Source of the DNA: a virus
Virus record (IMG/VR): IMGVR_UViG_3300029264_000275
Coordinates: 1 to 36,831 of that record
DNA length: 36,831 nucleotides
Direction: 5' to 3' (one strand)
The translations under genes were made by a program, and so were the position numbers. Below the pieces are notes generated by a model. It saw nothing but the letters and a program-made list of their open reading frames with translations, did not search any database and was not told the DNA's origin. This document shows positions 1 to 36,831 of this stretch, piece by piece. Positions within the stretch are counted from its first letter, which is position 1, and each line of letters begins with the position of its first letter.

Positions 1-1139
1 GGGACGCATGGGGGACGGCTGCAGCGTGGGACTTTGATATATCTAACGACTCTGTCTGCACATTAAGCGGCACTTTTAATGGCATGGGAACCTTTACGCT
101 TGGTAGCTCTGTCACCGCGACAGGCACATTTTCGCTTGCAGATGGTTATAGCGTGATTTGCAACGGCGCGGCAATTAGCGGCTGTACGATTAACGGTGAT
201 TTAAATCTAAAAGGAATTAACACATCATCTTTTAGTGACGTTTCATGCAACAATCTAGAGTTTGACCAGGCTGGAACCTATCAGCTCGTTAAATGCTCTA
301 TTGCATCGGTAAGTAATACCTCTGGGGGAGTTATCACAATTCAGAGCACAGGCTCCAGCATTGCCGAAAACTTAGACGCGACGATCATTATTCAAGATTT
401 ACGCGGCATATCGATAACGGGAATTGTGGCTGGTTCGCGGATTCAAATTAAAAACATGACCACAGGCGTGGAAGTAAATAACTTAATCATTGCGGGCACT
501 GAATACACTCAAACTTATGCAGAGGGTACAGGCTACACAGAAGGCGACGTAATACGTGTAAGGCTAATGTTTACCGACACGACCACAAGCTACCTAGAAT
601 TTGAAACCACGACAATCGCCTCAGATACAGGATGGACGGTGTTAGCCACTCAATCTGTTGATACTGTTTATGCCTCTATCGGGTTAGATGGTACTGCAGT
701 TACAAAATTTAGTGCTGACTACGCTGGCAATGATGTAAACCTAAACATAGCTCAAAACTTTGAAATAGGAGAGTTTTACGCATGGTGGAAGTATAACCTT
801 TTCTTATCTCAGGGTATTAGTGACTTCTTTGGGGTACTCACGGCTCTAGATCAAGCTAACTTTAGAATCAATAACACTGTCCTAGATTTTTATCTAGATA
901 GCATAGCGACAGCCTCAGTGCGCCAGCTAGATAACAGGCGCATATATCGTGCTGATTTATCATATCCAGTGAGACAGCCAACAACCAGCGGCTTTGGTCT
1001 TGATGTGGTGTGGCGCAATATTATCTTTGTAGCTCCAGTAGATGTCAATGTACCAGCTCTAACTTCAGCACAAAGCACTCAGTTGGCTAAAATTACCGAC
1101 ATTGAATCCAATACCAAAATCATACCAGCACTTTTATAG
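1..1139 (+). CDS. Tail fibre-like protein, C-terminal part (cut by left edge)
   Basis: The reading frame is open from base 3 to the stop at 1137-1139, giving 378 residues with no clear start, so this is the end of a longer protein. The upstream residues (DAWGTAAAWDFDISND) continue naturally into the part after the first Met at 84. The first third has short Gly/Thr/Ser-rich beta-strand repeats of beta-helix type, followed by a mixed beta region and a short C-terminal helix (TSAQSTQLAKITDIESN). That is typical of phage fibre or baseplate-periphery proteins, which act outside the cell on the virion. It lies just before the lysis genes. The gene cut off at the right edge has similar style and could be its N-terminal part if the genome is circular. 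Assignment rests on composition and position; no named family is recognised. Confidence 0.6.
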   Translation, partial: DAWGTAAAWDFDISNDSVCTLSGTFNGMGTFTLGSSVTATGTFSLADGYSVICNGAAISGCTINGDLNLKGINTSSFSDVSCNNLEFDQAGTYQLVKCSIASVSNTSGGVITIQSTGSSIAENLDATIIIQDLRGISITGIVAGSRIQIKNMTTGVEVNNLIIAGTEYTQTYAEGTGYTEGDVIRVRLMFTDTTTSYLEFETTTIASDTGWTVLATQSVDTVYASIGLDGTAVTKFSADYAGNDVNLNIAQNFEIGEFYAWWKYNLFLSQGISDFFGVLTALDQANFRINNTVLDFYLDSIATASVRQLDNRRIYRADLSYPVRQPTTSGFGLDVVWRNIIFVAPVDVNVPALTSAQSTQLAKITDIESNTKIIPALL

Positions 1140-1147
1140 GCAATAAG

Positions 1148-1417
1148 ATGAACGATAAACGGCTGGACCGCATGGAATCAAAAATCGACCGCGTGGAAAA
1201 TGTGTTAACCAAATTAGTCGAGCATGAGGTTATTTTATCAAGTGTGGTAAAAAGACTTGATTCACATAGTGTAAGGATGGATGAAACGGACGACGATCTA
1301 GTGGTGGTAAAAATGGATGTTCAAAAAAACTCAAGTTCTAGCCGATTTGGTGAGCGTGTATTTTTTCTAGTTTTAACAGCGGCGGTGGGCGCGGTTGCCT
1401 ACTCGTTAAGGGGATAA
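1148..1417 (+). CDS. XhlA-like coiled-coil protein with C-terminal membrane anchor
   Basis: This 89-residue protein has heptad-rich, charged residues in about the first 60 (LDRMESKIDRVENVLTKL) and a single hydrophobic segment at about 70-86. It ends in a short Arg-containing tail. The layout matches XhlA-type proteins, which sit with endolysin and holin genes and assist lysis at the inner membrane. It is the first gene of a tight three-gene lysis cassette; the next gene starts 1 base after its stop. An i-spanin or another small membrane accessory protein is possible. The N-terminus lacks a signal sequence, so topology is probably N-in with a C-terminal anchor. Confidence 0.6.
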   Translation: MNDKRLDRMESKIDRVENVLTKLVEHEVILSSVVKRLDSHSVRMDETDDDLVVVKMDVQKNSSSSRFGERVFFLVLTAAVGAVAYSLRG

Positions 1418-1418
1418 A

Positions 1419-1808
1419 ATGAGTTTTAGCTTAGGTAGTAGTTCATCTAAAAACTTAAATAACGTAGATCAAAAGCTTATTGATACCATAAAATTAGCTC
1501 TAACCCTTACTACCGTTGATTTCGGTATACCATCCACAGGCGGCTATAGAAGTGAGGCAGATCAGGCAAAGCTATTCACAGCGGGGTTAAGCAAGTGTGA
1601 TGGTAGGGTGAATAAATCAATCCACCAAATAGGGAGGGGGGCAGACGTTTTCGCGTATGTCGATAAAAAGGCATCGTATCAGCCTGAACACTTAAGCCTA
1701 GTGGCGGCGGCAATGTTAGAGGCGGCTGGAAGGTTAGGCCATGAGCTAAGGTGGGGCGGCCACTTTAAATCTTTTTTAGATATGCCACATTTTGAATTAA
1801 GGAAATAA
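1419..1808 (+). CDS. Endolysin, M15 family (VanY / T5-type) peptidase
   Basis: This enzyme is expected to cleave peptide cross-bridges of peptidoglycan during lysis. The 129-residue protein is the single catalytic domain of M15-type phage endolysins, with no cell-wall-binding domain. The zinc site is complete: SIHQIGRGAD supplies His69 and Asp76, and DMPHFE supplies catalytic Asp121 and ligand His124, preceded by the usual WGG. There is no signal peptide, so release depends on a holin, and a holin-like gene follows 2 bases downstream. The start is preceded by AAGGGG at good spacing. Function is assigned from conserved motifs; the exact bond cut (L-Ala-D-Glu or D-Ala-D-Ala) cannot be read from the sequence. 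Confidence 0.9.
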   Translation: MSFSLGSSSSKNLNNVDQKLIDTIKLALTLTTVDFGIPSTGGYRSEADQAKLFTAGLSKCDGRVNKSIHQIGRGADVFAYVDKKASYQPEHLSLVAAAMLEAAGRLGHELRWGGHFKSFLDMPHFELRK

Positions 1809-1810
1809 TA

Positions 1811-2182
1811 ATGCTAGGACTTATAAAAAGTTTAATAGGCGTCGGCGGTTCATTCCTCCAAGGCAAGATGGACAATAAACAAGCGGAAATAAAAGGCCGT
1901 AATAAAGCGATCCAAACGAAGCTGAAACAGGCTGGGACGTGGGACGAAATACACGCAAAGAACAGCGGCGAAAGCTGGAAGGACGAATATTTCACGCTTT
2001 TGTTTAGCATTCCCTTGGTGCTGGCCTTTATACCGTCCATGGTGCCGTATGTGGAGCAAGGATTTAAAGCGTTGGACCTTATGCCCGATTGGTACAAGCA
2101 AGCCCTGGCGGTCCTGGTTGCTGCCTCAGTTGGTTATCAAAAGTTAACATCTCTATTTGCTAAAAAAGTGGGTGGAAAATAA
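1811..2182 (+). CDS. Holin, 3TM (gene-transfer-agent) type
   Basis: This 123-residue protein has an N-terminal amphipathic/hydrophobic stretch (1-18), a charged middle, and two strong hydrophobic segments at about 62-82 (TLLFSIPLVLAFIP) and 97-113 (ALAVLVAASVGYQKL). The WKDEYFTLLFSIPLVLAFIP region resembles the 3TM holin family first defined in gene transfer agents. A holin would make inner-membrane holes to release the M15 endolysin encoded immediately upstream. It ends the lysis cassette. A short AT-rich gap then leads into the attP region. Function is inferred from topology, family resemblance and position. Confidence 0.7.
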   Translation: MLGLIKSLIGVGGSFLQGKMDNKQAEIKGRNKAIQTKLKQAGTWDEIHAKNSGESWKDEYFTLLFSIPLVLAFIPSMVPYVEQGFKALDLMPDWYKQALAVLVAASVGYQKLTSLFAKKVGGK

Positions 2183-2198
2183 TTAAATTAATTAGCTA

Positions 2199-2227
2199 TT
2201 GACTAGGGCGGGGGGTATCTTTAGAAT
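2199..2227 (+). promoter_or_regulatory. Strong sigma70-type promoter with GC-rich discriminator
   Basis: TTGACT and TAGAAT are separated by exactly 17 bases, each matching consensus at 5 of 6 positions. The next bases (GCGCCC) form a GC-rich discriminator like those of tRNA and rRNA promoters. It points rightward, through the attP core, and no phage coding gene lies downstream in that direction (int is on the other strand). Confidence 0.6.
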
Positions 2228-2258
2228 GCGCCCAGCAGTAGCGAGCAAGACAAAGACG

Positions 2259-2268
2259 GGTTGCAAAA
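2259..2268 (+). repeat. Candidate P-arm integrase site (GGTTGCAAAA)
   Basis: This is one copy of GGTTGCAAAA, the same decamer found three times in tandem on the other side of the attP core. The int product has a lambda-type N-terminal arm-binding domain, so paired arm-type sites are expected here. The binding role is inferred. Confidence 0.45.
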
Positions 2269-2321
2269 CTCGCTTCTAAGTCGTTGTTTTTATTACTCGC
2301 TGTTTATTGCTATTGCACCCA

Positions 2322-2349
2322 TTGATTGTATGGTAAAGTTGTTTATAAT
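2322..2349 (+). promoter_or_regulatory. Second rightward promoter, directly before the tRNA half
   Basis: TTGATT and a perfect TATAAT are 16 bases apart. An inverted repeat, ATTGATT (2321-2327) and AATCAAT (2347-2353), brackets the promoter and could bind a regulator or recombination factor. The expected start is near 2356, so the transcript would cross the tRNA-derived core at 2379-2423. Confidence 0.5.
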
Positions 2350-2378
2350 CAATGACTTATGCCTTAAAGCGGTTGTGC

Positions 2379-2423
2379 TTTCTAAGCCGTGGGTCGGGGG
2401 TTCGAGTCCTCCAGGGCGTGCCA
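2379..2423 (+). other. attP core: 3' half of tRNA-Arg(UCU), argU-like
   Basis: The segment runs from the anticodon loop (anticodon TCT at 2381-2383) through the variable region, a T arm (GGGGG-TTCGAGT-CCTCC), the 3' acceptor strand AGGGCGT, discriminator G and encoded CCA (2421-2423). It closely follows the 3' half of enterobacterial argU. Upstream bases do not pair into an anticodon stem, and there is no D arm or 5' acceptor strand, so it is not a complete tRNA. Beside int, this is an attP identity block: integration would rebuild the host tRNA. A direct repeat TTATGCCTTAAA flanks it at 2357-2368 and 2461-2472. Confidence 0.85.
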
Positions 2424-2440
2424 AAAAGCCCATAAATATC

Positions 2441-2462
2441 AAGAGCTTACGGCTCTTTTTTT
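2441..2462 (+). terminator. Rho-independent terminator after the tRNA half
   Basis: AAGAGC and GCTCTT form a 6-bp stem around a short loop, followed by a run of T. It lies 17 bases after the CCA, so after integration the phage would supply the terminator for the rebuilt tRNA gene. Confidence 0.7.
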
Positions 2463-2476
2463 ATGCCTTAAATTTG

Positions 2477-2508
2477 GGTTGCAAAAAGGTTGCAAAAAGG
2501 TTGCAAAA
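2477..2508 (+). repeat. Three tandem candidate integrase arm sites, 11-bp period
   Basis: GGTTGCAAAA occurs at 2477, 2488 and 2499, exactly 11 bases apart, placing the copies on one DNA face. A fourth copy lies at 2259 across the core. Arrangement and the lambda-type integrase suggest P'-arm Int sites; Xis or another accessory factor could bind instead. Confidence 0.55.
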
Positions 2509-2562
2509 CCTAAGCCAAAAAAAAGGCCACTTATCAAAGCAGCCCAGGGGGAAACAAGGCGT

Positions 2563-3726
2563 TTATGCCTTGAATTTAGCCAGGCTAAACCCGTCTAAAT
2601 CTACTTCCATCCACTTAATGTCTTTGTGCCTGGCGCTATAATTATCGGTCTGTTTAGCCGTCGAATGGCCGGCCAGATGTTGAGGCAAACAACCCTGTTT
2701 TTCATGCTCATGTATTGCCAACGCGCGCCCCTGGTGAAAGCCTGGACGCTTGCCCATTGGCAAGTCGTTATAGAAGCCCGTCACGTCGTCGCGTAACCGC
2801 TTAAACTCCTTGGTTAAATAGCCTTTATCAATGTAGCTAAAGTGTTGTCCAGACGCCTTTTTTTGAGCAGTTACCTTTTCCGGCTTGCGGTGGATTAAGT
2901 AGGGAGAAATAATATTAACTCGCCCATGGCTAATTGGCCGGTCTAAGACATCGGCCAGTTCTGGCGTTATTTTAATGGCAAGATAACTGGTGTCATATTT
3001 GTGGGTTTTTTGCTGTACCACATATAATACGCCGTCTTTTATATTGTCTTTTTCCATGTTGCAAATGTCACCCCGGCGCTGAGTGGTGAGCATACAAATA
3101 TCCATTGCTTTTTGCATCCAGGGTTCAGCCGCGTTATAGATTGCGCTCCAGCCGTCCTTTGTGTGGCGCTCCACTTCTGGTTCTTTGCCAATTTTAAGGC
3201 AGGGCGACGCTGGGTTGGTGTCTAATTCCCCTTTGGTCCGGCCATAATCAATAGTAACCAGGAGCACTTTTAAAGTCTTGTCTCGCTCTCTAGCGTGCCC
3301 GGCGTTTTCTTCCGGGTCGTAAATACCATCTAAAAATTCAGATATGGCTAGGGTGGTTAATTGGCGACAGCCCCAGCCGTCAAAGTAGGCTTTAATCTTT
3401 TTATGAGCGCCGCGAATTTCAGCAATAGTGGATTTTGCCAATAGCTTTTTGCCGGTCCCGTTTGATTTATACGCCAAGTAGGCGTCGCATAATGCCGCCA
3501 GGCTGGTGGACGGGTGCAATACTGAATCAATTATCGAGGTGGACCCCACCAGCTTATCGTTGAGCGTTTTGGCCGCTGCAATCGCGCTTTGTTTATCCGA
3601 CCCCATGCCGTGAAATTTCTTGGTTATGGGGTGCTTATAGCGGTAGGACAAACTCCCTTTGCCGTTACTGGTTTGGTAAAGGTTAACGGGCAGCCGTTGG
3701 GTGGCTTTAGATTCGCGGTATCGCAT
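2563..3726 (-). CDS. int: Lambda-type tyrosine integrase
   Basis: This site-specific recombinase joins attP to a tRNA-Arg attB and, with Xis, excises the prophage. The 387-residue protein aligns with lambda Int throughout. The N-terminal arm-binding domain (about 1-60, RLPVNLYQTSNGKGSLSYRY) is followed by a core-binding domain (about 75-180) and the catalytic domain. All active-site residues are visible: Arg217 in TTQRRGD, Lys240 in QQKTH, His331 and Arg334 in HQGR, His354 in GHS and Tyr363 in DNYS. The gene is the last of the leftward operon and points toward attP, the usual layout. The divergence from lambda sits mainly in the linker. The start ATG lies just downstream of the xis stop. Confidence 0.95.
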   Translation of the reverse strand: MRYRESKATQRLPVNLYQTSNGKGSLSYRYKHPITKKFHGMGSDKQSAIAAAKTLNDKLVGSTSIIDSVLHPSTSLAALCDAYLAYKSNGTGKKLLAKSTIAEIRGAHKKIKAYFDGWGCRQLTTLAISEFLDGIYDPEENAGHARERDKTLKVLLVTIDYGRTKGELDTNPASPCLKIGKEPEVERHTKDGWSAIYNAAEPWMQKAMDICMLTTQRRGDICNMEKDNIKDGVLYVVQQKTHKYDTSYLAIKITPELADVLDRPISHGRVNIISPYLIHRKPEKVTAQKKASGQHFSYIDKGYLTKEFKRLRDDVTGFYNDLPMGKRPGFHQGRALAIHEHEKQGCLPQHLAGHSTAKQTDNYSARHKDIKWMEVDLDGFSLAKFKA

Positions 3727-3734
3727 AACATAAC

Positions 3735-3971
3735 CTAACTATTTAGTACCCTATTTACCAAGCCGGCCGTCGGGTCTTGGAAACTATAACTTACATTTAT
3801 ACCGCTGGCAATGTAATAGACGCCGCCCAATTTTACGCCGTCAATTATTCCCTGGTTAATCCAATTCCGTACAGTGTAGACGCTTGGCGCTGAATCTGGC
3901 TCAAATTGATTTTTTAAATATTCTGGAATGGTCATTAGTTTATTAGTCATGGTGTTGGGTCTCAATATCAT
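3735..3971 (-). CDS. xis: Lambda-type excisionase
   Basis: This 78-residue protein resembles lambda Xis. It has a winged-helix DNA-binding core (APSVYTVRNWINQGIIDGVK, then a short wing LGGVYYI) and the C-terminal PTAGLVNRVLN tail that parallels the lambda Xis tail. Xis bends attachment-site DNA and steers Int toward excision. The gene is immediately upstream of int. Several in-frame starts exist (Met1, Met8, Met13). None has an ideal ribosome site, so the true N-terminus may be 7 to 12 residues shorter than the longest form. Confidence 0.85.
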   Translation of the reverse strand: MILRPNTMTNKLMTIPEYLKNQFEPDSAPSVYTVRNWINQGIIDGVKLGGVYYIASGINVSYSFQDPTAGLVNRVLNS

Positions 3972-3979
3972 TATTAGGG

Positions 3980-5599
3980 TTAAAAAGGTAATTCTTCTCT
4001 GTATTCAGAAAAATCATATTTAGTAATGCTTGGGTATTTTTCGCTCTCTTTGACACGTATAGAAAAAGGCAAAATGCCCTCTTTTGTATTGTCCAAAATT
4101 CCATTTGTTGTTTGATCTTTTAATGTTGGAAAATGTTTATTTATCCATTCTTTGGCCTTGTCGGCAGCATACCCGCCATGGCCAGGACAAACCCAGGTTG
4201 AAAAGTCACCGCCGCTGGTGTAATACGTGACCCGCACCGAATCGGGCTTCCCTGGCTTATTATGCCTGGTCATATTTACATTATTAACGTTATACCATTC
4301 GTGTTTTTTCTGAACCAATGGCGCGTTAAAATCCACCAATAGGGCGGCCGTGCTGGCGGTTGGGTCGTGGCTTATATCGCGCGGGAATAAGTGGCCACAA
4401 TCGGGGCACTTTGTACATGATGCGGCCATGATGGTTCGGCAATCCGGGCACGTCCTAGACGGTGGCGCACCCTTGTTTCCCTTTGCCTTTTGCGCGGTTG
4501 GTGAATTTAATGCGTTAATGGGTCCGTGTCGTTGAGTGTTACCACCGAAATCTAGGACTAAACAATCTTTTTTGCTATCAGCCAGGCGCATACCACGGCC
4601 GCACATTTGGACATATAGCCCAGGGCTTTGGGTGGGGCGCAAGAACACCAGCATATCGCAGATTGGCGCATCAAATCCGGTGGTTAAAACGTCGCAGTTG
4701 GTAAGGCATTGAATGGTGCCGGCTTTAAATTCTTGCAATATTATTTCGCGAATTTCGGGGTTAGTGTCCCCAGTGATGGTGGCCGTTACAATGCCATGCT
4801 CTCTGATAATACTGGCCATTTTTTCCGCATGGTTTACGCCACTACAAAAGATCAGCCATGATTTACGCTGTCGCCCATAAGCTAAAATTTCAATTAAGAC
4901 CTTTTGTGCCAAATCGTCATTATTAGTGAGCGCGTTTAATTGCTCGGCTTTGTATTCCCCGCCCACGGTTTTAATGTCGGATAGGTCGAATTCATTATCC
5001 ATCGATTTTGCTACCAGGGGGCACAGATAGCCGTCGTTCACCAACTCCATTACATCAACGTCATAGGCTACATCTGTGAACAATCGGTCTTCACCTTCAA
5101 TCAAAGAGCCAGAATTAAGCCTATAGGGCGTGGCAGTCAAGCCAACCACTCTGACTTTTGGGTTAATGACGGCTATAGATTCTAAAAAACGCAAGTACAT
5201 GCCCATCCCTTTTTTTGGGACCAGGTGGCATTCGTCAATAATAATTAAATCAATGTGCCCAATTTCATTGGCTCTTTTATGAACTGACTGAATGCCAGCA
5301 AAAATAATGTCCTGATCCGTATCACGCCGCTTTAACCCGGCCGAATTAATACCCGCCGGGGCATCGGGCCAAAGCGTTATTAATTTCTCATAATTTTGGG
5401 CGATTAATTCCTTTACATGGGTTAATAAAAGCACTCTTTGCCCTGGCCATTGCTGAATCAATCCGCGTATAAATTCCCCAGCAATCACCGATTTGCCCGC
5501 CGCCGTTGGAAGCACAAGGATGGGGTGCCCGGTCGTGTTATCTTGAAAATACGAATACAGGGCGTCTATAGAGTCTTGTTGGTATGATCTTAATTGCAT
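3980..5599 (-). CDS. SF2 DEAD/DEAH-like helicase with C-terminal zinc ribbon
   Basis: This ATP-dependent DNA helicase/translocase probably acts in phage recombination or replication. The 539-residue protein has the Q-like start, Walker A PTAAGKS (31-37), DECH box (122-125), TATP (155-158), a second RecA fold with FCSG near 251, TTGFDAP near 306, and motif VI QMCGRGMR (331-338). A CxxC-CxxC zinc ribbon (Cys384, 387, 398, 401) follows, then a roughly 130-residue domain I do not recognise. It sits between a DNA-binding gene and xis. No nuclease or methylase partner is visible, which argues against a restriction subunit. Confidence 0.9.
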   Translation of the reverse strand: MQLRSYQQDSIDALYSYFQDNTTGHPILVLPTAAGKSVIAGEFIRGLIQQWPGQRVLLLTHVKELIAQNYEKLITLWPDAPAGINSAGLKRRDTDQDIIFAGIQSVHKRANEIGHIDLIIIDECHLVPKKGMGMYLRFLESIAVINPKVRVVGLTATPYRLNSGSLIEGEDRLFTDVAYDVDVMELVNDGYLCPLVAKSMDNEFDLSDIKTVGGEYKAEQLNALTNNDDLAQKVLIEILAYGRQRKSWLIFCSGVNHAEKMASIIREHGIVTATITGDTNPEIREIILQEFKAGTIQCLTNCDVLTTGFDAPICDMLVFLRPTQSPGLYVQMCGRGMRLADSKKDCLVLDFGGNTQRHGPINALNSPTAQKAKGNKGAPPSRTCPDCRTIMAASCTKCPDCGHLFPRDISHDPTASTAALLVDFNAPLVQKKHEWYNVNNVNMTRHNKPGKPDSVRVTYYTSGGDFSTWVCPGHGGYAADKAKEWINKHFPTLKDQTTNGILDNTKEGILPFSIRVKESEKYPSITKYDFSEYREELPF

Positions 5600-5602
5600 A
5601 AA

Positions 5603-6058
5603 TTATCGCCCTGTATACATGGGCATGTACCCTTCTTTTTCAAAACCAAAGCGCGTGGTTAAATATGGGCAATAACTTCCCCCGGCTTTTTTACGCGCTA
5701 GCGCCTCGTCTTTTTTACCTTCGCGAAGTAATTTTTGTATTACGATGTCTGATATTCCAATATTCTTGGCCTTATTTGCTATGGCTTGCGAGGCCCGGCC
5801 CATCTCTTTAGACATAACCCGCACGGTTTTAAGATGGTAATTTTCTTGCAGGTATTCCAACTCGGCATCGGTCCATCTTATAACCTTTGGCGCTTTGACT
5901 ACTTTGTGCTTTTTTGCAATTCCAAGAAAACCCGCCTGGTCTTTTATAGATGCGCTTGTGCGGCCCATCTGTTCACTTAATTCTCTATTGGTAAATCGAA
6001 AATAATTAAATCTTAAAGATTCTTTTTCCTCTTCGGTCCAATTTTTAACAGTTCTCAT
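5603..6058 (-). CDS. DNA-binding protein with two Myb/SANT-like helical repeats
   Basis: The 151-residue product, starting at MRTVKNWTEEE, has two similar units: WTEEEKESLRFNYFRFTNRE and, about 55 residues later, WTDAELEYLQENYHLKTVR. Each has the Trp-acidic start and three-helix spacing of Myb/SANT or GcrA-like domains, followed by GRTSASIK- or GRASQAIA-type recognition helices. A DNA-binding role is likely; the target is unknown. The start at 6058 is chosen because its ATG overlaps the stop of the preceding micro-gene as TAATG. A longer in-frame extension to 6121 would only translate that micro-gene in the wrong frame. The C-terminal 50 residues contain YCPYL and are unassigned. Confidence 0.75.
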   Translation of the reverse strand: MRTVKNWTEEEKESLRFNYFRFTNRELSEQMGRTSASIKDQAGFLGIAKKHKVVKAPKVIRWTDAELEYLQENYHLKTVRVMSKEMGRASQAIANKAKNIGISDIVIQKLLREGKKDEALARKKAGGSYCPYLTTRFGFEKEGYMPMYTGR

Positions 6059-6156
6059 TAAGCGCCCCATATCAGGTGGCCAGACATTGCCAAAATGGCA
6101 ACATTGCCCAGGAGGGCGCAAGTAATGCCCATTAAAATATCGATTACATTACTCAT
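6058..6156 (-). CDS. 32-residue single-pass membrane micro-peptide
   Basis: The peptide begins MSNVIDILMGITCALLGNVA and ends HLIWGA. It is almost entirely one hydrophobic helix and should insert in the inner membrane. Its ATG overlaps the upstream nuclease stop (TAATG) and its TAA overlaps the downstream gene's ATG (TAATG again), so all three genes look translationally coupled. This double coupling is the main support for a gene this short. Function is unknown. Nearby phages often hide micro-peptides of this type in early operons. Confidence 0.65.
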   Translation of the reverse strand: MSNVIDILMGITCALLGNVAILAMSGHLIWGA

Positions 6157-7208
6157 TATTTTTCAATCTCAATAAATGCACCACCAAATGCAGCGCGTAA
6201 ACTATCGGCCCCAGGGTCGCCAAGTAGCGCCGGGGCGGCTTTAATTTCAGCACTGGTATAGTGCCCAGCGCCTTTGGTTTGGCTGTTGTAAAACTCCACA
6301 CCGTCACCTTTGCGATACTTAACCCAGTTACCAGGGGCATCCATATCAACCATTTGGTGGGGCACCAGGTGATGGTTGTATAAATGCTTTTCGCATCCCA
6401 CGCGCTGTTCGTCGGTGCTTATTTCTTTATCATGAAAAAGACAGCGCCAGCCGCCGTGGTCCATATCAACGTGCGCGTGAATACAGGTCCGGCACGTAAC
6501 TTGTGGCAATGCGTCGCGGTGGCAAACGTCCTGGTGGTCGCAAAATTTGCACTTGAAAAACTCAGCCCTGGTGCTTATACCTGGCGGTGGTTCGTCGGTT
6601 GCAATAATGGTCCTGGCCTTTTCGATCAAAGCTAGGGCATCGTCTTTGTTATATTCAAAAAATTCAGTGTAAAGTTGGTCATTGTCTTTGCAAACTGCCA
6701 TATACATGGCGTGTTTTAACGCAAGCCCGTGCATATAAACCTGCATCTGGGCGTAATGTTCTGGTTTTGATTCGCGGACGCCGTTCTTTTTGAGCAGCGC
6801 AAACGATTTATGGTTGTGAGTTTTAAACTCTAATAAATGCGGCTCTTTTGTTCTTTCGGGTATGTTTTTGCCCACACCGTCGCTAGACCCGGCAAAGTGG
6901 CCGCCGTGAAACGAACAGCCATATTGCTTGCCAGTGGTAGCATCTTCGGCCCACACAAAAGCGCCAATACTTAATAAATCCTTTATAAAAAAAGCTTCCT
7001 CGTCGTGGCCGCGCTTAAATAAACGCAGCACACGGCCAGGAAAGTTGGGCACGGTGGCCCAACGGAAACCATACCAAAGCGCCCGTTCACACTCGCGGCC
7101 GATCATACTAGCGCCTAAATGTGCGCGACTTGATTCGACGTGACTTGTCTCATATTTGCGATAAATCGCTTCGACAGTGCTGTTATGCGCTGTTGGTATG
7201 GTTGGCAT
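6156..7208 (-). CDS. Cas4-like PD-(D/E)XK exonuclease with Fe-S cluster
   Basis: This is predicted to resect DNA ends for phage recombination. From the start MPTIPTAHNS the protein is 350 residues. Motifs are Asp110 in GSSDGVG, Glu127-Phe-Lys129 in LLEFKTH, and a QMQVYMH motif near 154. Cys40 in SMIGRECERALWY plus Cys220, Cys223 and Cys229 form the split four-Cys pattern that holds a 4Fe-4S cluster in Cas4, AddB and Dna2-type nucleases. A second Cys set (239, 242, 256, 272) suggests an added zinc-binding unit. I prefer the start at 7208 because upstream codons overlap the preceding gene and GGGGTTAATGT precedes this ATG. No CRISPR genes are nearby, so a recombination role with the adjacent Sak4-like gene is preferred. 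Confidence 0.85.
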   Translation of the reverse strand: MPTIPTAHNSTVEAIYRKYETSHVESSRAHLGASMIGRECERALWYGFRWATVPNFPGRVLRLFKRGHDEEAFFIKDLLSIGAFVWAEDATTGKQYGCSFHGGHFAGSSDGVGKNIPERTKEPHLLEFKTHNHKSFALLKKNGVRESKPEHYAQMQVYMHGLALKHAMYMAVCKDNDQLYTEFFEYNKDDALALIEKARTIIATDEPPPGISTRAEFFKCKFCDHQDVCHRDALPQVTCRTCIHAHVDMDHGGWRCLFHDKEISTDEQRVGCEKHLYNHHLVPHQMVDMDAPGNWVKYRKGDGVEFYNSQTKGAGHYTSAEIKAAPALLGDPGADSLRAAFGGAFIEIEK

Positions 7209-7212
7209 TACA

Positions 7213-7692
7213 TTAACCCCAAGGTGGCGCGGCGGTGGTCGCGTGGTTTGGTGGAGTAGGGCGGCCAATCATCGGTGCAGTTGGTGGCTGGTTTTGTATC
7301 CGTTTGGTGTGCGTAACTTCGTTTTTAGCTGAATATTCACCAGCGGGTATGGCCTTTACACCCATTAAAAATGGTATTCCCTGGAGTGTTAGCGCGTTGA
7401 AATTTCCCGTTGGTGTTGGTAAGCCTAAATTAGTCGTCAACATGAACAGGTTTTCGGAAGATATTTTTACAGCTTCTGCGCTCTTATTATTTAGATGAAA
7501 ATTCCACCACACTTTACGTTTGGCGAATTCACCATCCATGACAGTACATTCTAAGACCAACATGGTGACGCCAGCCGAAGTCGGCCTATCCTCCACATTG
7601 GTTACCATGGCGTTATATTCGCCCTTTGGCATTGGCTGAAAATCGCCCTTTCCTGATAAATCAATATTTGTTGCATCGAAATTAATTAACAT
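7213..7692 (-). CDS. DUF669-like recombination-module protein (possible ssDNA-binding)
   Basis: The 159-residue protein opens MLINFDATNIDLSGKGDFQP and contains the beta-rich core GEYNAMVTNVEDRPT...LVLECTVMDG...KRKVWWNFHLNN. This pattern is typical of DUF669-family phage proteins, often encoded between a Sak4/AAA ATPase and a nuclease, exactly as here. Single-strand binding has been proposed for such proteins but is not evident from this sequence. The C-terminal 30 residues are Pro- and Thr-rich and end PPWG, a tail reminiscent in position, but not in acidity, of SSB tails. The role is inferred from family resemblance and neighbours. Confidence 0.65.
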   Translation of the reverse strand: MLINFDATNIDLSGKGDFQPMPKGEYNAMVTNVEDRPTSAGVTMLVLECTVMDGEFAKRKVWWNFHLNNKSAEAVKISSENLFMLTTNLGLPTPTGNFNALTLQGIPFLMGVKAIPAGEYSAKNEVTHTKRIQNQPPTAPMIGRPTPPNHATTAAPPWG

Positions 7693-7707
7693 TTTTACTA
7701 CCTTTTT

Positions 7708-8385
7708 TTAGTTACGGATTTTTGTGGCAATGTTTGCCAGGGTTGGGAATTCATACGGGTCCAATTTGCCGGATCGGTCTTTGGCCTCATACTGAATGTC
7801 GCGTGAAGTTTGCAAAGACCGCTCAATAACACCATCGGCGTTTTTGGTCAGTCTTAAACAAAACACTTCATCAAAGAAATAAGCCAACGATTGCGCCAGG
7901 CGTGCGCCAGGCATCGAGGGCATGAAGAGTAGGGTATTAGCGTGATCGTCGTTAACGCGGTCCATTTTGGCCGTCATAACCACATTGGTTTTTAGATCGC
8001 GGAACGAGCGAATCAAAGCCGTCATTTGGTCTATTAGGGCACCATACGCCTGGCGCGGGTCTTTTGTTTTTGCCTTTTCACTAATTAAAACCACCTCTGC
8101 AATTTCGCTTATTGAATCCAGGCAGACCCATTTATAAGGGTGGTCGCCTTTGAGGTGGGCGTAGATTTCAAACACGTCATCTAGTGACGAAACAACGCAA
8201 ATATCCACATGGTCGGCGTGCTGGATGGACAATAAGCCACCCTCGGCGCTGATTATTAGTGTTTTTTCACCCTCTGGTGCAGTGGTACAAAATACCGTCT
8301 TGCCAGCGCCGGCGGGTCCATAAATTAGAACCTTGATGCCGTTCTGTAATGCCGCGTCTTTAGCACTGATTAACTTGATAGCCAT
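7708..8385 (-). CDS. Sak4-like RecA-fold recombinase/ATPase
   Basis: This 225-residue protein is a single RecA-type ATPase domain. Walker A is GPAGAGKT (23-30), and Walker B ends in Asp90 of WVCLDSISE. A conserved middle segment (DPRQAYGALIDQM) and a later TAKMDR strand match AAA_24/Sak4 phage proteins. Sak4 proteins are single-strand annealing or strand-exchange ATPases that work with an SSB-like partner. The DUF669-like and Cas4-like genes downstream complete the module. Its ATG overlaps the stop of the upstream gene by 1 base, indicating one operon. Confidence 0.85.
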   Translation of the reverse strand: MAIKLISAKDAALQNGIKVLIYGPAGAGKTVFCTTAPEGEKTLIISAEGGLLSIQHADHVDICVVSSLDDVFEIYAHLKGDHPYKWVCLDSISEIAEVVLISEKAKTKDPRQAYGALIDQMTALIRSFRDLKTNVVMTAKMDRVNDDHANTLLFMPSMPGARLAQSLAYFFDEVFCLRLTKNADGVIERSLQTSRDIQYEAKDRSGKLDPYEFPTLANIATKIRN

Positions 8386-8789
8386 TACGCTGCTACCTCT
8401 ATTAACTCAATTGATACGGCAATTTTGGCGGGCGTAGCGATCACGGCGCGGGTTATTTCGTTGTAATATTCCGGCTCGTTTAACTCTAAGTGGCGTAAAC
8501 CTTTAGCATTAATCGACGGCTTAAAAGTAAAAGCCTCCTGCATTATTGCATGGGGCAAACGGTCGCTTAAAAGATCAAATTCGTTTAAATCTATACGGCG
8601 GTTGATCTTTGCAACTGTTTTGATTTTAAAATAAAGACCAGCCTCACTGGTGGTCCCCTCTTCCTTTACGCCCGCTAGGTCAATCACGTTTTTTTCCGCA
8701 ATTAACACTTCTTGACGCACTAATTCCATTCTGTTTTTAGCTTCTTGAAGCTGGAAAGCTGCCTGGTCTATGTTGGTCGGTTGTGACAT
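8385..8789 (-). CDS. Conserved phage protein of the recombination operon, coiled-coil N-terminus
   Basis: The 134-residue protein begins with about 45 residues of predicted coiled coil (AFQLQEAKNRMELVRQEVLI). A compact domain follows with KEEGTTSEAGLYFKIKTVAK and a C-terminal PAKIAVSIELIEVA strand. I do not recognise a characterised family. It is the first full-size gene of the leftward recombination operon and is coupled to the Sak4-like gene by a 1-base overlap, so a role as a recombination accessory or annealing partner is plausible. No catalytic motif is visible. Confidence 0.6.
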   Translation of the reverse strand: MSQPTNIDQAAFQLQEAKNRMELVRQEVLIAEKNVIDLAGVKEEGTTSEAGLYFKIKTVAKINRRIDLNEFDLLSDRLPHAIMQEAFTFKPSINAKGLRHLELNEPEYYNEITRAVIATPAKIAVSIELIEVAA

Positions 8790-8804
8790 TTTTTAAATCC
8801 TTTT

Positions 8805-8870
8805 TTAAATAACTGCAACTAACATTTGGCCCACGATTAGGACTAAGAAAAAGATAAAAGCCTCGCTCAT
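8805..8870 (-). CDS. 21-residue hydrophobic micro-peptide
   Basis: This peptide begins MSEAFIFFLVLIVGQM and is nearly all one membrane helix. Its ATG overlaps the TGA of the 32-residue peptide upstream (ATGA), and GGGG lies about 9 bases before it. Its stop lies 15 bases before the next gene. Translational coupling supports expression. Function is unknown, and its small size lowers confidence. Confidence 0.45.
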   Translation of the reverse strand: MSEAFIFFLVLIVGQMLVAVI

Positions 8871-8965
8871 GCTAATACCCCGGCAAACCACCAGACCGTG
8901 CACACCACGAATATAGCGCCGCCTACTAGGTTAAATAACAAACGTTCTATTTTAGTGTTTTGCAT
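8867..8965 (-). CDS. 32-residue single-pass membrane micro-peptide heading the leftward operon
   Basis: The peptide begins MQNTKIERLLFNLVGGAIFV and continues as a Trp-rich hydrophobic segment ending WWFAGVLA. A short basic/acidic N-terminus followed by one transmembrane helix predicts an inner-membrane protein. AGGGAAG sits 5 to 7 bases before the ATG, an excellent ribosome site. The stop overlaps the next micro-gene's start (ATGA). It is the first gene after a promoter/operator-like block at 9001-9039, so it should be expressed early. Host-takeover or superinfection roles are possible but unproven. Confidence 0.6.
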   Translation of the reverse strand: MQNTKIERLLFNLVGGAIFVVCTVWWFAGVLA

Positions 8966-9000
8966 GGTCTTCCCTTTTTCTGTGTTAGGTTTTAATAGCA

Positions 9001-9039
9001 CTAACAATAAATTAATTGTTAGGTATAGATAGCATTATA
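9001..9039 (-). promoter_or_regulatory. Promoter -10 with palindromic operator before the recombination operon
   Basis: On the minus strand a perfect TATAAT lies at 9034-9039. Immediately downstream, CTAACAAT and ATTGTTAG (9001-9008, 9015-9022) form an exact 8-bp inverted repeat. TGTTAGGT also recurs directly at 8983-8990 and 9017-9024. The -35 element is poor (TTATAC), so an activator may be needed or the -10 is fortuitous. The palindrome differs from the TTAGTAA-type repressor operators. Confidence 0.4.
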
Positions 9040-9042
9040 GAT

Positions 9043-9095
9043 AAAAAAATATGCCGGTATAAGTTGTTAGAATGTTTTCAACTTAATCCCGGCAT
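9043..9095 (-). terminator. Leftward terminator after the 43-residue early gene
   Basis: ATGCCGG...AAGTTG (9051-9066) pairs with CAACTT...CCGGCAT (9079-9095) with one bulge and a 12-nt loop. A run of seven T on the minus strand follows at 9043-9049. It begins 2 bases after the small gene's stop and lies between the leftward promoter and the recombination operon, as tL1 does in lambda. Confidence 0.7.
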
Positions 9096-9097
9096 GT

Positions 9098-9229
9098 TTA
9101 CTTTTTTAATGCTTCCTCTATTATTTTTAAAATTGTTTCATCATCAAAATTACTAATTAAATCGAGTGCTAACAACGTGTTATCATCGTCTAACCTCAAT
9201 TCTTTTGGCGTGTCGCATTTCGCGCTCAA
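9098..9229 (-). CDS. Small acidic early protein (43 residues), TTG start
   Basis: The reading frame from TTG encodes SAKCDTPKELRLDDDNTLLA followed by an amphipathic helix ending KIIEEALKK. It is acidic and soluble. The TTG overlaps the stop of an 8-codon leader (TTGA), so translation may be coupled to that leader's strong ribosome site. A hairpin terminator follows the stop directly, supporting a real 3' end. It is the first gene of the leftward transcript, the place lambda keeps N, but it lacks the Arg-rich RNA-binding stretch of N. Function is unknown; the start is uncertain, and a -1 frameshift from the leader is another option. Confidence 0.5.
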   Translation of the reverse strand: MSAKCDTPKELRLDDDNTLLALDLISNFDDETILKIIEEALKK

Positions 9230-9252
9230 TGAGCAAATCCAAAGTTATACAT
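9226..9252 (-). CDS. 8-residue leader peptide (MYNFGFAH)
   Basis: An ATG with AGAGGA six bases upstream begins an 8-codon frame that ends in TGA. The TGA overlaps the TTG start of the small acidic gene as TTGA. This is the best ribosome site in the leader. It could be a coupling leader, or the true N-terminus of the next protein joined by a -1 frameshift. Confidence 0.4.
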   Translation of the reverse strand: MYNFGFAH

Positions 9253-9267
9253 AATTATTCCTCTAAA

Positions 9268-9289
9268 AGTAAGTTAAGCAAAACTTACT
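9268..9289. promoter_or_regulatory. Left operator, inverted repeat AGTAAGTT-6-AACTTACT
   Basis: A perfect 8-bp inverted repeat lies just downstream of the pL -10. Its TAGTAAG/CTTACTA core also occurs at the rightward promoter (10126-10140), with a related half-site at 9337-9346. Shared sites at both early promoters fit binding by the phage repressor or Cro-like protein. Confidence 0.6.
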
Positions 9290-9295
9290 AAACAG

Positions 9296-9324
9296 AATAT
9301 ACACGACCATTTATATTTACACAA
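9296..9324 (-). promoter_or_regulatory. Leftward early promoter (pL-like)
   Basis: On the minus strand TTGTGT (9319-9324) and TATATT (9296-9301) are 17 bases apart. The operator at 9268-9289 covers the expected start region. It would transcribe the leader peptide, the small acidic gene and, past the hairpin terminator, the recombination and int/xis genes. Confidence 0.55.
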
Positions 9325-9352
9325 GCAAGTTGTAACAGTTTTTACTAGGAAT

Positions 9353-9377
9353 AAAAAACCCCAATTAAGGGGCTTTA
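9353..9377 (-). terminator. Leftward terminator of the repressor operon
   Basis: On the minus strand AAAGCCCC and GGGGTTT pair around TTAATT, followed by TTTTTT (9353-9358). It starts 14 bases past the repressor stop and separates the repressor transcript from the pL-like promoter. The GC stem is short (4 bp plus A:T pairs with a bulged G). Confidence 0.55.
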
Positions 9378-9390
9378 ATATAATGCGGTT

Positions 9391-9738
9391 TTATTTGTAT
9401 GAATCCATCATCATCCGGATTGCGGTTATTTGTTCCGGCGTTAATTCGCCAAGCCTGTGGCTTATTGCTTCTATATCTTTAATTGTCCTGCCAAAGTTTT
9501 GGGGTATTTGTCGGTCGTTGTCGTCCATTAACCAATGGAGGGGTGCCCCAGTAATACGGGCTAAATTTCTTAAACGTGTTCGGGTTGGTTCGTTTCTTAC
9601 TATAGGGTCGTTGGATTCCCAAAGCGAAACAGCCGGGCGCGAAACGCCCAGCAGATCAGCTAATTGTTGTTGAGTCATTTGGGCATGTGCCCGTGCAGCC
9701 TTGATTTTAATGTGTAGTACATCGCTTGTTTTAGACAT
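9391..9738 (-). CDS. CI-like XRE-family repressor without a cleavage domain
   Basis: This is probably the lysogeny repressor. The 115-residue protein has an N-terminal HTH_3/XRE domain; MTQQQLADLLGVSRPAVSLW (about 21-40) is the helix-turn-helix. A short C-terminal helical segment follows (about 85-112, LTPEQITAIRMMMDSYK). There is no S24/LexA-like peptidase domain, so SOS-driven self-cleavage as in lambda CI is not possible for this protein. Induction would need an antirepressor or another signal. It is transcribed away from the Cro-like gene. AAAGGA lies about 10 bases before its ATG, and its start overlaps the upstream gene by 8 bases. Confidence 0.8.
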   Translation of the reverse strand: MSKTSDVLHIKIKAARAHAQMTQQQLADLLGVSRPAVSLWESNDPIVRNEPTRTRLRNLARITGAPLHWLMDDNDRQIPQNFGRTIKDIEAISHRLGELTPEQITAIRMMMDSYK

Positions 9739-9985
9739 AATTTATTTGTCCTTTGTTGGGGCCATTTGACCAATCATTGCTACCTTTAAACTTTCGGGTT
9801 AAACAGTTAACCAGGTCTAAATGTGTATAACCGAACGTTTGAACACGGGCAAACTTCGGGGAAGTGTTAGCCATTGAATCGGTAAAATTTAGGTGCCATA
9901 AGTAGGTGTCTTCACGCATCCATGCTTTGCGGGGCGATCTTAGCGTATCGTAAAAATACGCATTAATTAATTGTCTTTCGTTCAT
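9731..9985 (-). CDS. Unknown 84-residue protein co-expressed with the repressor
   Basis: I do not recognise this protein. It is basic, rich in aromatic residues and has no clear membrane helix or HTH. Segments such as RSPRKAWMREDTYLWHLNF and KGSNDWSNGPNKG suggest a small folded domain with a flexible C-terminus. It is the first gene of the lysogenic transcript, with AAGGA seven bases before its ATG and the promoter at 10034-10062, and overlaps the repressor by 8 bases. Being expressed in the lysogen, it could act in immunity, exclusion or repressor control. These roles are inferred only from position. Confidence 0.65.
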   Translation of the reverse strand: MNERQLINAYFYDTLRSPRKAWMREDTYLWHLNFTDSMANTSPKFARVQTFGYTHLDLVNCLTRKFKGSNDWSNGPNKGQINYV

Positions 9986-10033
9986 AAAATTCCTTTTTAC
10001 TTAATCTTTTTACTTTCAATTTCATACCTCGTG

Positions 10034-10062
10034 ATCATACTTTCATACTTTTTAAATAGCAA
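10034..10062 (-). promoter_or_regulatory. Lysogenic (pRM-like) leftward promoter
   Basis: On the minus strand TTGCTA (10057-10062) and TATGAT (10034-10039) are 17 bases apart. It sits 48 bases before the first lysogenic gene. GTATGA-type direct repeats occur three times around the -10 and start region and may be a separate binding site. Confidence 0.6.
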
Positions 10063-10112
10063 GTTCTACTTACATTGGGATATTAGAAAACGAAACACCT
10101 CTTTTTTATGCA

Positions 10113-10141
10113 TTGATTTAATGGTTAGTAAAACTTACTAT
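10113..10141 (+). promoter_or_regulatory. Rightward early promoter (pR-like) with embedded operator
   Basis: TTGATT (10113-10118) and TACTAT (10136-10141) are 17 bases apart. The exact palindrome TAGTAA-AAC-TTACTA (10126-10140) overlaps the spacer and -10. A second, inverted half-site, AGTTTTACTAAC (10172-10183), abuts the Cro-like start codon. Repressor binding here would block the promoter. Confidence 0.65.
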
Positions 10142-10183
10142 GGCATTTTTAAGCATTACGGATATATATAGAGTTTTACTAAC

Positions 10184-10438
10184 ATGGCAAAAAACAAACG
10201 GGTTTTAAGTAAAGAAGAGTTATTAATGCAATGCTACGCAAAAGCGGCAATTGTATACGCGGGTGGACCAGGGGAGCTGGCTAGGACCATCGCAACAAAA
10301 GACGACACATTAACAAGCCAAGGGGTAAGCCAGTGGCTAAAAGTGCCAGGCGATCGCGTGCTGGCTGTTGAAAAGGCAATCAGTGGGGCGGTTACCCGGT
10401 ACCAGATGCGTCCTAAAATATTTGGTGAACAACCGTGA
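10184..10438 (+). CDS. Cro/YdaS-like HTH regulator
   Basis: This 84-residue protein resembles YdaS/Cro-type prophage regulators. GGPGELARTIA is followed by SQGVSQWLKVPGDRVLAVEK and the family ending AVTRYQMRPKIFGE. It is the first gene of the rightward early operon and lies opposite the repressor, the Cro position. It probably represses pR and pRM at the TAGTAA palindromes to favour lytic growth. YdaS proteins also occur in toxin-antitoxin-like pairs, but no YdaT-like partner follows here. Its stop overlaps the next gene's ATG by 4 bases. Confidence 0.75.
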   Translation: MAKNKRVLSKEELLMQCYAKAAIVYAGGPGELARTIATKDDTLTSQGVSQWLKVPGDRVLAVEKAISGAVTRYQMRPKIFGEQP

Positions 10439-12489
10439 TGCGTTATACGTTATTTACAAGCGTCAAAAATAGCATCGGCACGAGTGCAGATCGCCCCTGG
10501 CCTGAGTTTGTAAAGGACCATTTAAGCGATCACCAGATCATTAACAATAAAGACGCCGGGCTAATGTATTCCGGCGCGGTGTATTCCATGGACCCGCCAA
10601 GACGCGGTGATGCCAACGTTGATTCAATGTCAATGATGGTCGTGGATTATGACAATTCACAAGGCATCGGCCTAGATTCTAAATGTTCCGGGCTGCCCAC
10701 ATTGCCCCAGGACGTTGAACCAGAATTGGCTGGCAATGCTTATGCTTTTCACTCAACGCACAGCCAGAGCAAAGACTGGCCCCGGTGGCGCTTGGTAATT
10801 CCGTTTGATCGTTTAGTTAGTCGGACAGAGTGGCCTATTGTTTTCAATTATGTTTTTGAGCGCCTTTTAGGGTCCGATTTAAACATTGATACCACTTGCA
10901 AAGATTTGAGCCGCGCGTATTGGCAACCAGCTTGCACCCAAGACACCCTAGACGTTGCGTTTAACGGGTATGTCGAGGGCGAATTATTAAACATTAACGA
11001 AATAATGGACCAAATGCAGACCACGATCGCGCCCGAATTTAGGGCAGCCATGGCTGATAATGTGGTCAACCTGGTTACTCCCCAAGTGCCAAACTCACTG
11101 GACGAGCCAAGAGCGCCGGAGGGTCGAAACGACTATCTAAAGCAGATCGTGGCGGCCATGTTGGAGCGTGCCGAGCCATTAGAAGAAATCATTTGCCAGG
11201 TGTACCAGGCCGACGTTGATAAGCATGGCGCAAACGCTTTGTTTACAGATGCCGCCGAGGGTATGAAAGGCTCCCCAGGCATTAACTGCATGGGCTTTGT
11301 AACTAACGTAATACGGTCAATCGACAGTATGCGAACCAGGGCAGCCATAGAGCCACAAATACCCACCATGAGGCCGGTTAATGCGGTCCTGGATAACAAA
11401 GATTTATTAAACGTTGAGCCACCGGCCACCATTCAGATTGTTAGGGCGTCTAGCCTATACGGGCATCAACCAAAGCCCATGAAGTGGCTTTTAGACGAAT
11501 GGATGCCAATGGGCCAAGTTACGGCCGTATATGGCGATGGTGGTGTAGGCAAGACCCAATTAATACAGCAGTTAATGACGTGCGTGGCAGCCGGTCGCCA
11601 GTTTATGAATGTGGATACGACACAGGGGCCAGTAATGGGGCTTTTTGCGGAAGATGACATCGACCAACTCCACCGGCGACAGTTAGGAATAAATAACCTT
11701 TATGGGTTAGACCTACGCGCCCAGGAAAATATGTATTTTATGGCACGTCCCGCACAGGACAACGTATTAATGGATTTTGACGGTAAAAACGCCAATGGCA
11801 TCAAAACCAAGATTTGGCACGCATTACGCGAACAAGTCGGCGACATTAAACCCACCATGTTAACCGTTGATACAGCCGCCGACACATTTGGCGGTAACGA
11901 AATCGACAGGCAGCAAGTGCGCCGCTATATCCAGGGCTGTTTAACTTCCCTGTCATTAGAGTTCGATCTGGCCCTGGCTCTATTGGCCCACCCCTCGGCA
12001 TCTGGCTTGGCGAATGGTTCGGGCACTGGTGGTTCTACCGCCTGGCATAACTCGGTACGGTGTCGTTGGTTTATTTATCACAATATCGAAAAGGGCTGCA
12101 TGACCCTGGTATTGATGAAAAACAACTATGGCACGAAAGGTTTAGAGATTGATTTTAAACATAACGGCCAAGGTTTTTATCCGTGCAACGCGGCCGAGAT
12201 AAGTAACTTTGTTGACAGCCTATCTTTTGAGCATGACAAGAAATGGATTATTGAACAAATTGATTTTTGCAAAGATCGCAACATTAATTTGTCGATGAAT
12301 CGCCGAGGAAATTACTTCGCCAAATCATTGTTAGCGTATGCCAAATTGGATAAATACAATATTGACTTAAAAACCATAGAAAGCATTGTGTATGGCATGG
12401 ATAAAAACGGAGAGATTGAGCATTTAGAGCGAGGTAACCGACACTCTAAGGGTGCCACATTTATCTATAAGGGCTATAAAAATGACTGA
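10435..12489 (+). CDS. Replicative primase-helicase (AEP primase + RepA-like ATPase)
   Basis: This 684-residue protein is predicted to start phage DNA replication. The N-terminal 200 residues carry the pattern of archaeo-eukaryotic-type primases: DYD (71-73), STH (107-109) and Asp125 in WRLVIPFD. After a linker, residues 345-580 form a RepA/DnaB-like RecA fold with Walker A GDGGVGKT (367-374), Walker B near LTVDTAADTFGG, and a sensor-like HPSASGLANGSGTGGS. A winged-helix-like tail ends near an Arg-rich patch. It overlaps the Cro-like gene by 4 bases. The candidate origin lies immediately downstream. No separate polymerase gene is seen, so host polymerase is presumably used. Confidence 0.85.
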   Translation: MMRYTLFTSVKNSIGTSADRPWPEFVKDHLSDHQIINNKDAGLMYSGAVYSMDPPRRGDANVDSMSMMVVDYDNSQGIGLDSKCSGLPTLPQDVEPELAGNAYAFHSTHSQSKDWPRWRLVIPFDRLVSRTEWPIVFNYVFERLLGSDLNIDTTCKDLSRAYWQPACTQDTLDVAFNGYVEGELLNINEIMDQMQTTIAPEFRAAMADNVVNLVTPQVPNSLDEPRAPEGRNDYLKQIVAAMLERAEPLEEIICQVYQADVDKHGANALFTDAAEGMKGSPGINCMGFVTNVIRSIDSMRTRAAIEPQIPTMRPVNAVLDNKDLLNVEPPATIQIVRASSLYGHQPKPMKWLLDEWMPMGQVTAVYGDGGVGKTQLIQQLMTCVAAGRQFMNVDTTQGPVMGLFAEDDIDQLHRRQLGINNLYGLDLRAQENMYFMARPAQDNVLMDFDGKNANGIKTKIWHALREQVGDIKPTMLTVDTAADTFGGNEIDRQQVRRYIQGCLTSLSLEFDLALALLAHPSASGLANGSGTGGSTAWHNSVRCRWFIYHNIEKGCMTLVLMKNNYGTKGLEIDFKHNGQGFYPCNAAEISNFVDSLSFEHDKKWIIEQIDFCKDRNINLSMNRRGNYFAKSLLAYAKLDKYNIDLKTIESIVYGMDKNGEIEHLERGNRHSKGATFIYKGYKND

Positions 12490-12529
12490 TTTAACTGTAC
12501 AAAAAGTGACCAACGATGCTCTGAAACGT

Positions 12530-12730
12530 GCGGCAACAACGCGGCAACAATCGCTTTTTTTGCGGCACGCTTTGCGGCAACGTTGCGGCAACGTGCGGCA
12601 ACAATTTCAAAACTCCCATATAGCTAACGATAAACGCGGCAACATTGCGGCATGAAACTGCGGCGCGACTATATATATAAATATATATACCGGGCTATTG
12701 CCCCGGATATATTTACACATATATAAAAAA
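12530..12730 (+). other. Candidate replication origin: phased GCGGCA iterons plus AT-rich hairpin
   Basis: GCGGCA occurs at 12530, 12541, 12562, 12574, 12585, 12595, 12636 and 12647, with GCGGCG at 12660. Six copies read GCGGCAAC. Spacings are near multiples of 10-11 bases, so most share one helical face. A strongly AT-rich tract (12668-12730) follows, holding a CCGGG/CCCGG hairpin flanked by TATATA arms. Iterons beside an AT-rich unwinding region, next to the initiator gene, is the classic theta-origin layout. A 57-residue frame (12482-12655) spans the repeats but reads as low-complexity sequence and is not called as a gene. Confidence 0.55.
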
Positions 12731-12766
12731 AGCGGCGATCAACAATAATTTTAAAAGGTGTAAAAA

Positions 12767-13189
12767 GTGGTCAACAGTCAAAGAAAAGGCGCAAGCGCAG
12801 AAAGGGAAGTGGCGGGATTAATTTCCCTTAACCTGGGGATTAAATTAAAGCGTAATTTGGAGCAAACCAGAGGCGGTGGCCATGATCTTATATTAGATGG
12901 TGATGAACAGCATTGGCCTATTGCATTGGAGATCAAAAATTACAGCGAGGCCCGGCCCGGCCAAATTAGTGGATGGTGGCAGCAAGCGGTCGCACAAGCC
13001 GCAATTGCCAAACAGATACCCGTACTTTGGTACAAAGATCGCCGACGCTGGCGGGTTGTTTTACCAGGGCATCTATTTATGGACGGCATCCAATGGGGAA
13101 CCATTGAAGCCTACACCGTGACCGTATCGCCGGAAATGTTCTATTCGGTTTACCGGGAAAACATTATAGAGGGACCAACCTTTTGCTAA
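12767..13189 (+). CDS. PD-(D/E)XK nuclease, Holliday-junction-resolvase-like
   Basis: This 140-residue protein has the small resolvase fold pattern: RKGASAEREVAGLI with an early Glu, then GGGHDLILDG with the first acidic metal ligand, then ALEIKNYSEA with the E-x-K signature. Conserved Trp residues in the second half (ISGWWQQAVAQA) are typical of phage VRR/HJC-like nucleases. It would resolve recombination or replication intermediates before packaging. The start is GTG, with AAAAGGTG upstream. Another member of the PDDEXK superfamily cannot be excluded. Confidence 0.75.
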   Translation: MVNSQRKGASAEREVAGLISLNLGIKLKRNLEQTRGGGHDLILDGDEQHWPIALEIKNYSEARPGQISGWWQQAVAQAAIAKQIPVLWYKDRRRWRVVLPGHLFMDGIQWGTIEAYTVTVSPEMFYSVYRENIIEGPTFC

Positions 13190-13398
13190 CGCCGAAAAAA
13201 TACGACTTAAACGGGGAGCAATTAACAGTCAAACAAATTGCCGAGCGTAGCGGTCACCCCACTTATTTGGTGTTGCAGAGGTTGCACCGAGGTTGGAGCG
13301 TTTCGGAAGTAATAGAAAAAAAGAAAATAAACAGAAGCGAATCAGGGCGAATGGGTAAAAAACGTTCTCCCTGGACTAATATAGAAAGGGTTAAATGA
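13183..13398 (+). CDS. Small HTH-like protein
   Basis: The 71-residue protein starts with TTG, overlapping the nuclease stop, and has AGAGGG at good spacing. LTVKQIAERSGHPTYLVLQR followed by LHRGWSVSEVI resembles a compact HTH of the kind found in phage early genes. The C-terminus is basic (KKKINRSESGRMGKKRS). DNA binding is likely, the target unknown. Its stop overlaps the next start as ATGA. Confidence 0.6.
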   Translation: MLTPKKYDLNGEQLTVKQIAERSGHPTYLVLQRLHRGWSVSEVIEKKKINRSESGRMGKKRSPWTNIERVK

Positions 13399-14024
13399 TG
13401 GATATAAACATTAGCAGTAATATAGAAAAAGTGATGCGGAACATGGACAAAGCAGGGCGAAAGCAGATACCCATGGCTTTGGCCTCCACGCTCACAACTT
13501 TGGCCTTTAAAGCAATGGAAGAGGAAAAGAAGCAAGCTCGACGCAAATTAGATCGACCAACGCCTTTTACCATAAGCGGTTTTAAGTATAAGAAAGCAAC
13601 AAAGAAGACACTAACCGCCCTGGTTTACATTAATAAGGGTGATACACAGCGCAAGTATATGCAGTTTGCTATCAATGGTGGGGTATCTAAGGCCACTAGC
13701 GGCGCGATGATACACCCGGCTTCAAGCACTAAGCTAAACAAGTACGGCAACATGCCTCGCAATTATGCAAAGAAAGTCTTGGCCAAAAAGGACAAGTTTT
13801 TCAGCGGTGTGCCCAAGGGAATGGAGGGCCAAGAAAACGCGGGAATCTGGCAGCGTTACGGCGGCAAGAAACATCCTCGCATTCGCATGGTTGCCCAATG
13901 GAGAAAGAGCCGCACTTACCAGGCTAAATTCCCATTTTATGAGATCGCGGGAAAGATTGTGGCTGGCAGAGCTAACGACACATTTAACAAGGCTTTTGCT
14001 AGAGCCATGAAGACGGCCAGATAA
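13395..14024 (+). CDS. gpZ-like minor tail / virion morphogenesis protein, displaced
   Basis: This 209-residue basic protein starts with a helix and the pattern AGRKQIPMALASTLTTLAFK followed by ARRKLDRPTP. It resembles lambda gpZ and related tail-completion proteins, which help form the tail tube end that joins the head. The middle has YINKGDTQRKYMQFAINGG, also seen in such proteins. Its position is unusual: it lies upstream of the terminase among early/middle genes, whereas Z sits between FII and U in lambda. Those two genes are adjacent here with no Z between them, so this may be the relocated Z. Confidence 0.55.
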   Translation: MMDINISSNIEKVMRNMDKAGRKQIPMALASTLTTLAFKAMEEEKKQARRKLDRPTPFTISGFKYKKATKKTLTALVYINKGDTQRKYMQFAINGGVSKATSGAMIHPASSTKLNKYGNMPRNYAKKVLAKKDKFFSGVPKGMEGQENAGIWQRYGGKKHPRIRMVAQWRKSRTYQAKFPFYEIAGKIVAGRANDTFNKAFARAMKTAR

Positions 14025-14194
14025 TGAGCGCCTATATAAAGGAAGGGAAGCCAGCCATTTTGGTGGATATGGCCTATTTTCAGATAATACTAAACAACTC
14101 AGAGCTATACGAATACTTGATAACCCATGGCGTGGAAGAGTGGGCAGGGTATAAGGATGCAGAGCAGGAATATAACGACGATATGGATACATAA
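14024..14194 (+). CDS. Unknown 56-residue acidic protein
   Basis: The protein begins MSAYIKEGKPAILVDMAYFQ and ends EQEYNDDMDT. It is acidic and soluble. Both boundaries are TAATG overlaps, with the gpZ-like gene before and the next gene after, indicating tight coupling. I do not recognise the family. The coupling and clean codon use support a real gene. Confidence 0.6.
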   Translation: MSAYIKEGKPAILVDMAYFQIILNNSELYEYLITHGVEEWAGYKDAEQEYNDDMDT

Positions 14195-14664
14195 TGAGCA
14201 AACGTAAATCCAACAACAATCAACGCCGTATGGAGCGTGTGGGCCGGTCAGTGCTAAAGAATTGCGCCATTACCTTTGTGGCGGGATGCAATGGCCTATC
14301 TCAAATGGCAGACCTAAGAACAGGCCTAGCATTTAATCCGGGGCCGGCATTAGCTAAAACAATAGAGTCAGGGCGTTATACCTGGTCTATATATTGTGCG
14401 GTTTTTTGCAGGGACCAGACCGGGCTTGAGTATATGCAAGGATTGGAGGTGGTAACCAAGGAACCATGCTATCAATCGGACCTGGTAGGCGTGTTACATG
14501 AGCATCACTTAAGATTATTAGATGGATGCAATGAGGCGCACTTAGTGAACGTGGGGTGGTTAGCCTCAGCCGTTGGGCATGAGTGGACAGAGAAAGAAGC
14601 GGGCACAATCTTTACTAAGTTAAACGCCTGGGACTTTGTGGCCAAATGGGAGAATGCAGCATGA
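14194..14664 (+). CDS. Conserved phage protein of unknown function
   Basis: This 156-residue protein begins with a basic stretch (MSKRKSNNNQRRMERVGRS), then a Cys-containing core (FVAGCNGLSQMADLRTG, YCAVFCRDQTGLEYMQGLEV) and a C-terminal helical part with HLVNVGWLASAVGHEWTEKE. It has the look of a family seen in Pseudomonas-type phages, but I cannot name it. It sits in a chain of overlapping genes just before the terminase region, where lambda carries late-gene regulators. No DNA-binding motif is obvious, so an antiterminator role is speculative. Confidence 0.6.
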   Translation: MSKRKSNNNQRRMERVGRSVLKNCAITFVAGCNGLSQMADLRTGLAFNPGPALAKTIESGRYTWSIYCAVFCRDQTGLEYMQGLEVVTKEPCYQSDLVGVLHEHHLRLLDGCNEAHLVNVGWLASAVGHEWTEKEAGTIFTKLNAWDFVAKWENAA

Positions 14665-14927
14665 ATAGAGTTGATGTATTAAATCAGGCAGAGCAGCTAA
14701 TTAACGGGCAGCGCGCCAAGGACTATGGCGACGCTAGGGAAAACTTTGGGCGGGTTGCTCAAGTGTGGAGCGCATTGCTTGACCAGGACATAAAGCCGGA
14801 ACAGGTCGCGCTTTTAATGACTGCTTTGAAGATGTGCCGCCTAGCTAAGACGCTGGACCATGGCGACAGTTGGTTGGATGCCGCTGGTTACATTGCATTA
14901 GGTGGCGAGATAGCTACAGCGGAGTAG
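14661..14927 (+). CDS. DUF6378-family protein (MazG-like helical fold)
   Basis: The 88-residue protein has the DUF6378 pattern: INGQRAKDYGDARENFGRVA near the start, then LLMTALKMCRLAKT and GDSWLDAAGYIALGGE. These all-helical proteins resemble MazG-type nucleotide pyrophosphohydrolases, but activity is not established for the family. The ATG at 14661 overlaps the previous stop as ATGA; an earlier in-frame ATG would lack that coupling. Confidence 0.8.
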   Translation: MNRVDVLNQAEQLINGQRAKDYGDARENFGRVAQVWSALLDQDIKPEQVALLMTALKMCRLAKTLDHGDSWLDAAGYIALGGEIATAE

Positions 14928-14933
14928 ATGATA

Positions 14934-15089
14934 ATGGCAACAACTAACGACATAACAGGCGACACCCTGGTAAGTAAGCCAGCGACCGATAATTATAGGG
15001 ATAACTACGAGCGTTTATTTGATAAAAGTGATACTAAAAAGAAGGTGGGCAGAAAAAAACAAAAGGTACTCCCTGAGCCTCAGCTATAG
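14934..15089 (+). CDS. Small conserved pre-terminase protein (DITGD type)
   Basis: This 51-residue protein starts MATTNDITGDTLVSKPATDN, has a NYERLF segment, and ends in a Lys-rich tail. Short proteins with a DITGD start followed by SK and a DxxF/ERLF motif are common just upstream of terminase genes in lambda-like phages, but their function is unknown. GGAG lies at correct spacing for this ATG; an ATG two codons earlier is too close to it. Confidence 0.65.
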   Translation: MATTNDITGDTLVSKPATDNYRDNYERLFDKSDTKKKVGRKKQKVLPEPQL

Positions 15090-15146
15090 GGGTGTTTCAG
15101 AGGCGCGACATTTATTTAGTTACAAAAGATACTAAAGGGCAAGAAC

Positions 15147-15662
15147 ATGATGCAATTTAACAGGACCCAAATCGGAGAGGCATTTAGCGTTAATTTGACC
15201 ACAGTGGATAAATGGCGGCGAAGTGGGTGCCCGGCCACAAAAGATGGCCAAAACGTAATGTATACCGTGCGCGAGGTTAGCGATTGGTTGAGGTCTAGGG
15301 ATATGGCAAGCAGCGGCACCTTGGACCTGGGCCAAGAGCGCGCGAAGTTAACCAAGTTACAAGCACAAAAAGCCACCCTAGAACTGGAAGTGGCAAAAGG
15401 TAATTTAATCCCTATGGAATTGGTGGTTGAAACCTGGCAGGGACACATCGGAAATTGTCGGGCAAAGCTACTGGCCATGCCAGCCAAGGCCGCAGCGCAG
15501 ACAATCGGGATGGATGAATACCTAGAGAGTGAGCAATTTTTAACAGAACTAATTAATGAAGCACTGGACGAATTAAATAATGACGGATTACCTGAGAAAC
15601 ACCTTAACCGCCTTGAGACTATCGCAGAAGATTTGGAAGTCGCCGCCGAAGCTAACAGTTAG
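15147..15662 (+). CDS. terS: Terminase small subunit, Nu1-like
   Basis: This subunit recognises phage DNA and recruits the packaging motor. The 171-residue protein has an N-terminal winged-helix domain (FNRTQIGEAFSVNLTTVDKW) followed by a long helix with ERAKLTKLQAQKATLELEVA. These features match lambda Nu1. AAGGGCAAG precedes the ATG. A gap of 57 bases upstream is where a cos site would be expected, but none is clearly identifiable. Its end overlaps the TerL start by 83 bases in another frame. Confidence 0.85.
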   Translation: MMQFNRTQIGEAFSVNLTTVDKWRRSGCPATKDGQNVMYTVREVSDWLRSRDMASSGTLDLGQERAKLTKLQAQKATLELEVAKGNLIPMELVVETWQGHIGNCRAKLLAMPAKAAAQTIGMDEYLESEQFLTELINEALDELNNDGLPEKHLNRLETIAEDLEVAAEANS

Positions 15663-17418
15663 CGAATGGGCAGACCATAACCGTAGGCTATCCGCAGAAT
15701 CTAGCGCGGAGCCAGGGCGGTGGCGTACCAGCCGGGCAGAATATCAGCGTGAAATTATGGACACCGTGGCAGATGCCACTATTGAAACGATTGTAATTAT
15801 GTCGTCGGCACAGGTGGGTAAAACTGAGATCATCGGAAATATTGTTGGCTACTTTATAGATAAAGACCCAGCCCCCATTATGGTGATAATGCCCACCGTC
15901 GATATGGCCAAGACCTGGAGCCATGACCGCTTGGCGCCAATGGTGAGAGATACGCCGGCGCTAAAGTCTTTGATAGCAGATAACAAAAGCCGCGCGTCGA
16001 GCAATACGCTATTCCACAAATCTTTCCCTGGTGGCCATATCACCATGGCTGGGGCCAATTCACCCACCGGCCTAGCGTCGCGTCCAATACGAATTGTATG
16101 TTGCGACGAAGTTAGCCGATACCCGCAAAGTGCAGGGGCCGAGGGCGACCCGGTAAACTTGATTAGAAAACGAACCACGACTTTTCATAACCGTAAAATA
16201 ATATTAACAAGCACCCCGACACTAAAAGGCGCTTGCAGAATTGAACAAGAATTTAGCATATCGGACCGGCGACACTACCACGTACCGTGCCCGCATTGTG
16301 AACATGAGCAAAGGTTAAAATGGGCCAACGTCCAATGGCCAGAAGGAAAGCCAAGCGAGGCCGTAATGGTGTGTAACGAGTGCGGCGGTGTGATTGAGGA
16401 TAAGCACAAACCCAAAATGGTTAGAAACGGCAAGTGGATTGCAGAACTACCAGGAGGGAAAATTGCCGGGTTTCATTTGAACGAGCTTTATTCACCTTGG
16501 CGAACCTTTGCCAATGTAGCTGAGGATTTTGTTGAAGCCAAAAAGAACCCTGAGACATTAAAGACGTGGGTTAACACCTCCCTCGGCGAAACCTGGGAAG
16601 AAGCTGGCGAAAGTTTGAACGAGCATTTATTAGCAGAGCGCAAAGAAAATTACGCAATCGACGCGATACCGCTGGAAGTGCTTTTAATAACAGCCGGCGC
16701 AGACATTCAAAAGGACCGCATCGAGGCTTCAATTATCGGGTGGGGTTTAGATCAAGAATGTTGGGTATTGGATCATGTGGTGTTATGGGGCGACCCAACA
16801 CAGCAACAAGTGTGGCGCGAATTAGACGAGCTTTTAACGAAAACTTATGACGGCCACCGGATTGCAGGAAGTGCAATCGACAGCGGATATTTAACAGAAT
16901 ACGTGTATCAATTCACAAAGCCCAGGGCAAGCCGCCGAGTATTTGCAATCAAAGGCCAGGCGGGAATGGGAAAGCCTCTAACGACCAGGCCAAAGCCCGT
17001 GGGGCGCACTAGGACGCCAATGTACACGGTTGGAGTGGATACGGCCAAACGCACGATATACAGCCGTTTACGCCTTACCAGTGGGGAAGGGTATATACAC
17101 TTTGGGGTTGACCTTGATGACGAATATTTCTTGCAGCTAACAGCCGAAAAAATGGTGACTAAATACCGGCGCGGGTTTCCCGTCATGGAGTTTGTCAAAA
17201 CAAGAGATAGAAACGAGGCGCTTGATTGCCTGGCGTATGCTTATGCAGCTTTAGATAATTTAAATGTGAAGCTAGCCGCCCTAGCTGCAAAGCGCAAGGC
17301 TAAACAAAACCCGGTATCAGTAGAGCCAGAAGAGGAAAACCCATTGGAGCCACCACCAATAGTGAAAAAAGCAAGAAAAACGAGGTCTAGAAAAGGGGGT
17401 TTTGCTACCAGGTATTAA
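15580..17418 (+). CDS. terL: Terminase large subunit, lambda gpA family
   Basis: This packaging ATPase/nuclease cuts concatemers and pumps DNA into the prohead. The 612-residue protein carries a Walker A variant SAQVGKT (76-82), Walker B CCDE (174-177), and coupling motif TSTPT (210-214). A CPHC/CNEC zinc-binding pair (237-240, 265-268) is inserted, typical of the gpA family. The C-terminal nuclease domain shows Asp375 in AGADIQKDR, Asp434 in AIDSGY, and NEALDCLAYAY near the end. gpA-type terminases usually cut at cos. The end is Lys/Arg-rich. The stop overlaps the stop of a convergent minus-strand gene. Confidence 0.93.
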   Translation: MTDYLRNTLTALRLSQKIWKSPPKLTVSEWADHNRRLSAESSAEPGRWRTSRAEYQREIMDTVADATIETIVIMSSAQVGKTEIIGNIVGYFIDKDPAPIMVIMPTVDMAKTWSHDRLAPMVRDTPALKSLIADNKSRASSNTLFHKSFPGGHITMAGANSPTGLASRPIRIVCCDEVSRYPQSAGAEGDPVNLIRKRTTTFHNRKIILTSTPTLKGACRIEQEFSISDRRHYHVPCPHCEHEQRLKWANVQWPEGKPSEAVMVCNECGGVIEDKHKPKMVRNGKWIAELPGGKIAGFHLNELYSPWRTFANVAEDFVEAKKNPETLKTWVNTSLGETWEEAGESLNEHLLAERKENYAIDAIPLEVLLITAGADIQKDRIEASIIGWGLDQECWVLDHVVLWGDPTQQQVWRELDELLTKTYDGHRIAGSAIDSGYLTEYVYQFTKPRASRRVFAIKGQAGMGKPLTTRPKPVGRTRTPMYTVGVDTAKRTIYSRLRLTSGEGYIHFGVDLDDEYFLQLTAEKMVTKYRRGFPVMEFVKTRDRNEALDCLAYAYAALDNLNVKLAALAAKRKAKQNPVSVEPEEENPLEPPPIVKKARKTRSRKGGFATRY

Positions 17419-17585
17419 CTGGCAGCGTTTAACGTATCGGATACAAAGGCGGCCAATGATTTATTATTGGCGGCTTTTTCCCAGGCGGCTTTTTCTTGTG
17501 GCGTGCAACGAATTTGCAAGCGAACAGATTTGGTAATGTCTTTCGTGGCGTTTTTCTGGCCGGCCATTCCATGTGGTTTTTTCAT
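17415..17585 (-). CDS. Ribbon-helix-helix (CopG/Arc-like) regulator of a moron cassette
   Basis: The 56-residue protein has a basic N-terminus (MKKPHGMAGQKNATKDITKS), then VRLQIRCTPQEKAAWEKAA and KSLAAFVSDTLNAAS. This is the strand-helix-helix pattern of RHH repressors, with the beta strand KSVRLQIRCT. Such proteins bind inverted repeats at their own promoters. It is the second gene on the minus strand, within an otherwise rightward block. CAGGGGA precedes the start, partly overlapping a GGGGC/GCCCC hairpin in the leader. It could be an Aca-type autorepressor or an antitoxin for the upstream gene. Confidence 0.75.
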   Translation of the reverse strand: MKKPHGMAGQKNATKDITKSVRLQIRCTPQEKAAWEKAANNKSLAAFVSDTLNAAS

Positions 17586-17618
17586 TTTATTCCCCTGGGG
17601 CCGTAGCCCCTATTATTG

Positions 17619-17858
17619 TTATTTATTTAAAACGATTGCTTTGGCTCTCTTATAGTCTTCCATTAGTTCTTCGGCCTGAAAGTTATTCCAGACTGCGGAA
17701 AGGTGCATCCAACCCTCAGTCTCACAACCACTTGCAATGTCTACGTAGTCGTGTTTTGCCATTTCTTTAGAAACAGCAAACATATTTTCAAAGTCACCTG
17801 CTTTATTCATGTTTGCTTGAATAATAAAATTATCGTTGTTGCAAGTTATAACTCTCAT
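17619..17858 (-). CDS. Acidic 79-residue orphan protein; candidate anti-defence (Acr-like) moron gene
   Basis: I do not recognise any family. The protein starts MRVITCNNDNFIIQANMNKA, is net acidic (12 Asp/Glu against 8 Lys/Arg), and has an internal helix-rich second half (WMHLSAVWNNFQAEELMEDY). No membrane segment or HTH is seen. AGGGAA precedes the ATG by 5 bases, and the cassette has its own promoter at 17900-17928. It is followed by a small RHH gene and inserted between terminase and head genes. That layout, small acidic protein plus small regulator, is typical of anti-CRISPR loci. A toxin-antitoxin pair or an exclusion factor is also possible. Confidence 0.65.
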   Translation of the reverse strand: MRVITCNNDNFIIQANMNKAGDFENMFAVSKEMAKHDYVDIASGCETEGWMHLSAVWNNFQAEELMEDYKRAKAIVLNK

Positions 17859-17894
17859 AATATTCCCTGGTTGTTTTTGTGTTTCGATTCAATA

Positions 17895-17928
17895 ACTATA
17901 TTGTACTGACAAAAAGAATATAGTGCAA
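17895..17928 (-). promoter_or_regulatory. Moron promoter overlapped by an 8-bp inverted repeat
   Basis: On the minus strand TTGCAC (17923-17928) and TACAAT (17900-17905) are 17 bases apart. ACTATATT (17895-17902) and AATATAGT (17917-17924) form an exact 8-bp inverted repeat across the -10 and the spacer. A protein bound there would block transcription. The RHH protein encoded two genes downstream is the natural candidate. Confidence 0.6.
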
Positions 17929-17962
17929 CACCTTTTAAAAAAAACATCCTCTTTTTTTCGTG

Positions 17963-18011
17963 TTGACTTTAAACGCCTTATATACTATGTGTAGCGCCTT
18001 AGTATAAGGCG
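17963..18011 (+). promoter_or_regulatory. Rightward promoter with palindromic operator before the head genes
   Basis: TTGACT (17963-17968) is a 5 of 6 match. The -10 is either TATGTG at 17-bp spacing or the better TATACT at short spacing. CGCCTTA-GTA-TAAGGCG (17995-18011) is a perfect palindrome, and CGCCTTA also occurs at 17974-17980 in the spacer. It would restart transcription into the head operon after the inserted cassette. Confidence 0.5.
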
Positions 18012-18020
18012 TTGATTTTA

Positions 18021-18605
18021 ATGGCAAATTTATTTAACCCGGCAAACTATCCAAAGCGCGAACCAATAGCCCTGGCAGTTGGCGACCGTTGGGCGTGGTG
18101 CCGTGACGATTTAACCGACTACCCATCCGGCCTTTATTCACTTCAATACAGTTTCAGGCTCGAAGCTGCTTCATCATCTGAAATTAAAATCATCGCTACA
18201 GCTAACGCGGATAATTTCAAGATCGAAGTACCGGCAGCCATAACATCAGCCTATGTGGCCGGCCCCTATCAGTGGAGCGCCTATATTAGCCGCATTGCTG
18301 ATGGTGAGCGTATCACCATTGATGGTGGCACGTTTGAAGCATTGCCAAACCGCGCAACATCCAGCGCCGACCCCCGAAGTTTTAACCAAAAACAGCGTGA
18401 CGCCTTGCGCCATTTGTCACTAGGCAAAGCAGCAAAGGACGTGGCTAGCTATTCCATAAATGGTCGGAGCATGACCCGGCACTCGCCAGAAGAAATATTA
18501 ACATGGCTAAAGCATTACGAGGCCTTGTGCAAAGTTGAAGAGCGACGCGCGGCCGCTAAAAAGGGTCTAGGGCATTCCGGCATAATAAAAGTGAGATTTT
18601 CATAA
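18021..18605 (+). CDS. Head-tail joining protein, gpW-like C-terminus fused to a beta-rich domain
   Basis: The 194-residue protein has a beta-rich first half (about 1-110, GDRWAWCRDDLTDYPSGLYS) and a helical second half. NQKQRDALRHLSLGKAAKDV, SYSINGRSMTRHSPEEILTW and KHYEAL resemble lambda gpW, which completes the head and forms the joint with the tail. The order terL, this gene, portal equals lambda A-W-B, supporting the call. The extra N-terminal domain is absent from lambda gpW (68 residues). The ATG at 18021 is preferred over a TTG nine bases earlier. The stop overlaps the portal start as TAATG. Confidence 0.65.
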   Translation: MANLFNPANYPKREPIALAVGDRWAWCRDDLTDYPSGLYSLQYSFRLEAASSSEIKIIATANADNFKIEVPAAITSAYVAGPYQWSAYISRIADGERITIDGGTFEALPNRATSSADPRSFNQKQRDALRHLSLGKAAKDVASYSINGRSMTRHSPEEILTWLKHYEALCKVEERRAAAKKGLGHSGIIKVRFS

Positions 18606-20062
18606 TGGGTTGGTTTTCTAAGTCTCCAGAAGCGCCGATTAAAAAGCGCAAGTTAAAAATGAACAAGCGACGTTATGACGCCGGCATTATTGACCGTTTG
18701 AACAGTGATTTCAAAGGCTCTAACCTTTCTGCCAATGGTGAATTACTAACAACCTTGCCATTGATGCGCGCCCGCTCCCGAGACTTGTGCATGAATAACG
18801 ATTATGCCCGAAAGTTCCTATCTATGACATCTGCCAACGTGGTTGGAACCAATGGCATAAAAATGCAAGCCAGGTCCAGGCGTGACGATGGAACACTTGA
18901 CCGCCAGGACAATATCGCCATTGAAGCGGCATTTACAGCTTGGTCAAATACAGAAAACTGTACAGTTACTAAGCGGCAGACCTGGGTTGACGTTCAAAAC
19001 ATGGCCATTAAATCCATTGCGCGCGATGGTGAAGTATTAATCATCATGGTTCGCGGATTTGATAATGCTTTTGGTTTTGCCTTGCAAGTTATTGAGGCCG
19101 ACCAGCTAGATGAAAATCTTAACCAAAGTTTAGAAAATGGCCACCGTATTGTTATGGGCGTCGAGCTAAACGAATGGGGCGCGGCCGTCGCATATCATTT
19201 ATCGGCCAATCATCCTGGCGACAATATAACGATCTTTAACAACCGCCATTACAAGCGCGTACCGGCGGCCGATGTGTTGCATCTATACATGACAGAGCGA
19301 CCCGGCCAGGCCCGTGGCGTGCCCTGGATGCACACCGCTATAAATAGACTTAACCAGGTTGGCGCATACGAAGAAGCCGAATTAATCGCGGCGCGTATTT
19401 CATCTAGCAAAATGGGGTTTTATACCAGCCCGGACGGTGACCAATATGTTGGTGACGAGGACGACGACGGTAACCTTTTGATGGATATGGAGCCAGGAGC
19501 AATGGAGCAATTGCCCCAGGGCATGGACTTCAAAGCCTTTGACCCACAACACCCAACGAGCGCCTATCAGGCGTTTATTAAGACGGCTTTACGTGGTGCA
19601 GCAAGTGGCCTAAACGTCGCTTACAACACCCTAGCAAACGATCTAGAAGGGGTTAACTTCTCTTCTATTCGGTCCGGTGTTTTAGAAGAGCGCGAACAAT
19701 GGCGCGCGATTCAAAATTGGCTATCAAATCAGCTTTGCCGCCCGGTGTATCGCGCCTGGCTAGTTCAAGCATTAACAACCCAAGCCCTAGCACTGCCACA
19801 GCGGAAATACGAAAAATTCACAAAAGTTGAGTTCCAGCCGCGCGGGTGGGCTTGGGTTGACCCTCTAAAAGATCAGCAGGCCAGCAAGTTAGGGATAGAA
19901 ATGGGCATTATGTCCCGGACCGAAGTGGCAGCCTCAGCAGGGCGTGATTTTGAAGACACCCTCGCGCAATTGCAAGCTGAAAACGAATTATTAAAACAAT
20001 ACGGTATAGCCGTTGAACAAGTAGAAACCCCAGAGGTTAATAATGATAAACAAGACGATTAA
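18605..20062 (+). CDS. Portal protein, lambda gpB family
   Basis: The 485-residue protein follows lambda-type portals. The N-terminal LTTLPLMRARSRDLCMNNDY is the family's opening motif, followed by YARKFLSMTSANVVGTNGI, a middle with IEADQLDEN and RVPAADVLHLYMTERPGQAR, and the late NFSSIRSGVLEEREQWRAIQ. Twelve copies form the DNA entry ring at one capsid vertex and dock the terminase. The stop lies 20 bases inside the next gene. Length is slightly shorter than lambda gpB (533), with most loss at the C-terminus. Confidence 0.93.
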   Translation: MGWFSKSPEAPIKKRKLKMNKRRYDAGIIDRLNSDFKGSNLSANGELLTTLPLMRARSRDLCMNNDYARKFLSMTSANVVGTNGIKMQARSRRDDGTLDRQDNIAIEAAFTAWSNTENCTVTKRQTWVDVQNMAIKSIARDGEVLIIMVRGFDNAFGFALQVIEADQLDENLNQSLENGHRIVMGVELNEWGAAVAYHLSANHPGDNITIFNNRHYKRVPAADVLHLYMTERPGQARGVPWMHTAINRLNQVGAYEEAELIAARISSSKMGFYTSPDGDQYVGDEDDDGNLLMDMEPGAMEQLPQGMDFKAFDPQHPTSAYQAFIKTALRGAASGLNVAYNTLANDLEGVNFSSIRSGVLEEREQWRAIQNWLSNQLCRPVYRAWLVQALTTQALALPQRKYEKFTKVEFQPRGWAWVDPLKDQQASKLGIEMGIMSRTEVAASAGRDFEDTLAQLQAENELLKQYGIAVEQVETPEVNNDKQDD

Positions 20063-21863
20063 CACCGGCGTTATGCACAGGTCTTTTGACCTTAGCCGTG
20101 ACGCAATAGACGAAGAGGCCCGTACAGTTGAACTGGCCTTTTCTAGCGAGTCACCCGTTCAGCGGTGGTTCGGCGATGAAATCTTGGACCATGACCCTAA
20201 ATCTATTCGCCTTGGCCGGTTGAATGATGGTGGCCCTGTCCTTGTGGACCACGACGGCACCGATCATGTCGGCGTCGTTGAGTCTGTAGTAATTTCAGGC
20301 GACCGGGTGGGCCGGGCAAAGGTGCGCTTTGGGAAAAGCGCCCGCGCTGATGAAATTTGGCAGGATGTAAAAGACGGTATAAGAAAATCCGTTTCTGTTG
20401 GCTACCGAATCCACAAAATGACTTTGGAATCTGAAACCGACGGCATGGAATCATACCGCGCGACAGACTGGGAACCGTACGAAATAAGCATGGTAAGTGT
20501 GCCAGCCGACGCCCAAGTGGGAATCGGTCGCTCTGAAATGCTATCCAAACCTAACGCTTTGGGCGGCGAACACGTCACAGAAGTCACAAACATTGAAATT
20601 AAACAATTAAAGGAATCCATAATGGAAACTAAAGCACTAGAAGCCGCACCAGTTGTGGACAATGCAGCAGCAATCGAAGACGTAAGAAAAGCCGAATTAG
20701 GCCGCATTACTGAAATTGAAGCAATGGGAAGTCAGCACGGCTTTGCAACAGACGCCCGCGCGGCAATTAATAGCGGTCAATCTGCTAATAAATTCCGTAG
20801 TCACGTATTAAATAACATCTCAAAGCCAGCCCCGGTAATTGATACGGATATTGGTTTGACCGCCAAAGAAGTTCGCAGCTTTTCCTTTATGCGAGCCATT
20901 CACGCACTAGCAAACCCAAGCGACCGCCGCGCACAAGAGGCCGCCGCATTTGAGTTTGAAGCATCGCGCGCCGCATCTGAGAAAATGGGCCGCCAAGCTA
21001 CTGGCTTGTTTGTACCGTCCGACGTTTTAAAGCGTGATTACACAGTTGGCACAGCCACAGCGGGCGGTAACACTGTATCTACTGACCTACTAACCAATAG
21101 CTTTATTGATAAGTTAGAAAACAGTATGCAAGTGGCTAACTTGGGCGCAACTATCCTGCGCGATTTGCAAGGCAATATTGCAATTCCCCGCCAAACAGGT
21201 GGTGCAACGGCGTATTGGGTTGCTGAGTCTGGTGCTGTAACTGAAAGCCAAGCGGCGTTTGATCAGGTCCAACTTTCCCCGAAAACTGTTGGCGCATATT
21301 CAGATTTATCTCGGAAATTATTGCTCCAAAGTTCAATGGATATTGAATCGTTTATCCGCAATGAGCTTTCCATGCGTCTTGCCCTAGCAATCGACGACAA
21401 AGCAATTAACGGCGACGGAAGCAACAATACACCAACGGGCATTTTGTCTACTACCGGCATTGGTTCGGTTGCTTTTGAAACTGAGCGCAACCCAACATTT
21501 GGCGAGATGGTTGACATTGAAACCCAGGTTTCTCAGGACAACGCGCTAATAGGTTCACTTGCCTATATGACCACCGCCGCAATGGCTGGCAGTCTAAAGC
21601 AAAAAGCCAAGGATACTGGTTCGGGCCAATTCATTCTGGCCGGTGGCCAGGCTAACGGCTACAACGTCGCAGTGACCAATCAATGTGCGGCTCACACTGC
21701 CATTTTTGGCAATTGGGCTGACTTGGTTATAGCAATGTGGGGCGGTCTAGATATTAATGTCGATACGTCTACCGGTTCAACCTCTGGCACTGTCCGGGTC
21801 GTTGCGCTGCAAGATGTAGATGTGGCAGTACGTCACGCTCAGAGCTTCGCTAAAGGCGTTTAA
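20043..21863 (+). CDS. Fused prohead protease and HK97-fold major capsid protein
   Basis: This 606-residue protein joins two head functions. Residues 1-170 match HK97-type prohead proteases: His70 in VDHDG and Ser116/Ser118 in RKSVSVGYR, followed by the family ISMVSVPADAQVGIG. Residues 190-290 are charged and helical, resembling a scaffold or delta domain (KAELGRITEIEA, SFMRAIHALA). From about 310 to the end it matches HK97-fold capsids (TGGNTVSTDLLTNSFIDKL, LSRKLLLQSSMDIESFIRNE, DGSNNTPTGIL). The protease would cut its own junction during maturation. An internal ATG at 20622 with a strong ribosome site could give a separate 413-residue scaffold-capsid product. Confidence 0.9.
   Translation: MINKTINTGVMHRSFDLSRDAIDEEARTVELAFSSESPVQRWFGDEILDHDPKSIRLGRLNDGGPVLVDHDGTDHVGVVESVVISGDRVGRAKVRFGKSARADEIWQDVKDGIRKSVSVGYRIHKMTLESETDGMESYRATDWEPYEISMVSVPADAQVGIGRSEMLSKPNALGGEHVTEVTNIEIKQLKESIMETKALEAAPVVDNAAAIEDVRKAELGRITEIEAMGSQHGFATDARAAINSGQSANKFRSHVLNNISKPAPVIDTDIGLTAKEVRSFSFMRAIHALANPSDRRAQEAAAFEFEASRAASEKMGRQATGLFVPSDVLKRDYTVGTATAGGNTVSTDLLTNSFIDKLENSMQVANLGATILRDLQGNIAIPRQTGGATAYWVAESGAVTESQAAFDQVQLSPKTVGAYSDLSRKLLLQSSMDIESFIRNELSMRLALAIDDKAINGDGSNNTPTGILSTTGIGSVAFETERNPTFGEMVDIETQVSQDNALIGSLAYMTTAAMAGSLKQKAKDTGSGQFILAGGQANGYNVAVTNQCAAHTAIFGNWADLVIAMWGGLDINVDTSTGSTSGTVRVVALQDVDVAVRHAQSFAKGV
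20609..20624 (+). promoter_or_regulatory. Internal ribosome site and in-frame start for a separate capsid product
   Basis: TAAAGGA sits about 8 bases before ATG at 20622, codon 194 of the fusion and in the same frame. Initiation here would give METKALEAAP, a capsid precursor lacking the protease, parallel to lambda C/Nu3 where an internal start yields a second product. Confidence 0.6.
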
Positions 21864-21870
21864 GCACTAA

Positions 21871-21890
21871 GGGCGGGGTAAAACCCGCCC
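21871..21890 (+). promoter_or_regulatory. GC-rich hairpin after the capsid gene
   Basis: GGGCGGG and CCCGCCC form a perfect 7-bp stem with a 6-nt loop, 8 bases after the capsid stop. There is no following T run, so it is more likely an mRNA-stabilising structure or partial attenuator than a strong terminator. Confidence 0.6.
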
Positions 21891-21907
21891 ATTAACTAGA
21901 GGTTTTT

Positions 21908-22075
21908 ATGCAAGTAAAAATTTTAAGTTCAACCGCTGCAAGCGGTACAGATTTGTTGGCTGGTTCAGTCGCTACAGTAAGCGATAAGGACGGGCAGACA
22001 CTAATTGCAATGGGTAAAGCCGAGGCCTACACAGCGCCAGCTAAACCCGTTAAAGCAGCAAAGAAAAAGGGCTAA
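21908..22075 (+). CDS. Small post-capsid protein
   Basis: The 55-residue protein starts MQVKILSSTAASGTDLLAGS and ends in an Ala/Lys-rich tail (KPVKAAKKKG). A beta-rich SH3-like N-terminus and basic tail are common for short proteins encoded directly after phage capsid genes. AGAGG lies 6 bases before the ATG. Its exact role in head decoration or assembly cannot be determined here. Confidence 0.7.
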   Translation: MQVKILSSTAASGTDLLAGSVATVSDKDGQTLIAMGKAEAYTAPAKPVKAAKKKG

Positions 22076-22078
22076 ATA

Positions 22079-22357
22079 ATGGCTTTTCTAGAAGATTTCA
22101 CCGAGTTTTTAAGCACTGACGATTTTGCAGTAGATGCAGAAATCGCGGGCGATACAGTAACGGGAATCTTTGAGGAATCATTTATAGAAAGCCTGGGCGT
22201 AGAGACTTTGACGCCTATTTTTAATTGTGTTTTGGCAGACGTATCAAGCGTTAATTATGGTGACGCGGTGACCGTAAATAATACGACGTACCACGTCACC
22301 GGGATTCAAAAAGACGGTACCGGCATGGTCGCTTTAATTCTTGGCGGGCCAGGTTAA
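22079..22357 (+). CDS. Head-tail attachment protein, lambda FII-like
   Basis: This 92-residue acidic protein has the FII pattern: an N-terminal disordered/acidic stretch followed by a beta barrel with TVTGIFEESF, VLADVSSVNYGDAVTVNNTT and YHVTGIQKDGTGMVALIL. FII caps the filled head and makes the surface for tail docking. The order capsid, small gene, FII-like, U-like and tube supports it. The stop overlaps the next ATG by 1 base. Confidence 0.75.
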   Translation: MAFLEDFTEFLSTDDFAVDAEIAGDTVTGIFEESFIESLGVETLTPIFNCVLADVSSVNYGDAVTVNNTTYHVTGIQKDGTGMVALILGGPG

Positions 22358-22794
22358 TGGCGCATCCTAGACAACAAATACGCGAGCAAATGCTGGCCAC
22401 CTTAACCGGACTGACTACCACAGGCGCGAATGTTTACGACACGAAGTTAAACGCCTATGGCGACTTTCCGTGTATTACCATATTTGCTGACACTGACACA
22501 GTGGACGAGGATAAAAGCAGTAACCCTAGGGCATGGCATGACTTAGCCATTCGCCTAGAAGTTCGGGCGCGGGTCGCCTCAACGGTAGCCAATGAAATCG
22601 ATACAATTTGTGCGGAAATAGAAGCTGCTATCTATGCCGACAGGACATTAAACGCAAAGTTAGTTGATGTATTTATTAGTCAAACTCAGATTGAATACTC
22701 AGTCGAGGCCGAGCTTCCAATAGGCCTGGCAACGCTTAGTTTATCAGCCGCTTATAGAGTTATTCCAACGGACCCGACGACGATTTCAAACTAG
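22357..22794 (+). CDS. Tail terminator protein, lambda gpU-like
   Basis: The 145-residue protein begins with a helix typical of tail terminators (HPRQQIREQMLATLTGL), then FPCITIFADTDTVDEDKSS and a strand-rich core LAIRLEVRARVAS, as in gpU. gpU hexamers stop tail-tube growth at the right length and join tail to head. In lambda the order is FII-Z-U-V; here Z is missing between FII and U. It is coupled to the FII-like gene by a 1-base overlap. Confidence 0.75.
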   Translation: MAHPRQQIREQMLATLTGLTTTGANVYDTKLNAYGDFPCITIFADTDTVDEDKSSNPRAWHDLAIRLEVRARVASTVANEIDTICAEIEAAIYADRTLNAKLVDVFISQTQIEYSVEAELPIGLATLSLSAAYRVIPTDPTTISN

Positions 22795-22804
22795 AGGAAA
22801 ATCT

Positions 22805-22963
22805 ATGTTGATGTTTAAAAAAGATTGTATGCCGGTGGATGTTTTACCGGACAGTGTTTCCACAATGGAAAAGCGGGGGTGGGCAGTAACCCCGACTAAA
22901 CAACCAGCCAAAAAAACGAAAGCCAAAACAACCAAAGAGGAAGTAAACAATGGCAATTCATAA
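22805..22963 (+). CDS. Small basic protein before the tail tube gene
   Basis: The 52-residue protein starts MLMFKKDCMPVDVLPDSVST and has a Lys/Thr-rich second half. GAGGAAA precedes the start by about 6 bases. Its 3' end overlaps the tube gene's start by 14 bases in another frame, so translation is probably coupled. The family is unknown. A role in tail assembly is inferred from position. Confidence 0.6.
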   Translation: MLMFKKDCMPVDVLPDSVSTMEKRGWAVTPTKQPAKKTKAKTTKEEVNNGNS

Positions 22964-23336
22964 AGGTAGCGAAGGCGTGGTAAAAGTCGGAACAAGTACC
23001 ATCGCCGAAGTAATGGAATGGGCGCTAAACGAGCAAAGCGACCCTATAGAAACGACAAACCTAGCGGCAACGTCTCGCACTTATATAGCGGGCAAACCTA
23101 GTGCCAGCGGGTCTATTACTTGTCATTTTGACGAAGCAGACACCGACGGCCAGGGCGCAATGACGCCAGGGGCATCGCTTACTTTAAATCTTTTCCCAGC
23201 AGGGTCAGGCGCAAACGATCCAACCGCCACCTTTTCGGCGCTAATTTCTAGCATTGATCGCGCAAGCGGTGGCGGCGACGGCATTGTGGCGTCTACATTT
23301 AATTTCACAGTTTCAGGTGCGGTGGCTTGGTCATAA
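22950..23336 (+). CDS. Major tail tube protein, gpV-like N-terminal fold
   Basis: This 128-residue protein is the likely tail tube subunit. KGSEGVVKVGTSTIAEVMEW opens the tube fold, followed by DPIETTNLAATSRTYIAGKP, SGSITCHFDEAD and a final FNFTVSGAVAWS strand. The length equals a single tube domain without the C-terminal Ig-like domain of lambda gpV. Position before the tail chaperone genes and tape measure agrees. GAGGAAGTAA lies upstream of the ATG. Confidence 0.85.
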   Translation: MAIHKGSEGVVKVGTSTIAEVMEWALNEQSDPIETTNLAATSRTYIAGKPSASGSITCHFDEADTDGQGAMTPGASLTLNLFPAGSGANDPTATFSALISSIDRASGGGDGIVASTFNFTVSGAVAWS

Positions 23337-23357
23337 TTGCTATTCAAACCTAACAGT

Positions 23358-23448
23358 TAGGCGGTTTTATAGCAATTTTGCTAAACGGCGTTCCCCCGAT
23401 GCGCCTATAAACCGCCTACTTTTAACAATCGGGTAAATATAATCGGGG
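23358..23448 (+). promoter_or_regulatory. Structured leader before the tail chaperone gene
   Basis: TAGGCGG...TATAG (23358-23372) pairs with CTATAAACCGCCTA (23405-23418), one bulge, closing a 32-nt loop that contains a nested AGCAA/TTGCT hairpin. CCCCGAT (23394-23400), in the loop, is complementary to ATCGGGG (23442-23448), the ribosome site of the next gene, and also largely to a copy at 23428. This could limit chaperone translation or cause partial termination between tube and chaperone genes. Confidence 0.5.
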
Positions 23449-23454
23449 TTTTAT

Positions 23455-23790
23455 ATGAGTGAATTACTAGAATTAATCGAGGCAGAATTTAAAGAAAAGC
23501 TAGCGGTTATCAAAAGTATTGAGGTGCCAGAGTGGAAAATTACCATCTATTTTAGGCAGTCAATGACATTTAAACAGCAAGCCGAGATTTTAGCCCTCAC
23601 AAACAAAGATTTGCACGTCGACGCAATCGTAATGACGTTGATTCTGCGCGCTTTAGATGTAGACGAAAAACCATTATTTAAGCCGATTGATAAAGTTAGG
23701 CTTAAACGAGGAAACCCCGACATTATTAGTCGTATTGTTACGGAGATGGGGGGCGACGATTTAGACGTTGACGACGCGGAAAAAAACTAA
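23455..23790 (+). CDS. Tail assembly chaperone, lambda gpG-like (unshifted product)
   Basis: This 111-residue protein is the short product of the G/GT pair. Features are an N-terminal helix, EVPEWKITIYFRQSMTFKQQ, and a C-terminal acidic end (GGDDLDVDDAEKN). gpG-type proteins coat the tape measure during tail assembly and are not in the final virion. The stop comes directly after the slippery heptamer A-AAA-AAC, so most ribosomes make this form. GGGG, seven bases before the ATG, can be masked by the leader structure. Confidence 0.85.
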   Translation: MSELLELIEAEFKEKLAVIKSIEVPEWKITIYFRQSMTFKQQAEILALTNKDLHVDAIVMTLILRALDVDEKPLFKPIDKVRLKRGNPDIISRIVTEMGGDDLDVDDAEKN

Positions 23791-23927
23791 TAAAGGCCCA
23801 TGATTTGCGATTCTGCATGTCGCTGGCCGAGCATTTACACAAGAGCTTGGCCGAAATCATGGACCTTACATTAGTAGAGCTAACACTATGGGCAGCGTAT
23901 TTCAGGATTAAAAATGGCGACAAATAA
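23455..23927 (+). CDS. Tail assembly chaperone G-T fusion by -1 ribosomal frameshift
   Basis: At the heptamer A-AAA-AAC (23781-23787), in the correct zero-frame phase and just before TAA, a -1 slip continues as KLIKAHDLRF and then SLAEIMDLTLVELTLWAAYF to a stop at 23925-23927, giving about 157 residues. The added 46-residue T part shows the ELTLWAAYF motif found in T domains, which contact the tail tube protein while G binds the tape measure. The T frame has no good start of its own, so frameshifting is the expected route, as in lambda. The end overlaps the tape measure start. Confidence 0.85.
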
Positions 23928-25932
23928 CCTACAAATTAAAATTTCCGCAAAGAACAAAACCGCCAGGGCGTTTCGAGCTGTAAAAGCTGGCCTGGGTGGG
24001 ATTGCTTCGGCGGCTTTTTCAATGCGTACCGCCATTGGCTTGGCGGCTGGCGTCGCTGGCCTTGGCTACCTTGCCAAAAAGTCGCTTGATGCTACCGATG
24101 AAATGGCCAAAATGTCCAGGGCTATTGGCGTGAGTGTGGAAAATCTCCAAAGATACCACCATGCAGCGAGCTTGGGCGGCTTGACCACCAAACAGCTAAA
24201 TAAAGCTGTGCAGAAATTAGCAATTAATATCCAAGAAGTATCAACCGGGGTCGGTGAGGCGAAAGCCGCGTTTGACCAATACGGAATTGCCACCAAAAAT
24301 ACCGACGGCTCACTAAGGACTGTCGAGGCCGTAATGGGCGACGTGGCAGACTCTATGGCGGGAATTACCAACAAGACTGAATTAGCCGCCTTTGCCTATG
24401 ATATTTTTGGGGCGCGCGGGGCTGCAATGGTGAACGTCTTGAAGGACGGCAAGCAGGCCTTGATAGCCTCCATGCGTGAGGCTGACAAATTCGGCCTGGT
24501 AATGAGCACAAAAATGGTTCAGGGCGTCGAAGATGCAAACGATGCTATAACCCGCTTTACTTCATATTTAGGCGTTGTATTTAACAGAGTAGTGGCAAAC
24601 CTAGCCCCCACAATTCAAACCGCAACCGATGCTTTGCGCGAATTTGTGGAGATGAAAATTAACAAAGCGGGCGGCATTGCGGAGTTTGCCAAAAACATTG
24701 CTATCAGTGTATTAGAGGCCACAAAGTCGATTATTTCCGGCTTTAACATGGTGATTAATTCCGTTATTTCGCTGGCCAATAAATTAAACTTTGTTTCGGA
24801 CATTTGGGCCAAGCTATTTGGCGACCAGCGGATGACTAAAGATGTAAAAAAAGAAATAGATCGAATAAGCGATTCTATTGTGGCTACCGTCATAAGTTCT
24901 GAAAAATGGTATGGCGTCACCAAGCAAGGTGCCAAAGAGGCTATTTTAGGCTACCGCGCACAGCAAGAACAGCTAGAAAACTTAATCGCCACAGGGCAAA
25001 CGTATACGCCGGCTAAAAATGTCAGCTTAATCGATCTTACTGCAACCGAAGACGCTATAGACGGTCTTTTATTGCAGTTAAATCGTGTGGATATGGGCGA
25101 TACAACCATCAAAGCGGCGACGGTCGATAATTCAAGCAATAATGCGCGAATTGAATTAGAAAAAAAGACTAGCGCAATTCTTAGAGCTGCAAGGCTAGAT
25201 CATTTTGCTTCTATTCAAATGTCGCAAACTAGGTTCCAGGCGCACCAAGTCGAAAATGAAAAAAAAGCGAATGAAAAAATACTAAGAATGGCTCACGGCT
25301 TACATGGAACCTTGCGGAATGTGCAAGAAAAAACAGCCATGGAAGAAGCCGCCGCGAACGATTATAAGATTCGCCAGGCTTATACCTTGTACGGCGTTTA
25401 CCGAACAGTAGGCGAGAAAACCCAAACGATTTGGGAAGAAACGGCCGACAATATCAAAAGCGCATACGATGCGATAAGCGATTCAATTACCAACACATTA
25501 ACAGATTTACTGGTTGATGGTGGAAATTGGGGCGACGCAATGAAAAGCATAATTAATGACGTTTACAAAGAATTTATAAGAAAGCAAATTTCACAGCCGC
25601 TCGTAAATGCCGGAAGTAACGCAATGGGCAGCTTTTTTAATAATATATTTTCCCCTGTGCCCGCCGGTGTAACTGGCCCGCGCGCCATGGGTGGACCCGT
25701 GGGGGCAAATAAGAGCTTTTTGGTCGGTGAATCAGGACCTGAAATTTTTACCCCGTCATCTAATGGCCAGATTACGGCTAATGGTGCAGAAAGCCAGCCT
25801 GTAAATATTACCTATAATATTAAAAGCTGGGATAGCCGCGACACTATGACCACATTGCAACAAAACGCGCCGCAAATTGTCGGCATTATTCAAGAAGCGT
25901 TCCAGAAACGTGGACAGCGAGGGTTTGCATAA
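23914..25932 (+). CDS. Tape measure protein
   Basis: This 672-residue protein sets tail length; at about 0.15 nm per residue it predicts a tail near 100 nm. The N-terminus (LQIKISAKNKTARAFRAVKA) and the hydrophobic Gly/Ala segment near 27-52 are typical. KMSRAIGVSVENLQRYHHAA and FDIYGARGA-like patterns also match tape measures. A second hydrophobic region lies near 260-300. The C-terminus has GGPVGANKSFLVGESGPEIF, a motif of tape measure ends. No lysozyme domain is seen. It follows the G-T chaperone as in lambda. Confidence 0.92.
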   Translation: MATNNLQIKISAKNKTARAFRAVKAGLGGIASAAFSMRTAIGLAAGVAGLGYLAKKSLDATDEMAKMSRAIGVSVENLQRYHHAASLGGLTTKQLNKAVQKLAINIQEVSTGVGEAKAAFDQYGIATKNTDGSLRTVEAVMGDVADSMAGITNKTELAAFAYDIFGARGAAMVNVLKDGKQALIASMREADKFGLVMSTKMVQGVEDANDAITRFTSYLGVVFNRVVANLAPTIQTATDALREFVEMKINKAGGIAEFAKNIAISVLEATKSIISGFNMVINSVISLANKLNFVSDIWAKLFGDQRMTKDVKKEIDRISDSIVATVISSEKWYGVTKQGAKEAILGYRAQQEQLENLIATGQTYTPAKNVSLIDLTATEDAIDGLLLQLNRVDMGDTTIKAATVDNSSNNARIELEKKTSAILRAARLDHFASIQMSQTRFQAHQVENEKKANEKILRMAHGLHGTLRNVQEKTAMEEAAANDYKIRQAYTLYGVYRTVGEKTQTIWEETADNIKSAYDAISDSITNTLTDLLVDGGNWGDAMKSIINDVYKEFIRKQISQPLVNAGSNAMGSFFNNIFSPVPAGVTGPRAMGGPVGANKSFLVGESGPEIFTPSSNGQITANGAESQPVNITYNIKSWDSRDTMTTLQQNAPQIVGIIQEAFQKRGQRGFA

Positions 25933-26531
25933 TGTCGGGTGTATTTCCAACCACAGTGGCCCTGTCTAGCATGACCATCACAAGCGTGGAGCCTACTTTA
26001 GTCTCTGCCACTCATAGTCTAAAGCGACAGGTTAGAAGCCGTGGCGGGCAGCGTTGGGGCTTGCGTGGAAGCTATGCACCGTTAACCCGCGCCCAGGCCG
26101 CCGAATTGTTTGCTTTTTCTGTAAAGCAGGGCGGCCAGTTTGAGAAATTTACAATTGTACCGCCTACAGTCTCCACCCCAATGGGCGTGGCCACAGGGTC
26201 GCCGCTGGTCAATGGCGCACACGCGGCCGGCGAAACCACAATAGGTACTAATGGCTGGACAAACTCAACCACGGACATTATGAAAGCGGGCGATTATCTG
26301 AAATTCGGGCACGATAAGGTTTACATGATCGTAGCTGATTCAACAAGTGGCAGCACCGGAGCTGCGACGCTAACTATTCACCCCGCACTAATAACCGCCC
26401 TGTCAAACGATGAACCAATCACAGTCTCAAACGTTCCCTTTACTGTGGCTTTTGCAAGCGACCAGCAAGACATTAGCGAGGCCGCAAGCGGCACGTTTGG
26501 TTTTAGTATTAGCTTGGTCGAGGTGGCGTAA
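25932..26531 (+). CDS. Minor tail / distal tail-type protein
   Basis: The 199-residue protein starts SGVFPTTVALSSMTITSVEP and has HSLKRQVRSRGGQRWGLRGS and LTRAQAAELFAFSVKQGGQF, features of a family placed right after the tape measure and before DUF2163-type proteins. Those proteins make up the tail tip. The C-terminal half carries a probable beta-sandwich insert (about 85-150) with many Thr and Gly. Starts and stops overlap both neighbours. A distal tail (Dit-like) role is inferred from position. Confidence 0.6.
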   Translation: MSGVFPTTVALSSMTITSVEPTLVSATHSLKRQVRSRGGQRWGLRGSYAPLTRAQAAELFAFSVKQGGQFEKFTIVPPTVSTPMGVATGSPLVNGAHAAGETTIGTNGWTNSTTDIMKAGDYLKFGHDKVYMIVADSTSGSTGAATLTIHPALITALSNDEPITVSNVPFTVAFASDQQDISEAASGTFGFSISLVEVA

Positions 26532-27094
26532 TGCGCACCACTAGCGCGGCCGTATCGGCGCAAATAGCAGCAAGCAAAAACACCCCCGTACACCTGGTGG
26601 AAATTACTTTAGGCGGCACAGTTTATAGAATGACTGACGCCTACATTCCCCTAACCTGGAACGGTAATGATTACAGCCAGGCGGGGCACTTCTTGGGGTT
26701 TTCGGACATTGAGGAAAGCACCACGTTACAAGTTAGTAAACTCACAGTGTCATTAAGCGCGATTGATCGTGTATACGTTTCTTTATTGCTCGCTCAAGAT
26801 TATTTAGACCGCCCATTAAGTATTTATAAAGGGTTTTTAGACGCTGCCAGCGCGCTAGTGGCTGACCCTTTGCTAGTTTTTGACGGCCGCATTGATTCGC
26901 CGATGATTCAAGAAAACCCCGAAAACGGAACGGCGACCATTGCTATTACGGCGTCAAATTCTTGGGTGGATTTTGAAAGACGTATAGGCCGTTTTACGAA
27001 TCACGAAGGGCAACAAAACCACTTCCCTGGCGACTTGGGGCTAAATTTTTCTAGTGAGATTGTGAAAGACCTGGTGTGGGGAAAAGCTGAGTGA
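26531..27094 (+). CDS. DUF2163/BR0599-like tail tip protein
   Basis: The 187-residue protein begins with an Ala/Thr-rich helix and then VHLVEITLGGTVYRMTDAYI, NGNDYSQAGHFLGFSDIEES and the typical VFDGRIDSPMIQENPENGTA. It ends FERRIGRFTNHEGQQNHFPG, seen at the end of BR0599/DUF2163-type proteins known from phage and gene-transfer-agent tail tips. The function may be gpL-like, joining the tube to the central tip. It is coupled to both neighbours by short overlaps. Confidence 0.8.
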   Translation: MRTTSAAVSAQIAASKNTPVHLVEITLGGTVYRMTDAYIPLTWNGNDYSQAGHFLGFSDIEESTTLQVSKLTVSLSAIDRVYVSLLLAQDYLDRPLSIYKGFLDAASALVADPLLVFDGRIDSPMIQENPENGTATIAITASNSWVDFERRIGRFTNHEGQQNHFPGDLGLNFSSEIVKDLVWGKAE

Positions 27095-27507
27095 TAAACG
27101 AACAGGCGCTGTATAAATTCGTTGAAGATCGCCGGCAAGCGGGTTTTGTTTGGGGCGTGAATGACTGCAATATTTTGTGCCTTAGTTGGCTAGACATTTT
27201 AACCGGAGCTAATACGGTGGATTTGCTCAAAGGTAAATATAAAACCGCACTAGGCGCGGCAAAGTACCAGGTTAAATATGGACAACGATTAATTGAGGGT
27301 ATCAAAGCCCATGGCGGCGTCGAGATAGAGCCAGGGTTTCAACAGGAAGGTGATTTTATTATTAGTCATGGCAAAAAATGGGATTGTGGCCATATCTGCC
27401 TGGGTAAATATTTGCTAAGTGCTGGACCTGAAAGCGGTTGCACTATTTATAAATTAGATACTTTTATCGGTTACACAGTTTTAAGGGTTGAAACATGCCA
27501 CAAGTAG
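27091..27507 (+). CDS. DUF6950 / NlpC-P60-like tail tip protein
   Basis: This 138-residue protein contains GFVWGVNDCNILCLSWLDIL, with Cys in the position of an NlpC/P60 catalytic Cys, and CGHICLGKYLL with the matching His. It fits the DUF6950 family, which replaces the lambda gpK-type peptidase between tail tip L-like and J-like genes. It could cut peptidoglycan during DNA entry, although some family members may be inactive. The ATG overlaps the previous stop by 4 bases. Confidence 0.75.
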   Translation: MINEQALYKFVEDRRQAGFVWGVNDCNILCLSWLDILTGANTVDLLKGKYKTALGAAKYQVKYGQRLIEGIKAHGGVEIEPGFQQEGDFIISHGKKWDCGHICLGKYLLSAGPESGCTIYKLDTFIGYTVLRVETCHK

Positions 27508-30500
27508 TTGGATACATAGCAGCCAGCGCGGCGACAAGTTGGGCAACAGCAGCGGGCTATAGCGCCGTACAAGTCTCTATAGTTGGCGCGCTGGCGTCTT
27601 ATGCTGCTAGCTCAATAGCTAGCGGCTTAATGGGCACTCAGGGCGACAATTTAGCATCAACCGGCGCACTAACAAACAAAGCCAGTAATAACGCCGCCGT
27701 GCCAGTTGTTTACGGCTCCAGAAAAATCGGGGCCACTAGGGTATACCTAGAGGTTAGCGGAACAGACAACGCCTATTTGCACCAGGTATTGGTGATTGCT
27801 GAAGGCGAAATTAACGCCATAAACACAGTCTATTTAAACGATGTTGACAGCACAGATTCTAGATTTAATGACCTAGTTACTATCGTTAAAAAGACCGGAA
27901 CAGACGGCCAGGCAGCCGTGACAAGTTCGGAGATGCCAGGACTTCCCGACTCGTGGACTAGCGCGCATAAATTATCGGGCTTAGTATACGTGTATATCAA
28001 AATGAAATGGGACCAGGACGCATTCCCGCGCGGCGTTCCCACAATTACTTTTGATATTGATGGAAAGAAAACGCACGACCCGCGCACAGGCACGGCGACA
28101 TTTAATAATAATCCGGCGCTAGCTGTTAGAGATTATTTAACTAATACACGCTATGGCCGGTCAATCCCTACGTCACAGATTGACGACGCCGCCATTATTG
28201 CGGCCGCCAATTATTCTGATGCCATGGTGACAAAGGGCGGCGTATCAGCGGCCCGGTATACGTGTGATGGGCTAGTAGATACGACAGAAACGAGCCTAGA
28301 TATACTCAATAAATTACTATCGAGCTGTCGCGGGTTTCTGGTGTTTACCGCTGGCGTTTATAAGCTGGTATTAGACAAGCCAGAAAGCGCGGTTTTCACT
28401 TTTTCAGAAGATAACATCGTCGGTTCTTGGTCCATAGTTCTTGGCAATAAAGCCACGACATATAACAGAATAACGGCAAAGTTTTTTAACCCTGAACGTA
28501 ATTGGCAGCTAGACCAAGCCGTCATTGATTCATCGACGTTAAGAACAGATAAAGACAGCGGATTAGTGCTAGAACGTCAAACCGTTTTACCATTTACCAG
28601 CAATATTTATACCGCTAAACAGATAGCAACCATTAATCTAAACCAAAGCCGACAAGCGGTGTCGTGTTCATTCACGGCCACAATTGAGGCGTTACGGGTT
28701 GAAGTTGGCGATGTCGTTTATATTAAGCACGATACCCCAGGCTGGACCGATTTAAACACAGGCCAGGGTAAATTATTTCGCGTTATGTCAATGTCGTTGC
28801 AGTCAGATGACGAAGTGGCCATTACATGCCGTGAATATGATTCAACGGTTTACGATTTCGGCACCGTTAACACAGTGGACGCAACGCCTAATACGTCACT
28901 TCCAGACCCGACGACGGTTGCACCAATAACGAATCTATCGGTAACACCGGGGCAAATTAACGCGCAAGACGGCACGGTTATTTTAGTTTTAGATATTGCT
29001 TGGACGGCGGCCGCTGACATTTTTGTCAATCGCTACGACATAACAATAACTATTAGCAATGGCGACATTGTAAGATTATCAACACAGGCCACAAGTTATA
29101 AATACCAGGTATTAGACCAGGCGGCCACTTACACGGCATCAATTAAATCCGTTAACAGTATGGGAGTGAGTAGCCCGGCTGTAACCAGTGCAGAATATAC
29201 CCCCATTGGTGATGTTACAGCGCCGGATGTGCCTGCAAATATTACGGTAAACGGCACCTTTAAAAAGATTATTTTATCCTGGGATAATCCGGCGCAAAAT
29301 GATTTTTCATACGTTGAAATTAAACGAAGTGTAGACGCCCAAGAGCTTAACGCTGTATTTATCGGCACAACAAGCGCAACCACATGGATTGATGATTCTT
29401 ATAACGGCACAATAACCCGCTATTACTGGATTAGATCACTCGATACATCGGGCAATGCTAGTGCCTGGGCTGCAATGGGTTCAGCTACAACTATTAAGTT
29501 AGACGCTAATGATTTTGATGATGGTGTCATCACACCAGATTTTATAGATTCTACCTTTACGAGCTTAATTGCTGGTAAAGCCACCGTAATTGATGTGGAA
29601 GCCGCACAAGCTGACATTGTTAACATACTCAACGAGCAACAAAGCGTTGGTAATACGATTGATACGGTAGCAGAGCGGATGTTAACGCTTGCCACTACTC
29701 AATCGGATACCCTTGGCCTAGTATCAGATGCAGGTATCACGGTTGACCCAGCAACGGGCGCGGTGACTATTCAAGCGGTCGAGACTTTACGTTCTCAGAC
29801 TGAAACGACTATTAATAATGTTCAGATCGACTTAGACGCAGCCGAAGCTAGCCTCAATCTAAAAGCCTCAACCACATACGTCAATAACACCATAGCAGCG
29901 GCGGTGCTTGATGCTAGCGATTTAGCCGCGCTTAATGATTTGGAAGCCAAAGTTGCCCAAGCTGAAATAGACATAGACGGTGCAGAAGCCGCCCTATTGT
30001 TAAAAGCAGACGAAACGACCGTGTCTGGTATGAATGTACGCCTAGACCAAGCGGAAATCGACATAGACGGTGCTGAGGCAGCAATTCTACTTAAAGCCTC
30101 CAGCACTGAGCTAGATACGGTATCTAGCCGAGTTACCACCGCTGAAACAACCATAAACGCCTTAGATTTAGCATCGATTGCGAACACAGTTACCGACACA
30201 AGGGGGCTTTTCAACAAATCTGACGTTGACGATGTGCAAAACCTAGCGCAATTGCTAGACGTTTACAAAAGCCGCGAAGCCGTTAATGTTGAAATTGCAT
30301 ACGCTAGAAACGAAATATCAGCAGATGTAAGAGATGCAAACGTATCGATTGCCACTAGCAAGCTAGAATTGGCAGCTCTTATAAATAATAACGCGGCTTT
30401 AGTAACATCTGAGCAGACCGCGAGAGCTGATGCGGATAGCGCACTGGCTAGCAGCATTACAACTTTAACCGCCACCGTGGGGGATAACGCGGGCGCTATC

Positions 30501-31883
30501 GCTACTGAGCAGACAGTTAGAGCTAACGCTGATTCTGCAATGGCGACTAGCATTACAAACCTAACTTCAACAGTGGGGGATAATACCTCAGCTATTGTGG
30601 CTGAACAAACGGCTAGGACTACAGCGGACACCGCGCTAGCGAGTGATATTTCAGGGGTAACGACCACTTTAAACAATCAAACAGCTTCAATCGCAGCGCA
30701 AGCAATTTCGATTGATGGTGTTAAGGCCCAGTATACCGTGACCATTGACAATAACGGGCATGTATCTGGCTTCGGGCTTGTATCTTCTATTATTAATGGC
30801 GTTGAGACTAGCTCTTTTACTGTAAACGCTGACCAATTCGCAATTGGCTCAGGCGATCAAAAACCCTTTGTTTATTACGCCAACGACACCACGATCATAA
30901 AAAATGGTATTGAAATTGTTATACCCGCTGGAGCGTACCTAGACACCCAGTTCATTCAAGCCAAGGAGATTTCAGCCGACAAGATTACAATTGATGGGAA
31001 TATCAGATTTGATAATGCTAATTCGGGCGTTCAATTTGGTAAAACATCTTTAGCTGACACGACCGCTGGAGCCTTTTTCGGGCGTTCTGGCAATGTTGCG
31101 GGCTTCAATATTTCATCTGCAAACAGTGGCATTTATGCCGATAGCGATGGAACGGTGGCACTAAACAATGTGCGCTTGTATGCAGGCGAAGCAGGAACTG
31201 CGTCTGAATTTACAAACCCCGGCACGACAATCCGCAATATCAGCAGCTTAACCACAACGCTTTTGCTGGAGATTGTTGGCGGCGGCGGGGCAGCGTGTAA
31301 CAACGCTTCGGGAGCGGCAACATCTTCACAAAGAGCAGGGACGAGCGGCGCAGATTCTTACATTAGGATGTGGACTGAGGACGACGGCCCTAATGGAAGT
31401 GGCGTTATTATAGCAACCTTTAGGGGGAGAGGCGGCGCGGGTCTTTCCGGTGGTTCAGTTGGGTCAAACACAGCCTATCCGGGCCACGGAACTAACGGAC
31501 AGGCTTCGTCCAAAGCGCCCGGAGGCACAAGGGGCTTATACAACGGTTCTACTTTTATATTACCGGGCAACGGGTCTTTAGGTTCGGGCGGCGGCGGCGG
31601 TGCAAACGGCTCCAATAGTTCTGGAACACCTAACGCGCCAGTTATCGGGATAGCTCAGGCGGGGTCTACTTTTTCACAATTAATAAATAAGCCGTCTAAC
31701 TGCCAAAGCATTGAAATATACGTGGGCGCTGGGGGAGTGGGTGGGCAGGCGTTCCCCTCTTCAAATATAGTCGCTGGCGGCAACGGGGGCGATGGATACG
31801 CATCATACGCAGACAATGCGGCTGGAGGCATTGAGGTAGATTTGATCGATATTTTAGCACGACTTACAGCATTAGAAGGTTAA
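27495..31883 (+). CDS. Central tail tip / host specificity protein, gpJ-like, with Gly-rich tip
   Basis: This 1462-residue protein is the central fibre. The N-terminal hydrophobic stretch is followed by VPVVYGSRKIGATRVYLEVS and the lambda J-like tail-hub region (to about 470). Two fibronectin-III-like domains follow (about 480-670, PITNLSVTPGQ and APDVPANITV). A long coiled-coil region has repeated QAEIDIDGAEAA and EQTARADADSALASSI units (about 790-1060). A DUF1983-like segment has VTIDNNGHVSGFGLVSS. Residues about 1245-1430 are a Gly-rich adhesin-like domain (VGGGGAACN, GSGGGGGANGS). The Gly-rich part likely contacts the receptor; this is inference. The closing LARLTALEG resembles the end of the neighbouring S74 fibre. 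Confidence 0.88.
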   Translation: MPQVVGYIAASAATSWATAAGYSAVQVSIVGALASYAASSIASGLMGTQGDNLASTGALTNKASNNAAVPVVYGSRKIGATRVYLEVSGTDNAYLHQVLVIAEGEINAINTVYLNDVDSTDSRFNDLVTIVKKTGTDGQAAVTSSEMPGLPDSWTSAHKLSGLVYVYIKMKWDQDAFPRGVPTITFDIDGKKTHDPRTGTATFNNNPALAVRDYLTNTRYGRSIPTSQIDDAAIIAAANYSDAMVTKGGVSAARYTCDGLVDTTETSLDILNKLLSSCRGFLVFTAGVYKLVLDKPESAVFTFSEDNIVGSWSIVLGNKATTYNRITAKFFNPERNWQLDQAVIDSSTLRTDKDSGLVLERQTVLPFTSNIYTAKQIATINLNQSRQAVSCSFTATIEALRVEVGDVVYIKHDTPGWTDLNTGQGKLFRVMSMSLQSDDEVAITCREYDSTVYDFGTVNTVDATPNTSLPDPTTVAPITNLSVTPGQINAQDGTVILVLDIAWTAAADIFVNRYDITITISNGDIVRLSTQATSYKYQVLDQAATYTASIKSVNSMGVSSPAVTSAEYTPIGDVTAPDVPANITVNGTFKKIILSWDNPAQNDFSYVEIKRSVDAQELNAVFIGTTSATTWIDDSYNGTITRYYWIRSLDTSGNASAWAAMGSATTIKLDANDFDDGVITPDFIDSTFTSLIAGKATVIDVEAAQADIVNILNEQQSVGNTIDTVAERMLTLATTQSDTLGLVSDAGITVDPATGAVTIQAVETLRSQTETTINNVQIDLDAAEASLNLKASTTYVNNTIAAAVLDASDLAALNDLEAKVAQAEIDIDGAEAALLLKADETTVSGMNVRLDQAEIDIDGAEAAILLKASSTELDTVSSRVTTAETTINALDLASIANTVTDTRGLFNKSDVDDVQNLAQLLDVYKSREAVNVEIAYARNEISADVRDANVSIATSKLELAALINNNAALVTSEQTARADADSALASSITTLTATVGDNAGAIATEQTVRANADSAMATSITNLTSTVGDNTSAIVAEQTARTTADTALASDISGVTTTLNNQTASIAAQAISIDGVKAQYTVTIDNNGHVSGFGLVSSIINGVETSSFTVNADQFAIGSGDQKPFVYYANDTTIIKNGIEIVIPAGAYLDTQFIQAKEISADKITIDGNIRFDNANSGVQFGKTSLADTTAGAFFGRSGNVAGFNISSANSGIYADSDGTVALNNVRLYAGEAGTASEFTNPGTTIRNISSLTTTLLLEIVGGGGAACNNASGAATSSQRAGTSGADSYIRMWTEDDGPNGSGVIIATFRGRGGAGLSGGSVGSNTAYPGHGTNGQASSKAPGGTRGLYNGSTFILPGNGSLGSGGGGGANGSNSSGTPNAPVIGIAQAGSTFSQLINKPSNCQSIEIYVGAGGVGGQAFPSSNIVAGGNGGDGYASYADNAAGGIEVDLIDILARLTALEG

Positions 31884-31897
31884 TAGGAGATTTAAAC

Positions 31898-33607
31898 ATG
31901 GCATGGTATGACACAGGAACGGTAGCAGTTCATAACGGCTCAACAACCGTAACGGGATCAGGCACTAACTTTAGCTTAGGCGCTCAGATCGGTGAGGGCT
32001 TTCTGGCTCCAGATGATAAGCTTTACGAGATTGCCACCATAACGTCTGCCACGGTGATCGTGTTAGCAGATAGCTATTTAGGCAGCACTGAGACGGGTCA
32101 AACCTACAAGATCGTTCCGACACAGAGCCTAGTGGCTAATTTAGCGGGACAAGTAACGAGCCTTATAAGCGATTATGCCACGGTTAAAGACGGTGCAGGC
32201 GCGGGTAAATTTAATTCAGGCACCGCTAGTAATCCATCCCTCACTTTTGAACAGGATCAAGATACTGGCCTATTCAGAAAAGGCCCGAATGAACTAGGCG
32301 TGACTGTTGGCGGGGTTGAGAAAGTCGCTGTTAAATCCACAGGCATAGACGTAACAGGTAATGTAATAGCCACAGGGACTTTGTCTGGATCAAATGGGAC
32401 TACTGGTGAGATCCAGTTAGGTAAGGGCACAGCCTTAACCACAGGCGCAGGAACGTATGATACTTCTGTCAGGTGGAATGGTTCAAGCGGCAACTTACTA
32501 TTTAGTCAAGGCGCTGTTGAGAAGATGCGGATTGGCAATAGTGGCATAGACGTAACAGGTGCTGTAACGGCTGATGGTTTGGTTGCTGACGGTTCTGTAG
32601 CTAACAATACTTATGACGGTGTTACTCTCTCTAAGTCGGGTAGTGTAGGTATTATAAGCGGAGATAGAACTGGCGGTAACTATGGTTCTTTATCTCTACG
32701 CACTACAATGGGGGCAGCGCCTCTTGAGCGTATGGAAATATTACACAACGGAGACATATCATTCTACGAAGACACAGGCACTACGGCAAAGTTCTTCTGG
32801 GATGCTTCTGCTGAATCCTTGGGTATTGGTACTACTGCGGTTATTGGAGGTTTAGAAAATACCAATACAGGCATGTATGTGAGCGGTACAGGTGGAACTG
32901 CACTATCTATTGCCAGCGCCCAAAGTAACTTAACTTTTGCAAAAGTGGGCGCTGTGGGGTCTGGGCAGTTCGCAAATTTTGCTTATAATGGCGGGACTAT
33001 AGGGCATATAGGACACACTGCTACAGCTACATCTTACAACACCAGCTCAGACCACCGTCTAAAAACTGACGTTCAGCCAATGACAGGTGCTACAGCTACA
33101 TTCATGCAGCTAAACCCAGTTAGCTTTGAGTGGAGGTCAGACGGCACTCGCGTAGACGGATTTCTTGCGCATGAGTTACAGGCAGTTATACCAGCAAGTG
33201 CTACTGGCACCCACAATGGAATGATGGATGAAGAGTATCAGGCCACTCCAGCAACGGGCGATATTTTTACAGCAGGCAGCGAGGCAGGATATAACGAAGT
33301 ATCTCCAGAAGTAGTCGGTGGCCCAGCTTATTACGATATTGACGGCGTACAAATCAGAGCTGAAATTATTGCAGAGCCAGCCGTACACGAAGCCTTTGAT
33401 GCTGTAGCAGAAGTTATCCATAGCTCAGACGTTGAACAGCCTGAAACCCTAGAAGATGGTCAAGCATGGCGCGAAACTACTCCAGCAGTCATGGCTACTC
33501 GTTCAGTGCCAGATTACCAAGGGATCGATCAATCTAAGGTAGTGCCATTAATTACAGCCACAATTCAAGAGCTTATCGCTCGTATCGAAGTATTAGAAGG
33601 AGAATAA
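31898..33607 (+). CDS. Tail fibre with C-terminal S74 intramolecular chaperone
   Basis: The 569-residue fibre has a beta-rich N-terminus (WYDTGTVAVHNGSTTVTGSG) of the type that docks to the tail, a repetitive beta shaft with TGIDVTGNVIA and SGIDVTGAVTA, and a C-terminal peptidase S74 domain. The domain starts SDHRLK (Ser384, Lys389), the self-cleaving Ser/Lys pair. GFLAHELQAVIP and QSKVVPLITATIQEL complete it, but about 100 residues are inserted between them. Cleavage before Ser384 would leave a mature 383-residue fibre. TAATAGGAGA precedes the start. Confidence 0.88.
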   Translation: MAWYDTGTVAVHNGSTTVTGSGTNFSLGAQIGEGFLAPDDKLYEIATITSATVIVLADSYLGSTETGQTYKIVPTQSLVANLAGQVTSLISDYATVKDGAGAGKFNSGTASNPSLTFEQDQDTGLFRKGPNELGVTVGGVEKVAVKSTGIDVTGNVIATGTLSGSNGTTGEIQLGKGTALTTGAGTYDTSVRWNGSSGNLLFSQGAVEKMRIGNSGIDVTGAVTADGLVADGSVANNTYDGVTLSKSGSVGIISGDRTGGNYGSLSLRTTMGAAPLERMEILHNGDISFYEDTGTTAKFFWDASAESLGIGTTAVIGGLENTNTGMYVSGTGGTALSIASAQSNLTFAKVGAVGSGQFANFAYNGGTIGHIGHTATATSYNTSSDHRLKTDVQPMTGATATFMQLNPVSFEWRSDGTRVDGFLAHELQAVIPASATGTHNGMMDEEYQATPATGDIFTAGSEAGYNEVSPEVVGGPAYYDIDGVQIRAEIIAEPAVHEAFDAVAEVIHSSDVEQPETLEDGQAWRETTPAVMATRSVPDYQGIDQSKVVPLITATIQELIARIEVLEGE

Positions 33608-33610
33608 ATC

Positions 33611-33997
33611 ATGTCGAATTTTAGCGACTTTTTAGAAAACAAACTTTTGGAAATAACATTAAAGGCAGGTACTGCGTATACAGTTGCCCAGCCAAAACTA
33701 GCCCTTTTCACGACTAACCCAACAGATGATGGGTCGGGGAATGAGTGCGATTGGACAGGCTACGCGCGGCAAAATATCAGCTTTGGCACTATTGCCAACG
33801 GTGTAGCAAATAGTACTGGAACTGTAACTTTTCCCGCTGTTGCTGGGGCTAATGTAACGGTTACTCATATCGGCATTTTTGATGCTGGCACGGGCGGTAA
33901 TTTGCTTTACCACTCAGAGCTAACGGTTGCCAAAAGCCTAAGCGCCACCGATGTGTTAACGATTCCCGCTAACGGTGTAAGCGTGACCCTAGCCTAA
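33611..33997 (+). CDS. Small tail fibre-associated protein
   Basis: The 128-residue protein has the pattern NFSDFLENKLLEITLKAGTA, KLALFTTNPTDDGSGNECD, YARQNISFG, and THIGIFDAGTGGNLLYHSEL, ending VLTIPANGVSVTLA. This is a widespread phage family at the tail-fibre locus, thought to be a fibre or baseplate accessory component. It probably forms part of the receptor-binding apparatus. The stop overlaps the next ATG by 1 base. Confidence 0.8.
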   Translation: MSNFSDFLENKLLEITLKAGTAYTVAQPKLALFTTNPTDDGSGNECDWTGYARQNISFGTIANGVANSTGTVTFPAVAGANVTVTHIGIFDAGTGGNLLYHSELTVAKSLSATDVLTIPANGVSVTLA

Positions 33998-35313
33998 TGA
34001 ATTTTTACCCCCTAAACAGCCAACCTTTAGGCGTAATTTTAGAATCAGCGCAAAGCGTTGAAGCTCAAGCGGCGTTTAATTGCGCGTGTTCGGCTGTTTC
34101 TGAGGGGGCATTAAACAAAAGCGGTGCGGCGGCAATAAGTGCGGCGGCTAGCGTTTTAACCGAGGGCAATAGCAAACTTAGTGCGGCGGCTCAATTCGGT
34201 GCAAATGCTTATTTGTTGGCGCAGGGTTCTAGGGCAATCAGTGCGCTAGCAAGTATTAATGCCAACGCAACCACTTTAGTTGAGGTGACGAAACAAACAA
34301 CCGCTGAGGCAGAAGTTCAGGCGGGAGCAAGTTTAAGCGCGAGCGTTATAGCCAGCAATTTAATCAACGCCCATGCTTTTGCGGCGTGTTCTGTTGTTTG
34401 TGAAGTCAATATTGGGTCTAGTGCGTCCGCTCACGTAGTCGCAAGCGCGAGGCTAATAGTACAAGGTTATAGGGCAGTAAATGCACTATCAATCGTTAAC
34501 GCCAAAGCAGTGGCAGAAATTGACACTGCGAAACAATTAACAGTTGAGGCCCAAGTACAGGCGGGGGCAAGTTTAAGCGCCAGCACTAGAGCCACTAAGC
34601 TGTTATCTGCAAGGGTTATTGGTGCTTGTTCGTTTGATTCTGTAGGCCTATTAAACAAAAAAGGCCAAGCGTTAATAAGTGGGTATTCTAGCGTTATAGC
34701 CCATGCTGATAGCGGCCCTAGTGCGGCTATTCAAGTGCACGCAAGTGCGGGGGTAGTTGCACAAGCTGCAAGGTTAATAAACGCGCTAGCAAGCGTTAAT
34801 GCCAGCGCAGTAGCGGCAAGTGACGCGGCAAAGCAAACAACGGCCGAGGCGGTAGTACAGGCACACGCCAGCGCCAGCGCAAGCATTAATGCAATTAAGT
34901 TAATCGGTGCCCAGGCTTTTGGTGTTTGTTCTGTAACGCCAACTTTTGTATTAATTAACGCAGAAGTGGCGGCACCTTTACATCGTAACCAAAGGGTGCC
35001 AAATACTCCTCGAACGGTAGAAGTTAAGGCTAGCCAAAGGGCTGTAACCGCTAGCCAAAATTACAGGGTTATAAATGTTAACCATGAGGTTAGAGCCGTT
35101 AAAATACCTGCTAAAAATAGGCAGATTGATACGGTATCTAGTAGCAGGTTAATAACTATAGCAGCCGATTATAGGGCAATAAATATGGCTGATTTGCGTC
35201 TAGTGTCAATCGCCTTAGATGCCAGATTATTGGCTATAGCCAAAAATAATAGGGCGCTTAATTTCTCGGTTTTAAACCGAACAAATAAACCAAAATTAGA
35301 TAAGGCCGCATGA
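33997..35313 (+). CDS. Ala-rich repeat fibre protein
   Basis: The 438-residue protein is dominated by alternating Ala-x-Ala patterns. A unit of about 90-110 residues recurs three times. Its anchors are INALASVNASAVAASDAAK (and variants), QTTAEAVVQAHASASAS and GAQAFGVCSV. Residues after about 330 change to shorter R-x-V/I repeats (RTVEVKASQRAVTASQNYR, RLITIAADYRAIN). It lies between fibre genes and is likely an elongated tail appendage. Regular alternation suggests stacked beta strands rather than coiled coil. No enzyme motif is seen. Repeats probably evolve by duplication. Confidence 0.65.
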   Translation: MNFYPLNSQPLGVILESAQSVEAQAAFNCACSAVSEGALNKSGAAAISAAASVLTEGNSKLSAAAQFGANAYLLAQGSRAISALASINANATTLVEVTKQTTAEAEVQAGASLSASVIASNLINAHAFAACSVVCEVNIGSSASAHVVASARLIVQGYRAVNALSIVNAKAVAEIDTAKQLTVEAQVQAGASLSASTRATKLLSARVIGACSFDSVGLLNKKGQALISGYSSVIAHADSGPSAAIQVHASAGVVAQAARLINALASVNASAVAASDAAKQTTAEAVVQAHASASASINAIKLIGAQAFGVCSVTPTFVLINAEVAAPLHRNQRVPNTPRTVEVKASQRAVTASQNYRVINVNHEVRAVKIPAKNRQIDTVSSSRLITIAADYRAINMADLRLVSIALDARLLAIAKNNRALNFSVLNRTNKPKLDKAA

Positions 35314-35588
35314 TGCAACAATTTACAAAACAACCCGCCGACGTGTTGGACTATTCTTTCCCGCTAGCCAAATGGATGGCAGAGGGCGACACCGTAACTA
35401 ACTCAGTGGTTAGCACAATACCCGCCCTGGGGATAACAGCCACGGTAACAAATGGCGACACGTTGACCCCATCGGTGTGGGTCAGTGGTGGCCTGGACGG
35501 ATCAGAACATAAGATAACTCTAACCGTGACGACCGGCGCAGGCAGGGTAAAAGAATTTCAATTCCGCATAGCGATTTCTGAGATATGA
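35310..35588 (+). CDS. Ig-like fibre-locus protein
   Basis: This 92-residue protein starts FTKQPADVLDYSFPLAKWMA and ends in beta strands (HKITLTVTTGAGRVKEFQFR), a family common in tail fibre loci (KxPADxLDYxxxxxxWL). It probably forms one Ig-like domain on the virion. The ATGATG start overlaps the previous stop, and its stop overlaps the next ATG by 4 bases. Confidence 0.7.
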   Translation: MMQQFTKQPADVLDYSFPLAKWMAEGDTVTNSVVSTIPALGITATVTNGDTLTPSVWVSGGLDGSEHKITLTVTTGAGRVKEFQFRIAISEI

Positions 35589-36085
35589 GCTTTGTTAACA
35601 ATGTTAAATCAACTCTAGAATCTGCGATCAGCGACACGATACCGCGCGTTAGAGTTTTAAAGGCTGTCGCGCCCATGCAAGATTTGCCAGCAAGCGGCAA
35701 GCTGACCATTGCTGACAGCTTATCAAATCCTTTAGCTGTGGAGATTGTCGAATACACCACTCGCACAGATCACGGCACATATTGGACGTTAACAAACGTA
35801 ACTAGGGGTGCAGAGGGAAGCGTGGCTAGCTCTTTTGCTATCGGCGCTATTGTGTTTCAAGCATTCACGGCGCAAGACGCGACAAATTCAACGCCCCTAA
35901 AAGAGCCAAATATTACTTATGTTAATAATCAGATCACACGAATAGATTACAGTGGCGGGGCGTTCAAGGTTTTTAGCTATAACGCTGATGGCCTAAACAC
36001 TATACAGCTAACGGCTGACGGCCAAACTTTAACCAAAACATTTAATTATACTGCTGGAATTTTAACCAGCATTAGTAACTCATAA
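35585..36085 (+). CDS. Tail/baseplate-associated beta-rich protein
   Basis: The 166-residue protein has VEIVEYTTRTDHGTYWTLTN and VTRGAEGSVASSFAIGAIVF, typical of a phage fibre-locus family that ends in VTRGxxGT motifs. The C-terminal half (NNQITRIDYSGGAFKVFSYN, LTKTFNYTAGILTSISNS) resembles a YD/RHS-like beta repeat. It is the last complete gene before the right edge. A structural role is inferred from family style and position. Confidence 0.65.
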   Translation: MSFVNNVKSTLESAISDTIPRVRVLKAVAPMQDLPASGKLTIADSLSNPLAVEIVEYTTRTDHGTYWTLTNVTRGAEGSVASSFAIGAIVFQAFTAQDATNSTPLKEPNITYVNNQITRIDYSGGAFKVFSYNADGLNTIQLTADGQTLTKTFNYTAGILTSISNS

Positions 36086-36096
36086 AGGGGTATATA

Positions 36097-36831
36097 ATGC
36101 CGTTTAATCTACCTACTCCAATTTCACTACATGCCGATAGTGCTGACCAAAATGTCGGCACTATTGGCTCAAACCTTACGCTACGAACGAAAAGCGCGGG
36201 TAATTTACCCATCACCACTAATGCCTCTCGTGTGCAGTACAACGGAAATGCGGCAAACACTGCCGAAGGTGTTTTCTTTGGCACAACCGGCCAGACATCT
36301 TTAGGTAATGTAGACGTATATTTATTCCCAACCCTGATGATTTGGTCGCTCCAGTTCAACGCACCGAACAGGCTGCAGACTGCAAACCTGTCCAGCGGAG
36401 GGGTAAGGTTCTGGCTGGGTAGTGGCTCAGACCCTAAAAATAATTATAAAGAGTTTTTCATGGGGGGCAATGATACGCCATTTGGGGCTAGTCAGTCTGG
36501 CCCCGTAACAATTTGCATCGATTTAGCAGATACTTCAAATAATAATACTATAGGCGATTTTGATGCCACGGATATATCTGCCTATGGTGTGGCGACAGTG
36601 CATGAAGGCATCGTAGGAAACCAGTTTGGCGAGTGCTTTTTTCAACGCTCCTTTTTGATTGGAACAAATAAAACTAGCACTAAATTGCCCTACTTCTCAG
36701 GGACAACCAGCTTTGACGATGCAGTATCAGCGGTACAAGGGACAGACTATACCAACAAGATTGGCAGTTGGGTGACAAAATCAGGCTCCAGCTTCTTTAT
36801 ACCCGTACCTTTTAGTTTTGGGAATGGAACC
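36097..36831 (+). CDS. Tail fibre-like protein, N-terminal part (cut by right edge)
   Basis: The ATG at 36097 is preceded by AAAGGGG at 8 to 9 bases. The frame is open for 245 codons to the last base. It opens MPFNLPTPISLHADSADQNV and has NLPITTNASRVQYNGNAANT, IWSLQFNAPNRLQT and a C-terminal WVTKSGSSFFIPVPFSFGNG. The composition is beta-rich with Asn and Gly, as in virion fibres. If the genome is circular, this could be the start of the gene whose C-terminal part opens the window; the frames agree if one base is missing at the junction. Confidence 0.65.
   Translation, partial: MPFNLPTPISLHADSADQNVGTIGSNLTLRTKSAGNLPITTNASRVQYNGNAANTAEGVFFGTTGQTSLGNVDVYLFPTLMIWSLQFNAPNRLQTANLSSGGVRFWLGSGSDPKNNYKEFFMGGNDTPFGASQSGPVTICIDLADTSNNNTIGDFDATDISAYGVATVHEGIVGNQFGECFFQRSFLIGTNKTSTKLPYFSGTTSFDDAVSAVQGTDYTNKIGSWVTKSGSSFFIPVPFSFGNGT

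Follow-up and report, generated by a model that had tools for sequence, protein, structure and literature searches.

A conserved stable-RNA-type promoter beside a phage attachment site may stand in for the lost promoter of an interrupted host tRNA operon

The left arm of the attachment site of the marine phage described here carries a conserved promoter-like sequence (promoter 1) that points outward through half of a tRNA-Arg(UCU) gene. It is best explained as a genuine sigma-70 promoter of the stable-RNA type, and probably it re-drives the host tRNA genes (tRNA-His, perhaps tRNA-Leu) that integration would leave beyond the prophage; we hold this reading as a whole to be likely. The sequence itself, its conservation, the anatomy of attP, the restriction of the promoter to one att module and the operon order in gammaproteobacteria are the grounds for it, and from these we infer transcription from the promoter, the operon order in the host and the need for such a promoter in the lysogen.

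Results

The stretch of DNA analyzed, which we call the window, is the whole 36,831-bp virus record IMGVR_UViG_3300029264_000275 of IMG/VR. This record is probably not an exact circle and may be incomplete, because the open reading frame at its right end (36097-36831) is out of frame with that at its left end (1-1139) when the two ends are joined. A sequence-only reading of the window had proposed two promoters aimed rightward at the tRNA half, and both sequences are present on the + strand exactly as it wrote them: TTGACT-17-TAGAAT at 2199-2227 (site 1) and TTGATT-16-TATAAT at 2322-2349 (site 2), with a GCGCCC discriminator at 2228-2233, 3' of site 1. It had also stated that no phage gene follows on this strand, and we agree: the genes after the core are on the - strand, and the next likely + strand gene beyond the core lies near 10 kb. 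The sole listed + strand open reading frame over the core (2261-2641) contains the tRNA half and runs antisense to the integrase gene, and was taken as spurious rather than as a coding transcript.

The mere presence of promoter-like sites is weak evidence, because such sites also arise by chance. In dinucleotide shuffles of the left arm, one + strand site scoring at least 10/12 appeared in 3.5% and two in 0.08%, and a promoter scan of 5 kb returned 14 sites compared with 9.3 expected in shuffles. It is conservation that splits the two sites, and judged in this way only site 1 appears to stand up as a promoter.

Promoter 1 (2199..2233 on the + strand, the discriminator included) was compared between the window and 12 IMG/VR contigs, which have related integrases (73-98% identity) and are all the related contigs long enough to show it. 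Throughout this set TTGACT is invariant, the spacer is exactly 17 nt and the -10 element is TA(G/C)AAT. Only 1/12 hexamer columns vary, against 19/29 columns in the spacer and the upstream 12 nt (Fisher p = 0.0009, a guide only, since the sequences are related). The discriminators of the group are all GC-rich, with 6-7 G or C in 8 nt. Upstream there is an A/T-rich tract (2176..2194, + strand) that overlaps the stop of the open reading frame 1811-2182; the relatives are similarly A/T-rich here, and the tract may serve as an UP-like element. The layout of a TTGAC -35, a spacer of ~17 nt, a TANNAT -10 and a GC-rich discriminator is that of stable-RNA-type sigma-70 promoters. Transcription is predicted to start at about 2234-2235, and the promoter points outward through the attachment site, as the core lies at 2378-2423 on the same strand.

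At site 2, by contrast, the hexamers decay among the relatives, the -35 being TTGATT, GCGATT, TTTATT or ATGATT and the -10 being TATAAT, TACAAT, TTCAAT or TTTAAT. The letters that remain invariant there are AATCAANNNNTTA, which make up an IHF consensus whose position, -34 from TCTAAGCCGT, is fixed. Site 2 was rejected as a promoter on this account, and the proposal that it reads host genes falls with it. The segment 2322..2349 on the + strand, whose presumed -10 overlaps the IHF site H2, is best taken as belonging to the attP machinery.

The attachment site shows a lambda-like order, P1-H1-H2-core-H'-P'1-3. In the left arm, the putative arm-type integrase site P1 (GGGTTGCAAAAC, 2258..2269, + strand), which repeats the three right-arm copies, is followed by two predicted IHF sites, H1 (2277..2289, - strand; one mismatch in the window, perfect in L005, L011, L012 and L023) and H2 (AATCAATGACTTA, 2347..2359, + strand; at -34 from TCTAAGCCGT in all relatives covering it). 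The core (approximately 2378..2423, + strand) is half of a tRNA-Arg(UCU) gene, the 3' part that extends from the anticodon loop to CCA. To its right are H' (TATCAAGAGCTTA, 2437..2449, + strand) and, just beyond the core, an intrinsic terminator (2441..2462, + strand), the stem of which is mostly kept in the relatives, where one pair is changed on both sides. Then come P'1-P'3, three tandem arm-type sites 11 bp apart (2477..2508, + strand). The predicted arm-type repeat GGTTGCAAAA is thus found once to the left and three times to the right of the core; in the attP of the relatives P1 is GGTTGCAAAAC, and IHF consensus sites lie at -34 (H2) and +56 (H') from TCTAAGCCGT.

The gene adjoining attP (2563..3726, - strand) encodes a tyrosine integrase with a lambda-type arm-binding domain at its N-terminus. 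Pfam places PF09003 at residues 1-60 with E=1.8e-12, over the cut-off, and PF00589 with E=2.5e-5, just under it. Such an integrase next to attP, together with arm repeats on both sides and the sites H1, H2 and H' at conserved positions, indicates that this is probably an attachment site of the lambda type. In one subgroup of relatives (L005, L011, L012, L023), P1 and H1 are shifted together 10 bp outward with respect to the core, and this shift arises from a 10-bp insertion between H1 and H2. As 10 bp is one helical turn, such a shift would fit, as expected, parts of one folded complex.

Two other features of the right arm were seen. H' overlaps the stem of the terminator (2437-2462), so that IHF binding and termination may influence each other. 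The - strand of 2430-2508, downstream of the integrase gene and on its strand, has a sub-threshold Rfam likeness to the Salmonella sRNA STnc50 (34 bits against a gathering score of 55, E=0.0008).

The core agrees with the attP of the argU type that is annotated in Salmonella phage epsilon34 and was seen in HK639 too; it also matches tRNA-Arg(TCT) genes, with 41/47 as its best match to known tRNA-Arg(UCU) genes. ARAGORN found no complete tRNA gene in the window, whose record is possibly incomplete, and the window is thus taken to be the free-phage form. After integration the left arm and the core would join host DNA beyond the tRNA gene, and in this geometry the sequence-only reading was right.

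An exact scan for the core and a scan for the integrase in genome contigs gave no match that would point to the host of the phage, and the core matches found in IMG/VR were free attP forms that lack the 5' half of the tRNA, with no attR junction among them. The genes that we place downstream are taken from other gammaproteobacteria. There, tRNA-Arg(UCU) is directly followed by tRNA-His in 16 distinct upstream contexts (Aeromonas, Legionella and contigs), which usually carry Leu(UAG) too; 15/16 are host-type, and the last one (L150) resembles a tRNA array of a phage. The order in both Aeromonas caviae and Legionella adelaidensis is Pro(UGG)-Arg(UCU)-His(GUG), which Leu(UAG) follows in Legionella, and host stretches in IMG/VR contigs, several of them from isolate genomes, have Arg-His-Leu or Pro-Arg-His. 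Insertion into Arg(UCU) would part a gene from its promoter in these 15 host-type contexts, but not where the Arg(UCU) gene stands alone, as it does in E. coli, Klebsiella and Proteus.

All 16 Arg-His contexts are placed behind a TTGAC-17/18-TANNAT-like promoter (that of L150 was judged by eye, and that of L129 is the same as that of L126), and in every context except L233 and L150 at least 5 of 8 nt in the discriminator are G or C. The promoters of L126 (TTGACG-17-TAACAT-GCGCCCC) and L115 (TTGACG-17-TAATAT-GCGCACC) both resemble the phage sequence TTGACT-17-TAGAAT-GCGCCC. The GCGCCC discriminator had earlier been likened to stable-RNA promoters, and the host Arg-His operon promoters, which have the same layout, bear out this likeness. 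A wide scan for a promoter with tRNA-Arg returned mostly intact tRNA genes, many of them in phage tRNA arrays, and many host operons too.

The promoter was then sought in phages with a different att module or a similar core. Five related contigs (L043-L047) have the same holin-like gene (75-87% amino acid identity) with other integrase modules. The core of L044-L046 is a 22-nt sequence identical to the 3' end of tRNA-Leu(UAG) from the Arg-His-Leu operon L236, of which this tRNA-Leu is the last gene, while the core of L043 and L047 is a tmRNA 3' end (below the Rfam gathering score, aligned to the end of the model). Between holin and core, L043-L047 have no + strand site scoring at least 10/12, and six enteric argU-type phages have no site scoring at least 10/12 within 250 bp of the left arm. 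Because it is absent from both sets, promoter 1 appears to track this group's tRNA-Arg module rather than the phage family or the argU core itself. All the promoter-bearing relatives come from one integrase lineage, so that independent events are few, and the association of the promoter with the tRNA-Arg site may go back to a single evolutionary event. The holin neighbourhood is joined to three integrase/att modules in all, those of tRNA-Arg, tRNA-Leu and tmRNA, and the comparison of L043-L047 with the window looks like a clear case of module swapping at the boundary between the lysis gene and attP.

Discussion

We propose the following course of events. The phage would recombine within tRNA-Arg(UCU), in the 3' half of this inner gene of a (Pro)-Arg-His-(Leu) host operon. 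At one end of the integrated prophage tRNA-Arg would be restored under the host promoter, and beyond the other end tRNA-His (and Leu) would be left promoterless and otherwise silent. Promoter 1 would then transcribe the P arm and the tRNA fragment into tRNA-His/Leu, substituting for the lost promoter; host RNases free tRNAs from polycistronic tRNA transcripts. The terminator at 2441-2462 would stop the repaired tRNA-Arg transcript ahead of the integrase gene, and in the free phage it would end the transcripts from promoter 1. That the promoters of the left arm read host genes cut off from their own promoter, such as later members of a tRNA operon, had been suggested for both sites. For promoter 1 this is supported by the geometry, the stable-RNA look, the conservation, the confinement to the tRNA-Arg module and the presence of tRNA-His (often Leu) after this tRNA-Arg in most of the gammaproteobacterial operons compared; for the second site, an IHF/attP element, it is not.

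Integration into tRNA genes is usually called harmless, since a long core rebuilds the tRNA. The rebuilt tRNA leaves open the fate of the remaining operon when an inner gene is used, and a transplanted promoter is suggested here as the answer. We lean, if only slightly, towards a more general statement: phages using an inner tRNA gene would carry a host-type stable-RNA promoter in their integrase/attP module for the downstream tRNAs, relatives using the last gene would do without, and the tRNA-His supply of the lysogen would depend on a phage promoter. This gives a testable rule, namely that phages at inner sites have the promoter and those at terminal or lone sites lack it. In Aeromonas caviae there is a second tRNA-His gene, 99% identical, and the rescue would thus not be vital in every host; the benefit in some hosts may be one of fitness rather than survival. 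In our search of open-access papers, which covers only part of the literature, we found no report of a phage promoter supplied to the rest of a tRNA operon. Haemophilus phage HP1 integrates in a tRNA cluster and is a possible precedent.

Other explanations for promoter 1 were considered. Its product could be a phage small RNA of ~228 nt (2235-2462), with its 3' end at the terminator beyond the core, which would work in the free phage or early in infection, say as a regulator or an antisense RNA near the integrase 3' end. Promoter and terminator do bracket a short non-coding unit, its 5' hairpin is kept in part, and the transcript of the window (but of the window alone) folds slightly better than shuffles (z = -2.6). 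However, the covariation term is -0.08 and there is no Rfam match at gathering score; double changes that keep a pair are scattered, the best-supported ones being mainly in the T-arm and the terminator, and the conserved blocks fall on the Int and IHF sites. Moreover, in the lysogen the terminator is no longer 3' of promoter 1. The small RNA, which the sequence-only reading had offered as an alternative, has therefore gained little support, and we regard it as unlikely.

Nor do we think it likely, to about the same degree, that promoter 1 controls recombination, with transcription across attP or RNA polymerase sitting on its border hindering Int/IHF assembly and so tying integration to the growth state. 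The distance from the -35 to the TTGCAA of P1 is nearly fixed at 61-62 bp in both subgroups while P1 shifts by 10 bp with respect to the core, which favours such a role, but a fixed distance is equally expected if the whole block was moved through one 10-bp insertion, and the sister phages with other integrases manage without promoter 1. Finally, promoter 1 could be a relic, either a host tRNA-operon promoter caught by imprecise excision or a product of chance, with no present use. It does resemble host tRNA-operon promoters, and TTGAC lies ~177 bp from CTTCTAAG in L126, where Arg is the first tRNA, compared with ~180-190 bp in the phages. If it were a relic, however, the hexamers should hardly persist as they do while spacer and flank diverge among relatives whose integrases are down to 73% identical, and we give this explanation a rather small chance. 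A promoter for the integrase gene itself, of the Pcirc type, was ruled out, because this gene is on the - strand and the terminator at 2441-2462 comes before it.

Replacement of a lost operon promoter, the reading that we prefer, has partial parallels in known systems. In dusA-associated prophages and islands, putative -10/-35 regions are found upstream of dusA before and after integration (PMC4482086). There, as is proposed here, the element puts its own sequence before a host gene severed from its start; those elements, however, insert at the 5' end of a protein gene, whereas here the target would be an inner tRNA gene, the proposed beneficiaries would be the next tRNA genes and the phage promoter is of the stable-RNA kind. 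In tRNA-dependent lysogeny of mycobacteriophages, attP leaves the tRNA unrepaired and a complete tRNA gene comes with the phage (PMC10865867). Both would carry a remedy for the damage that integration does to the host tRNA supply, but in the present phage the long core can rebuild tRNA-Arg, a promoter would be supplied and no phage tRNA was found. DLP12, epsilon34 and HK639 share with our phage the core from the tRNA-Arg(UCU) 3' half, an integrase gene that lies beyond the core and is directed towards it, and arm and IHF sites in a lambda-like order. Those enteric argU phages that were examined differ in having no left-arm promoter, which fits the lone argU of E. coli.

In ICEclc, ICEKp1 and ICEEc1, 3'-end (Pcirc-type) promoters drive int when the element is circular (PMC13023037, PMC2892462). 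Like promoter 1, these promoters are borne by the element near one end and point across an attachment site at a tRNA gene; in these elements int is downstream on the same strand, while here it is on the opposite strand with a terminator between. An unrelated isolate-derived virus record (L151:2548-2770) also has half a tRNA-Arg with a TTGACA promoter upstream; on that strand its integrase gene follows downstream, an arrangement consistent with an int promoter that works only when the DNA is circular. Elsewhere in the window, the - strand of 6156-7268 encodes a 370-aa protein with a weak likeness to Cas4-type nucleases (24 bits, cut-off 65).

Follow-up and report, generated by a model that had tools for sequence, protein, structure and literature searches.

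Results

Organization of the cassette

The window, i.e. the whole stretch of viral DNA analysed here (36,831 nt, IMG/VR record IMGVR_UViG_3300029264_000275), belongs to a marine phage that encodes an integrase and repressors, and carries two small minus-strand genes between terL and a head-tail joining gene. Both genes (79 and 56 aa) lie where the first-pass annotation placed them. The features of the locus are the following:

15580-17418, plus strand: terL, left neighbour and conserved host locus (Pfam GpA_ATPase/GpA_nuclease, E 1e-97)
17415-17585, minus strand: gene of the 56-aa putative ribbon-helix-helix (RHH)-type regulator, last gene of the cassette, pI 10.0
17591-17596, minus strand: Shine-Dalgarno AGGGGA of the RHH gene, assigned from sequence, directly 3' of the linker hairpin, an arrangement kept in relatives
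17597-17610, minus strand: linker hairpin GGGGC-UACG-GCCCC between the 79-aa and 56-aa genes, sole copy in the window
17619-17858, minus strand: 79-aa cargo gene, an orphan, pI 4.97
17864-17868, minus strand: Shine-Dalgarno AGGGA of the 79-aa gene, assigned from sequence
17895-17924, no strand: inverted repeat ACTATATT-N14-AATATAGT of the first-pass annotation, exact, containing the putative operator, right arm not conserved
17900-17928, minus strand: predicted cassette promoter TTGCAC-N17-TACAAT, found in conserved form at 25 unique loci, which belong to two genomic sites
17901-17912, minus strand: putative RHH operator TTGT-CAGT-ACAA over the -10 box, conserved in most relatives and co-varying with RHH type
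17992-18014, plus strand: leader hairpin of the head-tail joining gene; relatives have a similar one, whether or not they carry the cassette
18021-18605, plus strand: head-tail joining gene, right neighbour (phrog_5774, E 3.6e-23)

The RHH and terL stop codons overlap, tail to tail. The right neighbour also matched the phrog_118 adaptor weakly, and its leader hairpin is strong (z about -1.7). Elsewhere in the window, a tRNA-3'-end-like sequence (GTCGGGGGTTCGAGTCCTCCAGGGCGTGCCA, 2389-2422) between the lysis genes and the integrase (2563-3726) is probably attP.

Insertion between terL and the head genes

The cassette is absent from five (L071, L074, L075, L076 and L077) of the 15 closest terL relatives (83-100% identity), where the head-tail gene directly follows terL and no minus-strand cassette is found. 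Because these relatives have an empty site, we consider the cassette an insertion. In L005 and L071, whose flanks are 94-95% identical (1725/1842 in terL, 658/690 downstream), the terL stop is followed by 801 bp and 16 bp, respectively, and both sequences resume at CCAAAGCGCGCTTATATACG, a point that adjoins the cassette promoter, just upstream of it. The insert thus includes its own predicted promoter. These comparisons bear out the earlier description of the cassette as a moron, i.e. an insertion with its own conserved promoter between genes that adjoin in relatives. More distant terL relatives (L081, L082, L084, L087, L096, L106, L110 and L127) have other genes inserted in the terL/head gap, which therefore looks like an insertion hotspot.

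Distribution of the regulator and exchange of the cargo

A total of 39 viral contigs encode relatives of the 56-aa protein, as does one contig of a MAG (Oceanospirillaceae UBA1126), which is the single indication of the host. There are two main cassette sites, the terL/head gap and, in other phages, the gap between a tyrosine integrase and the lysis genes; none of the integrase-site contigs, which may be fragments, shows the terL of the window. All intact terL-site cassettes end with the RHH gene; in some integrase-site cassettes it is not the last. One contig, L002 (3700-4781), joins an integrase, a tmRNA-like 3' end, the cassette and terL, and could be a true hybrid or a misassembly with L035, which comes from the same sample. 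The distant RHH relatives L064-L066 had neither this cassette nor this promoter.

The first-pass annotation had proposed to compare related phages for swaps at this locus and to search for other small genes next to homologues of the RHH gene. Both comparisons gave positive results: the regulator is fixed (82-93% protein identity across operons with unrelated upstream genes) and the genes upstream of it are exchanged. A single RHH gene can be accompanied by as many as five cargo genes, and clustering disclosed about 45 cargo families. The contigs are fragmentary, and the loci are related to each other, so that counts are not independent. These families have few or no database relatives. Several of them occur at both genomic sites, and a 71-aa cargo gene is identical at 213 of 216 nt in L037 (terL site) and L052 (integrase site), where its flanks are unrelated. 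Since the dN/dS of shared cargo was mostly 0.02-0.28, these seem to be working genes.

Apart from an identical copy in L001, the 79-aa gene has no relative, and it belongs to no family; the AF2 model of its product, obtained without an alignment, was of low confidence (pLDDT 59). Its acidity, mentioned in the first-pass annotation, does not discriminate (pI 4.97 versus a median of 5.15 for the late genes of the window phage), and we rejected it as a sign of anti-CRISPR activity or DNA mimicry because the late genes are equally acidic. No cargo protein matched known anti-defence families in the libraries searched, PADLOC yielded no match of substance among the cargo tested, and the only similarities to known families were weak matches to metallopeptidases (SprT, astacin) and DnaJ zinc fingers. 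The cargo with weak SprT-like and astacin-like matches, in L041 (5115-5771) and L063 (4878-5558), is unusual in small-gene cassettes.

Junctions between cassette genes

A hairpin GGGGC-N4-GCCCC plus a Shine-Dalgarno precedes ORFs in 42 unique contexts (from related loci), and for 31 of these the distance to the ATG is 11-13 nt. Either by itself or accompanied by a second stem-loop, this linker connects 22 different gene-family pairs. A second kind of junction, the stop/start overlap GGTGACGCATGA, joins eight family pairs; it is common to unrelated cargo genes in L037, L052, L056 and L060, the proteins of which end in GDA. The hairpin linker was also observed before small orphan genes with no RHH gene detected nearby (L011-L013, L020, L027, L029-L031 and L034). 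We infer that shared junctions let cargo genes exchange by homologous recombination, and a role of the linker hairpin in translation is equally possible. The shared linkers suggest a route by which cassettes reshuffle.

The 56-aa protein

The first-pass annotation assigned the second gene to the RHH proteins. The 56-aa protein gave RHH matches in Pfam (NikA-like, E 0.007; TacA1, E 0.08), but these were below the cutoff, and its AlphaFold (AF2) model (pLDDT 71) has two helices (29-38 and 44-55) placed as expected for the MetJ/Arc fold, but the best Foldseek matches, which were RHH proteins, were not significant (E of at least 2.6). Residues of the predicted strand co-vary with the operator (see below). 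A helix-turn-helix (HTH) domain was not matched in Pfam, PHROGs or NCBIfam, and a PDB profile search with the RHH family returned nothing significant, AcrIF25 (E 1) being at chance level. On this basis we consider an RHH fold probable. The RHH protein of the window had no match among cultured phages or plasmids, and an integrase-site RHH protein had one weak match (35%) in an uncultured freshwater phage. For most site-1 pairs the dN/dS of the gene was about 0.1-0.3, which means purifying selection; two close pairs gave 0.59 and 0.75.

The RHH domain was also found fused to N-terminal extensions in L145 (2398-2766), L052 (5803-6171) and L057 (5800-6177). That of L145 is an F01-type (cargo-type) N-terminus, and those of L052 and L057 are different. 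These cargo-RHH fusions resemble the dual acr-regulator proteins (PMC9410906).

Promoter and operator

A plain sigma70 scan did not detect the cassette promoter. However, cassettes at both genomic sites begin with TT(G/T)NNN-N16/17-TACAAT, with TTGT-N4-ACAA over the -10 box, and because of this conservation we regard the promoter as supported and as the cassette's own, as previously claimed. The putative operator is perfectly palindromic in several relatives (TTGTATATACAA, TTGTACGTACAA). The 8-bp inverted repeat described earlier as crossing the promoter is indeed exact, but by itself it proves little, since dinucleotide shuffling of the region produced at least one perfect 8-bp repeat in 13% of cases, and since most relatives have AATTAGT in place of the right arm. 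We therefore rejected this repeat as the conserved feature, and TTGT-N4-ACAA becomes the operator candidate. Further copies of the operator in the window were not above chance.

When the operator pattern alone was used as bait against 2.9 million viral contigs, 20 were found, 19 of which were cassette contigs and one a chance match. Those 19 comprised 12 already known, three new ones with RHH genes and four ending within 450 bp in the same context. In L022 and L063, hairpin-linker cassettes have a different promoter (TTGACA-N17-TAGGAT) with the palindrome CGTTAAGACTTAACG. The last gene of the L022 cassette is another small one, perhaps RHH-like. There may be a second class of regulator and operator.

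Co-variation of regulator and operator

Distances between RHH proteins correlated with those between operators (Mantel r 0.80, 25 unique pairs), a value reached by none of 5000 within-site permutations. Where strand residue 22 is Arg (14 loci), the base preceding TACAAT was always G, and where it is Val (10 loci), always A; these counts come from related loci and are not independent. Such a one-residue code is incomplete, because in L045, with Ile at this position, the base is G, as in the Arg loci. Also, L063 has an R-type RHH protein yet the different promoter and palindrome mentioned above, which counts against the pairing of regulator and operator.

L045 was informative in another respect. 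Compared with its terL-site relatives, its RHH gene is only 57-59% identical and its promoter core 63-66%, whereas the leader (94-100%) and the first cargo gene (92-95%) are conserved; its upstream flank matches that of L037 at 123 of 127 positions, and its operator is 90% identical to that of L054, from the other site. By this comparison, L045 is a natural exchange in which regulator and promoter were both swapped around intervening DNA that kept 92-100% identity. The segments flanking the conserved DNA changed together and thus behave as a repressor and its operator should. Given the Mantel correlation, the double swap in L045 and the recovery of cassette contigs (19/20) by the operator bait, we consider it very probable that the 56-aa protein autoregulates this variable accessory cassette.

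Discussion

We believe that the most plausible explanation for these results, with a probability of roughly 0.6, is a moron of a temperate phage in which an RHH-autorepressed promoter would drive an early pulse of exchangeable cargo, mainly devoted to counter-defence. On entry of the phage DNA the promoter would be free, and the small cargo gene or genes would be transcribed together with the RHH gene, which comes last. The RHH protein would then bind TTGT-N4-ACAA over the -10 box and shut down its own operon, and the outcome would be a burst of cargo early and low levels later, i.e. the logic of acr-aca operons. The cargo slot would be exchanged by recombination at the repeated junctions, whether hairpin-plus-Shine-Dalgarno linkers or short start/stop overlaps. 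The gene order suggests that late transcription through terL, being antisense to the cassette, could silence it late. It is plausible that the cargo has an anti-defence function, and we infer that the cargo proteins, among them the 79-aa protein, would mainly counter host defences.

The cassette could also serve lysogenic conversion or superinfection exclusion, the cargo guarding the host of the prophage against other phages or altering that host, and the RHH protein keeping expression at a low, safe level. The integrase, the repressors and the tRNA-3'-end-like sequence by the integrase of the window phage are consistent with this, as are the second site between integrase and lysis genes, where prophage morons often lie, and the diversity of the cargo, which fits phage-phage warfare too. 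However, a strong promoter that is shut by its own product would suit a pulse more than steady expression, and the PADLOC result for the cargo also speaks against it; we regard this possibility as rather unlikely.

A type II toxin-antitoxin pair, with the 79-aa protein as toxin and the RHH protein as antitoxin, had been considered the main alternative. A small upstream gene with an RHH partner in one operon, the frequency of RHH antitoxins and the sub-threshold TacA1 match agree with it, but cognate pairs should travel together, and here closely similar regulators lie beside unrelated upstream genes, with several cargo genes per RHH gene in some cassettes and no toxin homology. Since toxin and antitoxin are not co-conserved, such a pair is improbable. 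More improbable still is that the RHH protein is a mobilization or partition factor and the cargo unrelated junk: the NikA-like match and a weak Foldseek match to plasmid ParB point that way, but the RHH protein co-varies with the cassette promoter and not with a transfer or partition site, and the cargo is under purifying selection.

The preferred reading, an autorepressed moron, has several known counterparts. As in the acr-aca operons (Aca1-Aca10; PMC9410906, PMC7648647), variable small genes lie upstream of a fixed DNA-binding regulator in one operon, an inverted repeat (here TTGT-N4-ACAA, in most loci at two sites) is conserved inside the core promoter, candidate clusters are shuffled, with aca5 fixed and acr candidates exchanged (PMC7648647), and some regulators are fused to cargo. 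Unlike them, the regulator looks RHH and not HTH, the cargo has no known Acr and hairpin linkers precede cargo genes. The comparisons give strong support to the architecture behind the first-pass annotation of an Aca-like regulator, including the placement of the putative operator, but the protein falls outside the described bacterial Aca families, all of which are HTH (PMC9410906). The establishment genes of clade II of the pLS20 family, with the RHH repressor Reg (p576; PMC8708921), similarly combine an RHH autorepressor with transient accessory expression on DNA entry, although these are conjugative plasmids with several promoters flanked by operators, and the authors contrasted such plasmid RHH autorepressors with the HTH repressors of phages (PMC8708921). 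In archaeal viruses, a conserved promoter/operator, shared with Aca8, marks many unrelated small early genes and has already served as bait to find anti-defence genes, but there the promoters are archaeal, with one copy per gene, and Aca8 is predicted to be wHTH (PMC11065993). PeSL cassettes of T4-like phages, as they are cited in PMC4503421, likewise tie junction stem-loops to gene shuffling; whereas these have an early promoter and a stem-loop per junction, the linkers here consist of hairpin and Shine-Dalgarno, no promoter was seen in the linker sequences listed, and each cassette has a single promoter. In the literature searched, the coverage of which was incomplete, we found no description of an RHH Aca-like regulator in phages.

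Tentatively, the cassette may represent a plug-in platform of uncultured marine gammaproteobacterial phages, in which small counter-defence genes, open-ended in number, would share one RHH autorepressor and promoter and be swapped singly at standard junctions (linkers of GGGGC-UUCG-GCCCC and a Shine-Dalgarno, and GGTGACGCATGA overlaps). If true, no Aca-like class of RHH type would have preceded it in phages, and it could serve as bait for new anti-defence families by the dozen. The known bacterial Aca families are the main bait for anti-CRISPR discovery, and an RHH regulator whose operator is defined would provide an independent one in phages without a known Aca. Its yield so far is some 45 small uncharacterized families, several of which move between phage lineages under purifying selection, and the co-variation of regulator and operator makes the proposed repression directly testable.
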